In this document: positions 1 through 64,000 of the stretch, one piece after another | How the letters are laid out: each line of letters starts with the position of its first letter | Numbering within the stretch: the first letter of the stretch is position 1 | Source: Methanosarcina vacuolata Z-761 | GTDB taxonomy: Archaea > Halobacteriota > Methanosarcinia > Methanosarcinales > Methanosarcinaceae | Direction of reading: 5' to 3' | NCBI RefSeq assembly: GCF_000969905.1 | Contig: NZ_CP009520.1 | Location: 682,001 to 746,000, forward strand | Length of the DNA stretch: 64,000 nucleotides | Position numbers and translations under genes: made by a program | Notes under the pieces: model-generated | The model's input: only the letters and a program-made list of their open reading frames with translations | The model's database searches: none | Told to the model about the DNA's origin: nothing

Positions 1-264
1 TGTGTGCAACGTGTCCGCCCCACATAAATCGCAGAGAACTGAATGGATAGATTCAAAAATATTACGCAGACGTAATTAGAATCTTTGAATTACCGTATAG
101 ACCCGGCATAATTAGATACTTGATATGGACTCGGTCTAATTAGATAGTTCGGAAAAACATTACGAGTACGTAATATGGAATTTTGAGAAATATCTGGGAA
201 AGAGTATGCGATTATCCTGGATTTTTGAGTTTACTCAAATTTAAAGTCCGACCCAGGCGATACA

Positions 265-345
265 ATGCTAAAAAGACAGATAGGAAACGTATTCCTAGTA
301 ACATGCCTTATTTTAACAATCGTATCAACTGTTGGAGAAATATAA
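265..345 (+). pseudogene. Orphan leader copy A (26-codon micro-ORF)
   Basis: An ATG at 265 opens a 26-codon frame that begins MLKRQIGN and stops with TAA at 343-345, just where the signal peptide of the gene at 546 would end. The peptide and about 40 bp upstream closely match the start of that gene, including the 'acccaggcgatac' stretch before the ATG. It is best read as a leftover 5' end (ribosome site plus signal peptide) from a tandem duplication of the downstream gene. A translated leader peptide is possible but unproven. Bases 1-264 show no gene I can support. Confidence 0.55.
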
Positions 346-402
346 CTATCTTATAGTTTTTTGAGTTTACGCAGATTCCAAATCCAACCCAAAGGTGATA
401 CG

Positions 403-489
403 ATGCTAAAAAAGAAGCAGGAAACCCTATTCCTGAAAGCATGTCTTAGTTTAACGGCCGTATGTACTTTGGGGAAAAATAGACTCTAA
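403..489 (+). pseudogene. Orphan leader copy B (28-codon micro-ORF)
   Basis: This is a second truncated copy of the leader. An ATG at 403, preceded by the ribosome-site-like 'aaaggtgata', starts MLKKKQET and ends with TAA at 487-489. It is more diverged from the intact leader at 546 than copy A. The three ATGs at 265, 403 and 546 are spaced 138 and 143 bp apart, so promoter-proximal DNA and signal peptide form a unit present three times in tandem. Confidence 0.55.
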
Positions 490-545
490 CCCTATGGAAC
501 TTTTTGATTCCATTTTAATTCTAAACCCAACCCAAAGGTGATACG

Positions 546-1514
546 ATGCTAAAAAGACAGATAGGAAACATATTCCTAGCAGCATGCCTTATTTTAACAA
601 CCGTACCCGCTGTGTTAGGCGCACAGAATACGATAACTGTAAATCCAACGTCTGGATCAGATGCCCAGACTGCAATTAATACCGCAATAAACTCCGTAGC
701 ACCAGGAGCGACATCAAGTAACCCTGGATATGTTTACCTTGGTGCTGGCACTTATAAGATAAGTGCACCTATAATTTTGAAATCTAATGTGGTACTGAAA
801 GGTGCAGGCGACGATACAATAATCTTTGCTACCGGTTCAGTTTGTAATTCCGATGGATCACCTGCATATGTTTTCGGGTCAGGTGTTTCTAATGTTGAAG
901 TATGTGACCTTCAGTTCAAAAGTACAGCAACCGGACCTGGTGATGGAGGTCACGGAGACTATCGAAACTGCATAAAATTAATGTCTTCGAGTGATAGCAA
1001 AGTACATGATATTTTATTCACCCGCTATCTGTATGGCGATGGTGTCAGAATCAGTAAAAGTTCTGGAATAGAAGTATACAATTGCAGAATGCATTCCGTA
1101 GGACACGATGGTGTATCATTCCTCTCCGGAACTAAGAATTCCAGAATGTATAACTGTGATGTTGAGGTTCAAACCAATACAGGTGTCAGGATAGACAATT
1201 GCGCAAATATTGAAGTGGACCACAATACCTTTTCAGGTAGTGCCGGCTCTGGCTGGTGCTGCGTTGAGCTGGAAAATTCACTGACAAATGCGAATGTACA
1301 TCATAATATCATGCATGACTTCAAAGGATCAAGCAGCAGTGCAGGTATTGGAAACATTCATGCAAGCGGGTCTATTAGCGTTCATGATAATGTTATGTGG
1401 AATGTGTCACCTTACGTTGCGGTCGGATCAGGCTCAAACACATTAGGACCATCAGATCACAGCGTTGAAAATTGGGTAGCAAAAGGATATGGATACGGCT
1501 CCCTTGACAACTGA
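546..1514 (+). CDS. Secreted parallel beta-helix protein
   Basis: The 322-residue protein opens with a signal peptide (positive MLKRQ, hydrophobic core, cleavage near VLGA-Q at about residue 26). What follows is typical of right-handed beta-helix proteins of the pectate-lyase/disaggregatase type: an AINTAI segment, a VYLGAGTYKI strand, then short coils rich in Asn, Ser, His and Asp with VHDI, IEVYNCRMH and IEVDHNTF rungs. Methanosarcina disaggregatase-related proteins share this fold, usually with an extra C-terminal domain that is absent here. It is likely a cell-surface or secreted polysaccharide-binding or -degrading protein; the substrate is unknown. The ribosome site 'aaaggtgata' precedes the ATG. 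Two truncated copies of its leader lie upstream. Confidence 0.8.
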   Translation: MLKRQIGNIFLAACLILTTVPAVLGAQNTITVNPTSGSDAQTAINTAINSVAPGATSSNPGYVYLGAGTYKISAPIILKSNVVLKGAGDDTIIFATGSVCNSDGSPAYVFGSGVSNVEVCDLQFKSTATGPGDGGHGDYRNCIKLMSSSDSKVHDILFTRYLYGDGVRISKSSGIEVYNCRMHSVGHDGVSFLSGTKNSRMYNCDVEVQTNTGVRIDNCANIEVDHNTFSGSAGSGWCCVELENSLTNANVHHNIMHDFKGSSSSAGIGNIHASGSISVHDNVMWNVSPYVAVGSGSNTLGPSDHSVENWVAKGYGYGSLDN

Positions 1515-1680
1515 TTTAACAAACACGATGAGACATGTTTCAAATTAAGATCCCTGCATATACATAAAGCATTATTGTATAGTCCAAGCTCTCGTATAGC
1601 TCGAAAGCTTCGGTTTTTGCAGGAACGATGCCGTAAGTGAAGAAGAAGTCGTGGCGTACTTTGCTTACAAATGATTGTCG

Positions 1681-1720
1681 GAAAGAAGGTTAACAGGAAA
1701 CTGTTCCCTCTTTCTTTTAT
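1681..1720 (+). terminator. Hairpin with T-rich tail
   Basis: GAAAGAAGG-TTAACAG pairs, with a small bulge, with CTGTTCCCTCTTTC across a GAAA loop and is followed by TTTTATTGATTTTT. It lies about 165 bp after the beta-helix gene. The rest of 1515-1976 is AT-rich; I see no other gene, and it should contain the promoter of the gene at 1977. Confidence 0.4.
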
Positions 1721-1976
1721 TGATTTTTAATGTTTTATTGATTTTTTATGTTTTTCATTCCTTATTTTTTATTATGTTTTATTCTTTTCATTTTTTACAA
1801 TGCCTGTCCAGTTATTTCTAAAAGCTCTACGTATATAAACTAAAGATTTTTTATTTATAAACCACTAAAACTTATTTTTATATATTTTTAAGTAAAAATA
1901 ATAAAATTTAACTATAGTTTTTAGAATTTAAGTAATTGAATTAAATTTTTATAACTGGATATTATAGGTGAGTTTG

Positions 1977-3536
1977 ATGGAGAAAAGAAAGACTATCCAT
2001 AAAAAAATATTATTTTCAATATCCTTAATTTTGCTTTTATTTTCTTCTGCAGCATCAGCATCTTCAGCGGAAAGCAGTTTGCCCACGATCAATGAAACTC
2101 AAATTACTACCAGTGGGACAGCATGCGAACCTGATATCGATGGTGATAGGATAGTGTGGCAGGATTGGCGCGATGAAAATTATAATATCTACATGTACGA
2201 TCTCTCTACTAAAAAAGAAACTCAGATAACCACAAATAATTCATATAAATGGGACCCTTCAATTTATGGTGACAGGATCGTATGGACAGACAGCCGCAAC
2301 GAAAAATGGGGTATCTACATGTACGATCTCTCTACTAAAAAAGAAACTCAAATCCCCACCAATAATGGAGCTGATTATGAATGGCCGAGTGACCCGACAA
2401 TCTATGATGACAAGATTGTGTGGGAATATATGTTCGAGGAATATTCGCAGATTTATATGTACGATCTTTCCACTTCCGAAGAAACTCAAATTTCCACCGG
2501 CGGAAGAGCATACTATCCGGCTATCTACGATAACAGGATAGTATGGGAAGATGATCGAGATGGGAATTATAAATATGATATTTACATGTATGATATTTCC
2601 ACTAAAAAGGAAACTCAGATAACCACCAGCGGATCGGCAAAAAATCCTGCCATTTACGGTAACAGGATAGTATACGCCGAAGATCGCAGTGGAAACGACG
2701 ATATCTATATGTATGATCTTTCTACCGGAAAGAAAACTCAGATAACTAGCAGTCCAGATAACCAGGGGTCTCCCTGTATTTATGGCAACAGGATATTGTG
2801 GAAAGATGAAGGTGGAGAGGATGATGGCTGGAAATATCATGGTATCTACATGTGCGATCTTTCCACTAATCAGAAATTTAAAATTACCAGCCGTGGAAGT
2901 GTATATGAGCCTGCTATCTATGATAATAGAGTGGTATATGGCGATGAGAGTAATGATAACTCTAATATTTACATGAGCACTATTTCAAGCGAGGGACCAG
3001 GACCAATATCACCCGTTGCTTCATTCTCTGCATCTCCAACCTCAGGAAAAGCACCATTGAATGTTGCGTTTACTGACAAAAGCACAGGAACACCGACTAA
3101 ATGGAAATGGACTTTTGGAGATGGAGCTACTTCAACCAAGCAGAATCCAATCCATAAATATTCCAAAGCAGGAAAATACACGGTAACACTTACAGCTACA
3201 AATGCTGCAGGCAGCAACACCGCAACAAAAACAGATTATATAAAAGTAATAGCAAAACCCGTTGCTGCATTTTCTGCGAAACCTACCTCAGGAAAAGCTC
3301 CATTAAACGTTAAATTTACTGACACAAGCACAGGAATACCAGATAAATGGAAATGGAGTTTTGGAGACGGGACAACTTCAACCAAGCAGAATCCAGGGCA
3401 TCAGTACTCACAGGAAGGAAAATATAAGGTTACACTTACAGTAAGTAATGCTGCAGGCGGCAGTACTGTAACGAAGACAAATTACATAACAGTGACAACA
3501 AATACCAGACCTGGTATATACGCTGAAAATGAATAA
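1977..3536 (+). CDS. Secreted beta-propeller protein with two PKD domains
   Basis: A signal peptide (residues ~8-33, ending near ASASSAE) is followed by about seven TolB-like beta-propeller blades. Each carries an IYMYDLSTKKETQIT-type strand and a conserved (D/N)RIVW strand, spanning residues ~40-340. Two PKD domains follow (~345-425 and ~430-510), each with a WKWxFGDG motif and PVAxFSA start. Such combinations are common among Methanosarcina surface proteins and suggest adhesion or envelope binding. I chose ATG 1977 over GTG 1968 because AGGTGA at 1966-1971 is then a properly spaced ribosome site. No C-terminal anchor is visible. The repeated blades make other frames falsely open. Confidence 0.85.
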   Translation: MEKRKTIHKKILFSISLILLLFSSAASASSAESSLPTINETQITTSGTACEPDIDGDRIVWQDWRDENYNIYMYDLSTKKETQITTNNSYKWDPSIYGDRIVWTDSRNEKWGIYMYDLSTKKETQIPTNNGADYEWPSDPTIYDDKIVWEYMFEEYSQIYMYDLSTSEETQISTGGRAYYPAIYDNRIVWEDDRDGNYKYDIYMYDISTKKETQITTSGSAKNPAIYGNRIVYAEDRSGNDDIYMYDLSTGKKTQITSSPDNQGSPCIYGNRILWKDEGGEDDGWKYHGIYMCDLSTNQKFKITSRGSVYEPAIYDNRVVYGDESNDNSNIYMSTISSEGPGPISPVASFSASPTSGKAPLNVAFTDKSTGTPTKWKWTFGDGATSTKQNPIHKYSKAGKYTVTLTATNAAGSNTATKTDYIKVIAKPVAAFSAKPTSGKAPLNVKFTDTSTGIPDKWKWSFGDGTTSTKQNPGHQYSQEGKYKVTLTVSNAAGGSTVTKTNYITVTTNTRPGIYAENE

Positions 3537-3614
3537 ACTCTGAATAAACTCTAAATTAACTAAATTGAAACGATAAAAAAATCAAGGCTAAAGGGTAGTG
3601 GGGGAATTATTTAT

Positions 3615-3728
3615 CTGTTTTTCAAAATTAGCTGTTCTTCAAAATTAGCTGTTCTTCAAAATTATCTGTTCTTCAAAATTATCTGTTTTTCAAAATTATC
3701 TGTTCTTCAAAATTAGCTGGTCTTCAAA
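3615..3728. repeat. 17-bp tandem repeat at the 3' end of the MFS gene
   Basis: Six full and one partial copies of a 17-bp unit resembling CTGTTCTTCAAAATTAG. The array runs from the intergenic space into the last codons of the minus-strand MFS gene, so the final residues (roughly SFEDQLILKNR) are encoded by repeat DNA. Confidence 0.85.
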
Positions 3729-5045
3729 GCTCCTGAGCCTGAAATTGAGCAAAAAGACTGTGTAGATTACCAGACCTGCAATCAGAAAAGAGGCTCCGGC
3801 AAGTGTTTCATATAAAAGGCCGCCAAGGATAAGTCCGGTGATACTGGCAAGGCCTCCAAAACTGCTGGCAACCCCCTGTACCGTACCCTGGTACTTTTTT
3901 CCTGCAACCTTTGATAAGAGGGAGAGAAAGGAAGGCCACATAAGTCCGTCTCCAAGTGCAAAAAAACCTGCTGCAAGGTAGGTAAGGAAAATATTTCCAG
4001 GAATGAGGAGTAGAAAATTTGTACCGAGCATCAGGCTTCCGAAGATTATAAGGGCTGCATCCGAATATTTTCTTGAAACCCTGGGAAGTACAGTACTCTG
4101 TACGATTATCAAAAGCCCGCTCAATACTGTAAAGTAAATGCCCATTTTCGCAATACTCCAGTTGAGAGTTGAAATTGCGTGCAGGGGAAAAGCTGTGTAG
4201 AATACATTGTAACCGAGGTCAATTAGAAAGTACAGTCCCAGCATATAAGGGATATTTTGAAGTCTAAGAATCTCCCTGAATTCAGGTTTTTTCGCCCCAA
4301 ACGTGGTTTTGCATTCCCTTATCTCATAACCGAAGATTTTCCATACTTCCTCGGCTTTTTCAGGCTCTCCGGGAGTGCACTCTTTACTTTCGGGAAGATA
4401 AAATATAATCAGCAATGTCCCAATAAGTGAGATTACTATTGCTCCAAGCACAGGGGCTACATCCCCATACATTGTTAAGCTCAATATTCCGGCAAGAGCA
4501 GGACCAACTATAAATCCCAGGTTTTCGGAAATAGACATTTTCCCGAAATTTCGGTTCCTATCTCTTTCAGCAGTAATATCAGCCAGATAGGCATTGGCTA
4601 CCGATACATTTCCTCCGGTCAGCCCGTCAAGAGCTCTGGCGAAAAAAAGTACTGCAAGGGGCAGGGTAACAGTAAAAGCTCCCAGAACTCTGGAATCGAT
4701 TTTAAACAGGCTTATTACCGGAAGAAAAAGAGCTACAAGGAAGATAATCCATGAGAGTAGAGTTCCTAGCTGGCTTATAAACAGTATCTTTTTACGGCCG
4801 TAAGTATCAGACCACCTGCCCAGAATCGGGGCTCCTATTAGCTGAAAAGCCGGATACATCGAACTTATCAACCCATAAATGAAAGCATTTCCTCCCAGTC
4901 GGTTAACCAGAAACACCAGAAACGGGAGTACAATACTAAACCCGAGTGTGCCTATGAAGTTTACAGCAAGAATTGGAAGGAGGGAAACGTTTTCTCCTGT
5001 ACGAGAGTCTGGATTGTTTTTCTTGCCTTTGTTTTCCTTTTCCAT
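3696..5045 (-). CDS. MFS transporter, drug-efflux type
   Basis: The 449-residue membrane protein has about 12 hydrophobic helices in two halves. The loop between helices 2 and 3 carries the major facilitator signature (GRWSDTYGRKKI), and the central cytoplasmic loop is long and charged (SKECTPGEPEKAEEVW). Overall it resembles the DHA1 (TetA/MdtG-like) proton-coupled exporters; the substrate cannot be told from sequence. Its 3' end lies in a 17-bp tandem repeat, so the C-terminal tail may vary between strains. The next minus-strand gene upstream starts at 5508 and ends at 5158, about 110 bp away, so co-transcription is possible. Confidence 0.88.
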   Translation of the reverse strand: MEKENKGKKNNPDSRTGENVSLLPILAVNFIGTLGFSIVLPFLVFLVNRLGGNAFIYGLISSMYPAFQLIGAPILGRWSDTYGRKKILFISQLGTLLSWIIFLVALFLPVISLFKIDSRVLGAFTVTLPLAVLFFARALDGLTGGNVSVANAYLADITAERDRNRNFGKMSISENLGFIVGPALAGILSLTMYGDVAPVLGAIVISLIGTLLIIFYLPESKECTPGEPEKAEEVWKIFGYEIRECKTTFGAKKPEFREILRLQNIPYMLGLYFLIDLGYNVFYTAFPLHAISTLNWSIAKMGIYFTVLSGLLIIVQSTVLPRVSRKYSDAALIIFGSLMLGTNFLLLIPGNIFLTYLAAGFFALGDGLMWPSFLSLLSKVAGKKYQGTVQGVASSFGGLASITGLILGGLLYETLAGASFLIAGLVIYTVFLLNFRLRSFEDQLILKNR

Positions 5046-5157
5046 CTTTCCTCAGGGTTCGTTTTCGGAAACCTATTCCCAGGGTTTCAGGTTCCCTTTT
5101 CCTTTTCACATAACCGGTATATTCAGCTTTCAGATAACAGCTGCTTTCAGATAACAA

Positions 5158-5508
5158 CTATTTCTTATGGACAGTTTTCTCTTTAATTCTCAGAATATCG
5201 GCCCATGCCCTTTTCCCACACCTGGGGCACCTGAGGTACTTTTTATTCACACCATTAGGGCTGATGAAATCTTCAAGCGTTGAAACCTCGAACACTTCTC
5301 CGCATCCGGGACAGAGATAGGCAAAGTTTTTTGTGTGCCATACTACAAGCAGAAAAAGAACCCCGGCTATTATCATGATCCAGAGATACCAGTAGCTCGC
5401 AAGCAGGAAAACTGATGATATCATGATTACTGCTATGAACGCAAAAAGCACTTGAACAGTTCCGTACCAATCGCTTCGCGTAATTTCCCAATATCTATTT
5501 TTGTCCAT
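5158..5508 (-). CDS. Small membrane protein with C-terminal zinc ribbon
   Basis: In this 116-residue protein two adjacent transmembrane helices (residues ~18-60) are followed by a cytoplasmic zinc-ribbon-like module with CPGCG at ~72-76 and CPRCG at ~98-102. The four cysteines are spaced as in a typical zinc knuckle pair. No enzyme motif is visible. The family is not one I can name. The region from 5509 to 5848 upstream is AT-rich and holds no gene that I can support. Confidence 0.7.
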   Translation of the reverse strand: MDKNRYWEITRSDWYGTVQVLFAFIAVIMISSVFLLASYWYLWIMIIAGVLFLLVVWHTKNFAYLCPGCGEVFEVSTLEDFISPNGVNKKYLRCPRCGKRAWADILRIKEKTVHKK

Positions 5509-5850
5509 AGTTCACCCCACGATCCCACTTCTTATAATCCTTTATCGGATAATTTATACCGGAAAATAGGATTTGTAGTTATTTAATCCAACTCTCATAT
5601 AAAAAGTTTAGACCGACAGTCTTTCCAAAAAACTGCTTATCCGTATGCCTTTTAAAAAGACTTGAGCGAAAACTCGAGCAACGACATAGTTGGAGTGATC
5701 AACCGGAAAAGTCATTAAAAAATTTATTATAAAATGATGAAAATTAGAAAAGAAAGATTTCATTTGAGTTTATTTGGATTCGGTTAAGGAATCTGTTTTA
5801 ACCTCAAAATGGCTACTGCAATCATTTACTCATCAAGATTTACATTTCTA

Positions 5851-6105
5851 GTATATCGATTCTCAAATATGTACATAATAAGAAAAATAAACACAGTTTA
5901 TGACGCAAATATTATTTTAAAGTCACATGGAATTTTGTAACACGGAAAACGCAGCCTGTCGCATAGTGATTTGATCTGGATATTACAACCACGGAAAACA
6001 CGGAAAGCACGGAAGAAACACGCCTTTACTACTGATTTCCGTGTCTTCCGTGCTTTCAGTGGTTTTCAAAAAATTCATTTCGGACATACTTTGGAATCGA
6101 TGCAC
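5851..6105. mobile_element. MITE family A, copy 1 (~255 bp, TA flanks)
   Basis: It is bounded by imperfect terminal inverted repeats (GTATATCGATTC at the left, GAATCGATGCAC at the right) and flanked on both sides by TA (5849-5850, 6106-6107). A near-identical 254-bp copy lies at 14882-15135. The interior contains a long imperfect palindrome built on CACGGAAAACACGGAAAGC and its complement. There is no transposase gene. TA duplication and short inverted repeats fit a non-autonomous element mobilised by an IS630/Tc1-type transposase. Confidence 0.85.
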
Positions 6106-6180
6106 TAGGTTTACAAAAATAGCAACAAAATAACACATTTTTGATGGATCATATATTAACCGAACCAAAATTCATTTGAG

Positions 6181-6666
6181 TTATGTTGTCTTTACTACAA
6201 GTCCTTTAATTACATCTTCAGAGTACCAGACCAGAACCTCCAGTCGTTCCGAACATCTGCAAAAGGCATCCTGCACAGAAACCTGAGTGCCAGGACCGGG
6301 ATCGTCCAGATGCCTCCAGTCATCATTAACAAAGAGCCATAAACTTCTTTCACTGCCTGCAGGATAGGGCATCAGTTCAAGCCAGTACCGGGTTGCTATG
6401 CCGGTTTTCACAGCTACTCTACTTGGTTTGACTGCCTTCTGAACTTCCGGGGCACCTTGCATTTCTTTAGGGGCAGTCACAGATTCTGCTGGATTCTCTT
6501 TTTCTGCTGGATTCTCTTTTTCTGCTGGATTCTCTTTTTCTGCTGGATTCTCTTTTTCTACTGGATTCTCTTTTTCTACTGGATTCTCTGTTTTTGCTGG
6601 ATTTTCTGTTTTTGCTGGATTTTCTGTTTCTACTGGATTCTCTGTTTCTGCTGGGATATCTGTCAT
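6181..6666 (-). CDS. Repeat-bearing protein with conserved C-terminal domain
   Basis: The first half of this 161-residue protein (residues ~4-62) consists of about ten acidic hexapeptides of the type ENPAEK/ENPVET, encoded by an 18-bp tandem repeat. The C-terminal ~80 residues look like a folded domain (RYWLELMPYPAGS, LWLFVNDDWRHLDDPGPG, LEVLVWYSEDVIKGLVV). I do not recognise the family. The start is supported by AGGGGTC just upstream of the ATG. The repeat number is likely to vary between strains without changing frame, because the unit is a multiple of three. Confidence 0.7.
   Translation of the reverse strand: MTDIPAETENPVETENPAKTENPAKTENPVEKENPVEKENPAEKENPAEKENPAEKENPAESVTAPKEMQGAPEVQKAVKPSRVAVKTGIATRYWLELMPYPAGSERSLWLFVNDDWRHLDDPGPGTQVSVQDAFCRCSERLEVLVWYSEDVIKGLVVKTT
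6484..6650. repeat. 18-bp in-frame tandem repeat
   Basis: About nine to ten copies of a unit like CTGCTGGATTCTCTTTTT (plus strand) lie inside the gene at 6181-6666. They encode the ENPAEK-type hexapeptides on the minus strand. Confidence 0.9.
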
Positions 6667-6901
6667 TACTGACCCCTTTTGTTTAACTGCTACGCAATAT
6701 ACTCATCCCTGATTTCATCAATTAATATATAATGTAATTTATATATTTATTAGAGAAAATATGTTTAGAAACTAGCATTCTGTAAGGTATATGCCCCACC
6801 CCCCAATTCTCGTGGCCTTGAAGGCCGCAGATTTTTATCTAAAATTAAATATGAAAATTTTTAACCTGAGAGTTTCAGGTTATGAACCCTTAATTCAGAT
6901 C

Positions 6902-8380
6902 TCAGGTCCTGCAAACTTCACTCTTTCTGAGCCAGTCAATATCGGACTGGTACAGAAGCCTGAGGTCTTTAAGCCCGAGTTTCAGCATGGCAAGTCTACT
7001 GACTCCGAGCCCCCAGGCAAGGACAGGGTCTTTAATCCCTAAAGGTTCACTAACTTCTCTTCTGAAAACGCCTGCACCTCCAAGTTCAACCCAGCCCAGG
7101 CCGTCAACATAGACTTCAGGTTCCACACTTGGTTCGGTGTATGGGAAGTATCCGGGACGGAAGCGGACTTCTTCAAATCCCATCCTATGGTAGAATTCTG
7201 CCAGCAAGCCGAGCAGGTCTGCAAAAGACATATCTTTGTCCATTACAACCCCTTCAAGCTGCTCGAATTCCGGGGTATGTGTAGGGTCAATGGTTTCCCT
7301 GCGGTAAGCCCTGTCAATGCAGAAAGCTTTTACAGGTGATATTGGGTGGTCAGCCAGATACTTGACAGTGACGGATGTTGTATGGGTTCTCAGCACGTTG
7401 CGTCTTGAAAGTTCCTTATCCCAGATTCCTCCCCAGCCGCAGGAATCGATTTCTCCTCCGTGCTCATGCATTGCAGCAACATTTTCAAAGTACTCAGTGG
7501 GGAGCTCGCAGGTGCTGTCCAGGTGGAAAGTATCCTGCATATCCCTTGCAGGGTGGTCCTGGGGCTGGAAAAGGGCATCGAAATTCCAGAAAGAACTCTG
7601 GATGATCCCGCCTTTAATCTCAGCAAAACCCATTTCCAGGAAGATCTGGCGCATCTGCTCTATAAGACGCCTGTAAGGATGGATTTTGGCTCCATAAAGG
7701 GGTTTGGGAGTAATATCAAGACGGTAAGGCCTGAACTTTTTCTCTTTCCAGGCCCCGCTCTTCAATAAATCAGGAGTGAGCTGGGCGATTTCTTCTTCAA
7801 GGACAAGCCCCTGGACAGCAAGCGCATTTCCGGCATCAGTTATGGAAACAGTTCTGAATTTTTCTTCATGTTTTATGATAAGTTTACGCTTGAGCAGGTC
7901 CTTTATTGTTCCCTGGTCGGACCCAAGCTCTTCAAGGGTTTTTGCTTTGTCTGTGAAAGCCGCAAGGGTTTCTTCATCTTTTCCTGCATATACATTTCCC
8001 GACGGCACCATTACCCCGTTTTCAATTTTCGCCCATCCTTTTTTTACGAGCCAGCCGGTTGCAATCCCTACCATCTGCGGAGAAAAATGGCTCCTCAGCT
8101 CTTCAAGCGAGGTAGGCTTCTTCAGGAAGTCAATAATCTGGCGTTCCGGAAGTCCGTTTTTTGTATACTCTTCTCCTTCTTTTGTAAGGGAATAACGTTC
8201 AAGTACCTTTTCGGAAACCGAAACCAGTTCTTTTTCCTCAAGCATGAAGGCTGCCTGCATTGCCGCATCCACCTGCAACCCTGATTTCTCCTCCAGCTTT
8301 TCGGGGGCAGCAGATCCTATTTCCTCAAGGGCAAGCAAGACCTTTTTCTCGTTGATTGTGAGATTGTCCTGAATACTCAT
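6902..8380 (-). CDS. pheS: Phenylalanyl-tRNA synthetase alpha subunit
   Basis: The 492-residue protein charges tRNA-Phe together with a PheT subunit that is not in this window. An N-terminal winged-helix region (~1-200) is followed by the class II catalytic core. Recognisable core segments are the [17 protein letters not shown] helix, [22 protein letters not shown], motif 2-like [27 protein letters not shown], and motif 3-like [15 protein letters not shown] with [10 protein letters not shown]. The length suits the archaeal/eukaryotic alpha subunit. It lies upstream of the repeat-bearing gene and downstream of trpS on the same strand. Confidence 0.97.
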
Positions 8381-8487
8381 ACATGATCACATCCTGAAAT
8401 TCCTGAAAATATTAAGAGTTTGATAAACTTATAACTAATTATTTTTATAAAAATTATTTTGTAAGGTTATTTATGGATTTGAGTTTT

Positions 8488-8632
8488 GTAAATTACTTTC
8501 TGTAAATTACTTTTTGTAAATTACTTTCTGTAAATTACTTTCTGTAAATTACTTTTTGTAAATTACTTTTTGTAATTACTCTTTGTAAACTACTTTTTGT
8601 AATTACTCTTTGCAAATTACTTTTTGTAAATT
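8488..8632. repeat. 14-bp tandem repeat between trpS and pheS
   Basis: About ten slightly varied copies of a unit like TTACTTTCTGTAAA. The array reaches the 3' end of trpS, so the last codons and stop of trpS (…IIYKK) fall in it. No gene lies in 8381-8616. Confidence 0.85.
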
Positions 8633-10092
8633 ATTTTGTACTCATCAAGTTGTTCCCTTGCAAGTTCCCGTTTCTCCTGATGGTCCTTGAGGAACTCGTA
8701 CATCTTCTCTGCCGCAAGCTGCTTGCATGAGCCGCACATCCTGGTTCCTGAGACGCATTCCTGCCTGATTTCCAGTAATTCCTCATCGTCCCCAAGAAGG
8801 TGAAAGAGCATCAGTTCGAAGACTGAACATTCATCAGGTTTTCCGCCAAGTTTTTTCTGTTCATCCAGGGTTACACAGCCGCCGGTCTTTGCTCTCTTTA
8901 CCTTTTTTGCGCCTTCTTTCGGATCGTCAGTCAGAGCAATATAACTGTCAGGGACGCTGCTTGACATCTTTCCTCCCTGCAGCCCACTCATAAAGCGGTG
9001 ATAGGTAGATGCGGGAGGAATGAAAGCATAGCCTTCGAATTCAGCGGATACTTCTGCCACGACTTCTTCCAGGATTTTCCTTATGATTTTCCAGACTCTT
9101 CTGAAAACGAAGTACTTTTCATAATCCAAAAATTCAGGTGGTTTAGCCTCATTAGCAAATTTAGCGATTTCCTGGATCTGGGTCATGAAGTATTCCCTTT
9201 TCTCAGGCTGGCTTATCTGTAAACTAAACCTTTCAAGGAATGCATAGTCAGGAATCTGAAGTACATCAATGTGTTCTTCATAGAGTTTCACTTTTCCTGG
9301 AATGCGTTTTTTAAGCTCCTGTAACGCTTGCTTCGGTGCTCCTTTGCCGCGCACGCTCAGGTATTTCTCGCCATTTGCGTTTTCTCTCTCCTCTACCCTG
9401 AACATACTCATCTTGCCTGCAAGCCCTCGCGTCAGCCGAAGGTGAGGGTCCTGGTCAGGCCCCACAGGCACCACAACCGGCTTTGGTCCCCCAAATTCTT
9501 CAAGCTGGGGTTGGAGAATATCGGCAGCCTGGGTTGCTACACTGATCATGTGAGATAGGTTTGTCTCTCCTGAAAAACCATAGATTGCACTCAGTTCCGA
9601 GAAATTGACCTTGACCCCTAGTTCAAATGCCAGGTCTTTGACACTATCACAGCCTGACTGAAAGTAAATAAGACCATCGGGCTTAAAACCGAGAGCTATA
9701 AGGCTTAATATGTATTCTTCTACCCCAATTTCCCTGCACTTCTGCCAGGAAAAACCGCGTACTGAGAAAGCCTCCCTGTCCGCAATCCCGACAAAAGATG
9801 AAGCTCCCATTTGCTGGTGCCAGATTATCTGGTCCATAACCATCTTGTGCCCGAGGTGAACCTTCCCTGAAGGCATAAAACCGTCCATAACCGAAAAAGG
9901 GGCACCTGTCCTCATGGCTTCTGCAATCTGTTCGTAATCACGGTGCCCGAAGATAACTCGTCTCCGCATATACATATGTGGGGAGGGGATTTCAGGAAGT
10001 ACATTATCAAATGGAGAAATCCCGAATTCTTCGAATAACTTGGAATAGTCATTAATCTCGCTTGAACTCCATGGGTCAAGTTTCTCAGTCAT
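8617..10092 (-). CDS. trpS: Tryptophanyl-tRNA synthetase
   Basis: This 491-residue class I synthetase charges tRNA-Trp. The HIGH-like motif is [10 protein letters not shown] (~residues 74-83) and the KMSKS-like motif is [10 protein letters not shown] (~375-384). The nucleotide-binding segment [19 protein letters not shown] sits between them. The C-terminal part has a cysteine cluster (CSVFELMLF…[12 protein letters not shown]) seen in archaeal TrpRS. The end of the gene lies in a 14-bp tandem repeat. The 10093-10390 interval upstream has no gene I can support. Confidence 0.93.
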
Positions 10093-10390
10093 AAAGTCCC
10101 TCGTTGGCTGCCGATTTTCTGGGAAAAGCCTCAGGCAGGCAGCTTTCTCTTGCTGAATAATTTAAGATATGAACGCAGTTCCAGCTAAACTGCTCTTTAA
10201 AAATACGTGCTAATATGTAAATGTTTATCTTCGGGCAGGCAGTTCCAGACTCATACTGGCTTTCCAGAGGTACGAGGCTTTTAATTCTGGTCTGCATATC
10301 CCGACTAAAAGCAGGTTTAAAAAATATAAATGTATCAGAGAGACTCTAGAGAAAAATACTGTAAAGGGACATCCTGCAACTTATTCCTTT

Positions 10391-11617
10391 TTACTTTTCG
10401 CAAACCTTTTCAAAAGGATAAGGCAGCTTTGCTCCTTTGGGAATCCTGTCAACAAACTCCATAAATTCCGGGTCGTGCATAGGGGCCAGATTTTTCTGCT
10501 TCTGGAAATAAGAGTAACTCCTGATTTTCTGCCAGGCCTCTTTTAAAGATTCCTCTTTTATATTCCCAAAACTGAAAGGCGGATAAGGGCCGGCTTTTGC
10601 ATCTCCGTCTACCGTTATATGCATCCAGCGCCTGCCTTCCATTGCACCCATCATCTGACCTTCAAAATAAGTATTTGCAAACATCCGCGGGCCGTCCGGG
10701 CTGGAATTTATCCTGTGGTACATCTCAAGGATGCTTTTCCTATCTTCGTCAGTGATTACAGGCTCATCCCTGGTTTTGGGCATTGCTTCCCAGACTGAAA
10801 ATTCATGGACTCCGAGTTCTGATGCAAGGTTATAGAGCGCAGGCAGTTCCTGTATATTTGAGGGAGACGCATGTGTTGTCATTACAACCATGAGCCCGGC
10901 TTCAAGTGCCAGTTTTATGGCAGAAACCGCCCTTTCGTATGCTCCACTGGAATTTCGGGCAGCGTCGTGTTTTTCAGGATCAGGTGAGTAAATCCCTACC
11001 ATAAGGGAATGGAGCCCGGCGTCTTTCAGGCGGGAAGCTGTTTCTGCTGAAAAGTCCGTACCCCAGGTGGAACAGTTTACTATAGCCCGCTTTTTGTCCA
11101 CATACTTTATCAGCTCAAAGACTTCTTCCCTCAGGAGAGGATCATTTTCAGTAAATGTGATAATGAAACTGCCGGATTCAAGGGCTTCATCAATTATTCT
11201 TTTTAATGTGCCGGTATCCAGCTCATCTGCAATCGTTCCTGGTGGATATCTCGAACTGTTCTGGCGAGTAAGTTCAATGGATACGGTTTCAGGAATGTAT
11301 TTTCCGAGAGCTATCTGTATTTCCGCAAAAATAAGACGTTTAAAGGCCGGGCTTGGGATCGGAGGGAGCCAGGCTGAGGCAATAACCTTGTCCTCCTCTA
11401 CAAGGGCTAGTTTTTCCTCTCTCAGGCGGGAATTCATCTTTTTCAGGATAGGGTTGAAAGCTACTTTCAGGGTCCCGTTTGCCGTAAGCTCCAGAATGTC
11501 CCCGGCATTCCTGAGGTTTACTGACAGCCCGGGCATTGAGAAAATTTCTATCTTTTTTTCCTCTGCCTGAACTTTTCTCAATGAAACTTCCGGTGTATCC
11601 TTTTTTTCAGAAGTCAT
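10391..11617 (-). CDS. Radical-SAM-like protein lacking cluster cysteines
   Basis: The overall layout of this 408-residue protein follows radical SAM/SPASM proteins: an SIELTRQ lead-in, a TIM-barrel-like run with GSFIITFTENDPLL, SLMVGIYSPDPEKHD, MVVMTTHAS and FSVWEAMP, and a C-terminal segment ending GPYPPFSFGNIKEESLKEAW. In true radical SAM enzymes the lead-in is followed by CxxxCxxC. Here those three positions are Asn120, Tyr124 and Gly127. The C-terminal stretch also lacks cysteines where SPASM proteins ligate a cluster. Only two cysteines remain in the whole protein. The frame is intact over 1.2 kb, so this looks like a maintained pseudoenzyme rather than a decaying gene. Function unknown; a binding or scaffold role is an inference. 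Confidence 0.75.
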   Translation of the reverse strand: MTSEKKDTPEVSLRKVQAEEKKIEIFSMPGLSVNLRNAGDILELTANGTLKVAFNPILKKMNSRLREEKLALVEEDKVIASAWLPPIPSPAFKRLIFAEIQIALGKYIPETVSIELTRQNSSRYPPGTIADELDTGTLKRIIDEALESGSFIITFTENDPLLREEVFELIKYVDKKRAIVNCSTWGTDFSAETASRLKDAGLHSLMVGIYSPDPEKHDAARNSSGAYERAVSAIKLALEAGLMVVMTTHASPSNIQELPALYNLASELGVHEFSVWEAMPKTRDEPVITDEDRKSILEMYHRINSSPDGPRMFANTYFEGQMMGAMEGRRWMHITVDGDAKAGPYPPFSFGNIKEESLKEAWQKIRSYSYFQKQKNLAPMHDPEFMEFVDRIPKGAKLPYPFEKVCEK

Positions 11618-11651
11618 TCTTTCTTCACAGGTTCCTGATTTGCTTGCTGGA

Positions 11652-11862
11652 TATTTAAAATCAACCCTTTTTAAAACAATCCTTTTTAAAACAACCTTTT
11701 TTAAAATAACCCTTTTTTAAAACAATCCTTTTTTAAAATAATCCTTTTTTAAAATAATCCTTTTTTAAAACAATCCTTTTTTAAAATAATCCTTTTTTAA
11801 AACAATCCTTTTTAAAACAACCTTTTTTAAAATAACCCTTTTTAAAATAACCCTTTTGAAAA
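11652..11862. repeat. ~16-bp tandem repeat, homopolymer-rich
   Basis: About thirteen copies of a unit like CCTTTTTTAAAACAAT with small length changes in the T and A runs. It lies between the radical-SAM-like gene (start 11617) and the aIF2-beta gene (end 12019). The remaining bases 11863-12018 show no gene. Confidence 0.88.
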
Positions 11863-12018
11863 AAGACTTGGCCAAAAAACAAGTCGTCCCTGGATTTTCT
11901 GGAGGCTTAACTCTGGAGTGCAAGCTTAAATCTAAAAGAAAAATTTAGGCTACCCAGGCACGAAAATATAAGTAATCGACCTGAGCTGCTTTTTAAGATA
12001 TTTAAAAAAGCTTAAACC

Positions 12019-12630
12019 TCAGGCTGCTCTCTCTGAGAAAGCGAGGTTTCCGCTGATTTTCTTTATTTTTACTTTGACCACGTCGCCTTTTGAGGCTCCG
12101 GGCACGAAAACCGTATACTTATCTATCTTTGCAATTCCATCGCCTTTGGACCCGACTGCATCGATCCGGAGTTCGTAAGTTCCTCCTTCTTCGATGGCAT
12201 CCCTGACAACCACATTGCTTACCTTTCTCTTTTTGACGGGTCTGTGAGCTCCGCACGCAGAACATCTCAGGATAAGTACTCTGTCCACCCTGACAAGCTG
12301 GGTGTCCGGGCGTCCGCATTCCGAACACATAACGTATTCGTCCACATAAGCCTGAATGTTATCAGAGATCTGGGCTCTCGTAAACCTTCCCTGGAAGACT
12401 GCGCGTGTGCCTTCTATTTTCCCTGCAGTCCCAAGTTCCCTTGTGAGATATTTCATCAAGTGGTCAGGGTCCCGGTTAAGGATATCTGCAATATTTCCGA
12501 AGTTCTCAAGAATTGTAGTCTTTCCTTCGGAAAAAATTCTGGGCTCAGGGATTACGAATCGAGCATCCGTAGTCTCGGTGTCAGGCATTTTTGCCATTGC
12601 ACGGTTCAAAAGCTCTTCGTAATCGTACAT
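12019..12630 (-). CDS. Translation initiation factor aIF2 beta with TRAM domain
   Basis: The 203-residue protein is the beta subunit of the archaeal initiation factor that delivers Met-tRNAi to the ribosome. Visible parts are the N-terminal helix, the central alpha/beta domain ([26 protein letters not shown]…), and the C-terminal zinc ribbon with CSECG (~102-106) and CSACG (~123-127). Beyond the usual end, residues ~145-203 form a TRAM domain ([19 protein letters not shown]…[16 protein letters not shown]), a fusion seen in methanogen aIF2-beta. It lies 35 bp after rpl10e in the same direction, so they are probably one transcript. Confidence 0.95.
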
Positions 12631-12665
12631 AATATTACTCCTTTTGATGTTAACGGTTTAACTGG

Positions 12666-13587
<922 letters not shown>

Positions 13588-14724
13588 TTAGTGGTTTATA
13601 AGGTTTATTGATGGTTCAGGGTACTTCTCCAGAAATCCTGCAAGTAGCCCAAAACAGCCTGAAAGCATCATACTCCCGAAAGGTGCGGCAAAATGCAGTT
13701 TGTTTGATATCTCCTTCCTGATTTCGGATTCAGAAAGCTTTTCAAGAATTTCTCTTTTTGGACCCGTAACTAATATAGATCTAACCTGCTCAAACCCAAT
13801 TTGTTCAAAGCCCGGAGTTTCCCTTCTATATGCTCCATGCCCTCCGTCTTCGAAAACTTCGTCAAAACCGAGTTTTCCGTCGGCAAGCTTTATGATGTAT
13901 TCCTGGAGTTTTTCAGGGTCCATGAGGAAAGTGTGATGCTCAAAAACGGCCATGATCCTGTTTTCATTCACAAGCGCTCCCAGAGTATGACCGTTTCCAA
14001 TGTTAACCACAACAGATGGCTGTACAGCCGCAGGATCAGTAAGTGCTCCAAAGATGGCTGCTGGTCCGGTATCCATGAAAACGGCTTTGGTTTTCCGGTT
14101 CCCTGCAGCTTTGAGAAGATAATCTGCCTGGGCTTTCATACGGGTAAAAGCCTCAGGAATTTCCTCGGGCCTGTAGACGAAGTTCTCAAGTTCTCCTCCC
14201 TTATCAATGAGTTCTCGAAGCAGTTCAAAACGGTAGATCCTGTTGCTCTTCTCAGGAGCATTCCCATGATCCTGTACTGCCACGGCAAAATTTGCAGGCA
14301 TCTGAACCTCAAAGGCAGAAAGCGCAGTCGAAGTCGATACCGGATCGAAATCCTGCATAACAATTTCCTGTGCATTCTCTTCAGATGCAAGTTTTTTTGC
14401 TTCCGCTTCGGAAATGATTTGAATCCCGAAAGCCTTCACTTTTTCAATATTATCATTGATAGTCAGACCAGCCTGTTCAGTAGCATACACCGAAAAACCT
14501 GCCTTTAGATGAGCCCTGATAGCAAACGTAGAAGGGCCTCCTCCCATTATGTTTCCGGTAAATACTATTGTCTTTCCTTTTTTGGTCGCTTTCCGTACCT
14601 TTTTCGCAATAATCTGAGTGGGAGCGGGCATGACCATAAGCAGGCTGTTTTCCACTTCTTTTTCTGAATTGAAGAGTAGAATATCCTGCGTACCTGTTCC
14701 TACATCCGCTGCAAGTATAAGCAT
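13588..14724 (-). CDS. DUF1786 family protein, actin-like ATPase fold
   Basis: The 378-residue protein starts with a phosphate-loop-like LAADVGTGTQDILLF, a pattern of the ASKHA (sugar kinase/actin/Hsp70) superfamily. It has a second nucleotide-site segment near VVVNIGNGHTLGALV and further glycine-rich runs (GNIMGGGPSTFAIRAHL, SGCFGLLAGF). These features and the overall sequence fit DUF1786, a conserved family of unknown function found largely in methanogens. Its substrate is not known. It stands alone on the minus strand. Confidence 0.8.
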   Translation of the reverse strand: MLILAADVGTGTQDILLFNSEKEVENSLLMVMPAPTQIIAKKVRKATKKGKTIVFTGNIMGGGPSTFAIRAHLKAGFSVYATEQAGLTINDNIEKVKAFGIQIISEAEAKKLASEENAQEIVMQDFDPVSTSTALSAFEVQMPANFAVAVQDHGNAPEKSNRIYRFELLRELIDKGGELENFVYRPEEIPEAFTRMKAQADYLLKAAGNRKTKAVFMDTGPAAIFGALTDPAAVQPSVVVNIGNGHTLGALVNENRIMAVFEHHTFLMDPEKLQEYIIKLADGKLGFDEVFEDGGHGAYRRETPGFEQIGFEQVRSILVTGPKREILEKLSESEIRKEISNKLHFAAPFGSMMLSGCFGLLAGFLEKYPEPSINLINH

Positions 14725-14881
14725 ACCTGTGCATTGGCTAATAAATTATTAAAATATAAGCAAACAGGTGGGAAATATAAGCAAATAAGTGGGAGTAAGC
14801 AGGTCACTGGAGAGCAGAACCCTATATGAAATTGGTCAGAATACTGAGTTAATCAGGATACTGAGTTAGCTCAGATGCTTA

Positions 14882-15135
14882 GTGCATCGATTCTCAAATA
14901 AGTACATAATAAGGAAATAATTACGGCTTACGACTCAAATATTATTTTCAAGTCACATGGAATTTTGTAACACGGAAAACGCAGTCTGTCGCATAGTGAT
15001 TCAATCTGGATATTACAACCACGGAAAACACGGAAAGCACGGAAGAAACACGTCTTTACTACTGATTTCCGTGTCTTCCGTGCTTTCAGTGGTTTTCAAA
15101 AAATTCATTTCGGACATACTTTGGAATCGATGCAC
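14882..15135. mobile_element. MITE family A, copy 2 (254 bp, TA flanks)
   Basis: Perfect 12-bp terminal inverted repeats GTGCATCGATTC and GAATCGATGCAC, with TA on each side (14880-14881, 15136-15137). It is nearly identical to the copy at 5851-6105, with only scattered substitutions. It has no coding capacity of its own; short frames crossing it are chance. Confidence 0.88.
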
Positions 15136-15271
15136 TAGTTGGTCAGAAGTCAACAGTCAAGTGCCGAACCAAAATCATAATTTCCTGAATTATATAATTA
15201 GGAGTGCTTTTATGCAAGTTTTCACTGTTTTTTGACTATCAAAAGTAAAGGCTATACACACAACCCCGTTT

Positions 15272-17251
15272 TCAAGGTTTAATCCCAAGTACATCCTCTA
15301 CATATGCCCGCAAAATTTCCGCGACGCTCCAGGCCTGGGCGATACAACCTCCGGGGGAGTGTGGATAGTCGCCGTCAAATACTTCAGAAATGGAACCGAT
15401 GCCTGCTGTTTCAAGCTGAATATCAAAGCCCTTGAGAAGAGTCCGCATATTCTCCACGCTATCTTCCGAATAATTATTGACTTTCCTGTAGGCTTTCACA
15501 TAAGCTCCAAGAAGCCAGGGCCAGGCGGTCCCATTGTGGTAGGCTGTATCTCTGGTTAAGGCATCTCCATGATATTGTCCTTTATATAAGGGGTGGTCTT
15601 TCGAGAGAGTCCTGAGGCCAAAGGGGGTCAAAAGGTCTTTTTCAACTCTGTCCACAACTGCTTTTTCTTTATCAGGGGGGAGCATGGTATAAGGTAGAGA
15701 TACGGCAAAGATCTGATTAGGTCGGATAGCAGGGTCTTTAACCTCGTTTCCTGTTTCATCCTTATATACGAGGTCAAAGAGACAGTTGGTTTCAGGGTTC
15801 CAGAAAGTGTTCTCAAAACTCGAGACAACACCGGTTGCAAGAGTTTCGTATGGAGAAACCTCTTCACCGAGAAGCGTGCCAAGGTAAGAAGCGGTTTTCA
15901 GGGCGTTATACCAGAGAGCATTTATCTCACAGGCTTTACCTGCTCTTGGGGTCACTGCCCATTCTCCGATTTTTGCATCCATCCAGGTTAGCTGGGGTCC
16001 ATGCTGGATGAGATAATCTGAATCCATGCCGATTCCAAAATCTGTGCCTGTAAAATAATGATCTATAATGTTAACTACTGTGTCCCATATATCCGAGAGG
16101 AAAAGGAAATCGTTTGTATATGCAAAATAGCGGCTAAGGGAATGAATAAACCAGAGAGGAGCATCCACTGTATTGTAAATTGGTTCCCCTCCGAAAGCCG
16201 GGAAAGTGTTAGGGATTAAGCCTCTCCGACAGTACCTGGCAAAATAATTGAGAATGGTTCTTGCTTCCTCGAAACGATAAGGAACTAAAAGCAAGCCAGG
16301 CAGAGAGATCATGGTATCCCTTCCCCAGTCAGAATACCAGTGATACCCTGCAATTACCGTATCCTCATCTGAAATATGGCTTCTCACTACGAAAGTATCA
16401 GTCGCCCTGGTAAGTTTAAGAGCAAAAGGATCAATAAGTTTCGAATCAAGGACAAGAAGGTTCTGCCGATTTGCTTCCCTGGTACGGAGTTTATCAACTT
16501 GCTTGAGATTAAGAGAAGAAATATCTCTTGTTGAAGCAGCAACAAAAAAACGGAAATTTCCCAATCCGATCTCGCTTTCAAAATAACCCGGACTGAAGTT
16601 GTCTTCTTCCGAGTTAAGCCCTCTTTCCTTCTCAGCGTCATACTCTAAGTTATAGTACCATGTGGGATCAGGATGATACTGGAGGTCGGATGAAAGCGAG
16701 AAAGTAAAACCATTAGAGCTTGCCAGTTCCACTCCAGCAGGAGTAGCTTCCTGGGTAAAGGAAAGGTATCCGGCGCGGGCAGTGATATTAAAGTCTCTTG
16801 AACTTACTAGAGGAATAATTCTTAGTAAAGCTTCCTCTCTTCTGGATTCTATATCATAGAGAACACAGGTTGTGTTACTGTTGCGCACCATGAAGACGGT
16901 TTTCTTTACGGTTAAATCGCCGGGATGGTAAACCCAGGTAGGAAATGGGTTTTGAAAGAATTCTGAAAGATAATTAAAACCCGTAGGAGAAATAATGCCT
17001 GGATATTTATGGGTTGCAAGTTTATAGGTTTCTTCGCTGGTAGAAATTTCCTCATCAAGGGACGAAAGTAGCAAATATCTACCTGGATAATTCTGTGGAG
17101 CTGCGACAAGCAGTCCGTGATAAGTCCTTGTTCTTGCGTTAATTACTGTAGAGGAAGCAAATCCTCCAAGACCATTTCCTATAATCCATTCTTTTTTTAT
17201 TCCTTCGTCATATGTAGAAAGAAAATCTGCCCCAAGCCTGATCCCACTCAT
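15272..17251 (-). CDS. Glycogen debranching enzyme (amylo-alpha-1,6-glucosidase type)
   Basis: The N-terminal half of this 659-residue protein (~1-270) begins with the conserved EWIIGNGLGGFASSTVINARTRTYHGLL block of bacterial/archaeal debranching enzymes. The C-terminal half is an (alpha/alpha)6 barrel with GYHWYSDWGRDTMISLPGLLL, IPNTFPAFGGEPIYNTVDAPLWFI, TWMDAKIGEWAVTPRAGKACEINALWYNAL and YHNGTAWPWLLGAYVKA. These are typical of the GDE_C hydrolase. It removes branch stubs from glycogen in the cytoplasm. It is divergent from a GT4 glycosyltransferase at 17757, so the pair may control glycogen turnover from one intergenic region. Confidence 0.93.
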   Translation of the reverse strand: MSGIRLGADFLSTYDEGIKKEWIIGNGLGGFASSTVINARTRTYHGLLVAAPQNYPGRYLLLSSLDEEISTSEETYKLATHKYPGIISPTGFNYLSEFFQNPFPTWVYHPGDLTVKKTVFMVRNSNTTCVLYDIESRREEALLRIIPLVSSRDFNITARAGYLSFTQEATPAGVELASSNGFTFSLSSDLQYHPDPTWYYNLEYDAEKERGLNSEEDNFSPGYFESEIGLGNFRFFVAASTRDISSLNLKQVDKLRTREANRQNLLVLDSKLIDPFALKLTRATDTFVVRSHISDEDTVIAGYHWYSDWGRDTMISLPGLLLVPYRFEEARTILNYFARYCRRGLIPNTFPAFGGEPIYNTVDAPLWFIHSLSRYFAYTNDFLFLSDIWDTVVNIIDHYFTGTDFGIGMDSDYLIQHGPQLTWMDAKIGEWAVTPRAGKACEINALWYNALKTASYLGTLLGEEVSPYETLATGVVSSFENTFWNPETNCLFDLVYKDETGNEVKDPAIRPNQIFAVSLPYTMLPPDKEKAVVDRVEKDLLTPFGLRTLSKDHPLYKGQYHGDALTRDTAYHNGTAWPWLLGAYVKAYRKVNNYSEDSVENMRTLLKGFDIQLETAGIGSISEVFDGDYPHSPGGCIAQAWSVAEILRAYVEDVLGIKP

Positions 17252-17410
17252 GTATACTTAATTTGAGTCGAGTCATTAAATATCTGTGTGTTTGAAAAAA
17301 AGTAATGCGTTGCTGTAAACAATTAATTCATTTTTATGTACCTGTGAATTCTATACTTTTCGCGCGGTCTGCTGTTGTATCGTGTATTGAACTTCCAAAT
17401 GGTTTTGGAT

Positions 17411-17527
17411 CTGCGAAATTATTCTGTGAAATTATTCTGTGAAATTATTCTGTGAAATTATTCTGTGAAATTATTCTGTGAAATTATTCTGTGAAATTAT
17501 TCTGTGAAATTATTCTGCGAAATTATT
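17411..17527. repeat. 13-bp tandem repeat
   Basis: Nine copies of GTGAAATTATTCT or close variants, in the ~505-bp space between the divergent glycogen genes. The rest of 17252-17756 is AT-rich and presumably holds both promoters; no gene is visible. Confidence 0.92.
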
Positions 17528-17756
17528 TCAGGATACAACGACTTGAAATCTTTTTCTTATTAAGATATTCTTAATATTCTGATTCTGGCTACCGTATGAC
17601 AAATTACCTTGACCTATAACCTTGACCCATAACCTTGACCTTAAGCTCCTTTATATTTTTATGGAAAATATTATAAATTTTGAACTATATTATTAACACA
17701 TAACAGGCAATGGAAAGCCTGAATTCTTTGATACTTATTTCCTTAATTTTTCAAAA

Positions 17757-18953
17757 ATGAGTAGTGGGTCTATGAAAATGATTAGAATAGGGATGTTTTC
17801 CTGGGAAAGTTTGTACTCAATACGTATAGGAGGAATTTCTCCCCATGTATCCGAACTCTCTGAGGCTCTTGCAGCAGAGGGACATGAGGTCCATCTCTTT
17901 ACGCGAGGCCGTGGAGACGATAATGAAATAATCAACGGCGTCCATTATCACAGAGTCGCCTGTGACCAAAATGGGGGAATTGTTGAACAGATGGACCGGA
18001 TGTGTGATGCTATGTACTACCGGTTCCTGGAAGTAAGAGAAAAAGCAGGTGAGTTTGACATCCTTCACGGGCATGACTGGCATCCGGTAAATGTTCTCTG
18101 CAGGATAAAAGCTCAGTTTGGGCTGCCCTTTGTGTTGACCTTCCACAGTACTGAATGGGGACGTAATGGAAATTGTTACGGAGACTGGTGGGAGACAAAG
18201 GAAATATCTCACAGAGAGTGGCTCGGAGGGTACGAATCCTCTGACGTGATTGTGACCTCGCCAATATTGAAGGAAGAAATCAAGCAAATTTACAAAATTC
18301 CCGATTATAAAATCTGGAAAATTCCTAACGGCATAAACGTGGGAAAGATAAAAAGAAATATTGACCCCGGAGACGTGAAGAGGCACTATGGCATTAACCC
18401 TTTCCTTCCGGTTGTGCTTTTCACGGGAAGGATGGCATATCAGAAAGGCCCTGACCTCCTAGTCGAAGCTGCGGCAAGAGTCCTGAAAAAAAGGGATGCC
18501 CGATTTGTACTTATCGGAGATGGGGGAATGCGCTCTCATTGTGAATACCAGGCTCAGAAACTTGGCATCGGGAACTCGTGCAATTTCCTTGGGTATGCCC
18601 CGGATAACACCGTAATAGACTGGTTTAACGCCTGCGACCTTGTATGCGTGCCCAGCCGGAACGAGCCCTTTGGAATCGTTGTTCTTGAAGCCTGGGATGC
18701 AAAAAAACCGGTAGTTGCAAGCGATGCAGTAGCTCTTGTGGAGAATTTCAAGACAGGTGTTGTTGCTTATAAAGAGCCCTCTTCTATTGCCTGGGGACTC
18801 AACTACGTCCTTGAGGGGCTTGGCCGTAACAGAATGGGGAAAAAAGGGCATGATGTTCTCAAAAAGAAATATAACTGGAAAAGAATAGCTGAAAAGACCC
18901 TTGAAGTATATGAAAAAGTAATTGAAAAAAAGCCTTATCATAAAAGTATGTGA
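17757..18953 (+). CDS. GT4-family glycosyltransferase, glycogen-synthase-like
   Basis: The 398-residue GT-B protein has an N-terminal domain with IGGISPHVSELSEALAAEGHEVHLFTR and DILHGHDWHPVNVL. Its C-terminal nucleotide-sugar domain has LFTGRMAYQKGPDLLVEAA, FVLIGDGGM and the EPFGIVVLEAWDAKKPVVAS signature with the conserved E(x7)E pair. It probably transfers glucose from a nucleotide sugar to glycogen; pairing with the divergent debranching enzyme supports this. Starts at ATG 17757 or 17772 are both possible and no clear ribosome site decides between them. Sugar donor specificity is not visible. Confidence 0.88.
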   Translation: MSSGSMKMIRIGMFSWESLYSIRIGGISPHVSELSEALAAEGHEVHLFTRGRGDDNEIINGVHYHRVACDQNGGIVEQMDRMCDAMYYRFLEVREKAGEFDILHGHDWHPVNVLCRIKAQFGLPFVLTFHSTEWGRNGNCYGDWWETKEISHREWLGGYESSDVIVTSPILKEEIKQIYKIPDYKIWKIPNGINVGKIKRNIDPGDVKRHYGINPFLPVVLFTGRMAYQKGPDLLVEAAARVLKKRDARFVLIGDGGMRSHCEYQAQKLGIGNSCNFLGYAPDNTVIDWFNACDLVCVPSRNEPFGIVVLEAWDAKKPVVASDAVALVENFKTGVVAYKEPSSIAWGLNYVLEGLGRNRMGKKGHDVLKKKYNWKRIAEKTLEVYEKVIEKKPYHKSM

Positions 18954-19057
18954 AAACAGCAGAAGAATCTCACCGAATAAAATTTCACCTGAAAGAATAA
19001 GAATAAACAACTTATAGCTACTGAATAAACAGCTCCATAGAAATGCTATTCTGGTTC

Positions 19058-19135
19058 TGTAAAATCTTCGGGAAATTATAATTTACCCCAGCCAAATTGA
19101 ACCTATATAGCTGTTCAGCCTCCGAAGATTTTACA
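19058..19135. repeat. 14-bp inverted repeat, 78-bp unit
   Basis: Perfect arms TGTAAAATCTTCGG (19058-19071) and CCGAAGATTTTACA (19122-19135) enclose 50 bp upstream of moaB. No clear target duplication is seen. It may be a small mobile relic or a large RNA hairpin. Confidence 0.6.
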
Positions 19136-19235
19136 AGTCCCTGTTATAGTCATGCCTTTAATTGCTGCAACAAAAAATACTTTATATCTCCTTGATTAGT
19201 TGCATTGTTTAGACTCGTGACTATAGGTGGTTTTC

Positions 19236-19775
19236 ATGAAAGAATCTACACCGGAAATTCATAAAAAAGAAGCAAAAAAATTCTTTTCTTTTGCCTTAAT
19301 CACAATTTCGACCTCAAGATATGAAAAATACGGAAATCCCGCCTCACCTGAAGATGCCGATGACATTTCAGGCAAAAATATGAAAGATCTTCTCGAAGCG
19401 GCCGGCCATAAAATTTCTTTCTACAGGCTGGTTTCCGACAAAAAAACCTCAATTACAGATGCAGTTCTTGCTGCTCTTGACAGCCCCGCAGATATTATAA
19501 TTACTAGCGGAGGCACAGGGCTTGCACCAAAAGACATTACAATTGAGTCTGTTACCCCACTTTTTGAAAAAGAAATCTCAGGCTTTGGGGAACTTTTCAG
19601 GTACAAAAGCATTGAAGACATAGGAACGTCGGTAATCCTTACCAGAGCTGTAGCAGGCGTGATTAAAGGAAAAGCGGTATTCTGTCTCCCGGGGTCGCCA
19701 AATGCTGTGAAACTGGCAATTTCTGAGATTATAATTCCTGAAGCTGGGCACATTGTCAGGCATGTAAAGGAATAA
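19236..19775 (+). CDS. moaB: Molybdenum cofactor biosynthesis protein MoaB/MogA
   Basis: A protein of about 179 residues with the MoCF/molybdopterin-binding fold. Diagnostic parts are FALITISTSRY, DDISGKNMKDLLEAAGH, the PADIIITSGGTGLAPKDITIE nucleotide/molybdopterin loop, and KGKAVFCLPGSPNAVKLAI. It acts in adenylylation of molybdopterin for molybdenum or tungsten enzymes such as formylmethanofuran dehydrogenase. I placed the start at ATG 19236 because AGGTGG (19225-19230) is then correctly spaced; a GTG at 19227 lies within that ribosome site. Confidence 0.93.
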   Translation: MKESTPEIHKKEAKKFFSFALITISTSRYEKYGNPASPEDADDISGKNMKDLLEAAGHKISFYRLVSDKKTSITDAVLAALDSPADIIITSGGTGLAPKDITIESVTPLFEKEISGFGELFRYKSIEDIGTSVILTRAVAGVIKGKAVFCLPGSPNAVKLAISEIIIPEAGHIVRHVKE

Positions 19776-19856
19776 ACCTCTACATGTTTTAGTAAACGGG
19801 CTTCTTATACGAGATATCGCGTGGAGAAGTAATAATCCAAATCGTACTTTCAAAAA

Positions 19857-22460
19857 TCATTTTTCTTCATCTCCTTCACTCATCTTTGAAAGAAGCAAAT
19901 TATAATTGTTTTTTATTGTTACTGTATTGGGATGCTTCGGTCCCAACTTCTTTTCAATTATTTCCAGTGCCCTTTGATAAAGTGGGAGTGCTTTTTCGTA
20001 TTCTCCCATACTTTCATAGAGTCCTGCGAGATTGTTTAGTGTTGTTGCAACAGATGGGTGTTGCGGCCCGAGCACCTTTTCACGAATGTCCAGTGCCCTT
20101 TGATAAAGTGGGAGTGCTTTTTCGTATTCTCCCATACTTTCATAGAGTCCTGCGAGATTGTTTAGTGTTGTTGCAACAGATGGGTGTTGCGGCCCGAGCA
20201 CCTTTTCACTGATCTCTAGATCCCTTTGATAAAGTGGGAGTGCTTTTTCGTATTCTCCCATACTTTCATAGAGTCCTGCGAGATTGTTTAGTGTTGTTGC
20301 AACAGATGGGTGTTGCGGCCCGAGCACCTTTTCACGAATGTCCAGTGCCCTTTGATAAAGTGGGAGTGCTTTTTCGTATTCTCCCATACTTTCATAGAGT
20401 CCTGCGAGATTGTTTAGTGTTGTTGCAACATCTGGGTGTTGCGGCCCGAGCACCTTTTCAATTATTTCCAGTGCCCTTTGATAAAGTGGGAGTGCTTTTT
20501 CGTATTCTCCCATCTGACGATAGAGTCCTGCGAGATTGTTTAGTGTTGTTGCAACATCTGGGTGTTGCGGCCCGAGCACCTTTTCAATTATTTCCAGTGC
20601 CCTTTGATAAAGTGGGAGTGCTTTTTCGTATTCTCCCATCTGACGATAGAGTCCTGCGAGATTGTTTAGTGTTGTTGCAACATCTGGGTGTTGCGGCCCG
20701 AGCACCTTTTCACTGATCTCTAGATCCCTTTGATAAAGTGGGAGTGCTTTTTCGTATTCTCCCATCTGACGATAGAGTCCTGCGAGATTGTTTAGTGTTG
20801 TTGCAACATCTGGGTGTTGCGGCCCGAGCACCTTTTCACGAATGTCCAGTGCCCTTTGATAAAGTGGGAGTGCTTTTTCGTATTCTCCCATATTTGTATA
20901 AAGTATACCGAGATAATTCAAAGTAACTCCAACGAGCAAATGCTCAGGGCTGACATTTACTTCGAGTATCTGAAGAATTTCCTCATAAAAGGGAGAAATC
21001 AATTGCCAGAATGCTGCTCTATAAAACGGATCAGATACAGAAATAAACCATTCGCATAATTCTTCTGCTTCCAATGATTCTTTTGCATGGTAGAAGGCTT
21101 CGGTAAGGGCGGTTTCGTGTTCTGGAGTGATTGCCTTGATATCAATATTTTCTAGCTTTTTGCTGTAAAAATCAAGTAAATACTTATGGATATTCTTTCT
21201 ATCTGTGGGATCATGGAATTCCTTAAGGCTTTTTCTCATCAGCTGGTGAACAGAACATTTTCCATCGGTATCTTTTTTGATAAAGGAAAACTTAATCAGT
21301 TCTGAAAATGCGCCAGCAGGATATCCTGAATCAAACTTTTTCATCAATATTTCGAAAAGGGCTCTGTCCCAGGAATTGGGTACTGAAAGCACTTTGAGGG
21401 CTCGAATTTCATTATCATTCAGGTATTTCACGAATGTATTGAATATCTCTTTCTGCGTCTTTCCGAAGTCCTCAGAGACTGGCTGCCTGTTCTTTCTAAT
21501 TTTTTCATAGGTATCAACAGACAGGTTAAGGTAGTATGGAACTCCTTCACTGGCTTTAATAATTATATTCCGAATGTCCTTATTTTCAATACCACAATCT
21601 TCTAAAAATTCTTGACAATATTTCTCTGGAAGTTCATCTACCGGATGTTGTTCCAGATACATTTTCCAGTCTTCATCACAATCGGGAACCCATAATAATT
21701 CATCCCTTCCACAGATTACCCATGAAACTCCTTTCATGTTTGGGATCAGGTTTTCCCTTATCCACTCATCTTTTTCATGAAAACCGCCTTTCTCTCTCAG
21801 ACCATCCCAGAGAGCTTCGTAAGTGTCAATAAATATGTAAGCTTTTGAATTCGTACCTAAATAACTTGTAAAATCTGCAGCAAAAAAGCCAGGCAATAAT
21901 TTTTCTATTTCAGGGGCTTCCATAGAAACAAGTTTATTGATGTCTATGGCTTGTTCTTTATAATATCTCTTTATGTTGTCTGGTGCATTATTTATAATAT
22001 CCCAGATCAATCTTGTAGGCCCAAATTCATTAAGGACATCTATTATTTTACTGAAAAATTTTCCTTCTTTAATCACAGGATAGTTCTCTTCTAGCAGGGG
22101 AATTTCAGGGTGTAGTTTTTTCCAGTATATGGCATGAGCAATGTTGAAAAGGTAAAACTTAGCTTTGTATTTCTCCTGAATCTTGTTTCTCAGGGCGATT
22201 AAAAAAGTTCCGACTTCTCTATAAGTTTTTGTGTTCAGATCAATAGCTGCCCAGAATATTTCGGGATACTCTTCATCCAGTATCTTTTGCAATTCTTTCT
22301 GCAGCTTGCTTTTCCCGATTCCGGCAATTCCGTGATAAAATAGTACGTTATATTCTAGATTTCCCGAATTCTGGATATTTTCTCTGAAAGTCTGAATGCA
22401 GGCTTCCCTATCAACAAATACTCTCTCTTTCCCAAAGTACGTTGTAGGACCGATGGGCAT
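19857..22460 (-). CDS. STAND-type ATPase with eight C-terminal TPR repeats
   Basis: A protein of about 867 residues. The N-terminal NTPase (~8-420) has Walker A HGIAGIGKSKL (~43-53), Walker B-like AYIFIDTYEALW (~205-215), a WVICGRDELLW arginine motif, and a winged-helix-like region with VHQLMRKSLKEF. From ~505 to the end there are eight 42-residue kinesin-light-chain-type TPRs (LNNLAGLY..MGEYEKALPLYQRAL) and a capping helix. STAND proteins use such repeats to sense a ligand and switch oligomeric state. No N-terminal effector domain is present, so the output is unknown; signalling or antiviral roles are inference. ATG 22460 is preferred over GTG 22472 because GGAG lies at the right spacing before it. 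Confidence 0.85.
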   Translation of the reverse strand: MPIGPTTYFGKERVFVDREACIQTFRENIQNSGNLEYNVLFYHGIAGIGKSKLQKELQKILDEEYPEIFWAAIDLNTKTYREVGTFLIALRNKIQEKYKAKFYLFNIAHAIYWKKLHPEIPLLEENYPVIKEGKFFSKIIDVLNEFGPTRLIWDIINNAPDNIKRYYKEQAIDINKLVSMEAPEIEKLLPGFFAADFTSYLGTNSKAYIFIDTYEALWDGLREKGGFHEKDEWIRENLIPNMKGVSWVICGRDELLWVPDCDEDWKMYLEQHPVDELPEKYCQEFLEDCGIENKDIRNIIIKASEGVPYYLNLSVDTYEKIRKNRQPVSEDFGKTQKEIFNTFVKYLNDNEIRALKVLSVPNSWDRALFEILMKKFDSGYPAGAFSELIKFSFIKKDTDGKCSVHQLMRKSLKEFHDPTDRKNIHKYLLDFYSKKLENIDIKAITPEHETALTEAFYHAKESLEAEELCEWFISVSDPFYRAAFWQLISPFYEEILQILEVNVSPEHLLVGVTLNYLGILYTNMGEYEKALPLYQRALDIREKVLGPQHPDVATTLNNLAGLYRQMGEYEKALPLYQRDLEISEKVLGPQHPDVATTLNNLAGLYRQMGEYEKALPLYQRALEIIEKVLGPQHPDVATTLNNLAGLYRQMGEYEKALPLYQRALEIIEKVLGPQHPDVATTLNNLAGLYESMGEYEKALPLYQRALDIREKVLGPQHPSVATTLNNLAGLYESMGEYEKALPLYQRDLEISEKVLGPQHPSVATTLNNLAGLYESMGEYEKALPLYQRALDIREKVLGPQHPSVATTLNNLAGLYESMGEYEKALPLYQRALEIIEKKLGPKHPNTVTIKNNYNLLLSKMSEGDEEK
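19960..20930. repeat. 126-bp coding tandem repeats (TPR units)
   Basis: Eight copies of a 126-bp unit, nearly identical at DNA level, encode the TPRs of the STAND protein. Variation is confined to a few cassette-like positions (YRQ/YES, ALDIRE/ALEIIE/DLEISE, PDV/PSV), which recur in different combinations along the array. Confidence 0.93.
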
Positions 22461-22728
22461 GTATATCTCCACAGGCCAGTTTTCCGATCAACTAAGCTTC
22501 CGACCTGTTGAACTATTATTCAACTCGTCCTATATTACAGTACTGAAATCTTTCAATTAATTTCAAAAATCCAATACATGAAGCCCATCAACATTCAGAA
22601 AAAAAGATAGCAGAAATAATTATGGGAATTGAAAGGACATCTGCGGAAATCCAGGTGAAAACTTGAATTTATTCTTTAATATCCCTGAACTCGTAACAAA
22701 GAAGATTTAGTCTGTAATTTTTAATATT

Positions 22729-22830
22729 GGCTCTTCGCCATTCTTTATGGATAAAATGATTTTCAATTCAAGACCGCATTGGTTTTTATGAGGACGTTAT
22801 GAAGATCTCCACACAAAACAACGAAGAGCC
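22729..22830. mobile_element. MITE family B, copy 1 (102 bp, 8-bp target duplication)
   Basis: It begins GGCTCTTCG and ends CGAAGAGCC and is flanked by a perfect 8-bp duplication TTAATATT (22721-22728, 22831-22838). The right duplication covers the last base pair of the stop codon of the gene at 22838-23539. GG-starting termini and 8-bp duplications fit a non-autonomous derivative of an ISL3-type element. Related copies lie at 34034-34155 and, one end only, at 38670-38730. Confidence 0.85.
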
Positions 22831-22837
22831 TTAATAT

Positions 22838-23539
22838 TTATCTAGAGACTTCGTGATGAGCAACCGCTTTTTTGTAAAGCTCAGATGGTAGACTCGAGGA
22901 TCCATGAAGTTCAGGTGGTTTATAGTTCTTTGGGACAAGGAATGCAGCGACTTTTGTTGCGTATACATCTCTTCCGCCCGTATCTATATCGCACTTCCAT
23001 TTACCATTGCAGTTAATTGTTGTTAATGGTTGAGCCCAGGTGGGTTTATTCCACCATCCTAAATTTGGAACGTATATAAAGACAGCAACCCTATAGGCTG
23101 AATTACTTACACCTTTAACTGTGCCTGAAGCGTATCCTGAGGTTCCATAACGTGACACGGAAGTAATTTTTATTTTTGGATTCTCAGCTAATACTGTTAT
23201 TTTTACTTTCTCAGAGTCTTTTAGACCTTTGGCTTTCGCGCTGAATGTTACAATATAGTTTCCCTTCTGACCAACGGCAGGTGTCCAGGTAAACTTGCCA
23301 GTGCTCGCAACCAACCTGGCTCCACGTGGTAGACCTGTAGCAGAGTATGTTACTTTATCGCCATCAGGGTCTTTTGCTGTGAGAGTAAAGCTTAACGTTT
23401 TCCCTTCATAAACTGTTTTACTGCCTATAGGATTAAGTACTGGAGGATGGTCAACAGAAGCTGAGGTAATTCCTGTTGTCATCAACATGAAACACATTAG
23501 TATTGCAAAGAAAAACGGTCTATTCAACTTAGTCTTCAT
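22838..23539 (-). CDS. Secreted protein with Ig-like (cadherin-type) domain
   Basis: The 233-residue protein has a signal peptide (MKTKLNRPFFFAILMCFMLM…SAS). Next comes an Ig/cadherin-like domain at ~32-115, with the hallmark VLNPIGSKTVYEGKTLSF, DPDGDKVTYSATGLPRGARL and GKFTWTPAVGQKGNYIVTF strands. The C-terminal ~100 residues (KIKITSVSRYGTSGYASGTVKGV…VAVFIYVPNLGWWNKPTW) resemble a carbohydrate-binding or adhesin-like beta domain with one cysteine pair. It is probably an exported surface protein. A MITE has inserted directly at its stop codon without changing the protein. Confidence 0.75.
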   Translation of the reverse strand: MKTKLNRPFFFAILMCFMLMTTGITSASVDHPPVLNPIGSKTVYEGKTLSFTLTAKDPDGDKVTYSATGLPRGARLVASTGKFTWTPAVGQKGNYIVTFSAKAKGLKDSEKVKITVLAENPKIKITSVSRYGTSGYASGTVKGVSNSAYRVAVFIYVPNLGWWNKPTWAQPLTTINCNGKWKCDIDTGGRDVYATKVAAFLVPKNYKPPELHGSSSLPSELYKKAVAHHEVSR

Positions 23540-24348
23540 TTAACCACTCCTATACATCACGTATAACACAATTTATAACACAAATTTTCGGTTTATGATG
23601 TCCGCGCTCATAATTGAGGTTTCTAGCATTGCGATATTTCCTCAACGCTCGAATCTAAATCTTCATTATGGGGTTTCGATTCCAAAATTAGTTCCTTATT
23701 CTGGAAAAATCATTGATCTTCGGATATATTAAAAAGTTAAGTTTTGTGAACACATATTTCAGAATCGCTTCCGAATGCAGTACTAGAAGAATTTTTAGAA
23801 AATTAAGATTCGTGTCTGAAAATATTGTGGCTCTTTTTATTCAGTTGATACTATATTATCCGCCTACTATTTTGTTGATCTTTTACCAATAATGCTCTTA
23901 ATAAAAAACAAAACAACAGTAACAAATATCATCTATATCGCTCAAATACTTATATTTATTCATTATATACAACGAAAAATGACTAAATATTTCATAAAAA
24001 GTAGGCTTTCGGCAAATCAAGTACTTGAATTATATTATTGAACAGGATCACAGATCAGTAAAGCGGATAATTTATCTAATGTAAGGCTTTCAGTCTTTTT
24101 ATATATCCATTGTTCCGGACCTCAATGAAACTGGAACTGATTTGTATTCCTTGCACAAAAACGCAATCATTTGTCATACTGAATTTTTAATCATGGCAAT
24201 GTCAACTATGTAAAAATGGACAACCAAAAGCCCTTTTATGGAGAAAAACTAATTTTTTATGGGTTATGGAGACCCTGATACAAAAATAACATATTCCTGC
24301 AACTACACTCTTTTTTTGGGGAGAAAGTACACTTTCTGAGGGGTTAAA
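23540..24348. other. Long intergenic region with a palindrome before cobA
   Basis: About 800 bp of AT-rich DNA between divergently oriented genes; no gene is supported. Immediately before the cobA ribosome site is a perfect 7-bp dyad, AGAAAGT-AC-ACTTTCT (24322-24337), which may be an operator or a small hairpin. Confidence 0.5.
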
Positions 24349-24870
24349 TTGGTTAAAGGCCTGGTTTATCTTTACACGGGGGAAGGAGAAGGAAAGACCA
24401 CAAACGCCTTTGGACTGGCTCTCAGGGCTGTAGGCCACGGGTACAGTGTAATAATAATCCAGTTCATGAAGGGCAGGAAGTACATAGGTGAGTACAAAAT
24501 AAAGGACAGGCTAGCTCCGGAATACGAGATCTACCAGTTTGGAAGGGAAGATTTCATAGACTTCAAGAATCCCGTGCCTCTGGATTATGAACTGGCGAGA
24601 AAGGGCCTCGAATTTGCAAAAAAAGCCCTGAAAAGGAAGCCCAGGCTCCTGATACTGGACGAGATAAATCTTGCAGCCCACTTTGGCATTGTGAAAACCG
24701 AAGATCTCCTCAAACTGCTGGATGATATACCGGAAGAAACTACAGTTGTCCTGACAGGGAGGAGGGCTCCTGGAAAACTGATAGAAAGAGCAGACCTGGT
24801 AACGGAGATGAGGCTTATAAAGCACCCTTTCGAGAAAAACTTCCCGGCAAGGGAAGGGCTTGAATATTAA
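24349..24870 (+). CDS. cobA: Corrinoid adenosyltransferase (CobA/BtuR type)
   Basis: The 173-residue P-loop protein transfers the adenosyl group of ATP to cob(I)yrinate or related corrinoids in cobamide synthesis. The P-loop is TGEGEGKTTNAFGLALRA (~8-25). It also has IIIQFMKG, PRLLILDEINLAAHFG (Walker B) and VVLTGRRAPGKLIERADLVTEM, all characteristic of CobA. Corrinoids are essential to methanogenesis in this lineage. The likely start is TTG 24349, with GAGGGG about six bases upstream; no better in-frame start exists. Confidence 0.93.
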   Translation: MVKGLVYLYTGEGEGKTTNAFGLALRAVGHGYSVIIIQFMKGRKYIGEYKIKDRLAPEYEIYQFGREDFIDFKNPVPLDYELARKGLEFAKKALKRKPRLLILDEINLAAHFGIVKTEDLLKLLDDIPEETTVVLTGRRAPGKLIERADLVTEMRLIKHPFEKNFPAREGLEY

Positions 24871-24920
24871 CTTCTAAACTATATTTTCCCCAAAATATAC
24901 GTTTCATCGGGTGTATATTC

Positions 24921-24966
24921 GAGAATGATATAGGAGAATGATATAGGAGAATGATGTAGGAGAATT
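24921..24966. repeat. 13-bp tandem repeat after cobA
   Basis: Three and a half copies of GAGAATGATATAG or a close variant, beginning 50 bp after the cobA stop. Confidence 0.85.
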
Positions 24967-25030
24967 ACACGTTGTTATCAAACTTGCGAGTTAGGCAGTT
25001 AAAGGTTTAATGTTATTGATTTTCAGTTCA

Positions 25031-25152
25031 AGCGTGTAAGTTCTGAAGCGAGTAAGTTCTGAAGCGTGTATGTTCTGAAGCGTGTATGTTCTGAAGCGTA
25101 TAAGTTCTGAAGCGTATAAGTTCTGAAGCGTATAAGTTCTGAAGCGTATAAG
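25031..25152. repeat. 16-bp tandem repeat
   Basis: Seven to eight copies of a unit like AAGTTCTGAAGCGTGT between cobA and the SNF2 helicase gene. A minus-strand open frame across it is low-complexity and not considered real. Confidence 0.9.
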
Positions 25153-25297
25153 TCCTGCAATCGTGGAAAATAATTATGGAAATATTAACTATGTAACAGT
25201 GGAAGACTTTTTTATAATATATGCCGAAGAACAAATGGAGTTTTCACGCAGCTCATTCCGATTCCTTTTTATATTTCTTTGCTAATATACAATATCC

Positions 25298-28200
25298 ATG
25301 ATAATTCTTCATGCAGGCAGAATTGGAAAACAGTTCTTCTTATGGGGTGAAAGCCCGGCTGAAAACGAAATTCAGGGTGCCCGGCGGGGGAGAAAACCTA
25401 AAAATCTGACGGCAAAGCCTTATCCTTATGATTCGAGTTTTGAAAACCTGTTTTCTGCTCTTGAGCTATTGCTGGGTAGTCCTGACCGAAAAGAGGGCAA
25501 GAAAATCAACGTCTGGATGCCGACTATAGGCGGGAATCCTATTCCTTCCAGCTCTCTGATTGCTGAAATTCCGGATTCGAAAGCCGAACTTTCCCTGGCT
25601 CCCTGGACGGTTAATGCATACTCTCTGGAAGCTGAAGAAACTCTTGTTCTTCTCTGCGCCTGCATGGGAAAACGAGTTTTAGCCCCTGGCATCATTTCAG
25701 GAAGTGACCTACTCTGGTGGGCAGACGCCCTTAAATTTGCAGGTTCGCTGGTCGCAGGACAGAAATACCTGCCTGGAGTCAGGGAAGAAGAAGGAGAGTA
25801 CAGGGCTTTCTGGGAACCCGTATTTTCCGGAGAAAATGCAGAAGAGCTGGCAAAGCTGGCAAAGCAAATGCCTCCTGCTTCCAGGGCTCTTGCTCCTGAA
25901 TCCTCTGCCGTGCCGCCTGAAATGCCTGCAACTTTAGTGGCAAGGCAGTTTATTGAAGCCTCTCTTGACTGGATAGTCCGATCCGAAATAGGAGAAGGGT
26001 TTGTAAAAGAGACGCGCAAAAGAAAGTCCTTTGATAGTATCCATGATGCCTGGGTTTCTGCCCTGAAAAGCCCGGACGGGCTGATCTCTGGAGATGATAC
26101 CGAACTTATTCAGCTTGAGGCTCGGGCCCGTGAATGGCAGCGTCCCCTCACAATACTTACTACTTCACCTTTCAGGTTCTGTTTTCGGCTGGAAGAACCA
26201 GTTGAGGACGAAGAAATCGAAGAAACCACAGAACTCGAAAAAATCACAGAAAACAAAAGAAGCCGGGAAGAGATAGCTGATATCGAAATTCCCAAAGGGC
26301 TGTGGTACGTCCGCTACCTGCTTCAGTCTTACGAGGACCCAAGCCTTCTGATCCCTGTAAAAGAAGCCTGGAAGCCAAAAAAGGGCAGCCCGTTGAAAAA
26401 ATATGATGTGAAAAACATTCGTCAATTTCTGTTATCTTCCCTCGGGCAGGCTGCCGGTATTAATGCAGGAATCGCTTCCAGCCTTGAGGCTCCCAACCCA
26501 GCCGGATATTCCCTTGATACGAAAGAGGCTTACCGTTTCCTGACTGAAAATGCAGTGAACTTAAGCCAGGCCGGGTTTGGAATACTTCTTCCTGGCTGGT
26601 GGACTCGCAAGGGTACAAAAACTCACTTAAAAGCCCAGGCAAAGGTTAAGGGCAAGAAGTTACAGGCCGGAAACGGGCTTACCCTCGACAAAATCGTCAG
26701 CTTTGACTGGGAAATTGCCCTTGGGGACAGGGTGTTAACAGCCAAAGAGTTGCGGGCTCTTGCAAAACTCAAAGCTCCACTTGTGAAGGTTCGCGGGCAG
26801 TGGGTTGAGGTAAACGATGCTGAAATCAAGGCTGCTCTTGAGTTCTGGAAGAAGAACCCCCATGGAGAAGCAAACCTGCGCGAGGTTCTAAAGCTTGCTG
26901 TGGGCGTATCCGAAAACGCCGAAGGTCTGGATTTTGAAGGGATCAATGCAGAAGGCTGGATTGGAGAATTAATCAGTCGCTTAAAGGACAAAACCGGATT
27001 TGAAGAACTTCCGGCTCCCAATGGTTTTTCAGGAACTCTTCGGCCTTATCAATTCCGAGGTTACTCATGGCTCTCTTTTTTGAGGCAATTAGGCATAGGA
27101 GCCTGCCTTGCAGACGACATGGGGCTTGGAAAAACCATCCAGACGCTTGCTCTTATCCAGTATGACCTGGAACAGGTTGAAGAAGGGGCAGCCGGACGTG
27201 AAGATTCAAAACTCATTAGCGTCCCTAACGTTTCTACTGCTCCTACTGCTCCTAACGTTTCTAACGCTTCTACTGCTTCTAATGTTTCTACTGCTCCTAA
27301 CGCCGCAAAACCTGTAGCCACAAAACCGGTCCTTCTGGTCTGTCCGACTTCGGTTATCAATAACTGGAAAAAAGAGGCTGCTCGCTTTACACCTGAACTT
27401 TCGGTAATGGTACACCACGGCACCAGCCGGAAAAAAGAAGAGGAATTCAAAAAAGAAGCTATGAAACATAGTATTGTTATCTCAAGCTATGGGCTTTTGC
27501 AGAGGGATGCTACGTTCTTAAAAGGTGTTCCCTGGGCTGGAGTGGTACTTGATGAAGCCCAGAATATCAAAAACCCTGAAACTAAACAGGCAAAAGCTGC
27601 CAGGGCTCTGGAAGCCGATTACCGCATAGCTCTTACAGGGACTCCGGTTGAAAATAATGTAGGCGACCTCTGGTCCATCATGGAGTTTTTAAATCCCGGC
27701 TTCCTCGGCAGTCAGGCCGGCTTCAAGCGGAACTTCTTTATCCCCATTCAGGCCGAAAGAGACCCGGAAGCTGCAAGAAGGTTAAAAGAAATTACAAGTC
27801 CCTTCATCCTGCGTCGCCTGAAGACTGACAGTTCTATTATCTCTGACCTGCCGGAAAAAATGGAGATGAAGACCTATTGTACGCTGACAAAAGAACAGGC
27901 CTCACTCTATGCGGCAGTCCTCGAAGATATCGAAGAGGCAATTGAAGAAGCTGATGAAGAGGGAATCCAGAGAAAAGGAATAATTCTATCTGCCCTTTCC
28001 AGGCTCAAGCAGGTCTGCAACCATCCAGCACAGTTTTTGAAGGACAACTCCGGAATTCCAGGACGGTCAGGAAAACTCGAAAGGATTACCGAAATGCTGG
28101 ACGTGGTTCTGGAAAACGGAGAAAAAGCCCTTGTTTTCACCCAGTTTGCGGAAATGGGAAAAATACTAAAAGAGCACCTGCAGGCAAGCTTCGGCTGTGA

Positions 28201-28609
28201 AGTCCTTTTCCTGCACGGCGGGGTTCCCAGAACGCAGCGGGACCGGATGCTTGAGCGTTTCCAGGAGGGAAAAGAGTATCTCCCGATTTTTGTCCTCTCT
28301 CTTAAAGCCGGAGGCACGGGGCTTAACCTTACTGGGGCCAACCATGTATTCCATTTCGACCGCTGGTGGAACCCGGCTGTTGAAAATCAGGCAACTGACA
28401 GGGCATTCCGTATAGGCCAAACAAAAAACGTTGAGGTGCACAAGTTCATCTGCGCGGGTACGCTTGAAGAAAAGATCGATGAGATTATTGAGCATAAAGT
28501 GCAGGTCGCAGAGAACGTTGTCGGGACAGGGGAATCCTGGCTGACAGAACTTTCCAATGAGGAATTAAAGGATATTTTCACTCTTAGAGAAGAAGCGGTA
28601 GGTGAATAA
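25298..28609 (+). CDS. SNF2-family helicase/ATPase
   Basis: The 1103-residue protein has an N-terminal ~550 residues resembling the SNF2-associated region of bacterial/archaeal homologues. The Swi2/Snf2 ATPase follows: motif I CLADDMGLGKTIQTLALI (~602-618), motif Ia VLLVCPTSVINNW, motif II VVLDEAQNIKN (~749), motif III ALTGTPVENNV, and a C-terminal RecA lobe with FLHGGVPRTQRDRMLERFQ and motif VI ATDRAFRIGQ (~1031). It probably remodels protein-DNA complexes. A low-complexity Val-Ser-Thr-Ala-Pro-Asn insert lies between motifs I and Ia (~640-671). No ribosome site precedes the ATG, but TTTATATTT lies ~25 bp upstream, suggesting a leaderless transcript. The SWIM gene follows after one base. Confidence 0.93.
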   Translation: MIILHAGRIGKQFFLWGESPAENEIQGARRGRKPKNLTAKPYPYDSSFENLFSALELLLGSPDRKEGKKINVWMPTIGGNPIPSSSLIAEIPDSKAELSLAPWTVNAYSLEAEETLVLLCACMGKRVLAPGIISGSDLLWWADALKFAGSLVAGQKYLPGVREEEGEYRAFWEPVFSGENAEELAKLAKQMPPASRALAPESSAVPPEMPATLVARQFIEASLDWIVRSEIGEGFVKETRKRKSFDSIHDAWVSALKSPDGLISGDDTELIQLEARAREWQRPLTILTTSPFRFCFRLEEPVEDEEIEETTELEKITENKRSREEIADIEIPKGLWYVRYLLQSYEDPSLLIPVKEAWKPKKGSPLKKYDVKNIRQFLLSSLGQAAGINAGIASSLEAPNPAGYSLDTKEAYRFLTENAVNLSQAGFGILLPGWWTRKGTKTHLKAQAKVKGKKLQAGNGLTLDKIVSFDWEIALGDRVLTAKELRALAKLKAPLVKVRGQWVEVNDAEIKAALEFWKKNPHGEANLREVLKLAVGVSENAEGLDFEGINAEGWIGELISRLKDKTGFEELPAPNGFSGTLRPYQFRGYSWLSFLRQLGIGACLADDMGLGKTIQTLALIQYDLEQVEEGAAGREDSKLISVPNVSTAPTAPNVSNASTASNVSTAPNAAKPVATKPVLLVCPTSVINNWKKEAARFTPELSVMVHHGTSRKKEEEFKKEAMKHSIVISSYGLLQRDATFLKGVPWAGVVLDEAQNIKNPETKQAKAARALEADYRIALTGTPVENNVGDLWSIMEFLNPGFLGSQAGFKRNFFIPIQAERDPEAARRLKEITSPFILRRLKTDSSIISDLPEKMEMKTYCTLTKEQASLYAAVLEDIEEAIEEADEEGIQRKGIILSALSRLKQVCNHPAQFLKDNSGIPGRSGKLERITEMLDVVLENGEKALVFTQFAEMGKILKEHLQASFGCEVLFLHGGVPRTQRDRMLERFQEGKEYLPIFVLSLKAGGTGLNLTGANHVFHFDRWWNPAVENQATDRAFRIGQTKNVEVHKFICAGTLEEKIDEIIEHKVQVAENVVGTGESWLTELSNEELKDIFTLREEAVGE

Positions 28610-28610
28610 T

Positions 28611-29561
28611 ATGGCAGCTTACTGGGATGGCTATGGTTATTATGAACCCTCAAAGCCAATTGAGGTCAAAGGTGGAATCAAAGCAAAATCCAAACGTGGG
28701 AGCTTTGTCCAGAGCTGGTGGGCAAAACGCTGGATCAAAACCCTTGAAAGCTTTAACCTTGGGGCGAGGTTAACCCGCGGAAAAACTTATGCTCGTAAAG
28801 GTCAGGTAACTTCCATAAAAATAGAAACAGGTCTTGTAAGAGCCAAAGTCCAGGGTTCAAGCCCCAAACCCTACTCGGTAACAATCAAAGTCCGTACACT
28901 GAACGGTTCCGAATGGGAACGTCTTGCAGAAAGGCTTACCTTAAAGCCTATATTTGCAGCCAAGCTCCTCGCAGGAGAAATGCCGGAAGATATCGACTCT
29001 GCATTCCAGGAAATAGGTCTCTCCCTTTTCCCTGAAAAGCTCGAAGACCTTGAAACCGACTGTTCCTGTCCTGACTGGTCAAACCCCTGCAAGCATATTG
29101 CAGCCGTCTACTATCTGCTCGGGGAAGAATTTGATAGGGACCCTTTCCTTATCTTTAAGCTAAGGGGAGTAGATATGGACGATTTTATGTCCATTCTCGG
29201 AAAGGGTTCGGGCCCGGAAAACCAGAACCTTGTTGCAGAAGCCAGAAGATTCCTGGAAGAGCCGGATGTTGAGATCGGAACCGAAACCGGAGCCAAAAAT
29301 AAAGAAGGAATATCTCCTTTTTCTCCGGAGCCTCTGCCACTTGATCCTGAAACTTTCTGGGGTAAGCTTCCTGAAAATCCAGAAGAAGGAAAAAGCCTAT
29401 CCCTCGAGGTTCATATCCCTCCGGCTGCAGCAGTTCTTCCAAAAAGGCTTGGAAAATTCCCCTTCTGGCGGGGCGAAGAGGATTTGCTTGAAGTACTGGA
29501 GGGTATTTACAAAGAAGTTTCACCTTCAGGGATGATGATCTTCCTTGGAGAACGTAAATGA
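28611..29561 (+). CDS. SWIM zinc-finger protein
   Basis: A protein of about 316 residues carrying the SWIM zinc motif CxCx(n)CxH, seen as CSCPDWSNPCKHIAAVYYLLG at ~149-169. The N-terminal region (SFVQSWWAKRWIKTLESFNLGARLTRGKTYARKGQV) is conserved in proteins encoded beside SNF2 helicases. It starts one base after the helicase stop, with the ribosome site AGGTGA lying within the helicase's last codons. ATG 28611 is therefore preferred over GTG 28602. The pair is almost certainly co-translated, and the SWIM domain likely helps target the helicase to DNA or protein. The gene's last bases are part of a 14-bp repeat at 29554-29591. Confidence 0.88.
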   Translation: MAAYWDGYGYYEPSKPIEVKGGIKAKSKRGSFVQSWWAKRWIKTLESFNLGARLTRGKTYARKGQVTSIKIETGLVRAKVQGSSPKPYSVTIKVRTLNGSEWERLAERLTLKPIFAAKLLAGEMPEDIDSAFQEIGLSLFPEKLEDLETDCSCPDWSNPCKHIAAVYYLLGEEFDRDPFLIFKLRGVDMDDFMSILGKGSGPENQNLVAEARRFLEEPDVEIGTETGAKNKEGISPFSPEPLPLDPETFWGKLPENPEEGKSLSLEVHIPPAAAVLPKRLGKFPFWRGEEDLLEVLEGIYKEVSPSGMMIFLGERK

Positions 29562-29591
29562 ATTAACGTAAATGAATTAACGTAAATGAAT
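29554..29591. repeat. 14-bp repeat including a stop codon
   Basis: Almost three copies of AACGTAAATGAATT. The first includes the final Arg-Lys-stop of the SWIM gene, so the gene end itself has been tandemly duplicated. Confidence 0.85.
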
Positions 29592-29719
29592 TTTGGAGGT
29601 CATAATTGAGTACTCTTATAAGTAATCATTCATGAATACTTTTGTATATTTTTTAAAATTAGTGATCTGGCAGACCTTCTCTCCTATGCAACCTTCATTG
29701 TCTCTTCATTGGAGGCAAA

Positions 29720-29971
29720 TCAATAGCTAACGTAAATATTATTCGCAATTTCCTTATCAACAGCATACCTGGTCTGGTCAACCTCAAAAAGATACGAAGG
29801 TGACCTTCTGAGTAGGGTAATAGGCATACCAGGCAGGATACCCATAGCTATTAACTTCTGTAGAATTCCCGGGTTCTTCGTTTCAAGGTGGTCAATTTTT
29901 CCGGTTTTTCTGGGTTCCATTGCGCAGAGAGTTATAGTTTTCAGATTAAAATGTGAGTTTTTAGTTACCAT
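29720..29971 (-). CDS. feoA: Ferrous iron transport protein FeoA
   Basis: An 83-residue SH3-like FeoA domain with LETKNPGILQKLIAMGILPGMPITLLRRSPSY followed by VDQTRYAVDKEIANNIYV. FeoA is a cytoplasmic partner of FeoB in Fe(II) uptake. It is the last gene of a three-gene operon; its ATG overlaps the Trp codon and stop of the preceding zinc-ribbon gene (ATGGTAA), which implies translational coupling. Confidence 0.93.
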   Translation of the reverse strand: MVTKNSHFNLKTITLCAMEPRKTGKIDHLETKNPGILQKLIAMGILPGMPITLLRRSPSYLFEVDQTRYAVDKEIANNIYVSY

Positions 29972-30132
29972 TTGAAAAACTTCCTTATGGACTGAATAAT
30001 CTTTGCTTCCTGTACAAGTTCATATCCGCAGTTCGGGCAGCACTGTTTGTTACATCTATGAAGTTTCCCGCAGCCGGTGCATTTCGTTTCATCAGCTTTC
30101 TCAAATTCGTTTCCGCAGAGTGGGCATTTCAC
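29965..30132 (-). CDS. Small double zinc-ribbon protein in the feo operon
   Basis: This 55-residue frame lies between feoB and feoA. GTG at 30132-30130 overlaps the feoB TGA stop as GTGA, and its TAA overlaps the feoA ATG. The peptide has CPLCG near the start, then CTGCG, a CNKQCC pair and CPNCG, ten cysteines arranged like zinc-ribbon knuckles, and ends in a basic/aromatic tail (SIRKFFKW). Tight overlap at both ends argues for a real gene. Position suggests an accessory role in Fe(II) transport, comparable in place but not in sequence to bacterial FeoC; that is inference. Confidence 0.8.
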   Translation of the reverse strand: MKCPLCGNEFEKADETKCTGCGKLHRCNKQCCPNCGYELVQEAKIIQSIRKFFKW

Positions 30133-32327
30133 AGGTTAACCCCCAGCAGTTTTAACAGGTTATTTACAATGAAGCCTGTAAGGAATGCAAACGGGAAAAT
30201 GAAACCCGAAATTGTAAGGGCTGTTTTTAAACCTCTTTCTTTTATCGTCATCATGAACTGAGCTATACATGGCATGAAAAGGGTAAGAGTAATGGCTGCA
30301 ACTACGAGCTGCACACCTGTTAGTAATCCTGAGTCATGCATTCCATAAAGTCCAGCTGCCCCAAAATCTCTCCTGAAGAAACCGAAAAGGAAGACATCAG
30401 CTGCATCAGGAGGCAGGCCTATCCAGACTGTTGGATATTCTATGATTTTCAGGGCAAGGGCAAAAAGTCCTGTTAGCCTGCCTATCCAGATCAGAACACT
30501 CGCCAGTACAAATAGGGGCAGAACTTCCAGAAAATACCAGTGCATTCTGGAGTAAGTTTTAACCATTATGTTCGAAAGCTTCGGTTTCCTGAGAGGGGGC
30601 ATTTCAAGTATGAAGGTAGGGGCTTCTCCTGGCAGGACTCTGGAAGCCAGGAAACCTATCAGGATAAATTCCAGTATTATTACTACAGCCCAGATAAGCA
30701 GGCTTTCAGGGTTTCCCGAGAGGACTGAAATAATAATGCCTAGCTGTGCCGAGCAGGGGATTGCAAGAGCCAGCAGGATATTTGCAATGAGCCTTTCCCT
30801 TTTTGTTTCAAGGGTGCGGGTGACCATTGTAGCCATTGTAGAACAGCCAAACCCGAGTACCATTGGAATTACTGCCCTTCCGCTGAGCCCTATTTTCTTG
30901 AACATGCCATCCAGGAGCAGGCCCAGCCTTGGAAGATAACCCGTGTCTTCTATGATGGAAAACACAAGGAAAAAGGCTCCCACTATCGGAAGGATAAGGG
31001 CAATTGCATATGTTACGGCCTGGGTAAAAATTCCGTATTCTCCCACAAAAAGGTCTTGCAGAGCTGGATAGGGTACAAGCGACGTGAACTTTGCAGTTAC
31101 AAGGGGGTTTATGTATCCTCCAAAGACCGTATTTTCCAGAAAATCAACAACTGTTCCTGCTGCAAATACGCCTACAAACAGATAGAGCCCGAAGTACAGG
31201 ATTAAAAACAACACAGGTATCCCAAGCACAGGATGGATGAGAATACTGTCAATTTTCTCGGAAAAACCGAGATTTCGAGTCTGTGTTTTACTTTTATTTA
31301 TTCCAGTATCTTCTTCTGCTCTTCTTTTTTCGGTTTTCCCACTACTTTTTCTCTCGATTTTCTCAGGCGTTTTCATTACCTGTTCTACGATTTCGTTTAC
31401 ATGTTCCTGGCGCTTCAGGGTGAACAGGTAGGAAAGAGGGACTTCAGATATCTTTGATGCAGCTTCTGCAAGTTTCTGGATTTCTTCGGAGCGTTTTCCG
31501 CGACTTTTTCCCTCACAATTTGGGGTTTTTTCAGCCCTTTGCAGGTATTCAAGGGCTGTCCGATCTTCCTGCAGCAGCAGGAGTGAGATCGCTCTTTTTG
31601 AGATTCCGGCTGAGATTCCGGCTGAGATTTCGGTTGAGATTTCGGTTGAGATTTCGGTTGAGATTTCGGCTTTTTTTGCGGGGTCAAGCAAACCTTCAAC
31701 TTTTTCGATATATGGCTCAATTTCTGTACCATAGTCAAGTTTTTGCCTAAATTTTTGAATGTTGTTTCCAGGAGTAAACTCCGAAATTGTAGCTTTAAGT
31801 TCCTCTACCCCTTTTCCTTCACTTGAAACCGTTCCAACAACCGGGATTCCCAGGTAATGGCTGAGTTCAGATATATCGATTTCAATCCCTCTTTCTTCAG
31901 CCTCATCCATCATGTTCAGGACAAGAATAAGAGGAATCTCGGCTTCAAGTAGCTGCAGGGTGAAAGAAAGCATCCGCCTGAGGTTTCGGGCATCTATTAC
32001 ATGGAGGTAAACTGAAGCCTCTTCCTCAAAAAGCAGAAGTTGAGAGACCCTTTCTTCCTCACTTACAGGGAGCAGGGAGTACATCCCGGGCGTGTCTATG
32101 ATTTCATATTCCCTATCTCCGATCCTTGCTTTTCCGTGGGTGATTTCAACTGAGGTCCCCGGATAATTGGAGACCAGTGTATAACTTCCGGAGAGGGCAT
32201 TGAAAAGGCTGCTTTTTCCCACGTTAGGGTTTCCTATAAGTATGATTTTCGGAAGCCCTTTTCCTGGTGTGCATCTCGTTTTTCCGCAACAGCATTCTCT
32301 TTCAGGGCAGATAACTGGTAGTTTCAT
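30129..32327 (-). CDS. feoB: Ferrous iron transporter FeoB
   Basis: A protein of about 732 residues. A cysteine-rich N-terminal stretch (CPERECCCGKTRC) precedes the G domain: G1 GNPNVGKSSLFNAL (~33-46), G3 DTPGMYSLLP, G4 NMMDEAEERG. After a linker containing repeated E-I-S-T units, the transmembrane part has two gate regions (GCSTMATMVTRTLETKRERL and AIPCSAQLGIII) typical of FeoB. I prefer ATG 32327 to ATG 32384: the extra 19 codons would be encoded by the operator dyads at 32344-32390. It imports Fe(II) in a GTP-regulated way and leads an operon with the zinc-ribbon gene and feoA. Confidence 0.95.
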   Translation of the reverse strand: MKLPVICPERECCCGKTRCTPGKGLPKIILIGNPNVGKSSLFNALSGSYTLVSNYPGTSVEITHGKARIGDREYEIIDTPGMYSLLPVSEEERVSQLLLFEEEASVYLHVIDARNLRRMLSFTLQLLEAEIPLILVLNMMDEAEERGIEIDISELSHYLGIPVVGTVSSEGKGVEELKATISEFTPGNNIQKFRQKLDYGTEIEPYIEKVEGLLDPAKKAEISTEISTEISTEISAGISAGISKRAISLLLLQEDRTALEYLQRAEKTPNCEGKSRGKRSEEIQKLAEAASKISEVPLSYLFTLKRQEHVNEIVEQVMKTPEKIERKSSGKTEKRRAEEDTGINKSKTQTRNLGFSEKIDSILIHPVLGIPVLFLILYFGLYLFVGVFAAGTVVDFLENTVFGGYINPLVTAKFTSLVPYPALQDLFVGEYGIFTQAVTYAIALILPIVGAFFLVFSIIEDTGYLPRLGLLLDGMFKKIGLSGRAVIPMVLGFGCSTMATMVTRTLETKRERLIANILLALAIPCSAQLGIIISVLSGNPESLLIWAVVIILEFILIGFLASRVLPGEAPTFILEMPPLRKPKLSNIMVKTYSRMHWYFLEVLPLFVLASVLIWIGRLTGLFALALKIIEYPTVWIGLPPDAADVFLFGFFRRDFGAAGLYGMHDSGLLTGVQLVVAAITLTLFMPCIAQFMMTIKERGLKTALTISGFIFPFAFLTGFIVNNLLKLLGVNL
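31603..31673. repeat. 12-bp in-frame repeat in feoB
   Basis: Six to seven copies of a 12-bp unit like GAGATTTCGGTT encode the EIST/GISA linker between the G domain and membrane domain of FeoB. Confidence 0.88.
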
Positions 32328-32343
32328 ATTTTTGCTCTTATAT

Positions 32344-32390
32344 TTAGGCAGACCTAATTTTTTAATTTGTCCATATTTAGGCAAACCTAA
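32344..32390 (-). promoter_or_regulatory. Two DtxR-like operator dyads in the feoB promoter
   Basis: TTAGGCAGACCTAA (32344-32357) and TTAGGCAAACCTAA (32377-32390) are near-identical pseudo-palindromes, 33 bp apart centre to centre, about three helical turns. They lie 17-63 bp upstream of the preferred feoB start. The distal one abuts a TATA-like TTAAATAT on the minus strand. TTAGG-n4-CCTAA dyads resemble binding sites of DtxR/IdeR-family metal repressors, so iron-dependent repression of feo is a reasonable inference. Confidence 0.7.
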
Positions 32391-32993
32391 TATTTAAGGC
32401 TAATGCACAAGGCAAAATTACCTCAAGTTTATTGTCTAAAAACAGGGTTTCAAAGAGTTTTGAATCAAAAAAGCCTTTTGCCTGAATCTTTAATTCAAGT
32501 TTCAATTTGCAAGCTTATCAAAAAACCAATTTTCAGTTTCACTCAGTAAGATTTTCGGGAACATATTTCAGGATCAGAAACTCGATTTTTCCCGGTTATC
32601 TAAATATGCATGAGTCCACGTTCCAAACTTGGCAAACCAATGACAAAGCTGTCCTTTGAAGAAGAAATAATGAAAAATATAAACATTGTGAATATTCTTG
32701 GGAAAGTTCTATGTAAAAAATCAATTTGTAGTCGGCATTTTTATTCATTTAATATTTATATTTCTGCTTATATTATATTCCTCGGATATAATTATTCTAT
32801 TGCGTGTGTTTGAAATCGCCTTTGCTGGCAAGTTCCATGATATAAAATGAGGATAGAATTTACTACTGTTAGTATCCTCATCAAAATACATTGGACAATT
32901 TATTAATGATGAATATCTCTGCCAGCATGGGTGAATTGAATAACTAAACACTGCAAAATTGATTAAGTTGAAACAGGTTGGGGGAGTCAACAA
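32391..32993. other. Intergenic region between feoB and the secreted cupin
   Basis: About 600 bp of AT-rich DNA. Short open frames occur in both directions but have no ribosome sites and no recognisable protein features. The distal part must carry the promoter of the cupin gene at 32994. Confidence 0.5.
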
Positions 32994-33539
32994 ATGAGTC
33001 TTAAAAAGACACTGGGCATTTTGCTGGCAGTTTGTTTTCTACTATCAATTACCGTAGCGGCAGTAAGCGCTAAAGAACTTCCCAGTATGGCGGGAAAGGA
33101 GACATGCAAGACAGTAGAAAAGGCAAAAAATCAAATGAAAGGGTTTTCTACCAATATCGAAAATGTCACATTGGAAAATAACTATTTCCGGAAGGTACTC
33201 TATACTGCAAAGCATAACCAACTATCGATTATGAGCCTCAAACCAGGGGAAGATATCGGAATGGAAGTGCATGAGAAAACCGACCAGTTTCTCCGCTTTG
33301 AGGAAGGACAGGGAAAGTGCATAATTAACGGTAACGAATATGAAGTCGGTAGCGGATCTGCAGTGGTTGTGCCGGCAGGTGCCCAGCACAATGTCATCAA
33401 CACTTTGAAAACAGGTTCTTTAAAATTCTATACGATCTATTCACCGCCTGTTCACAAGGACGACATTGTACGCGCCACAAAGGCCGAAGCCGAAGCTAAT
33501 CCAGAGGAATTTGATGGCGTGACTACGGAATGTAACTAA
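32994..33539 (+). CDS. Exported cupin-domain protein
   Basis: A signal peptide (MSLKKTLGILLAVCFLLSITVAAVSA) begins this 181-residue protein. A single cupin barrel follows, with motif 1 GEDIGMEVHEKTDQFLRFEEGQGK and motif 2 GSAVVVPAGAQHNVIN providing likely metal-binding His/Glu residues. Its cupin part is about 75% identical, by eye, to the leaderless protein at 47108-47506, from KGFSxNIE to the C-terminal EFDGVTTE. The exact reaction is unknown; such small cupins often bind a metal. Standing alone, it has no operon partner. Confidence 0.85.
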   Translation: MSLKKTLGILLAVCFLLSITVAAVSAKELPSMAGKETCKTVEKAKNQMKGFSTNIENVTLENNYFRKVLYTAKHNQLSIMSLKPGEDIGMEVHEKTDQFLRFEEGQGKCIINGNEYEVGSGSAVVVPAGAQHNVINTLKTGSLKFYTIYSPPVHKDDIVRATKAEAEANPEEFDGVTTECN

Positions 33540-33750
33540 GGGATAAGGTCATTAAGAAGTAGGAATAAACGCTTTATATTCATAAAGCACTTTTCTTTTT
33601 TATATTTTTAAATAAATGCCTGAATCTCCTCGAAAACGTTCGTTAGCAGCAATGATGGCTGTGATTGGTTTTGTATCCCAAGTTTTTGATCTTTTTTTAG
33701 GGAGCTTGTACGAGAGATTCAAAAGTCAAATTTTGATTTTTGAGATAGGC

Positions 33751-33850
33751 TCAGTATTCTGTGTCTCAGTATTCTGTGTCTCAGTATTCTGTATCTCAGT
33801 ATTCTGTATCTCAGTATTCTGTATCTCAGTATTCTGTGTTTTAATATTCT
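33751..33850. repeat. 15-bp tandem repeat
   Basis: Six copies of TCAGTATTCTGTGTC or close variants plus a degraded seventh, between the cupin and MITE B copy 2. The open frame across it is a Val-Phe-Cys-Ile-Ser artefact of the repeat. Confidence 0.9.
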
Positions 33851-34033
33851 ACGTTTCAGCCTGAGTCTGACAGTTATATAAAAATAAGTGCGCGTTGTGT
33901 TTATTCATTCGATCAAATGAATAAAAATACAAAACAAAGAGCTTTTCCTGCACATTCCGAATCCCTGTCAATTTGGGATAATAATCGCCTGTGTTTTTTG
34001 TAATCATCTATCCGAATTTTGATCTTTTCTTTT

Positions 34034-34155
34034 GGTTCTTCGTCATTCTCTATGTAATACTATTTTCAATTAAAGAACGCGCTGGATTTTATGAGAATAT
34101 TATGAGAATATTATGAGAATATTATGAGGATATCCACACAAGACAACGAAGAGCC
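34034..34155. mobile_element. MITE family B, copy 2 (122 bp, 8-bp target duplication)
   Basis: It starts GGTTCTTCG, ends CGAAGAGCC, and is flanked by perfect 8-bp duplications TTTCTTTT (34026-34033, 34156-34163). The interior resembles copy 1 at 22729 but contains an extra triplication of an 11-bp ATGAGAATATT unit. The different target duplication shows an independent insertion. From 34164 to 34663 the DNA is AT-rich and without genes, probably the promoter region of the next gene. Confidence 0.85.
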
Positions 34156-34663
34156 TTTCTTTTTCCAACCACACTCATTAAAAATAGTTCATAAGTATAT
34201 TAATGTGTTAATATGTTTGTCGCCTAAAGTAGGTATTAAATAATACAACTTATCTATATATCTAATAATTAAAGAATGATTATTACTAGTTACCAATATA
34301 AATATGAAAATTATTCATCTATCTATATATATTTTTTAATTTAAGTTAATATTTTTATTTTAATTCATTTTCTAATATGTAAAATCCGCTTCCTATTTTT
34401 ATATCTGGTAACTATAATTAAAAATAAAGATCATCGGATAGCCTCAAAAACTAAATTTGATTGTACAAGTGGGATGCAAAATTCGACTTAAAGGTAAATA
34501 TACGCCGGAGTTTCAGAAAAATTTCCGATTCTAATTTAAACTAAACAATATCCAGTTATCCATTGTATAAATGAATTGAGTTTTTAGATAGCCTGTAATA
34601 CAAATTATATAGAAAACTCAAAATTTCGAGGATTAAACATATTATTTATGGAGAGTGGAAAGC

Positions 34664-35392
34664 ATGAACTCTAGATATACTACAAGTCAAGAATCCACAA
34701 TGTATCAGGCACTATTGGATGAGAATAAATTACTGGCAGATGAAAACAATGCATTAAAGGAAGAGGTACAGCGTCTAAGAGCATGTCTGGCACAGGCTGA
34801 AGGACTTGAACAGACTACAGGTAAAATTGATCAGGATTACAAAAAGGTAGAGACAACCTATAGTGAGCGCGAAAAACAGTTGATTTTTGACCTCGATGCA
34901 ATGACTAGACTGTATAAAATCAGCATTTTATTCGTTCGCGAAGGCAGTCTTGAACCTGTTCTTGTCGAAATAGTCGATGCTGCAATTGCAATTTCTGGCG
35001 CTGACTTTGGCAATATCCAATTATTGGACCCTGAATCATCTGAACTTAAGATTGTAGCTTCTCGTGGATTTCCTAAATGGTGGCTGGACTTCTGGAATAG
35101 TGTATCTGTGGGAAAAGGAACTTGTGGTACGGCGCTTGGACGCAAAGAGAGGGTGATTGTCGAGGATGTTGAACAAAGCCCAATTTTTGTAGGTACTCCT
35201 GCTCTGGAAATCCAGCTTAAAGCTGGAATACGAGCGGTACAATCTACACCAATTGTGAGCCGGTCAGGAAAACCACTTGGCATGTTTTCAACACAATATA
35301 AAAAACCACATAAGCCAGACAAAGATACACTTCAAATGTTGGATCTTCTAGCTCTCAGTGCAGCCGATATCATCGAAAGAGCAAGTATCTAA
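34664..35392 (+). CDS. GAF-domain protein with N-terminal coiled coil
   Basis: A protein of about 242 residues. A predicted coiled coil (ALLDENKLLADENNALKEEVQRLRACL) leads into one GAF domain (~75-240) with FGNIQLLDPESSELKIVASRGFPKWWLDFWNSVSVGKGTCGTAL. There is no kinase or output domain. The GAF domain and its DNA are nearly identical to the second GAF of the histidine kinase 450 bp downstream, and the coiled coil also matches that kinase's N-terminus. It may be a duplicated sensor module that binds the kinase. ATG 34664 is preferred over the in-frame GTG at 34655. Confidence 0.82.
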   Translation: MNSRYTTSQESTMYQALLDENKLLADENNALKEEVQRLRACLAQAEGLEQTTGKIDQDYKKVETTYSEREKQLIFDLDAMTRLYKISILFVREGSLEPVLVEIVDAAIAISGADFGNIQLLDPESSELKIVASRGFPKWWLDFWNSVSVGKGTCGTALGRKERVIVEDVEQSPIFVGTPALEIQLKAGIRAVQSTPIVSRSGKPLGMFSTQYKKPHKPDKDTLQMLDLLALSAADIIERASI

Positions 35393-35463
35393 AAAAAGCA
35401 TCAAGTACTGACAGTGCGAATAAAACCTCTGAAGAAATACAATTTTTGTTCGATTATCTCTAT

Positions 35464-35520
35464 TTTCAAACGTTATATTCTCTTGATATGTCCCGATGCA
35501 AGAGTATATAACGTTTGAAA
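35464..35520 (+). terminator. Long near-perfect hairpin
   Basis: TTTCAAACGTTATATTCTCTTG pairs with its downstream complement with one mismatch over 22 bp around a 13-nt loop, and is followed by a run of A. It lies 70 bp after the GAF gene. It may terminate or protect that transcript, or be a palindromic relic. Confidence 0.5.
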
Positions 35521-35594
35521 AAAAACTTTCCTTATAAATCTACAACGCTATAAGCGTCTCAAGCATGGGAGCAGGCTATCAAAATAACTAATAT

Positions 35595-35713
35595 TAGGAC
35601 TTACGCACTTGAGGAACAAAATCAATTACAACAAAGACTGTGGATTAAAGTAATGTTTTAGACAGTTTGCTGTCTAATGCTGTTGATTCTTCAGTTCAAC
35701 TGCGTAAGTCCTA
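35595..35713. mobile_element. MITE family C (119 bp)
   Basis: Terminal inverted repeats TAGGACTTACGCA and TGCGTAAGTCCTA bound a 119-bp unit flanked by TAATAT on both sides (35589-35594, 35714-35719). An internal hairpin TTAGACAG-TTTG-CTGTCTAA is present. There is no coding capacity. GGACTTACGCA-type termini recur in IS elements of archaea and cyanobacteria; the family is not assigned here. Confidence 0.7.
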
Positions 35714-35904
35714 TAATATAATATCTGTCAAACTAATATAATATCTGTCAAGCGAAATATCTCAAAAAACAGTGTCAAAAAAAGTAGAAACTATCATCCG
35801 ATCTACAAAATATTGGGGATGTTAATCAAATATTAAAGTAAAAAATGATTTCAGAGAACCTAATCAGCAAGATCGAATTAATCTTAAAAGGTCAGTATAA
35901 AAAT

Positions 35905-38652
35905 ATGACTACCAAACATACTGATGGCTGGGAGCCTATAACATGTCAAGCATTATTAGATGAGAATAAGCTACTGGTGGATGAAAACCGTGCCTTAAAA
36001 GACAAAATACAGAGCCTAAAAGCATATTTGAAGCAGAATGAAGAACCTGAGCATGATATTGATAAACTGGATCTGGAGATAAGGCAAGCACATCTTCTGG
36101 TAAAAGCCGACCTGGAAGCACTGACTCAAATACATGAGCTGAGTACAAAACTTTTGGGAGCTGAAGGGATTCAACCATTATTAAAAGAAATAATGGACGC
36201 AGCAATCTCTATTGTGGAAGCAAAAATGGGTACCTTGCAACTCCTTGAGGATGATTCGTTACATATTGTTGCCCATTATGGTCACGAACAGCCTTTCTTG
36301 GACTATTTTGCATCTGCTGAGAACATGGCTTCAGTTTGTGGAAAGGTGATGCAAAATGGAGAGCGTATTGTTATTGAGGATGTTGAAACAAGTTCTATAT
36401 TTGCCGGGACACCTTCCCTGACTGTGATGCGTGAGGCCGGAGTACGAGCGATTCAGTCCACACCGATGTTAAGCCGGACGGGTAAGCTTCTTGGTATCCT
36501 TACGACTCAATGGGATTTTCCTTATTCTCCAAACGAGCATGATCTCTGGAGGCTTGACTTGCTAGCGCGGCAGGCAGCTGACCTGATAGAGCAGGCCAGG
36601 TCAGAGAAAGCATTGAATAATCACAAAAAATATCTACTGTCCGACCTTAATGCCATGACCAGGCTGCATAAGATCGGTACACTGTTTGTTCGAGAAGGTA
36701 ATCTTGAACCTGTTCTTGTCGAAATAGTCGATGCTGCAATTGCAATTTCTGATGCTGACTTTGGCAATATCCAATTACTGGACTCTGAATCTTCTGAACT
36801 TAAGATTGTAGCCTCTCGTGGATTTCCTAAATGGTGGCTGGACTTCTGGAACAGTGTATCTGTGGGAAGTGGAACTTGTGGTACGGCGCTTGGATCTAAA
36901 GGGAGGGTAATTGTCGAGGATGTTGAACAAAGCCCAATTTTTGTAGGTACTCCTGCTCTGGAAATCCAGCTTAAAGCTGGAATACGAGCGGTACAATCTA
37001 CACCAATTGTGAGCCGATCAGGAAGATTACTCGGCATGTTCTCAACGCATTATAAAAAACCACATAAACCACAGGACCATGACCTTCAGCTAATTGACCT
37101 GCTAGCTCAGCAGGCGGCAGAGATTATAGAGAGAGCACAAATAGAAGAAATGTTACGTAAGTCCGAAGAGTGTTTCCGTATTGCTTTGCAGGGATCTTCT
37201 GTTGTTATTTCCAGTCAAGACCGTGATCTGAGATATACTTGGGCTTATAATCCTTCGCTTGGTTTTAAACTCGAAGATCTTCTGGGTAAGAATGATTATG
37301 ATGTATATCAATTAGATGACGCCGAGATATTTGTCTCCATCAAAAAGCAGGTTTTGGCTAGTGGTGTTAGCAGATGTGATGAAGTGGTTATCCATAGGCC
37401 TGTTTCCGCTGGCGGAGATTTATTCCATGAGATGACCACTGAGTCATTGCGCGATGCTACAGGAACCATCGTTGGAGTCATCTGTATTGCAGTTGACATT
37501 ACCGAGCGCAAAAGAGCTGAAGAAGCATTAAAAAAAGTAAATGATACTTTAGAAGAAAAAATAAAAGAGCGTACAGTTGAACTTGAAGAAGCTTATAACT
37601 CATTACTTGAAAATAAAATGAGGTTAAGTGAAGCTCAAAAAATAGCCCATCTCGGAAATTGGGACTGGAATCTGGTGACTGATGAATTCTACTGGTCAGA
37701 TGAAATATACAATATTTTCGGACTTGACTCTCTAAAATTCGATGAGACTTATGATTCATATGAGACTTATAATGCATTTTTTAATCTTGTTTTTCCAGAG
37801 GATAGAGAATCTGTGAATAATGCTTTTAAAGAAGCTTTTTACGGGAAATCTTTTGAAATTGATTTTAGAGTTATCTCAGCTAATGGAGAAGAACGCATAC
37901 TCTATGCACAAGGACAAGTAATTTTCAATGAAAAAAACACTCCTATTAGAGTTAGAGGAATAGTTCAGGATATAACTGAACGTAAAAAAACAGAAGAAGC
38001 TCTGGTAAAACTCGAAAAAGTCCGCATAAAAGAGATTCACCACAGAATCAAAAATAACTTGCAGGTAATCTCTTCTCTTTTGGATCTCCAGGCCGAAAAG
38101 TTTGAGGATAAGAAAGTCAAGCAAGCTTTCAGTGAAAGTCAGAACCGGGTACTTTCAATGTCTCTAATTCACGAAGAACTCTACAAAGGAGGTCAGGCAG
38201 AAAAACTGAACTTTTCAGCATATCTTACAAAGTTAGCTGATAACCTGTTGATGACTTATGGACTTAGCAGCATAAATATCCGCTTGAATATGGATCTGGA
38301 AGAGAATACATTTCTTGATATGGATACTGCTGTTCCTTTAGGCATTATTGTCAATGAACTAATTTCTAATTCTCTCAAACATGCATTTACTGGAAAGAAA
38401 GAAGGAGAAATTGGAATTCAACTTCGCAGGCATGGAGAGACAATTAATGGAATTAACAAGTCCGAGTTCTGTCTGGTAGTTTCAGATAATGGAAACGGAA
38501 TTCCTGAAGGTCTGAAGTTAGAAAGTATCGAGTCACTTGGCATGCAATTAATAAACATTTTAGTAAATCAGTTAGACGGAGAGCTTAAATTAAAAAGGAA
38601 CAAAGGTACTGAGTTTACTGTAAAGTTCAAGGTATTAGAAAAAAACACTTAA
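35905..38652 (+). CDS. Multi-sensor histidine kinase (GAF-GAF-PAS-PAS-HisKA_2-HATPase)
   Basis: About 915 residues. An N-terminal coiled coil is followed by GAF1 (~75-225), GAF2 (~245-410), two PAS domains (~425-530 and ~585-695, each ending in an xDITERK linker), and a kinase module of the HisKA_2 type. The phosphoacceptor box is EIHHRIKNNLQVISSLLDLQ (~690-712) and the ATPase has NELISNSLKHAF and VVSDNGNGIPEG. It is soluble; no transmembrane helices are seen. Its N-terminus aligns with the GAF protein upstream when started at ATG 35905, so this is preferred to 35845. No response regulator is adjacent; the ligand is unknown. Confidence 0.92.
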   Translation: MTTKHTDGWEPITCQALLDENKLLVDENRALKDKIQSLKAYLKQNEEPEHDIDKLDLEIRQAHLLVKADLEALTQIHELSTKLLGAEGIQPLLKEIMDAAISIVEAKMGTLQLLEDDSLHIVAHYGHEQPFLDYFASAENMASVCGKVMQNGERIVIEDVETSSIFAGTPSLTVMREAGVRAIQSTPMLSRTGKLLGILTTQWDFPYSPNEHDLWRLDLLARQAADLIEQARSEKALNNHKKYLLSDLNAMTRLHKIGTLFVREGNLEPVLVEIVDAAIAISDADFGNIQLLDSESSELKIVASRGFPKWWLDFWNSVSVGSGTCGTALGSKGRVIVEDVEQSPIFVGTPALEIQLKAGIRAVQSTPIVSRSGRLLGMFSTHYKKPHKPQDHDLQLIDLLAQQAAEIIERAQIEEMLRKSEECFRIALQGSSVVISSQDRDLRYTWAYNPSLGFKLEDLLGKNDYDVYQLDDAEIFVSIKKQVLASGVSRCDEVVIHRPVSAGGDLFHEMTTESLRDATGTIVGVICIAVDITERKRAEEALKKVNDTLEEKIKERTVELEEAYNSLLENKMRLSEAQKIAHLGNWDWNLVTDEFYWSDEIYNIFGLDSLKFDETYDSYETYNAFFNLVFPEDRESVNNAFKEAFYGKSFEIDFRVISANGEERILYAQGQVIFNEKNTPIRVRGIVQDITERKKTEEALVKLEKVRIKEIHHRIKNNLQVISSLLDLQAEKFEDKKVKQAFSESQNRVLSMSLIHEELYKGGQAEKLNFSAYLTKLADNLLMTYGLSSINIRLNMDLEENTFLDMDTAVPLGIIVNELISNSLKHAFTGKKEGEIGIQLRRHGETINGINKSEFCLVVSDNGNGIPEGLKLESIESLGMQLINILVNQLDGELKLKRNKGTEFTVKFKVLEKNT

Positions 38653-38669
38653 GTAGCGACAAACAAGTT

Positions 38670-38730
38670 TGCTCTTCGCCATTCCCTGTGGATAATTATG
38701 GATAAGATGGTTTCCAATTCAAGACCGCAT
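38670..38730. mobile_element. MITE family B, truncated copy
   Basis: About 60 bp matching the left half of the family B element, from GCTCTTCGCCATT to the CCAATTCAAGACCGCAT segment. The right half and target duplication are missing. Confidence 0.65.
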
Positions 38731-38824
38731 ATCAATAATATCACCTATCACCTAATTTATTTGATCACCTAATTTATTTGGGCAGCGGAATTGCCTAAAA
38801 GGCCAATTTAGTGTCCGTGATCAA

Positions 38825-39045
38825 AGTCACACTTGAGACTTCGATGGCAATTCACTGATTAGTTTTCTGACGGTTTTGAAAAACCAAAATTGGGACAACC
38901 TTACTGCCTAAGTTAAAGAATTAAAGTCAAAAAAAGATAAAGTGAACAGTACTTTCATTTAGTTGTGCATGTCATTCAAAGAATATCATGTACGTTTTCT
39001 TAATTGTTTATTATGCGCCGTCTGTTTTTCGGTTTTGAACATTCG
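38825..39045 (+). mobile_element. IS relic, 5' end only
   Basis: These ~220 bp align at roughly three-quarters identity with the inverted sequence at 45200-45400, upstream of the transposase relic there. Shared landmarks are TTTGAAAAACCA, GGACAACCTTACT and ACTTTCATTT. It fuses directly to the 5' end of the CDF pseudogene, so an open frame starting near 38963 is partly IS-derived. Confidence 0.6.
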
Positions 39046-39064
39046 ATGTAGGGGGGTCAGATCA

Positions 39065-39940
39065 ACGTTACAGAGATTCAAAAAAGTACAGCAAGTCCTT
39101 ATCTATGTACTATTTCTGAACCTTGGAGTTGCGTTTGCTAAAATCATTTACGGGACATTGACCAGCACATTGAGTATGACTGCGGACGGCTATCACTCCC
39201 TTTTTGATGGTCTATCCAATATTGTAGGACTGGCTGGAAGTTTTATTGGAGACCGCCCGCCTGATGTCGAGCATCCTTAAGGACATCGAAAGTATGAAAC
39301 TGTAGCCTCTATTTTTATCGCTTTACTTTTGATCTTTGTAGGCATTGAAATTTTGCAAAGCGCTCTCAACCGTTTCCTTGCCCCGAGCGTGCCAGAGGTC
39401 ACAGCTATAAGTTTTCTCATAATTCTCGGGACGATGTGTATTAACTATCTGGTAACACGATACGAATATAACCAGGGCGAATCTCTCAGAAGCCAGGTAC
39501 TTATAGCAGACTCCATGCACACAAAAAGTGACATTTATGTCTCTCTCTCGGTTGTAGTAAGTCTTGCTGCCGTAGTGCTCGTTTTCCCTCTCATGGACCC
39601 TTTAATAGCCATAGTAATTGCTTTTATTATTTTCAGGGCCGGGTACAGGATTATTAAAGAAGGTTCCAGAATTGAAGAGGAAGAAATTTGCAACCTGGTT
39701 ATGACAGTTGAAGGCGTAAAGGGATGCCATAAAATCCGGACTCGTGGGAGCATGGGAGATATCAAGATTGATATGCATCTGCTTGTCCAGTCGGATATAC
39801 CACTTGAAGATGCACACCTTATCGCTCATAAAGTCAGCAAAAAGCTGAAGAGTGAATACAAAGATGTCTCTGATGTGGTTGTACATCTTGAACCCTCCTC
39901 TCAGCGACCCCAAGGATCAAATAGCAAAAAAACCAGTTAA
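39065..39940 (+). pseudogene. Cation diffusion facilitator, interrupted by one ochre codon
   Basis: The reading frame encodes a CDF-family metal exporter with FLNLGVAFAKIIYGTLTSTLSMTADGYHSLFDGLSN, then HP-stop-GHRKYE, then the remaining helices with HTKSDIYVS and a cytoplasmic C-terminal domain ending at 39940. CDF proteins have HP(Y/F)GHxKxE at this point, so the TAA at 39278-39280 replaces a Tyr codon and is the only in-frame break. The natural start is also lost: GGGGGGTC at about 39051 is followed by ACG (39065) where an ATG might have been, next to an IS relic. TAA is not the pyrrolysine codon. aroC follows five bases later. Confidence 0.8.
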
Positions 39941-39945
39941 GATGC

Positions 39946-41043
39946 ATGGCTGGAAACGTTTTCGGGCAGATGTTTCGAATTACTACATGGGGCGAATCCC
40001 ACGGCAGGGCTGTAGGTGTTGTGGTAGACGGACTGCCTGCAGGGCTTCCTTTCTCCGAGGCTGATATTCAGAAAGAACTGGACAGGAGGCGTCCGGGACA
40101 GAGTGAGGTTTCAACTCCGAGGCACGAGGCTGACAGGGTTGAAATCCTTTCGGGAATTTTTGAAGGGATGAGTACAGGCACGCCTGTTTCTATGCTTGTC
40201 TGGAACTCAGATGCCAGGTCTTCGGCTTATGATGCCATTAAAGACACTCCCAGGCCCGGACATGCCGATTTTACCTATATGGCACGCTACGGAATCAGGG
40301 ACCACCGCGGGGGCGGCAGGTCTTCAGCCCGGGAAACAATAGGCAGAGTCGCAGGTGGAGCCCTTGCAAAACTCCTGCTTTCCAGGTTCGGAATACAAAT
40401 TGCTGGACATGTGCTTGAACTTGGAGCTATCCGCGCAAAGCCTCTGTCTTTTGAAGAAATTCTTGAAAATGTAGAAAAAACTCCTGTGCGCTGTGCCGAT
40501 CTTGAAGCTGCAGGAAAAATGCTTGAGAAAGTTGCGGCCCTTCGTCAGGAAGGAGACAGTATCGGAGGCATTGTCGAGCTTATTATAAGAGGTGTGCCTG
40601 CCGGCCTTGGAGAGCCTGTCTTTGACAGACTGGATGCGGACCTTGCAAAAGCTCTAATGAGTATTCCTGCCGTCAAGGGCTTTGAAATCGGAGCCGGATT
40701 TGAAGCTGCCCGCCTGCGCGGAAGTGAAATGAATGATCCTTTCCGAATAGAGGAGGGAAAAATAACCACTTCGAGCAATAACGCAGGCGGGATTCTAGGA
40801 GGAATTTCAACCGGACTGGACATTGTCTGCAGGGCAGCAGTAAAGCCAACTCCGTCCATAGGAAAAGTTCAGCAGACAGTTGACCTCAAAACCCTGGAAA
40901 ATACTGAAATTGCAATAAAGGGCCGGCATGATCCCACAATTCCTCCGCGAATGGTTCCGGTTGCTGAAGCCATGATCGCTCTTGTGCTTGCAGACCATAT
41001 GCTCAGGAGCGGCTTTATTAATCCGAGAACTCTGCTGGAATAA
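39946..41043 (+). CDS. aroC: Chorismate synthase
   Basis: The 365-residue FMN-dependent enzyme converts 5-enolpyruvylshikimate-3-phosphate to chorismate, the last step of the shikimate pathway. It shows the family signatures [21 protein letters not shown] near the N-terminus, the central [20 protein letters not shown]-type block (here [13 protein letters not shown]), and the C-terminal [10 protein letters not shown] and [18 protein letters not shown]. Length is normal. It begins five bases after the broken CDF gene, so it probably shared or still shares its transcript. Confidence 0.97.
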
Positions 41044-41236
41044 AGAGGATGCAATGGAACTGTATCCAGATCCACTAAAATGTCCATTTTAGCTGATGCC
41101 ATCCAACTGATGCCAAATTGTCAGAGATTCTCAGAATAGTTTCCAACATAATAAGGGATCTTTACATTTCCCCATGTTTTTTGTGACTCTTCACTTTAAA
41201 GTTCACTCTGACAATGAGCATTCTCCTTCGAAAATC

Positions 41237-41345
41237 TTCTTTCAACTTTTTCCATCGCAAGTTCTTTTCAACTTTTTCCATCTCTAATTCTTTTCAACTT
41301 TTTCCATCTCTAATTCTTTTCAACTTTCTATACCTCAAATTCTTT
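41237..41345. repeat. 26-bp tandem repeat
   Basis: Four copies of a ~26-bp unit like CTTTTCAACTTTTTCCATCT plus CTAATT, in the 660-bp space between aroC and the lipoprotein gene. The rest of 41044-41705 is AT-rich with no gene; the last ~150 bp should hold the promoter of the next gene. Confidence 0.85.
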
Positions 41346-41705
41346 TGTTGAATTTTCCTGTCTTTTCCAAACCTGAGTCCTAAAAATATCTGAACTAAAT
41401 TCCAACTTTTTCATATTGGTAGAACTGCCGTGTAAAAGACCATAAAATTGTGAGGCTGCAATTTCTATCACATAAAATAGCTACGGTCTGTATCGTCATA
41501 TAAGCATTCTGTGTAAAGTCTCTAGTAATCAAAGATCAAGGAATGGTTATAATTTGAAGACGGTATGAAATAAATAAGTTTGAAGATTTGGTTAGAAAAA
41601 CTTATAAAGTACGCGCTTAACTTAAATTATAGAGTTCAATTTATTCATTTTAAATTGTTAGTTATTGAATTTTTGTTTATTTTTGCAGTTTCGAGGGGAT
41701 CTTAG

Positions 41706-44009
41706 TTGAAAATGAGGACATTGATAATTATTTGCTTGCTTATAGTATCACTGATATCTGGATCAGGTTGCATTGGCAGCAGCAGTGAGCCAGTTAATGA
41801 AACAAGTTCAGTTAATGAAACAAACTTTGAGGACGAAACAGACAATCAGACTAGTTCATTTAATTCCACCGAAGAAGACGTTTTTATAGAGAACTCTTCT
41901 GAAAAGACCAGTAATACCCTTAAACTTGAGGGGCAAAGCTCCTTTTCCAAATATTACAATAAAGAAAATCTGCAGTTCGAGGCTACAGTTCCCACTTATT
42001 CTTTACCTCTGCAGGATTCCGAGATTGCAAATTATTATCAGTTCACCCAAAATATTCCCCTGACGGACGAAAACAGGGATTTAGTATGCAAAAATGGTTT
42101 TATTGTAATTGAAAATGGAACTTCTGAATACCCACTTACAGTAGGGCAGACTCTTGTAAATGAAACATACAAAGATCTGAAAGTGGCCGATATTCCTATT
42201 TTCATTACATCCGATTCTCTTCTTCACCTTTACCACATCCAGTTTGATGAGACGCTAAAAAGGGTAGAAACTGAGGAATTTTACGACGACCTGTGGAAAC
42301 TTGACAAAGCTCTCCTTAAAGAATCCATAGAAGATTATGACAGCGCGTCAGGAGCAGAAAAAGAAGCTGCAAGAAGAAATGTTGCATACTTTGCCGTTGC
42401 TTTAAGCCTTCTTGAACCAAAATCTGAACAGACAACTGAAAATGCAAACGTTGCAGTGGAAACTACGCCCTTCAATTCTAGGGACGTAAATGACTACAGT
42501 GTAGAAGTTCCTTCTTTTGTAAAAGATGACGTTGAAGCCGAACTGAACCTGATAGAAGCTCACGAAGGATTTGCGTCTTCTCCGATCTTCAAGTATAGTG
42601 AAGATTACTCTCAGTACATGCCACGGGGACACTACACAAACTCAGAGAAACTGAAGAACTACTTTAAAGCCATGATGTGGCACGGTAGAATAAGTATGTT
42701 CCTTCAGTCAGACGCGATTGCTGCAGAAAGTTCTGAAAATGACGCGAAAATTCAGACCATTCAGGCTCTTTTAATTTCGGACCATTTTGGCAGGGACAAA
42801 GACATTCAAGCTAGATGGAACAGAATCTACAGCGTGACGGCGTTCTATGCCGGTTTTTCCGACGACCTCGGTCCCTATGAGTATGCAAAAGTTCTGGATA
42901 CTGTTTTTGGGAATGATAGAAAAGGAGTAAGTTTCGACAACGAAAGTCTTACAGCACTGAAAACTGAACTTGAAAAATATGAAAGCCCAAAAATCTACGG
43001 TGGAACAGGGGGAATAATTCAGACAGGCTCTGAAACTGAAAATGAAACTCTTGAGACTACAAAAGGATTCAGATTCATGGGCCAGCGCTACACTCCAGAT
43101 TCCTATGTCCTCCAGAAGCTCCATCCTCCTGCCCTGAACATTATGGATCTCCTCGGTTCCGAAAGGGCCGGAGAACACCTGAAAAGCTTGAATATTTCCG
43201 AAAATGAAGGATACGAGAAAGCTCACACTTCTCTTGAAAATGAATTTGGAGCGTTTGATGAAGAGGACTGGAATAAAAATCTTTACTGGGCTCAACTGTA
43301 CGCTTTAAAGCCTCTTCTTGTAAGCTATCCTGAGGGTTATCCCACCTTCATGCAGACTGAAGCCTGGGAAGATAAACAGCTTAACACGGCCCTTTCTTCC
43401 TGGACCGAGCTCAGGCACGATACTATCCTCTATGCAAAGCAGGAGTACTTTCTAGGTCCTCCCCAGGTGCCACCAGAAGAAAAACCTGTTCAGGGCTATG
43501 TGGAGCCAGTTCCCGAATTTTATGCCAGAATGCTTGCCCTTACAAAAATGGCACATACCGGGCTGGCTGAAATGGAAGTTCTTGATGAGCAGTCGGATAA
43601 AGACTTTACAACTCTAGAAAACACCCTTGAAAAGTTGCTGGAAATCTCGATTAAAGAGCTCGAAAATAAAGAGCTGACAGAAGAAGAGTATGAGTTCATC
43701 AGGAATTTCGATCAAAGCATATCTCCAATGCTTGAGAATGTAGATATAAAGTCCCAGAACTCCATTCTGGTTGCAGATGTCTATACTTCTCCTGCTGGAG
43801 TTCTGGAAGAAGGAACCGGTAAACTGAATCTGATAGTAGTGGCCTATAAACAGCCCGATGGCAGGATTGTGCTTGGAGCAGGACCTGTAATGAGCTATTA
43901 TGAGTTTTGGCAGCCCTCAGGACAGAGGTTGACAGATGAAGAATGGAGAGATATGCTAGAAAATAATCCTCCCGAAAGGCCGAAGTGGGCAAAGTCTTTT
44001 AAGATGTAA
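41706..44009 (+). CDS. DUF3160 lipoprotein
   Basis: A signal sequence with a lipobox (LISGSGC, Cys at ~25) starts this 767-residue protein. A Ser/Thr/Asn/Glu-rich spacer to ~75 comes next, and then a large mostly helical domain matching DUF3160: FITSDSLLHLYHIQFDETLKRVE, FAVALSLLEPK, YTPDSYVLQKLHPPALNIMDLLGSERA, LWAQLY-like YWAQLYALKPLL, and WTELRHDTILYAKQ. The C-terminal part has LIVVAYKQPDGRIVLGAGPVMSYYEFWQP. It probably sits outside the cell, anchored by lipid. The biochemical role is unknown. TTG 41706, after GAGGGGATC, is the better-spaced start; ATG 41712 is an alternative. Confidence 0.85.
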   Translation: MKMRTLIIICLLIVSLISGSGCIGSSSEPVNETSSVNETNFEDETDNQTSSFNSTEEDVFIENSSEKTSNTLKLEGQSSFSKYYNKENLQFEATVPTYSLPLQDSEIANYYQFTQNIPLTDENRDLVCKNGFIVIENGTSEYPLTVGQTLVNETYKDLKVADIPIFITSDSLLHLYHIQFDETLKRVETEEFYDDLWKLDKALLKESIEDYDSASGAEKEAARRNVAYFAVALSLLEPKSEQTTENANVAVETTPFNSRDVNDYSVEVPSFVKDDVEAELNLIEAHEGFASSPIFKYSEDYSQYMPRGHYTNSEKLKNYFKAMMWHGRISMFLQSDAIAAESSENDAKIQTIQALLISDHFGRDKDIQARWNRIYSVTAFYAGFSDDLGPYEYAKVLDTVFGNDRKGVSFDNESLTALKTELEKYESPKIYGGTGGIIQTGSETENETLETTKGFRFMGQRYTPDSYVLQKLHPPALNIMDLLGSERAGEHLKSLNISENEGYEKAHTSLENEFGAFDEEDWNKNLYWAQLYALKPLLVSYPEGYPTFMQTEAWEDKQLNTALSSWTELRHDTILYAKQEYFLGPPQVPPEEKPVQGYVEPVPEFYARMLALTKMAHTGLAEMEVLDEQSDKDFTTLENTLEKLLEISIKELENKELTEEEYEFIRNFDQSISPMLENVDIKSQNSILVADVYTSPAGVLEEGTGKLNLIVVAYKQPDGRIVLGAGPVMSYYEFWQPSGQRLTDEEWRDMLENNPPERPKWAKSFKM

Positions 44010-44190
44010 AATATGCTGCGTGTAAAAGATGTTACGTGTAAAAGATGCCATTCTGGATAGCTTATCTTTTCCGTTTTTTGTTTTAAGGGCGCACCTGCGT
44101 AGTTCAGAAAAAATCGGTAATGTGCCAGATTTCTAAAACTCGAAAAGTAAGGTACAGAATGTTAAAGGCAAATGTCAAAGAGGAATAATC

Positions 44191-44727
44191 TTGGATGGAA
44201 ATAAATGGTTTTCGCTGATAATTATCGGTTTATTCTCGGCAATTTTTCTTTTATCCCTCTATGAATCCGGCGATTTGTCCCTGGGTATGAATGATACTGG
44301 CAACAGTGGAGAAATGGACAGATTAGACCCCGCAGTAACAATGCAGAGAATATATGAAAATGATAGCGATTTTCAAAACTTAACAAAAGGAAACTATTCA
44401 GGCACAGGTTCCATCTTCAATGAAACAGGGGAATCTGTAGCATATATCCAGATTAACGGCTGGTATATTCACGAAGTAACTGTTGAGCTGCAAAACGGTA
44501 CATTAAAAAACCTTGGACCGGATGTTTCCGAGGAAAAGCTCTGTAAAGAAGCTGATTTCCTAAACGGGACCGTAATATCCACTTATTCACAAATGACCGG
44601 TGGAGAATTTTATATGATAACTATTGACACGCCAAATGAGACCGTGAAATCGATTGAAAAGGTGGATGAATTGCCTGAATGGACTACAGAAACTACAATT
44701 ACAGAAGTTTCGGAAGATGAACCTTAA
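44191..44727 (+). CDS. Membrane-anchored protein of unknown function
   Basis: One N-terminal transmembrane helix (~6-26) precedes a ~150-residue extracellular part with an alpha/beta pattern in this 178-residue protein (GSIFNETGESVAYIQINGWYIHEVTVELQNGTLKNLG, EFYMITIDTPNETVKSIEKV). The start is TTG 44191 with GAGG about eight bases upstream. No family is recognised. It lies ~180 bp after the DUF3160 lipoprotein in the same direction and could be in the same transcript. Confidence 0.65.
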   Translation: MDGNKWFSLIIIGLFSAIFLLSLYESGDLSLGMNDTGNSGEMDRLDPAVTMQRIYENDSDFQNLTKGNYSGTGSIFNETGESVAYIQINGWYIHEVTVELQNGTLKNLGPDVSEEKLCKEADFLNGTVISTYSQMTGGEFYMITIDTPNETVKSIEKVDELPEWTTETTITEVSEDEP

Positions 44728-44841
44728 GGTGTATTCTGAATCGTGGTTTTCAGGAAAAAACATCTATAAAGTCTCAAGGTACTTTTTTCTCCTTGAAAAT
44801 ACTGACAGCAATTAAACATAAATTGTTGTATCCTCTTCAAA

Positions 44842-44871
44842 TTGAGTGGAAATCTCTCACCTTCCACTCAA
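44842..44871. terminator. 10-bp perfect-stem hairpin
   Basis: TTGAGTGGAA and TTCCACTCAA enclose a 10-nt loop at the converging ends of the membrane-protein gene and the IS relic. It could serve as a bidirectional terminator or mark the IS end. Confidence 0.5.
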
Positions 44872-45269
44872 CGAGCTTTTTTCTCTGATTAGTTGAGATA
44901 AAGATGGAATCTCGAATATGTTGTCGACTCTATCACATATGTACCGATATGCGTTTACACCCAGTTTCTTTGCTGTCTGAACAATCGTCATAAATGTGTC
45001 ATTTGCTTTTGTTTCTTCCTCTGTTATGGTTTGAAGGCTCACATCCCATTTTCTTCTCTTTGATCTCTCGCCGCCAGTTTCCCTGAATTGTTATGCAGCG
45101 GAACTTCTATACTTTGATGATATGCTGCAATTGCACAGATTTCAGGAACCTTCTTCCTAGTAGTTTTATATCCACTAAGTGAGAAAACACAATCCAGTTT
45201 TCGACGCATTTCGTCGTCACTGAATATTTTGTTTTTAAACATACATGAAATTCTTCGAATTACAGGCAC
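44857..45269 (-). pseudogene. Internally deleted, frameshifted transposase relic
   Basis: Two overlapping minus-strand frames (45269-45039 and 45042-44857) join into a transposase remnant. The first has an N-terminal piece (SDDEMRRKLDCVFSLSGYKTTRKKVPEI) fused to a late segment (SIEVPLHNNSGKLAARD). A frameshift near 45065 follows, then the C-terminal SLQTITEEETKANDTFMTIVQTAKKLGVNAYRYI. The HNN-containing C-terminus recalls IS66-like or related transposases, but the family is uncertain. The missing middle shows it is dead. Upstream sequence to ~45400 matches the IS relic at 38825. Confidence 0.65.
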
Positions 45270-45716
45270 AAAGAAATGAAAGTGCTTTTCACCTCACCCT
45301 TTTTTGACTATCGATTTCGTCATTACCTTAGTAGTAAGGTTGTCCTAACTATGGTTTTTCAAACCATTGCTAAACTAATCAGTAAATTGACATAGAAGGC
45401 TTAAATTTGAATAAGGAACCGAAAATTAAAAAGAGCATCGGAATCCAGTTTTGTTCCGTACTTTCATGCTAATAAGTGTTTCTCAATGACTTTTCCAGTT
45501 TTGTTGGGTAGTATATAGAGAAAACTGTAATTTTGAGCAGGGAAAAAGTGAAAAATCACTAGATTATGGAACTGAGTCTACTCAGCTCAATAAAAATAAA
45601 GGTTTAAGGCTCAAGAATAAAGAAGTAGAGATTTTAAGTTCAATAAAATAAAAATAGAACCTTTAATTTCCTCAAAGATATAGAGCTCTTAAACTTAATT
45701 ATAGTCATAAGGTTTT

Positions 45717-46073
45717 TTATGTGTTTTCCAGGGGAAATGATTCGGTTATGAATTCTTTAAATATTTTTTTAGATTTTTCAAATCCGGTATACACTCCATC
45801 CAGGCGCTGCTCCGAGATATTCGGCTTTTTTGACAGGGTGATGCCGTCTAAGAGCTGGTTAAAGTTATTCTCCAGGCCTCTTATCTTTTCAGCCGGATTG
45901 TCGTCCAGGTCAGAAAGAGAAAGTTTTTCCAGATTATCCTCGAAAGTGTATTTAGCTATATCCAGGCCTTTATTAACTCCTTCTTTAAAGTCTGAATAAG
46001 CCTGATAGTCTTTATTCCTTTCAATGCAGACATTAAATTTCCTGATGAGATCCTTCATTTTTTGAGTATCCAA
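45717..46073 (-). CDS. Small helical protein of unknown function
   Basis: A 118-residue charged protein predicted to be all helical (MKDLIRKFNVCIERNKDYQAYSDFKEGVNKGLDIAKYTFEDN…EKIRGLENNFNQLLDGI). There is no signal peptide, membrane helix or metal motif. Codon use and length are consistent with a real gene. No family recognised; no close neighbour suggests a role. The spans 45401-45716 and 46074-46490 are AT-rich with no supported gene. Confidence 0.6.
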   Translation of the reverse strand: MDTQKMKDLIRKFNVCIERNKDYQAYSDFKEGVNKGLDIAKYTFEDNLEKLSLSDLDDNPAEKIRGLENNFNQLLDGITLSKKPNISEQRLDGVYTGFEKSKKIFKEFITESFPLENT

Positions 46074-46490
46074 AATCTTCGCTTCTTTTTTTTAAGTGAC
46101 TTTGATTTGTGAAATCTTTTTTAGATTGGATATGTAAGAGTTTCAAATTTGTAGAAACGCTAAATTATGAATTTAAACTATGATTTATGAATTCTAATAA
46201 TATTCATCATTTATAATATTAATTATTCCATAATAATTGCATAAAGCGCTTTCATGCTTTATATACTAAATGTATACAGTGTTAATATAATATTTAAGAT
46301 ATAATATACAAAAATAGCATTTACAAGTATATTAATCTTTTGATATAATTTATCAGACGGTAAATTGTTAAATTGGGCTAAATAATGGAAACATTTCATT
46401 GAGTTTTTAGATATTCCTTTTATTGTTCACAGAATTTCAAGCATCAGAAACCAGCTTATGACAAACCTGACCAATCCGTAGATATAATTT

Positions 46491-46724
46491 TTAAAATTTT
46501 GCAAAGTTAATTATGAGATACGCAAAAGAAGACATTCCACATAGGAAAAACACTATTAATGCGGTTCTTGCCTGAGATTTAGTTTTAAATTTTAACTCGA
46601 AAGGCCCATCAATACTTATATCTTTTTTTAATATTATCGATTCTGTTCCAAAATCTAGTGATTTTTGCATTTTTGGATTGAAAATCTGAATTCGCAAGAA
46701 GAATCCAGTTATCATCAAAACCAA
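46491..46724 (-). CDS. Possible small membrane protein
   Basis: A 77-residue frame with one C-terminal transmembrane helix (ALIVFFLCGMSSFAYLIINFA) after a charged region. Only the frame itself and the hydrophobic segment support it. It could be a remnant or a chance frame; no family recognised. Confidence 0.35.
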   Translation of the reverse strand: MVLMITGFFLRIQIFNPKMQKSLDFGTESIILKKDISIDGPFELKFKTKSQARTALIVFFLCGMSSFAYLIINFAKF

Positions 46725-46836
46725 TATTCGATATCTAAAGACTTCAATTCTTAAGTCGTATCACAAGGATTGTGACTAATTACAAGGTCCAATGATTTTG
46801 AACTTTACATTCATCACTAGATTTTGGTACTGAGTC

Positions 46837-46900
46837 ATATTATCGTTTGTTTTTTTAATATTATCGTTTGTTTTTTTGATATTATCGTTTGTTTTCTTGG
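46837..46900. repeat. 21-bp tandem repeat
   Basis: Three copies of a unit like ATATTATCGTTTGTTTTTTTA in the ~380-bp space upstream of the second cupin gene; no gene is visible there. Confidence 0.88.
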
Positions 46901-47078
46901 TACACCAGCAAAAGGAGATGTGCTTTTGTTAAACTCTGAACTCTATTACTTTTTTAATATCGATTTTAAGGAATTTTATTCAGGAACATAAATAAGAAAT
47001 TTAGGTTAAAGTTATGCAAATGATATTTTTAATCTCTTACAAGGTATATATTTAGTAAACCTTGCTCTCAAATACTCT

Positions 47079-47090
47079 TATATACAAATA
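47079..47090 (+). promoter_or_regulatory. TATA-like box of the second cupin gene
   Basis: TTATATACAAAT lies ~25 bp before ATG 47108 with no ribosome site between, the arrangement expected of a leaderless archaeal transcript. Confidence 0.45.
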
Positions 47091-47107
47091 ACTATAAATG
47101 AAAATAT

Positions 47108-47506
47108 ATGAAAGGATTTTCTATAAATATCGAAGAAGCCACTCTGGAAAACAGTAATTTCCGCAAGGTACTCTATACCTCAAAACACAGCCAGCTGGTA
47201 CTTATGAGCCTCAAGCCCGGGGAAGAAATCGGGATGGAAGTGCATGAGGAAAACGACCAGTTTTTCCGTTTTGAGCAGGGGAAGGGGAAGTGCATAATTG
47301 ACGGTAACGAATACGAACTAAGTGACGGCGTTGCAGTAGTTGTGCCGGCCGGTGCTCAGCACAATGTCATCAATACTTCGGAAACAGAGGAGCTGAAACT
47401 CTATACAATCTATTCACCGGCGCACCACAAGGACGGAATCGTGCGTGCGACAAAAGAAGAAGCCGAAGCCAATGAAGCGGAATTCGATGGAGTAACTACG
47501 GAATAA
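47108..47506 (+). CDS. Cytoplasmic cupin-domain protein
   Basis: This 132-residue single cupin barrel has motif 1 GEEIGMEVHEENDQFFRFEQGKGK and motif 2 GVAVVVPAGAQHNVIN. It is the leaderless paralogue of the exported cupin at 32994-33539; alignment starts at its first Met and runs to EFDGVTTE. The His/Glu residues of the metal site are kept in both. Function unknown; the pair suggests the same activity on each side of the membrane. Likely a leaderless mRNA. Confidence 0.88.
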   Translation: MKGFSINIEEATLENSNFRKVLYTSKHSQLVLMSLKPGEEIGMEVHEENDQFFRFEQGKGKCIIDGNEYELSDGVAVVVPAGAQHNVINTSETEELKLYTIYSPAHHKDGIVRATKEEAEANEAEFDGVTTE

Positions 47507-47732
47507 CAGTTTATTCTGCAGTGGCCATTGATAATCGAATCTAAAATACTTTGTTTTTTATAAAAATTGTATTTTTTTCTCTTTTTTGTTAATCTCTTTT
47601 TTGAACATTCACTTACTTTATGTGAGGTTTAATGCTGGTTAACGTGTGGCTCAACTCTACCGACACATCTTGAAAATGAAATGTCGATCTGCCGAAAGTC
47701 GGCTCGAACATTACCTATTAACCGGGCGATAT

Positions 47733-48689
47733 TCAGATTATAACCTCGGACACAGGTCTTCTCAGAGATCTGGGAAGAGACTCTGCATATCCCAGGCGTA
47801 GTAAAAGCTGGGGGTGCATGTTGCCTGCGGACAATAGCTTTTGTAACGTCTTTTTGAGTTCCGGCACTTCACACGGCTGATTTATGTGGGCGTTTTTGAT
47901 ACCAAGAGCTGTGGCACATAATGCCAGCCTTTCAAAACTTCGCCCTGTATTGATCCAGGAGTTGATATCATCGTTTTCCGACAGTAAGACCATCAACACA
48001 GACGAGCTTCTGATGTGTTTTTCATCCTTTTTCGATTGGCCCTTAGCATTCAAAAAGAATTTCATGAATAGTTTCCCTATGAAGCGAGGCGATGACGGGT
48101 TTCCCATGGCCTTTGAGCTAAGACCATCACGATATCTGTTTGCTTCGGCCTCGTTGAATCTTATCCATGAAATCAGTTCCTGCATAAAATCCCGGTCATT
48201 CATCTGTATGCTGTTGCCTTCCTTAACAAGCTCTATTATCCCTTCTATTTTTTCCGGTTCAGTCACAAAAAGCACCGACACTCCCTGCTCTAATGGCAGT
48301 GATGCAAGCCTTTCCATATCAGCTCCAGGAATAGGTCTTCCATCATATTGTCTTCGAGTACTCTGCTTTATAGGGATAGCATTGAAAAGCCAGTCATTAT
48401 TGGCTTTACCTTCTGCAAGCTCTAGATTTACAGAAATAGCCCCGTCCTCAAAAGAGTATCCCACCAGTGCTCTGTACCCTTCATGCTCGGCAGCTATTAC
48501 CAGATTCTCCAGTGCACATCCGAGGCTTATATATAGCTCCCTTTCCAGGGGGTCAACAACCGGGAGTCTCCTTGAGATCTCTGGATAAATAAAAATTGTA
48601 TTCTCTTTTATCCTGAACTTCCAGGGCTGTGTATTGTGCCCCGAAGGAGCCATAACTGCGTGATGTAGAAGTGCTGTCATATCTGGCAT
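47733..48689 (-). CDS. Nitroreductase-family flavoprotein
   Basis: About 318 residues. The family pattern is MAPSGHNTQPWKFRI near the N-terminus, a central VVDPLERELYISLGCALENLVIAAEHEGYRALVGYSF, and a C-terminal GRSFERLALCATALGIKNAHINQP, typical of FMN-binding nitroreductase/Acg-like proteins. It likely uses NAD(P)H and FMN to reduce an unknown substrate. I chose ATG 48689, preceded by GCAGGTGA. The longer frame to 48854 adds a hydrophobic stretch that is not family-like. A UbiA gene ends 230 bp upstream on the same strand. Confidence 0.8.
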   Translation of the reverse strand: MPDMTALLHHAVMAPSGHNTQPWKFRIKENTIFIYPEISRRLPVVDPLERELYISLGCALENLVIAAEHEGYRALVGYSFEDGAISVNLELAEGKANNDWLFNAIPIKQSTRRQYDGRPIPGADMERLASLPLEQGVSVLFVTEPEKIEGIIELVKEGNSIQMNDRDFMQELISWIRFNEAEANRYRDGLSSKAMGNPSSPRFIGKLFMKFFLNAKGQSKKDEKHIRSSSVLMVLLSENDDINSWINTGRSFERLALCATALGIKNAHINQPCEVPELKKTLQKLLSAGNMHPQLLLRLGYAESLPRSLRRPVSEVII

Positions 48690-48917
48690 CGGTTCACCTG
48701 CAATGGTGTATAAGATATTTATAAAGAGGGGTTTAACTATTTTTATATTTCTTCCAGCAATGATGAAAAGGGAAAGATAAACGGAAAAGAAAAATGGGAA
48801 AAACCACCAGATGCCTAATTTACGGCTGGGGCAGAATCCCCGGTTTGTGGGCAAATTTTCGTAATTCTCCGGTGAGTGCGGTGTTTAGAGGCTTGGAATC
48901 AAACTTCCGCAATACTT

Positions 48918-49769
48918 TCACTTTACCATCCGAATGATTATGAAAATTATGAATGCTATTAATCCAGTCAGGTATATCCAGCGAATATAAATTCGCCGGT
49001 TTGCGGTTTTTGAGTCTAACAATTTACCTGTTGAGTACAGAATTACTATATCTATTAGTAAAATGGGAAACAGATAAATCCGCTCTAGCCAGCCCAGAAA
49101 AAACGGCAAGCTGCTTGCAAAAACCACCAGTAAGAAAACCGCTCCGCTTATTTTCAATGCTTTTTCGCGGCCAAGTTCCAGGGCTAAGGAATGAGATCCT
49201 GCCTGACTATCGCCTTCAATATCCATAGCGTCTGCCGCGATCTCTTCTCCTAAATCTACAAGCATTACTATAACCGCAAAAAACCAGACTATTATTTCAA
49301 ATGGTTTGTTTACTGCTATACCACCAAAAATAAAAGTCATGCCTACTGAAAAGCTGACCATCAGATTTCCAATAAGACCCGCTTTTTTGAACCGCCAGTT
49401 GTAAAGCAAACCAACTGCCCAGACCAGAATGGCTACTAATAAGGCCTCTAAGCTAATCAGGTAGCTTGTGATAAGTCCAAGTATTGCCACAACAATGGAG
49501 AGTAAAACGACTTCTTGCTCAGTAACAAGACCTGCTGGAAGTGGTCTTTCTGGCGCATTTATTCTGTCAATTTCAAGATCAAAGTAGTCATTAAGGATGA
49601 GAGCCGTAGCCGAAATGAAAAAAATGCTTAGAAACCCCAATACAATTTCAGTTGTGGTAGGAAGTGCACCTAATGCCAGTAACTCCCCCAGTATCACGCA
49701 CACTCCAGCAGTAAATGGCAGTTCAAAACGGAATAAGCGGAATAGCCCCAGAATTTTTGGCCTAAGCAT
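48918..49769 (-). CDS. UbiA-family prenyltransferase, DGGGP-synthase-like
   Basis: A 283-residue membrane protein with about eight helices. The first aspartate-rich motif is NDYFDLEIDRINAPERPLPAG, close to the form in archaeal digeranylgeranylglyceryl phosphate synthase. The second is DLGEEIAADAMDIEGDSQAGSHSLAL. It may attach the second geranylgeranyl chain in archaeal membrane lipid synthesis, although a quinone-type acceptor cannot be excluded. The ATG has no ribosome site but a TTATAA lies just upstream, compatible with a leaderless message. Confidence 0.85.
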   Translation of the reverse strand: MLRPKILGLFRLFRFELPFTAGVCVILGELLALGALPTTTEIVLGFLSIFFISATALILNDYFDLEIDRINAPERPLPAGLVTEQEVVLLSIVVAILGLITSYLISLEALLVAILVWAVGLLYNWRFKKAGLIGNLMVSFSVGMTFIFGGIAVNKPFEIIVWFFAVIVMLVDLGEEIAADAMDIEGDSQAGSHSLALELGREKALKISGAVFLLVVFASSLPFFLGWLERIYLFPILLIDIVILYSTGKLLDSKTANRRIYIRWIYLTGLIAFIIFIIIRMVK

Positions 49770-49920
49770 AAAGGTATTATAAGTAGTGTAATGTTTTAAT
49801 TTTTTTTGAGTGGATTTTTAATTTTTTTTGTTTACATGTACAAGATAATGTGAAGGCATTTGGAGAAAGGCTATTCTCAAAAATCAAAAAATTTTTAATA
49901 ATTATGTGTTAAAGAATATG

Positions 49921-50036
49921 GGTCTTCTAATTATAGGCTCTTCTAATTATAGGCTCTTCTAATTATAGGCTCTTCTAATTATAGGCTCTTCTAATTATAG
50001 GCTCTTCTAATTATAGGCTCTTCTAATTATAGGCTC
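49921..50036. repeat. 16-bp tandem repeat
   Basis: Seven copies of GGCTCTTCTAATTATA between the UbiA start and the methyltransferase end; no gene in 49770-50061. Confidence 0.93.
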
Positions 50037-50061
50037 TATCCATCCGGCGCACTACAAGGCA

Positions 50062-50697
50062 TTAGCTACTTTTTTCTCCTATACAGCACATCCAGTTTTT
50101 ATTTTCTACCAGATGTATTTGTATATTTACGTATCCGGCCTTTTTTAATAACTCCTCCAGTTCTTGAGGTGTATGTAGTTTAAGATTGCCAGCCTTTACA
50201 TACGGGTCATTTCTGTCCTTAAAGTTCTGGCTGGCATACATTTCGTTAATTATCATAATCCTGCCAGAAGGTTTTAAAACCCTTTTAATTTCAGATAAGT
50301 TTTGAAGAAGGTTCGGCCAGAAATAAACAGTTTCAACCGCCAGTGCCCAATCAAATTTGTTATCCTCAAAAGGAATTTTTTCTACACTTGCGTTATGTAT
50401 CTCAACCTTACCGCTGTCTATTAATCCTTTGTTAAATTCGATAGACCAGTTTACACAGTCATTAGAATAATCAATTCCAAAAACTTTTCCTTCAGGTGCA
50501 AGTAAGGCCAACCTGTTTACTGTTCTACCCCCGCCGCACCCAATATCTAAAATTATACTATCCTGCTTAATATCTATTTTCCCCAAACCCCAGCTTGTCA
50601 GCTCATAATGGTTGATATTCATTTCATCCGCAACCAATTTACCTGCCTCTCCGGCAGGCTTTCTGCATTGATTCATCTTTCTAGAAAGTTCGCTCAT
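50062..50697 (-). CDS. Class I SAM-dependent methyltransferase (UbiE-like)
   Basis: The 211-residue protein has the Rossmann methyltransferase core: motif I IILDIGCGGGRTVNRLA (~48-64), acidic loop VFGIDYSNDCV, motif II-like FDWALAVETVYFWPNLLQNLSEIKRVLKPSGRIMII. Substrate unknown. AAGGAG sits six bases before the ATG. It is the first of a set of accessory genes lying beside relic CRISPR repeats. Confidence 0.85.
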   Translation of the reverse strand: MSELSRKMNQCRKPAGEAGKLVADEMNINHYELTSWGLGKIDIKQDSIILDIGCGGGRTVNRLALLAPEGKVFGIDYSNDCVNWSIEFNKGLIDSGKVEIHNASVEKIPFEDNKFDWALAVETVYFWPNLLQNLSEIKRVLKPSGRIMIINEMYASQNFKDRNDPYVKAGNLKLHTPQELEELLKKAGYVNIQIHLVENKNWMCCIGEKSS

Positions 50698-50768
50698 AAC
50701 TAACTCCTTATAAGTCCAAATAGATAAATTTTATACTAATCTCTATTAATTCAAAAAATCTGTGTATT

Positions 50769-50878
50769 GTTTCAATTTGATTTAGTGGATCTTGATTGCG
50801 AATTTTTGGCTGTTAAATGTAAACGGTCTTGATAGTCAATGGTTTCAATCCTTGTTTTAGTGTATCTTGCTTTCGAAT
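50769..50878 (+). CRISPR. Relic two-repeat CRISPR cluster
   Basis: Two decayed copies of the main-array repeat: 50769-50803 (35 nt, six or more changes and a 2-nt deletion) and 50842-50878 (37 nt, two changes). They keep a 38-nt spacer between them and have the same orientation as the main array 4.5 kb away. Confidence 0.85.
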
Positions 50879-50930
50879 AGCCCTTTCACTGCTTTTTTAA
50901 GCTCAGATCCAGCTTTTTATATAATATCTT

Positions 50931-51746
50931 TCAGGACTCACTTCTCCTTCCAATATAGAGCATATGCTCACAACTGCCCCATGTCATCGGGTTTGTGGAT
51001 AGTTTCATAGAAAGCTCGATAAATGCATTAAAGCAATCCTCCGGCAGGCTATTTATTGTTCTCTCGTTCGACGACAACATTCCTTCGATTGCAGTAATAA
51101 CTAATTTCTCAAGTGGATACTTTTTCATAATATCTTCTATATTTGCTGGATTTTCAAACCACGCATCTGTGAATCCGGGATTTTCCTCAGAAACAATATT
51201 GGTCCCATCCTTCAGGTAATCTAATAATCTGTCTTTTGTATCCAGAATCATATGTGGGTTTCCTCTTATCATGTCAATTATAGGTGCAAATGCGGAAATG
51301 AATGATACAAAAAGGATACCTCCAGGTTTCAGAACATTTACGCACTTATCGATTACGATATGTCTTTGAACCTCATCAGTAAGGTGATAAAAAGGCCCCA
51401 TACAAAGAACGGCATCAAACTGACCTTTTATGTGGTGATTAAGTTCAAGCGCATTACAGTGGATAAAACTCTCTAACTGTATGCCTTGTTCTTCAGCTTT
51501 TGTCTTTGCAAGTAAAATGTTCTTTGAAGAAAGGTCCAGAAGTGTAACATTATGCCCCTGTGAAGCCAGATATATAGAATATCTTCCGGGTCCTCCCCCT
51601 ACATCGAGTATTCTTGATTCTTCGGGTATGTAAATATCCAGATATCTGCGTGTTATTTCATATTCGATCCGGTGTCTCTCTAGCCTCTGCCATTCATATT
51701 CCACATTATCATCATAAAATGCTTCCACTGTCCTGTATATCTCCAT
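50931..51746 (-). CDS. Class I SAM-dependent methyltransferase with C-terminal domain
   Basis: The 271-residue protein has motif I ILDVGGGPGRYSIYLASQGHNVTLLDLS (~45-72), then FDAVLCMGPFYHLTDE and VLKPGGILFVSFIS. An additional ~90-residue C-terminal region (DAWFENPANIEDIMKKYPLEKLVI…) is likely substrate-specific. It sits between the relic repeat clusters at 50769-50878 and 52121-52290. Not closely related to the methyltransferase at 50062. Confidence 0.85.
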   Translation of the reverse strand: MEIYRTVEAFYDDNVEYEWQRLERHRIEYEITRRYLDIYIPEESRILDVGGGPGRYSIYLASQGHNVTLLDLSSKNILLAKTKAEEQGIQLESFIHCNALELNHHIKGQFDAVLCMGPFYHLTDEVQRHIVIDKCVNVLKPGGILFVSFISAFAPIIDMIRGNPHMILDTKDRLLDYLKDGTNIVSEENPGFTDAWFENPANIEDIMKKYPLEKLVITAIEGMLSSNERTINSLPEDCFNAFIELSMKLSTNPMTWGSCEHMLYIGRRSES

Positions 51747-52120
51747 CCTTAAAACCTTCCTTTTAAATTTTAAAGGGACTGATCCCTCATCTCAGAGTGT
51801 GTCTCCTATCCTGAAACAAAAAACCCTGAGGAATCAGATATGTGACTCCACAAGGTAACATAACAGACCTCAGTTCTCCTTGTAGCAATTATCAATGTTG
51901 TTATCATATCCGGCCTTCACTCAATCATCTTCTATGCCGGCTTTCAACATCCCTTGATCACATACCCAACCTTTGTATACAAGTACTATGACCAATTTTG
52001 ATATTGAATCAAATAAATGAGAAAAAACGTTTTACTTAGTCTTATTTCAGCTACAAAATGATAATCTTTTTTGTTAAAGATATGGCCTATTTTCAACAAG
52101 AAAACAAAATCTGTATAGCA
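51747..52120. other. Intergenic region before relic repeats
   Basis: About 370 bp without a supported gene. It ends at the first relic repeat of the next cluster. I could not recognise spacer or repeat remnants within it. Confidence 0.5.
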
Positions 52121-52290
52121 GTTTCAATCCTTATTTTAGTGGATCTTGCTCTCGAATGGTTATTAGGAGGAAGAAATGAACAGATATTATCTTGATTTCA
52201 ATTCTTATTTTAGTGGAAACTACCTATGGCTCAGGAAAAATTTCTTCGAAAAGGAGGAAATGCAAAGTTTCAATCCTTATTTTAGTGGAA
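52121..52290 (+). CRISPR. Relic three-repeat CRISPR cluster in 73-bp phase
   Basis: Repeat copies start at 52121 (37 nt, one change, the CCTTATTTTAG variant), 52194/52195 (first ~23 nt only) and 52267 (first ~24 nt only). The starts are 73 and 73 bp apart, the same period as the live array. The last two copies share a different 3' end (GGAAACTACCT, GGAAGCTACCT) instead of GGATCTTGCTC. Confidence 0.82.
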
Positions 52291-52406
52291 GCTACCTCTT
52301 GACAGGTTCGTTTTTCCTTATTTTCAGCAAATTCTCAGTAACTTCAACTCTGAAAAACAGTATTATGCGGCTATATTAAGCGGATATTTTTTGCAAAGGA
52401 AACGTG

Positions 52407-52680
52407 TCAGGTGTCAAAATCAAGTCCTGTTATTTTAATGTTGGGAAGATATTGCTTTAACTTATGACAGAACACACCTCCGGCACATCCGACCTCAAGA
52501 ATATTCTGGCCATCCTGTGCTCCAATTGCGTTCATTCAAAGATACTTATTTCTGTCAGTAAAACGCATTTCACGGCTGCGATAAGGCTCCAGGGTTGTCT
52601 GCACACACCGCGACCATGTATTGTTCAAAACTGTTCACCCTGCATTTATTTTCTTCTCGTAACCAAAAAGATAAAACCCT
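52407..52680 (-). pseudogene. Methyltransferase fragment with internal stop
   Basis: Read on the minus strand, this region encodes …CVQTTLEPYRSREMRFTDRNKYL-stop-MNAIGAQDGQ followed by NILEVGCAGGVFCHKLKQ and LPNIKITGLDFDT, then TGA. The ILEVGCAGG and GLDFD pieces are SAM-methyltransferase motifs I and II. One in-frame TGA and loss of the C-terminal half show it is dead. It lies between relic CRISPR repeats and the acetyltransferase gene. Confidence 0.7.
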
Positions 52681-52734
52681 GTATCGTCCAGTTTAGATTC
52701 CCCAATTTTTGTAAAGCTTAACTTCTCATAAAAA

Positions 52735-52880
52735 TTATATTTCTATACTATCACAATTTTCAGGGCCATGTCCGTATAGCTTTATTTCATCCATCCATGC
52801 ATCTGCTTTTGTTTCGTTGCTTCCGGGATAAGTCATTGTATTACGAATCATGTGAAAACAGCCGATGGTTTCATGTTTTG
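52735..52880 (-). pseudogene. Degraded protein fragment
   Basis: A minus-strand frame ending at TAA 52735-52737 reads KLETKHETIGCFHMIRNT and then MTYPGSNETKADAWMDEI before a short tail. It looks like the C-terminal end of an unidentified protein whose upstream part was lost where the acetyltransferase gene begins. Family not recognised; it may be chance. Confidence 0.3.
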
Positions 52881-52883
52881 TTT

Positions 52884-53450
52884 CTAATTTCCGGCAGAGA
52901 GAAATTCATTTTTCAGCAGGCTATACACCTCAATATCGGTGAAGCGGTTCCCGGTTAGCAGTTCTCCGTCCCGTTCGATGCCTTCAAAACGGAAGCCGAG
53001 GCGTTGAGGTATGCTTTTGCTGGGAAAGTTCCCCACCGCACATCTTATTTGAACCCGGTTGATATTCATTTCTTCAAAGGCAAAACGCATCACGGCTGTA
53101 ACCGAACTGGTGATGATACCTTTTTTTTGACACGGTTCCGAAAGCCAGTACCCGATTTCCGCTTTACGGTTCAGTTTATCGGTATTCTTGAAGCCGATCA
53201 ACCCGGCAAAATCCCCCTTATACCGGATTACAAATACAAAATCCCCTTTTTCGGCAGGGACAGCAAGCACCGAACGGATATAATCCTCCGAGTCCGACAC
53301 ATCTATGGTAAACGCAACAAACGGCAGCCATTTACCCAGGTAATCCCGCTGCCTGTCGATGGTAGTGAACATCTCGTTGGCATCCGAAAGTTCCAGTTGC
53401 TTAAGCCGTATATCTTCCGTTACGATGATGGTTTTTACAAGTTCTGTCAT
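52884..53450 (-). CDS. GNAT-family N-acetyltransferase (RimJ/RimL-like)
   Basis: The 188-residue acetyl-CoA-dependent transferase has an N-terminal beta-rich part (IRLKQLELSDANEMFTTIDRQRDYLGKWLPF). Next is AGLIGFKNTDKLNRKAEIGYWLSEPCQKKGIITSSVTAVMRFAF, with the acetyl-CoA loop, and then NRVQIRCAVGNFPSKSIPQRLGFRFEGI. These are the usual RimJ/RimL signatures. It is richer in GC than flanking DNA, which suggests recent transfer. It lies between two relic CRISPR repeat clusters. Confidence 0.88.
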   Translation of the reverse strand: MTELVKTIIVTEDIRLKQLELSDANEMFTTIDRQRDYLGKWLPFVAFTIDVSDSEDYIRSVLAVPAEKGDFVFVIRYKGDFAGLIGFKNTDKLNRKAEIGYWLSEPCQKKGIITSSVTAVMRFAFEEMNINRVQIRCAVGNFPSKSIPQRLGFRFEGIERDGELLTGNRFTDIEVYSLLKNEFLSAGN

Positions 53451-53499
53451 GATTCTTTTTTAGTATGTTGATCCGTAAGAAAAATGTTTTCCTGACAGG

Positions 53500-53793
53500 T
53501 TAATCGTTGTCTATAAAAAAGGCACTGGATACTGTGCTGTCTTCTCGCAGATGCTTGACAGCTCTGTATTCGGGAGAATTAAAACAATTTTCAGCCTGTG
53601 CAAGAGAGTCAAAGCCGATGACGATAGAACGTTCCGGCTTAATGGTGCCACAAAAAGCGGTGATTTTGTTACTGCGTGCTATATATTCGCCTCCGTGCTG
53701 CTCCACAATGTCCTTAACCGCTGCAATATATTCGGCATAGCGGACAGGGTCGTGCACAGATTCGATCAGAATAACCATTACTGTTTTTTTCAT
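53500..53793 (-). CDS. DUF1330-family protein
   Basis: The 97-residue dimeric alpha/beta-barrel type protein has the family pattern VHDPVRYAEYIAAVKDIVEQHGGEYIARSNKI, ERSIVIGFDSLAQAENCFNSPEYRAVKHLRED. Function unknown. AGGAGG lies correctly before the ATG. It is 50 bp upstream of the acetyltransferase on the same strand, so they likely form a small imported operon. Confidence 0.82.
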   Translation of the reverse strand: MKKTVMVILIESVHDPVRYAEYIAAVKDIVEQHGGEYIARSNKITAFCGTIKPERSIVIGFDSLAQAENCFNSPEYRAVKHLREDSTVSSAFFIDND

Positions 53794-53822
53794 CGTCTCC
53801 TCCTTTTGTTAAAGCAGTAAAA

Positions 53823-53858
53823 GTTTCACTCCTTTTTTAGTGGATCTTACTCTCAAAT
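53823..53858 (+). CRISPR. Single relic CRISPR repeat
   Basis: A 36-nt copy with a few substitutions and one deletion (GTTTCACTCC…TTACTCTCAAAT), same orientation as the main array. It contains the stop codon of the gene at 53853-54239. Confidence 0.85.
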
Positions 53859-54239
53859 CCACATGAGCTTCCTATATTCAAGATAGAAAGTATATAGTAA
53901 TGGTGCTGCCGCAAACAAACCAAGTAATCTAATCAGGTCCCATGCAACCAAAATGTCCTCGATTTCCGGTACCAAATCCATTGCACCCATCAAAAGAAGT
54001 ATGATTCCAGTCATCAACCAGAAGGTAGAGAGGATTCCGGCGTAGGCAATTCCAGGAACATAGTCACAATTTGAATTCAAGACTGACAGTGTCACAAACA
54101 CCATCGCGATTGAAGCGAGTAACAGGATAGCTGGCAGCGCGTTTCCCAGAAAATGAAACGGAAGGATGACTGATAGTATTGCGTAGATGAGGTATTTTAG
54201 AGAGAAAGAGGTGGGTCTCAGCTTGTCCATTTCAGTCAC
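53853..54239 (-). CDS. Small four-helix membrane protein in a spacer-like slot
   Basis: Four predicted transmembrane helices fill most of this 128-residue protein (LIYAILSVILPFHFLG, ILLLASIAMVFVTLSVL, STFWLMTGIILLLMGAMDLV, LGLFAAAPLLYTFYLEY). No family recognised. Its TGA stop is inside the relic CRISPR repeat at 53823-53858. Its start (GTG 54239 or ATG 54230) is inside the relic repeat at 54229-54266, so it occupies exactly the interval between two repeats. No clear ribosome site is present. Confidence 0.65.
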   Translation of the reverse strand: MTEMDKLRPTSFSLKYLIYAILSVILPFHFLGNALPAILLLASIAMVFVTLSVLNSNCDYVPGIAYAGILSTFWLMTGIILLLMGAMDLVPEIEDILVAWDLIRLLGLFAAAPLLYTFYLEYRKLMWI

Positions 54240-54413
54240 TTGATTTAGTGGATTTTGTTTTCAAGTAAGAAAATTACACAGTACAGGATATATACTTTTC
54301 GAGTTTCAATCCTTTTTTTAGCGGATCTTGCTCTCGAATCACAGGCTTGAGTTCGACCACAATGTACCAAATCTCGGTTTCAACCCTTGTTTTCGTGGCT
54401 CTTGGTCACGAAT
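54229..54413 (+). CRISPR. Relic three-repeat CRISPR cluster
   Basis: Copies at 54229-54266 (strongly decayed), 54303-54339 (two changes) and 54377-54413 (several changes), starts 74 bp apart, with spacers of 36 and 37 nt. Same orientation and period as the live array that starts 1 kb further right. Confidence 0.85.
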
Positions 54414-54441
54414 ATTATTTTCAGGCATGAAATGATACGGG

Positions 54442-54852
54442 TCAATTAAATAGATAATCTTTTGGATTATTTTTGATGGTATGATTAATAATCCATTCTT
54501 CAATTTCAGCTGGCTTCATCTCATTTTCAGTCGCTGCAATCTTGACTATAAATTCTATCGTTTCTTGTGGAGTAGATGTAAGTGTATACCCACTATCCTC
54601 AAGAACAAAATTCATTGCTTCGTATCCCGTTCTTTTATTTCCGTTAAAAAACGGATGTCTTGAGACAATGGCATAAACTACAATTGCAGCATTTTGAAAA
54701 ACGGTATTATATTCCTTTATCATATATTCAAACATTAACTCTAATGTAGCAAGAGATCTAATTGCAGGTGTATAATCGTCAGGATTCTCTTCTTTGTCAT
54801 AGTCAATCACTCGTTGATGAATTTTTAAGACATCAATTAAGCTAATCAACAT
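54442..54852 (-). CDS. Doc/Fic-family toxin
   Basis: The 136-residue Fic-fold protein carries the Doc core HPFFNGNKRTGYEAM (~78-92), which matches the HxFx(D/N)GNKR consensus that binds ATP. Doc phosphorylates EF-Tu; other Fic proteins AMPylate, and which applies here is not visible. Immediately upstream (one base gap) is an 83-residue antitoxin gene, giving a standard toxin-antitoxin pair. It lies between the last relic repeat (54377-54413) and the first live repeat of the CRISPR array (55419). Confidence 0.88.
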   Translation of the reverse strand: MLISLIDVLKIHQRVIDYDKEENPDDYTPAIRSLATLELMFEYMIKEYNTVFQNAAIVVYAIVSRHPFFNGNKRTGYEAMNFVLEDSGYTLTSTPQETIEFIVKIAATENEMKPAEIEEWIINHTIKNNPKDYLFN

Positions 54853-54853
54853 A

Positions 54854-55105
54854 TCACTTTCTTCCGAGTGCGTCTAAGATCTCTTTGTCTTCTATGAGTT
54901 TCCTATCCAACCATGCATCGAAATCTTTGACATGTGATTCTCTTCGTTCAGTGTTCTCTTCTTTTGGGAACATTGGTTTATACTCTGCAGTTTCTTTAAC
55001 TTTAACAATGAGCCGTTTGATAATGGAATTATAAGACTCGTTTTCTGTGATCTTAAATTCTTTAAGTGATTCCTTTACATCTGGGTCAATGGCTATGGTA
55101 GACAT
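54854..55105 (-). CDS. Antitoxin, ribbon-helix-helix type
   Basis: This 83-residue partner of the Doc-like toxin starts STIAIDPDVKESLKEFKITENESYNSIIKRLIVKVKE, which fits a short beta-strand plus two helices of an RHH DNA-binding domain. A charged C-terminal tail would wrap the toxin. One base separates it from the toxin ATG. There is no ribosome site; a nearby TATA-like stretch suggests a leaderless operon, probably self-repressed. The 55106-55418 region upstream holds no other gene. Confidence 0.8.
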   Translation of the reverse strand: MSTIAIDPDVKESLKEFKITENESYNSIIKRLIVKVKETAEYKPMFPKEENTERRESHVKDFDAWLDRKLIEDKEILDALGRK

Positions 55106-55418
55106 ATATTATAATATGTTATAACAGCATATTAACATATCTAACTTAACATAGGATCGACTCTAATAGAATTTAATGCGTCTTCGGTTAAGGGGGGAAT
55201 CGTGAAAAATTGTACCGATTTCCTCAACATCTATTAAATAATTTAATAAGTTGTGGGCTGGAATAGGGTATCGATTTCACGTAAATAGCCCAAAATTTAA
55301 GGACGGCTTCTAATGCAAAATCGATAGTTTTCAAACAAGAAAATTCCTTAACCGATGACCAATGAATAGAATTTACTAAAAATGTTTGTTAGTATTCTTT
55401 GTAAGTATGCGTTCATTT

Positions 55419-58400
55419 GTTTCAATCCTTATTTTAGTGGATCTTGCTCTCGAATCATTATAGACTTGACAATGTACATTGCAGACTTCGAAGTTTCAAT
55501 CCTTGTTTTAGTGGATCTTGCTCTCGAATTTAAGAACTTCTTCGAACTGATACCAGAAATCTGGTTTCAATCCTTGTTTTAGTGGATCTTGCTCTCGAAT
55601 CGTTATCTAGACGATGGCTGTTCCGGTACTGGATGTAGTTTCAATCCTTGTTTTAGTGGATCTTGCTCTCGAATTTGAGCAAAAGCTCTTTGATGAACAA
55701 TACGAGATGATGTTTCAATCCTTGTTTTAGTGGATCTTGCTCTCGAATAGTAGCAGAAGAACTTAAAAAACAATTTGGAGAACCGTTTCAATCCTTGTTT
55801 TAGTGGATCTTGCTCTCGAATTTCAAAATTAAGGTAGTTCAGAAATGAATTTTTTAAGTTTCAATCCTTGTTTTAGTGGATCTTGCTCTCGAATAGGAAC
55901 AAAATATGGATATCAAAGAAATATATATTTGTTTCAATCCTTGTTTTAGTGGATCTTGCTCTCGAATAAAAATATTGAGCTTCCAAGAGATGCAGTCATC
56001 GAGTTTCAATCCTTGTTTTAGTGGATCTTGCTCTCGAATTTACTCCCTTTATTTTTACCGATTTGTCATAGGTTAGTTTCAATCCTTGTTTTAGTGGATC
56101 TTGCTCTCGAATTAAACGCAGAACCTACTATGTGCCCTGCCTTGCCTTTGTTTCAATCCTTGTTTTAGTGGATCTTGCTCTCGAATAAGATCCATTGAAT
56201 TTTATTCCTCCTGGCTAAAAAGCCGTTTCAATCCTTGTTTTAGTGGATCTTGCTCTCGAATTCCTGAGAATCCATAGTAGTATTAACTTTAAAGAGGTTT
56301 CAATCCTTGTTTTAGTGGATCTTGCTCTCGAATAAAAATTACAACAGATCAAGGAATCCGCAAAAACAAGTTTCAATCCTTGTTTTAGTGGATCTTGCTC
56401 TCGAATCAAAAAACAGGAGCTACAGCAGGATATTATGATATTAAGTTTCAATCCTTGTTTTAGTGGATCTTGCTCTCGAATTACAGAATTTTGGTTCACC
56501 ACCAAGTTTTGCAATAGTTTCAATCCTTGTTTTAGTGGATCTTGCTCTCGAATCTGCCTGGGGGTGGTCTAAATGCCCCTCATTAGGTGGTTTCAATCCT
56601 TGTTTTAGTGGATCTTGCTCTCGAATTTGAAAAACAAGTTCTATCCTTATTGTTTCTCGGATGTTTCAATCCTTGTTTTAGTGGATCTTGCTCTCGAATT
56701 CATGTTCCCCATACGTCTTATGATAGCCAAAGGGAGTTTCAATCCTTGTTTTAGTGGATCTTGCTCTCGAATAAAAAAGAGAATGGGATGCAATTTTTGA
56801 GGAGACTATAGTTTCAATCCTTGTTTTAGTGGATCTTGCTCTCGAATCTTCGGCTTCGCCCATTGGATATGGGAAATCTGAAAGTTTCAATCCTTGTTTT
56901 AGTGGATCTTGCTCTCGAATATCATCTCAAAAATTGAGGAAATTCATGGTATCGGCGGTTTCAATCCTTGTTTTAGTGGATCTTGCTCTCGAATTTTCGG
57001 TTCTGCCGCGTTTTCTGCTGAAGCACCGGTTTCAATCCTTGTTTTAGTGGATCTTGCTCTCGAATCGGTATATACGCCGCATCGGTCGGAATAGATGCTG
57101 GAAGTTTCAATCCTTGTTTTAGTGGATCTTGCTCTCGAATCAGGTTCGAATCCTGATAGGAGTTTTTGCTCATCTAAGTTTCAATCCTTGTTTTAGTGGA
57201 TCTTGCTCTCGAATCAAGAAGTAATGGAACAATTGAAATGTGAATTAGTGTTTCAATCCTTGTTTTAGTGGATCTTGCTCTCGAATCCTGAATATACTCC
57301 CCGTTCTCCCCCTTCTACGCCAGTTTCAATCCTTGTTTTAGTGGATCTTGCTCTCGAATATCCCACCTCTAGCAAGTGAAACATTAAGACCATTATGTTT
57401 CAATCCTTGTTTTAGTGGATCTTGCTCTCGAATAATTTATAAAATTCAGCATCTCCAGATTCATTAACTTGTTTCAATCCTTGTTTTAGTGGATCTTGCT
57501 CTCGAATAATCTGGTTGAAGAGGCTGCTGCTGTCTACTTCTCCGTTTCAATCCTTGTTTTAGTGGATCTTGCTCTCGAATGATATCGAAGTAGATCCAAA
57601 TGGGCACTATGTTTACAGTTTCAATCCTTGTTTTAGTGGATCTTGCTCTCGAATCACACAGCAAACACAGCAGGAACAACAGCAGGCTTGTTTCAATCCT
57701 TGTTTTAGTGGATCTTGCTCTCGAATAATGTAATGTCTGAATATAAAGTAAACGTGTATGAGTTTCAATCCTTGTTTTAGTGGATCTTGCTCTCGAATGT
57801 GTATGCCAAAAAGGATGAAAGTTACCAATCTAGTTTCAATCCTTGTTTTAGTGGATCTTGCTCTCGAATGATTCCGTAGGCTTTTAGTTTAATTGTGGCA
57901 TCCATGTTTCAATCCTTGTTTTAGTGGATCTTGCTCTCGAATGCGATTATACATGCGATGGAACGCATGACGAAGTTGAAAGTTTCAATCCTTGTTTTAG
58001 TGGATCTTGCTCTCGAATAGTCTCAGAGGCACAATCTGAATATGAAGATGCAGTTAAGTTTCAATCCTTGTTTTAGTGGATCTTGCTCTCGAATGCGATA
58101 TAATATGGTGTTGTAATATGAGAGATCGGTTTCAATCCTTGTTTTAGTGGATCTTGCTCTCGAATGGCCTTATCAAAAACCTCAAAATAGATAGGAGAAC
58201 CGTTTCAATCCTTGTTTTAGTGGATCTTGCTCTCGAATCCATTAAGCAACGAAACCGAACCATTTGCGTCTTCAGTTTCAATCCTTGTTTTAGTGGATCT
58301 TGCTCTCGAATACGCCGGCAAGTTTTAGAAAGTCAATTGGATAGTGGTTTCAATCCTTGTTTTAGTGGATCTTGCTCTCGAATACAATGCAGATACACGG

Positions 58401-60144
58401 AAGCGTTTGCAGATTTGTAAGTTTCAATCCTTGTTTTAGTGGATCTTGCTCTCGAATTCAGCGAAAACATTGTTACACACCTCAATATTATTTGGTTTCA
58501 ATCCTTGTTTTAGTGGATCTTGCTCTCGAATGACAAAGCCGCGATGGAACGCGGAACTTCTTTTGATGTTTCAATCCTTGTTTTAGTGGATCTTGCTCTC
58601 GAATAGCTCTAATGTCTGAAGATAAGTTTTATACTTCAGAGTTTCAATCCTTGTTTTAGTGGATCTTGCTCTCGAATATATAGTTATCTTAGAGGTAAGA
58701 GTATAAAATAAAAAGTTTCAATCCTTGTTTTAGTGGATCTTGCTCTCGAATCATCCGGGACCGGTACGCTGTCCAGATCAAGCCCTTGTTTCAATCCTTG
58801 TTTTAGTGGATCTTGCTCTCGAATATGAATATGACCTTACTAAAATTCAGAATCTTATTGAGTTTCAATCCTTGTTTTAGTGGATCTTGCTCTCGAATAA
58901 AATGGTTAAAGTAAATTAAATTCGAATGTGTGCACGTTTCAATCCTTGTTTTAGTGGATCTTGCTCTCGAATCAGGCCAAAAGTAGTGTGATAGCGGTTC
59001 TCAACGTAAGTTTCAATCCTTGTTTTAGTGGATCTTGCTCTCGAATTACAGATAGGTCTTGTGTCAAATTAATCAATGAAAAGTTTCAATCCTTGTTTTA
59101 GTGGATCTTGCTCTCGAATACACATCTCTTCTAGATACAGTTTTATCAAAACTAAGTGTTTTGTTTCAATCCTTGTTTTAGTGGATCTTGCTCTCGAATT
59201 AGTATTCAGGACTAATAGATGAGGACACGTACCAAAGTTTCAATCCTTGTTTTAGTGGATCTTGCTCTCGAATGAAAACAGGGAGTACTAAGATGTTAAA
59301 TGTATGTGAGTTTCAATCCTTGTTTTAGTGGATCTTGCTCTCGAATATCAATACCAGTAGGCGGTCACACGTTAGAAGGCAGTTTCAATCCTTGTTTTAG
59401 TGGATCTTGCTCTCGAATTTCAAACTCATACATGGTAAGGCGGTTTAAATGGGTTTCAATCCTTGTTTTAGTGGATCTTGCTCTCGAATGAAGCTGAGAA
59501 TGTCATTTTTTACACTAATTCATTGTTTCAATCCTTGTTTTAGTGGATCTTGCTCTCGAATTGATTCGATGAAGCTACATGGTAAAGGAGGGTAGTTTCA
59601 ATCCTTGTTTTAGTGGATCTTGCTCTCGAATGAAACGCAAATGTAACAAATTCACCGGCTCTCCCCGTTTCAATCCTTGTTTTAGTGGATCTTGCTCTCG
59701 AATTTTCCATGCTTCTCCACCCAACAATTTAATTTATTTCTGTTTCAATCCTTGTTTTAGTGGATCTTGCTCTCGAATATTGACAGATGAAGAAGCATGG
59801 AACCTGATTGAACAATAGTTTCAATCCTTGTTTTAGTGGATCTTGCTCTCGAATTAAGATATTACCCCTCTCATCCTTGACACCAGTATGTTTCAATCCT
59901 TGTTTTAGTGGATCTTGCTCTCGAATGCGCAAAAAACGAAAATCTAACAGAACAGACACTAAAGTTTCAATCCTTGTTTTAGTGGATCTTGCTCTCGAAT
60001 AGCATTCTAAACAGAATATAATGTATCCTGTATGGAGTTTCAATCCTTGTTTTAGTGGATCTTGCTCTCGAATGTAAGATAAATATGCTCAGACGCTGCT
60101 GTCCAGAGTTTCAATCCTTGTTTTAGTGGATCTTGCTCTCGAAT
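55419..60144 (-). CRISPR. CRISPR array: 65 repeats, 64 spacers
   Basis: I counted 65 copies of a 37-nt repeat (plus strand begins GTTTCAATCCTTGTTTTAG and ends CTTGCTCTCGAAT). Spacers are 33-39 nt except one of 43 nt (59120-59162). Only the leftmost repeat (55419-55455) differs, with A for G in CCTTATTTTAG. The minus strand ends in ATTGAAAC, the usual type I-B crRNA 5' handle, so transcription is right to left from the leader at 60145-60257. Repeat uniformity over 4.7 kb indicates an active or recently active array. Confidence 0.98.
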
Positions 60145-60257
60145 AGGGCAAAAATTTCCGTTATTTGGCTAGAAAAGCCCTGAAATGAGCCCTTTTTTGG
60201 GGCTAAAATTCTTGCTGGAAAATTATCAAACCCTTTATAAATACAAGAAAAATCTCT
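60145..60257 (-). promoter_or_regulatory. CRISPR leader and promoter
   Basis: The 113 bp between cas4 and the first leader-side repeat contain a TATA-like TTTATAAA (60232-60239) facing the array. Nearer the repeat are paired GGCT/AGCCC segments that could fold. It is short for a leader; part of the function may extend into cas4. Confidence 0.65.
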
Positions 60258-61013
60258 TCATACGCAGATATTCCTGTAACAGCAATCTACGCATTTTCTA
60301 GAAGAGATAGTGGTTTTGGGATATAAGCCTTTTTGAACGATATCGAGTATTTCCTCAATAATTTTCTCAGCTTTTTTGAAATCAGAAGTAGTAATTTCCA
60401 TTTCTTTAACCAGGCTGTTGCTTCGGGTGAAACAGATATAAGCACGGTTTACTTCAATACTGTAATTTTCTCGGATCAAAAGAGCCTGTAAAACCAATTG
60501 AAACTTATAGGTTTTAAAAATCTTGTCTTTATACTCGGCAAATTTGTACTCAAGAGGAGCAGCAGTCCCGTCTTCAAGAAAAAGCACCTCATCAACTATT
60601 CCCTTTATATGGTGCTGTTTTGAAGCAATGAATACGTCGCTATCTTTCCTCATGCAGTTAAGTTTCTTTCTCACGTAATCCCTGTTGGTTAGTTTCCTTG
60701 TTTCATGGACCTCGCGTCCTTTAATAACCTTGAACCTTTTCTCTTCATGCTGGGGAATGTCGAGACAGTACATATAGTAGATAAAACGGGAGCAAAAAAG
60801 GTATTCAAGAACGTCTGAAATTCGGATTATTGATCCTGAATCGTTTTCAGAATTAGGCTCAATGTATGTTCCTTCTTCATTATCAGGATCATTTTCAGGA
60901 TCATTTTCAGGATCATTTTTAGGAGTTATATCTTTTTCACAACCGGTTTCAGCCCGCTGCTCAATTACCGCACACTCAGAAGAGCTACCTTCTTTGAGAG
61001 CAAAATTCGTCAT
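60258..61013 (-). CDS. cas4: Cas4 nuclease with low-complexity N-terminal extension
   Basis: The 251-residue RecB-like nuclease processes prespacers during CRISPR adaptation. The iron-sulfur ligands are Cys74 (YLFCSRF) and the C-terminal cluster KCVDCCYRNIC. Nuclease motifs include KGIVDEVLF and APLEYKFAEYK. Residues ~1-62 form an acidic extension with NDPENDPENDPDNE, encoded by 12-bp repeats near 60885-60925. The ATG has GAGGT five bases upstream, so the extension is likely translated. cas4 is last in the gene order, next to the leader. Confidence 0.93.
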   Translation of the reverse strand: MTNFALKEGSSSECAVIEQRAETGCEKDITPKNDPENDPENDPDNEEGTYIEPNSENDSGSIIRISDVLEYLFCSRFIYYMYCLDIPQHEEKRFKVIKGREVHETRKLTNRDYVRKKLNCMRKDSDVFIASKQHHIKGIVDEVLFLEDGTAAPLEYKFAEYKDKIFKTYKFQLVLQALLIRENYSIEVNRAYICFTRSNSLVKEMEITTSDFKKAEKIIEEILDIVQKGLYPKTTISSRKCVDCCYRNICV

Positions 61014-61027
61014 ACTTACCTCAAAAC

Positions 61028-61351
<324 letters not shown>

Positions 61352-61420
61352 TTATTTTTCAAATCATTCTTTTATCGAATCGTTGCGTTACTGTTTCACA
61401 AACTTATCGTGTTAAAAGCT

Positions 61421-62392
61421 TTATTTCCCGATCAAGCTGTTTGCAATCCTATGACAGTCAAACTGGATTGTATTTCCAATTTTTATGTTCCTTCCCTTGT
61501 AGCTTATTTCTTTATCAAAAGTTTCATTGACAGCCTGGATGAGTACAGCTTTACCCTCTTTGTTGAGAGTCATTCCATTAGGGATTTCATCAAAAAAGCT
61601 GTCTGAAACCTGCTTTTTCGAAAAAAGATTGAAAACTGTCCTGTCAATGTGGATGCGGTACATTTCTATCAGATCAAACACAAACGACTTTTTGTTATAA
61701 TCATCTGTGTGGTTAAAACCGACATAAGGATCAAGCCCTGCTATAATACACGCCTTTTCCACCCTTGAATATAAAACCCCATATCCATAATTCAAAAGGC
61801 AGTTGAACTCGTCCTTTGCAGGGTTCCGGCTCCTGCCATTGAATTTCCACCTGTCAGGCAAAAGAAAACTCAGAGCTTGAAAATAGTACCTGGAAGCCAT
61901 CCCCTCAAGGCCCATTATTTTTCCCCGCATCTCGTCAAGTTTCCCCTCAAGGGCTTCAAGCTGAGCTTTCATGTCTTCCATTCCAGAAATATAATCGTCA
62001 AGTTCGTCCTTCTGGTCAGGTCTGTTCTTTTTGAGGTCTTTCAAAAAAAGGATCTGGCTGTCAATCTTCTGCTCAATCCAGCCTTTTGCAAGCCTGAACC
62101 CTTTGGGCTCGTCCGAAATTTCAAGCTGCCTTCTTCTTATGTAAGTTGTGCTTCCGAGTTTTGAGTGCCACACTCGTCCGTAAGGGTCTCCAAAATTATC
62201 CAGAAAAACGATATCAATATTGTTTTCTACTGCAAATTTGATGGCATCGGTTGTTATGGTTGCAGAAGTTGTAATCAAAATGCTGTCAACTTTCTTTTCA
62301 GAGACCTCGAAGGTTTTGTCGTCAACTTTTACAAAAAAGCAGTTGTTTTGCTTTTTCAGGAATGAACCGCGGGTGTTGATTACAAGCTGCAT
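61421..62392 (-). CDS. cas1: Cas1 integrase
   Basis: A 323-residue integrase for spacer acquisition. Catalytic residues are probably Glu163 (GLEGMASRYYF), His228 (PYVGFNH) and Asp240 (SFVFDLIEMYR). The N-terminal beta domain (SILITTSATITTDAIKFAVENNIDIVFLD) is typical. A helical insert at ~125-160 (DQKDELDDYISGMEDMKAQLEALEG) is a little longer than in many Cas1. Its start overlaps the end of cas6 by 13 bp, so the two are co-translated. Confidence 0.96.
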   Translation of the reverse strand: MQLVINTRGSFLKKQNNCFFVKVDDKTFEVSEKKVDSILITTSATITTDAIKFAVENNIDIVFLDNFGDPYGRVWHSKLGSTTYIRRRQLEISDEPKGFRLAKGWIEQKIDSQILFLKDLKKNRPDQKDELDDYISGMEDMKAQLEALEGKLDEMRGKIMGLEGMASRYYFQALSFLLPDRWKFNGRSRNPAKDEFNCLLNYGYGVLYSRVEKACIIAGLDPYVGFNHTDDYNKKSFVFDLIEMYRIHIDRTVFNLFSKKQVSDSFFDEIPNGMTLNKEGKAVLIQAVNETFDKEISYKGRNIKIGNTIQFDCHRIANSLIGK

Positions 62393-63039
62393 CTTTTCAC
62401 CGTTCCAAAACCGCGAGATACGGATTTTCCAATACCGAAATAGTCGGGGATAAGGAAATTTGTGATAAAAGACCCTTTGAACGTAGCAATTTCCACTCCT
62501 TTCATTTTACTGCTACCGGGATGCAAATTTATCTCACATTTTATTTGCTCTGGAACAGTATACCCAAGGGACTTGGACATTGAAAGTATATTTCCGACTA
62601 GGGTCTTTTGAAGGAGTTCTTTTTGTTCGGCGGTTCCTATTTTCTTGTATCGATCTGTAAAATTTTCCTGATTGAGGGCAAACCAGGGAGTCTCAAATCT
62701 ATAGGTGTGAAATTTGTCTGAAATGCCGAAATCCTGTTCTTTAAGAGATATCTTCTTTTCCAGGATTTCATATGTTGATTCGCCTAGCTCTATTTTTTCA
62801 TATTTATTGAAAATTTCCTGAAGGACTTCTAAACCCTCGTTTATCCCGAAAACTAGAGGAATTCCTTTCAAAATTTTATATTGAACCAGGGGATACATAT
62901 AGATAACTTTATCACAGTTATGTTGATGCAAAAGTGTATACTCATTAAACCGGGTAGCGAAAAAACCTCGAAGTTTTGAGGCGTTTGTTCCTACTTTTCG
63001 GTCAGGAACAAGGGTTAGAGTCAGCGTTTTGACTTTCAT
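62380..63039 (-). CDS. cas6: Cas6 crRNA endonuclease
   Basis: About 219 residues. The protein has the double ferredoxin-like layout of Cas6. The C-terminal glycine-rich loop reads YFGIGKSVSRGFGTV. An early His-rich stretch (LLHQHNC) could supply a catalytic His. It cleaves repeats in the precursor crRNA, leaving the ATTGAAAC handle. Start is ATG 63039 or GTG 63048; the latter overlaps the cas3 end. No strong ribosome site decides. Confidence 0.85.
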   Translation of the reverse strand: MKVKTLTLTLVPDRKVGTNASKLRGFFATRFNEYTLLHQHNCDKVIYMYPLVQYKILKGIPLVFGINEGLEVLQEIFNKYEKIELGESTYEILEKKISLKEQDFGISDKFHTYRFETPWFALNQENFTDRYKKIGTAEQKELLQKTLVGNILSMSKSLGYTVPEQIKCEINLHPGSSKMKGVEIATFKGSFITNFLIPDYFGIGKSVSRGFGTVKRCSL

Positions 63040-63040
63040 A

Positions 63041-64000
63041 TCAATCACACATCATGGTGGACTTTAATTCAAAAACAAAACCGGTTTCAGGATCATAATA
63101 ATGTTTTATTTGTTCAAAAGGAATATATCCTATATTGAGATCCTCTAGTTCTTCACAGGAAAAGTCTTTTTTAGGCACCGAAATGATGTATTCATTGAAT
63201 TGTTTCCTGATGGACAAGAATTTCTCTTTTCTATCCAGTGGATTTTTAAGTGATTTCATTACGAGGTATTCTTTCCAGATTTCAGTAGCTTCTTTATCAT
63301 TTTCTACAAACACATCTATTTTTTCGTATCCTGCTTTGTCATCTATTAACCTGAAATCGGATGTAAGCATTTTGAATTTAAGCTCATTTATGTATGAGAG
63401 TAGCTCTTTGGACTCATCTTCACTTGAAGTATCTTTAACTTTCCTGAAATAGTTGTTATTTAAAAAGAGCAGGTCTTTTTCATAAATTTCAGAGGGAAAC
63501 TCTTTCAACACTTCTTTTGTTTTGTCAATAAGAAAACTCGAATATATATATCGATGAAACTCTTTCCTTTCATCTTTCAGAACCACAATATTTACTTGTC
63601 CTCGAGAACTCTTAGAAGAATTCCTGTTACATCTCCCTGAAACCTGATTTATTGAGTCAATTGTGGCAAAATCTCTGTAAACAATATCCACGTCTATATC
63701 TACTCCGGCTTCTATAAGCTGTGTGCTAACAATAATTTTTCTTTTTTCCGATTTTTCTTTAATCATCTTAATTTTCTTAAGCCTCTCTTTTGGAATAATG
63801 TTAGTAGAAAGATAATAATAATCACTATTTTCAAGTTTTAAATTCTTTAAATGGTTAAATACCTCCAGAGACGATTTAACAGTGTTCAATACAAACAAAA
63901 AGTCCTTTTCTGGATTCTTTTTGACTTCTGATTCAATTATTTCCTTGAAATGATCCATGCCCATTTGATTCAGATTTATTTCTAACTTAACTCGATCAAA
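63041..64000 (-). CDS. cas3: Cas3 helicase, C-terminal part (truncated by window edge)
   Basis: The frame is open to the right edge, so about 320 C-terminal residues are seen. They contain the second RecA lobe: KDFLFVLNTVKSSLEVFNHL, STQLIEAGVDIDVDIVYRDFATIDSINQVSGRCNRN (motifs V and VI), then an accessory C-terminal domain. The HD nuclease and motifs I-III lie outside. It degrades the target strand after Cascade binding. cas8, cas7 and cas5 are expected to the right but are not in view. Confidence 0.93.
   Translation of the reverse strand, partial: FDRVKLEINLNQMGMDHFKEIIESEVKKNPEKDFLFVLNTVKSSLEVFNHLKNLKLENSDYYYLSTNIIPKERLKKIKMIKEKSEKRKIIVSTQLIEAGVDIDVDIVYRDFATIDSINQVSGRCNRNSSKSSRGQVNIVVLKDERKEFHRYIYSSFLIDKTKEVLKEFPSEIYEKDLLFLNNNYFRKVKDTSSEDESKELLSYINELKFKMLTSDFRLIDDKAGYEKIDVFVENDKEATEIWKEYLVMKSLKNPLDRKEKFLSIRKQFNEYIISVPKKDFSCEELEDLNIGYIPFEQIKHYYDPETGFVFELKSTMMCD

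Follow-up and report, generated by a model that had tools for sequence, protein, structure and literature searches.

A radical SAM/SPASM-fold protein of Methanosarcina kept after loss of all its cluster cysteines, with a possible place in a methanophenazine-type lipid module

The closest described systems to the protein studied here, termed C, are radical SAM proteins with a SPASM domain. PqqE and related SPASM maturases of peptides and cofactors (6c8v, 6efn) have a partial barrel and SPASM domain like those of C, matching it with Z 22-23 over 254-281 residues, but sequence identity to PqqE and SkfB is 19% or less, both of these act on peptides, and C is without the cluster ligands. The heme b synthase AhbD (TIGR04545) belongs to the same superfamily, occurs in the same organisms and is the best NCBIfam match of C. 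Nonetheless, an assignment of C as AhbD is ruled out, given that it scores 108.8 bits against a cut-off of 500 and that the real AhbD is encoded elsewhere. TIGR04347, the 'pseudo-SAM/SPASM' of haloarchaea, is named as a pseudo radical SAM/SPASM protein of archaea; its cut-off is 525 bits, and C reaches 69.5. In the two above-threshold members that were read with certainty (L226 and L229), CNLYC[SD]HC is intact, which indicates that the family name may mislead; the loci read do not support this family as a cysteine-less precedent. Also close are two paralogues, A and B, which are found in the same genomes and share the domain layout of C, including its N-terminal domain. Unlike C, they keep CX3CX2C, GGE and the SPASM domain, and the genes around them suggest a prenylated redox lipid.

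The window is a stretch of 64,000 nucleotides of Methanosarcina vacuolata Z-761, in which C is encoded by an intact ORF of 408 aa at 10391-11617 (minus strand, as are all features of C given below). By profile and by its TIM-barrel-like fold, C belongs to the Radical SAM superfamily. The Radical_SAM profile (PF04055) matches residues 130-263 with 54.4 bits (cut-off 29.5) over profile positions 25-164; beginning only at position 25, the match leaves out the part at the head of the profile that binds the cluster. The SPASM profile (PF13186) matches with 23.0 bits (cut-off 21.5). Outside these Pfam matches, predicted secondary structure and alignments delimit a beta-rich/helical N-terminal domain (residues 20-105; 11303-11560) that is common to A and B. 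The three sites of CX3CX2C, the motif for the [4Fe-4S] cluster of a functional radical SAM enzyme, are Asn120, Tyr124 and Gly127, within a loop of residues 120-127 (11237-11260), and the motif is absent clade-wide. Likewise, the SPASM-like segment (10484-10645) matches its profile without auxiliary-cluster cysteines, which the alignment places at A325, T335, G343 and A378. The only cysteines of C, at 182 and 406, are both away from the cluster sites. In place of a GGE-type motif C has E157-N158-D159, which with P160 forms a remnant of the motif for the SAM amino group (11138-11149); this motif is GGEP or GGET in the paralogues and EGDP in the cysteine-bearing orthologues of C. An initial annotation, made from the DNA sequence alone, had read the frame as intact, the three cluster cysteines as replaced by these residues and the SPASM-like segment as cysteine-free, and all of these readings are borne out. 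Canonical radical SAM chemistry is not expected of C because the [4Fe-4S] ligands are gone.

The same annotation had proposed structure prediction as a check, and the barrel was obtained with high confidence. The AlphaFold model, built from C and related sequences, has a pLDDT of 88.3 and a pTM of 0.88, with values below 50 only at the N-terminus and in the former cluster loop (121-123 and 125-127). This loop is thus predicted to be disordered in C, while the predicted structure of a cysteine-bearing Methanolobus orthologue is ordered there, with no such low-confidence segment. Among solved structures PqqE is nearest (Z 23.0, 2.9 A over 254 residues), followed by SkfB (Z 22.6), and Foldseek agrees.

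Within the 100 nearest genomes, orthologues of C were found throughout the genus (31 of 31 genomes, M. vacuolata counted), in the remaining members of the family and in two further families. Named records carrying the gene include Methanosarcina, Methanolobus, Methanococcoides, Methanohalophilus, Methanohalobium, Methanosalsum, Methanomethylovorans and ANME-2/ANME-3. One orthologue (G116:C1:2816525-2817658) has two in-frame stops, from either sequencing error or decay. Family genomes with and without the cysteines have in common the gene order rpl10e - eIF2beta - (KaiC-like in some) - C - trpS - pheS, which makes these genes positional orthologues; in the gene tree C groups with them in a clade supported at 100/99. 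In the alignment the orthologues divide cleanly into forms with eight cysteines and forms with none. The CxCxCxxC and SPASM cysteines are retained in the other Methanosarcinaceae and in ANME-2a/b/c, with one SPASM cysteine changed to serine in part of ANME-2c, and CX3CX2C is also retained in a further, Methanothrix-like family of the class (f6). The cysteine-less state covers 37 sequences of Methanosarcina and near relatives and four of the sister lineages g9 and g10, which have small genomes and whose replacements differ from those of Methanosarcina. A few cysteine-less sequences (L062, L053, L054) have a stray cysteine at the middle motif position.

In a species tree of RpoA1 (RNA polymerase subunit A') all genomes with the cysteine-less form group together (support 99/98), as do the cysteine-less proteins in the fuller gene tree with paralogues and distant members (98/95). 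Judged from these trees and the alignment, all Fe-S cysteines of C disappeared once, before Methanosarcina and the small-genome sister group diverged from their common ancestor. Both trees favour this single loss over two independent ones, despite the weaker support (70) for the grouping in a quick gene tree. A strain-specific mutation or assembly error is also ruled out, since the state is common to the whole genus and its sister lineages. The substitutions, whose conservation among orthologues was a check set by the initial annotation, are therefore clade-wide and ancient; a mutation confined to this strain, which would have told against its reading, does not apply given that the cysteine-intact orthologues sit in other genera. 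Substitute ligands at the cluster positions are ruled out because the replacements vary (N/S/T, Y/N/L/F/C and G/E/V). No second intact copy of C was seen in Methanosarcina, with one match per genome at E<=1e-90. The small-genome sister group is probably the Methanimicrococcus/Methanolapillus gut clade, which has lost Fpo, Ech and Rnf and retained the methanophenazine chain (PMC11362671).

Selection on the cysteine-less C is purifying and somewhat relaxed. The median dN/dS is 0.114 in Methanosarcina (329 pairs), against 0.059 and 0.087 for the cysteine forms of Methanolobus and ANME-2a. Of 106 columns conserved in the cysteine forms, 76 are identical in Methanosarcina, and 25 of these 76 are specific to the orthologues, being unlike paralogue A (among them E115, T156, E157, D159, N181, Y210, T248, H249 and W276). 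The change is concentrated at the cysteines: all six cysteine columns that are at least 95% conserved in cysteine-bearing orthologues are replaced, versus seven out of 100 further columns of equal conservation (Fisher p = 1e-6). Two other positions are fixed differently. Residue 185, in a TWG sequence behind strand beta3 (11063-11065), is Trp in 41/41 cysteine-less rows and Pro in 68/69 cysteine-bearing rows, and residue 158 is Gly throughout the cysteine-bearing orthologues and the sister lineages and Asn in all Methanosarcina only. The gene is kept in all seven g9/g10 genomes sampled. Fixed pocket residues, purifying selection and retention in small genomes together support the view, already put forward in the initial annotation, that C is a maintained pseudoenzyme; with a clade-wide state, one loss, a dN/dS of about 0.11 and a predicted barrel, this is nearly certain. 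C is thus an unusual radical SAM protein, which has lost every cluster and yet been kept, and it can be compared directly with the cysteine-bearing orthologues that occupy this locus in sister genera.

C is the third member of an uncharacterised radical SAM/SPASM family made up of A, B and C. Paralogue A (L039, G000:C2:3827195-3828367) is 36% identical to C, has CPNRCIHC, GGE and the SPASM cysteines intact, and is present in nearly every genome of the class that carries C; one copy of A (G019:C1:242483-243553) has three in-frame stops, from either sequencing error or decay. In the Methanosarcinaceae loci read, with genes named from their sequence, A has a trans-prenyl diphosphate synthase gene on one side and the A1Ao ATP synthase operon on the other, and genes with heme-related names are found nearby in several genera. 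In the same arrangement, which also holds a heme cluster, MM_0789 is the C25 (GFPP) prenyl synthase, reported to be specific for methanophenazine (PMC3017947). Paralogue B (L220:7633-8769), intact in CX3CX2C, GGE and its SPASM domain, was found in genomes examined at the phylum level, in an operon behind genes for a UbiA-like prenyltransferase (137-148 bits) and for an FAD oxidoreductase; homologues of the latter from outside the class match a geranylgeranyl reductase (GGR) domain. In Methanosarcina C is adjacent to neither A nor B, and on the branch of the cysteine loss A shows no clear sign of compensation, with only three private fixed columns (68, 112 and 323).

Outside the class, in lineages f12, f18 and f22, genes of the three-member family, among them some of the C clade (100/98), are found a few kb or less apart, in clusters that also hold UbiA, GGR-like and NMT1-like genes and a further radical SAM gene. 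Lineage f16 carries family members as well. A compact radical SAM/UbiA/GGR-like/NMT1-like cluster is present in small archaeal genomes that have neither McrA nor an MqnE match above cut-off (L211-L217 and L224), where it is a candidate route to a prenylated redox lipid that has yet to be described.

The distribution of these genes was surveyed in 220 genomes of the class. In the 151 of high quality, C is present in 126, A in 128, UbiA in 126 and the GGR-like gene in 125. MqnE, of the menaquinone route, passed its cut-off in 29 genomes, which belong without exception to families f4 and f5; none of these 29 had a match listed for C, A, UbiA or GGR. A further f5 genome (G221, 67% complete) fits this pattern, having A, C, UbiA and GGR and no MqnE match. 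Family f5 resembles Methanoperedenaceae; 'Ca. M. nitroreducens' (ANME-2d) has menaquinone genes and no methanophenazine, while ANME-2a has probable methanophenazine (PMC5244752). An exception to exclusivity is a genome outside the class (G294, L219) with one B-like member together with MqnE and with four divergent McrA-like proteins. With few independent switches (f4/f5 versus the rest) and this exception, the link to methanophenazine is supported, short of proof.

Methanophenazine, the electron carrier of the respiratory chain in Methanosarcinales, is a phenazine ether of a C25 prenyl chain in which the first unit is reduced. This structure calls for a prenyl synthase, an ether prenyltransferase and a reductase, to which the genes described here would correspond. 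Its biosynthesis has been described as undeciphered (PMC8546582, PMC6315138), and in the literature searched no paper links radical SAM proteins to it. Given that the module genes occur where methanophenazine is expected, they are candidates for its biosynthesis: A, B and C, with UbiA, the GGR-like gene and the C25 prenyl synthase, probably form a module for a methanophenazine-type redox lipid, judging by their co-distribution and gene context. With its C25 prenyl-diphosphate synthase, UbiA-like protein and GGR-like flavoprotein, this module would make methanophenazine or a closely similar lipid; A, B and, where it bears cysteines, C would carry out the radical steps, acting on the head group or on a precursor of it. 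In Methanosarcina, C would retain the barrel and substrate-facing residues and serve A and/or B as a non-catalytic partner that holds an intermediate or stabilises a complex, and its former radical step would be either no longer needed or taken by A or B. Where the initial annotation named a general class (regulator, chaperone or substrate binder), this reading is narrower and makes C a non-radical partner within the three-member radical SAM set, a role that we assign to C tentatively, with slightly less than even confidence. The account as a whole, comprising one loss, the lipid module and C as non-catalytic partner, has about an even chance of being right. A bolder version is doubtful, in which these genes would be the missing methanophenazine pathway itself, a radical route to the head group without bacterial phz genes, and C a dead but required subunit. 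As the short list of co-occurring genes excludes the menaquinone route, the question of biosynthesis can be tested by genetics in M. acetivorans.

A shift to an unrelated role would likewise be in keeping with the slightly relaxed selection, and C may have been neofunctionalised as a non-radical regulator or sensor untied from the lipid pathway. A KaiC-like ATPase gene upstream of C in several cysteine-bearing Methanosarcinaceae hints at signalling, and in one locus (L214, 4045-6318) KaiC-like, KaiC plus Ras-like GTPase, and Roadblock genes stand directly upstream of the orthologue; the somewhat raised dN/dS and the separation of C from A and B in Methanosarcina point the same way. Nonetheless, the KaiC-like gene is not beside C in Methanosarcina or in some cysteine-bearing genera, the pocket residues are still conserved, and the distribution of C matches that of A, UbiA and GGR, which leaves such a regulator rather unlikely.

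A second alternative keeps the module and changes its product, which would be another compound, for example related to heme or archaeal lipids, that merely tracks the users of methanophenazine. Outside the class the clusters occur mostly in genomes without McrA, which means that the product there may indeed be another prenylated redox lipid, and AhbD as best profile of C and the heme genes near A are in line with a link to heme. The heme route, however, needs neither UbiA nor a prenyl reductase, and the true AhbD is encoded separately (L003, 528.8 bits). The GFPP synthase beside A is moreover reported as methanophenazine-specific (PMC3017947), and we consider this alternative a minor one, with roughly one chance in four.

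It is less probable still that the former active site of C continues to support catalysis of a non-radical kind that does not depend on SAM, such as an isomerisation or condensation. Its polar pocket residues E157, D159, H249 and E277 have remained strictly conserved after the cluster was lost, and W185 is newly fixed, but the ex-cluster loop is variable as well as predicted disordered, residue 158 differs between the two cysteine-less sublineages, and we know of no radical SAM barrel that has switched to such catalysis. That C is a decaying gene heading for loss is very improbable: the loss of all clusters, a dN/dS about 1.3-2 times that of the cysteine forms and long branches in the small-genome lineages would fit it, but it is largely refuted by purifying selection with a new fixed residue and by an open gene in every Methanosarcina genome and all seven sister-lineage genomes sampled.

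Within the window, C is flanked by its two conserved neighbours, both on the minus strand: downstream a trpS-like tRNA synthetase (8617-10092; PF00579, synteny) and upstream an ORF (12019-12630; synteny) named from its sequence as an eIF2-beta-like/TRAM protein. The true AhbD gene (G000:C2:678463-678936) lies about 3 kb before the start of the window and about 13 kb from the gene for C. An AT-rich tandem array of a 16/32-mer in about 13 copies (11654-11862) is found 37 bp upstream of the start codon of C. Two further arrays were observed, a 14-mer in 11 copies between pheS and trpS (8484-8637) and an 18-mer in 9.5 copies (6484-6654) within the ORF at 6181-6666.

Follow-up and report, generated by a model that had tools for sequence, protein, structure and literature searches.

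A hydrophobic orphan open reading frame in spacer position among relic repeats of a Methanosarcina type I-B CRISPR array

CRISPR arrays are usually seen as stores of ~35-nt memories, in which large inserts are rare exceptions. Modular genes with short repeated sites between them are known from integrons, where the order of the gene cassettes changes at these sites. The Methanosarcina locus described here likewise consists of modular genes parted by short repeated sites at which they are reordered, but its sites are CRISPR repeats beside cas1, cas2 and cas4. Within CRISPR biology, an 899-bp conjugative-plasmid-like fragment was reported between two repeats of Sulfolobus solfataricus CRISPR locus F (PMC4390879), resembling the present case in that a large DNA piece takes the place of a spacer in an archaeal array. 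That fragment is described as an isolated exception (PMC4390879), whereas the intervals in Methanosarcina recur over many genomes, contain whole genes and form long tracts at the old end of the array. Spacer loss through repeat-repeat recombination and degeneration of the terminal repeat are established for arrays (PMC8047081), and both repeat-repeat recombination and decaying trailer repeats have their likeness here; the trailer in that work, however, is one degenerate terminal repeat, whereas here it is made up of many genes that are parted by single repeats. CreTA combines degenerate ectopic repeats with an RNA toxin and a crRNA-like antitoxin, and its degenerate repeats recombine less (PMC9458426); it shares with this locus the degenerate CRISPR repeats adjoining small functional units, but differs in that ordinary protein genes lie between the relics here. 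In the literature searched, which was mostly without subscription papers, we came upon no account of trailer tracts with genes in Methanosarcina, so that priority for them is not established.

The window analysed is a 64,000-nt stretch of DNA from Methanosarcina vacuolata Z-761 (contig NZ_CP009520.1, positions 682,001 to 746,000). It contains the intact part of a type I-B array at 55419-60144 (plus strand; 65 repeats, 64 of them exact), the subtype label being based on the repeat and on relatives such as G005. Adjoining the array on the minus strand are the adaptation genes cas4 (60258-61013), cas2 (61028-61318) and cas1 (61421-62392), and the leader probably lies at about 60145-60257. The only effector gene of this locus seen before the window end is a cas3 helicase piece (63041-63964); in G005 the tract has Cas3, Cas5, DevR/Cas7-type and Cas_CXXC_CXXC proteins next to it. 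Because the repeat on the minus strand ends ATTGAAAC, array transcription was taken to run from right to left, and this repeat end, together with the position of the adaptation genes at 60258-62392, led us to take the relic repeats as the oldest, leader-distal end.

Going outward from the repeat at 55419, the tract comprises a many-copy element of ~200 nt, an antitoxin gene (DUF7557 / VapB-like; 54854-55105), a Doc (Fic/DOC) toxin gene (54442-54852), relic repeats at 54377-54413 (edit distance 5), 54303-54339 (edit distance 2) and 54229-54266, and then the orphan open reading frame P0001. Further out follow the relic repeat at 53822, a unit with a DUF1330 gene (53500-53793) and a GNAT acetyltransferase gene (52884-53450), two decayed repeats in spacer-sized spacing (from 52267 and 52195; 52195-52303), a relic at 52121-52157 (edit distance 1), a methyltransferase gene (50931-51746) in a repeat-to-repeat unit, and the two outermost clear relics, at 50767 and 50842 (spanning 50767-50878; edit distances 6 and 2). 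All relics in this list are on the plus strand and all genes on the minus strand, the tract genes of the window being co-directional with the presumed array transcript. The nearest relatives of the GNAT acetyltransferase outside the genus are from Bacteroidota, with up to 65% identity. The ~200-nt element (~55165-55379) is MITE-like: it is present in many copies throughout the genus, and its ends (55173-55193 and 55346-55366) are imperfect inverted copies of each other. Possible further-out and more decayed repeats, at ~47037-47073 and 49786-49822 (edit distances 12 and 11), are not clearly separable from chance.

P0001 (53853-54239, minus strand) has 128 codons from a GTG, or 125 codons from an alternative ATG at 54230-54228, and would encode a hydrophobic protein with about four predicted transmembrane helices. 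Its TGA (53855-53853) lies inside the relic repeat at 53822-53858 (plus strand; edit distance 4 to GTTTCAATCCTTGTTTTAGTGGATCTTGCTCTCGAAT), and its GTG lies entirely within the relic at 54229-54266 (plus strand; edit distance 9, with a 1-nt insertion), of which the ATG takes the last two bases. In local alignment the two relics score 56 and 40, respectively, whereas shuffling the 4.7 kb tract 200 times gave 32 at best; since both relics score above every shuffle, they are not due to chance. The first-pass annotation had placed the stop codon in one relic and the start codon in another, which the mapped codons and relic coordinates bear out, and had described the gene as filling a 370-bp 'spacer' position from repeat to repeat, in agreement with the 370 nt that we measured between the two relics. 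This interval falls outside the length of normal spacers in the arrays examined (~32-40 nt).

Both the stop and the start codon of P0001 are absent from the consensus repeat itself, and the first-pass annotation is corrected in this respect. Read in the crRNA sense, two frames of the consensus are open (IREQDPLKQGLK and SRARSTKTRIE) and the third stops (FESKIH*). P0001 terminates because the ATT CGA of the consensus has become ATT TGA in the downstream relic, and the in-frame stop upstream of P0001 is a like change from CGA to TGA. The GTG and ATG arose at the 3' end of the upstream relic, through a small insertion together with a C to T change. Since the start and stop codons were made by repeat decay, the exact fit of gene to interval is partly secondary. 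A near-undecayed counterpart is found in the array of G012:C91, where a gene enters the repeat, is cut off and ends ...FASKIH*.

Tracts of this kind are widespread among relatives. Most of the Methanosarcina arrays examined run on, at their leader-distal end, as a tract of single relic repeats that are parted by gene-bearing intervals of 0.2-5 kb; the tracts extend over up to ~30 kb. Such tracts occur in G001, G003, G007, G009, G011, G013, G021, G024 and others; the pattern is further present in G012:C114 and G023, and also in G371 and G184, which belong to another genus of the same family. Clean array ends were found in G006, G019 and G030. Across the scanned loci, 153 relics share the strand of their array and 0 are on the opposite strand, and relics tend to diverge more the farther out they lie (Spearman 0.49, p=3e-6, 84 relics). 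A 132-aa and a ~600-aa antisense ORF recur across many tracts, indicating that parts of the tracts are old. The ~600-aa ORF, which runs antisense to the array, was noted in the tracts of G003, G004, G007, G009, G011, G013 and G021, and in most of these genomes it takes up almost all of a repeat-to-repeat interval. Gene direction was also considered as evidence: tract genes point toward the crRNA strand at 79:24, compared with 180:67 in the distal flanks (Fisher p=0.5), and because the genes of the distal flanks are equally strand-biased, orientation was dropped.

We favour the reading, at a probability of about 0.62, that P0001 is the frame now open in a ~370-bp foreign piece in spacer position of this type I-B array. 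A piece of foreign DNA would first have been captured between two repeats. While the unit grew more distant from the leader, ordinary spacers would have been deleted when direct repeats recombined, and gene-carrying units could persist, possibly retained by benefit, or move or duplicate as repeat-bounded blocks. Repeats no longer under selection would then have decayed, leaving genes parted by single relic repeats, and at P0001 the same decay would also have made the present start and stop codons. Neither a source, a homologue nor an empty-site strain for the P0001 unit was found in the genomes and databases searched, and its capture is therefore argued by analogy with the units of relatives, on which capture in spacer position appears the likeliest history. 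Two modes of entry, by recombination and by integration of one giant spacer, are sub-cases of this account, and our confidences in them overlap with that in the account itself.

That the piece entered by recombination with repeat-bearing DNA, such as the array of another strain or an element, or by illegitimate insertion into a spacer, is a tentative possibility, to which the behaviour of the neighbouring units lends weight. G005 matches the window up to the repeat at 50842 and continues with the Doc unit, whose match begins exactly at the repeat at 54377; the 52120-52388 unit and then GNAT-DUF1330 come after it, ending at the equivalent of the repeat at 53822. Unit order thus differs between G005 and the window, and the breakpoints fall at repeats. 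The repeat next to DUF1330 (53822-53858) is common to both, with P0001 following it only in the window. The relic at 54377-54413 is likewise an edge of the Doc-antitoxin unit common to G005 and G029, and G001 matches window positions 50842-52157 from repeat to repeat. The Doc-antitoxin, which in the window lies beside P0001, is enclosed by repeats at 10 sites in 9 genomes, namely the window (G000; 54442-55105), G004, G005, G007, G009, G012, G014, G021 and G029, G007 having it in two separate repeat-bounded units. In G000, G004, G007, G014 and G021 it is the first gene unit outward of the intact array; through addiction, a toxin-antitoxin unit of this kind could make the array end harder to lose. 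Two neighbouring repeat-bounded small genes are moreover shared, in the same order, by G023:C11 (L236; 15566-16215) and G371:C10 (L238; 11322-12286), which are of different genera; no other occurrence of the second gene of this pair (62 aa) was found in the family. The Doc-antitoxin, GNAT-DUF1330 and methyltransferase units are found in another order or another genome, and P0001 only in the window. Recombination of this sort accounts for movement, however, and not for the first arrival of a gene between repeats, and no virus or plasmid that carries repeats was found as a source.

Direct integration of an over-long prespacer (~370 bp) by Cas1-Cas2(-Cas4), by which the unit would be one giant spacer, seems somewhat doubtful to us. 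The genes for cas1, cas2 and cas4 adjoin the array, and the S. solfataricus fragment provides a precedent (PMC4390879). Young examples of gene-bearing units, which support the capture account as a whole, exist in two relatives. The nearly intact array of G012:C91 (L183; 4528-8576) contains units of 264, 483, 482, 311 and 179 nt, bounded by repeats with at most 2 changes from the consensus. Each of these five units holds an entire small gene and a Shine-Dalgarno-like motif; the gene of the 179-nt unit encodes a hydrophobic protein of 48 aa, also complete. Homologous DNA ('gene A', 65-70 aa in G012:C91) is present in three of the units with differing ends, as expected of independent captures of fragments; two G012 units, however, have an identical leader-side edge, which speaks against this mode of entry. 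So does the ~32-40 nt length of normal spacers here, by which a length ruler exists. Repeats likewise bound gene A in G023, G024 and G371 and lie beside it in G184; in other Methanosarcina it has copies without repeats. In G008, a 553-nt unit lies between near-exact repeats. These young examples with near-perfect repeats come from two genomes only, G012 (a 340-contig assembly) and G008, and sources of the G012 units were sought among viral contigs and phages, with none found. Units of 1-5 kb are far over any spacer length and may have entered by another route.

The first-pass annotation had offered a giant spacer-like insertion and recombination into the array as explanations. As a class, both are supported by relatives: units with genes (179-553 nt) lie between near-perfect repeats in one G012 array and at a single place in G008, and unit breakpoints fall exactly at repeats. 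The data do not tell the two apart. Gene-sized pieces in spacer position and relic-punctuated gene tracts recur across an archaeal group. Capture of such pieces by the adaptation machinery would mean that its length limit is less strict than assumed; with entry by recombination, arrays would be landing and shuffling sites for horizontally acquired genes. Both routes are testable in Methanosarcina, which has genetic tools.

P0001 might be no gene at all but a frame left open by chance in DNA that was captured or has degraded, which we consider rather unlikely. Its codon score of 0.025 per codon is weak, standing at about the 5th percentile of long genes and inside the range of spurious antisense ORFs, but its frame has the highest codon score among the six, and its open run of 135 codons was equalled in only 20 of 5000 dinucleotide shuffles. 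The origin of its start and stop codons in repeat decay suits a chance frame. The translation is strongly hydrophobic (GRAVY 1.17), and single-sequence AlphaFold2 gave four long helices at low confidence (pLDDT 61), a poor model that also fits a chance frame and was too poor for a fold search. The spacer-sized interval of 36 nt upstream of P0001 (54267-54302) reads TCGAAAAGTATATATCC on the minus strand, which, judged by eye, resembles an archaeal BRE/TATA box and would speak for a gene. If translated, P0001 would be a small multi-helix membrane protein by prediction, expressed most simply from its own promoter in this adjacent interval, with the relic repeat as leader.

The lack of a homologue anywhere searched also agrees with a chance frame. 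The homologue search that the first-pass annotation had proposed was run and returned no credible homologue in Pfam, NCBIfam, PHROGs or a contig scan of 84,980 species, nor among 393 phylum and 238 class genomes, phages, plasmids and viral contigs. The match to phrog_22205 (E 0.03) is unspecific, with similar scores across the whole family, and weak archaeal tblastn matches contain stops or fit other large membrane proteins. With regard to a protospacer, phages, plasmids and viral contigs gave at the protein level one match only, to a viral contig (60% over 25 residues), which is spurious. An IS or MITE insertion was rejected as well, P0001 being present as a single copy in its genome and having no Pfam or NCBIfam match.

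A broader proposal, which we regard as improbable, is that the type I-B arrays of Methanosarcinaceae act as a gene-capture platform, in which whole small foreign genes, taken up in spacer position, are expressed from the array transcript and useful ones, P0001 among them, accumulate at the old end; Cas6 cutting of the repeats would then give single-gene messages.

A protein born from array DNA, by spacers and repeats turning into coding sequence as the first-pass annotation had also suggested, is very improbable: the present start and stop codons do consist of repeat-derived bases, but some five repeats would be expected in 370 nt of array, the two flanking repeats are still recognisable, and no repeat trace is detectable inside the interval (688 of 1000 shuffles score as well). 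Beyond the outermost clear relics of the window, positions 49904-50053 hold a 16-bp unit in tandem array (GGCTCTTCTAATTATA).
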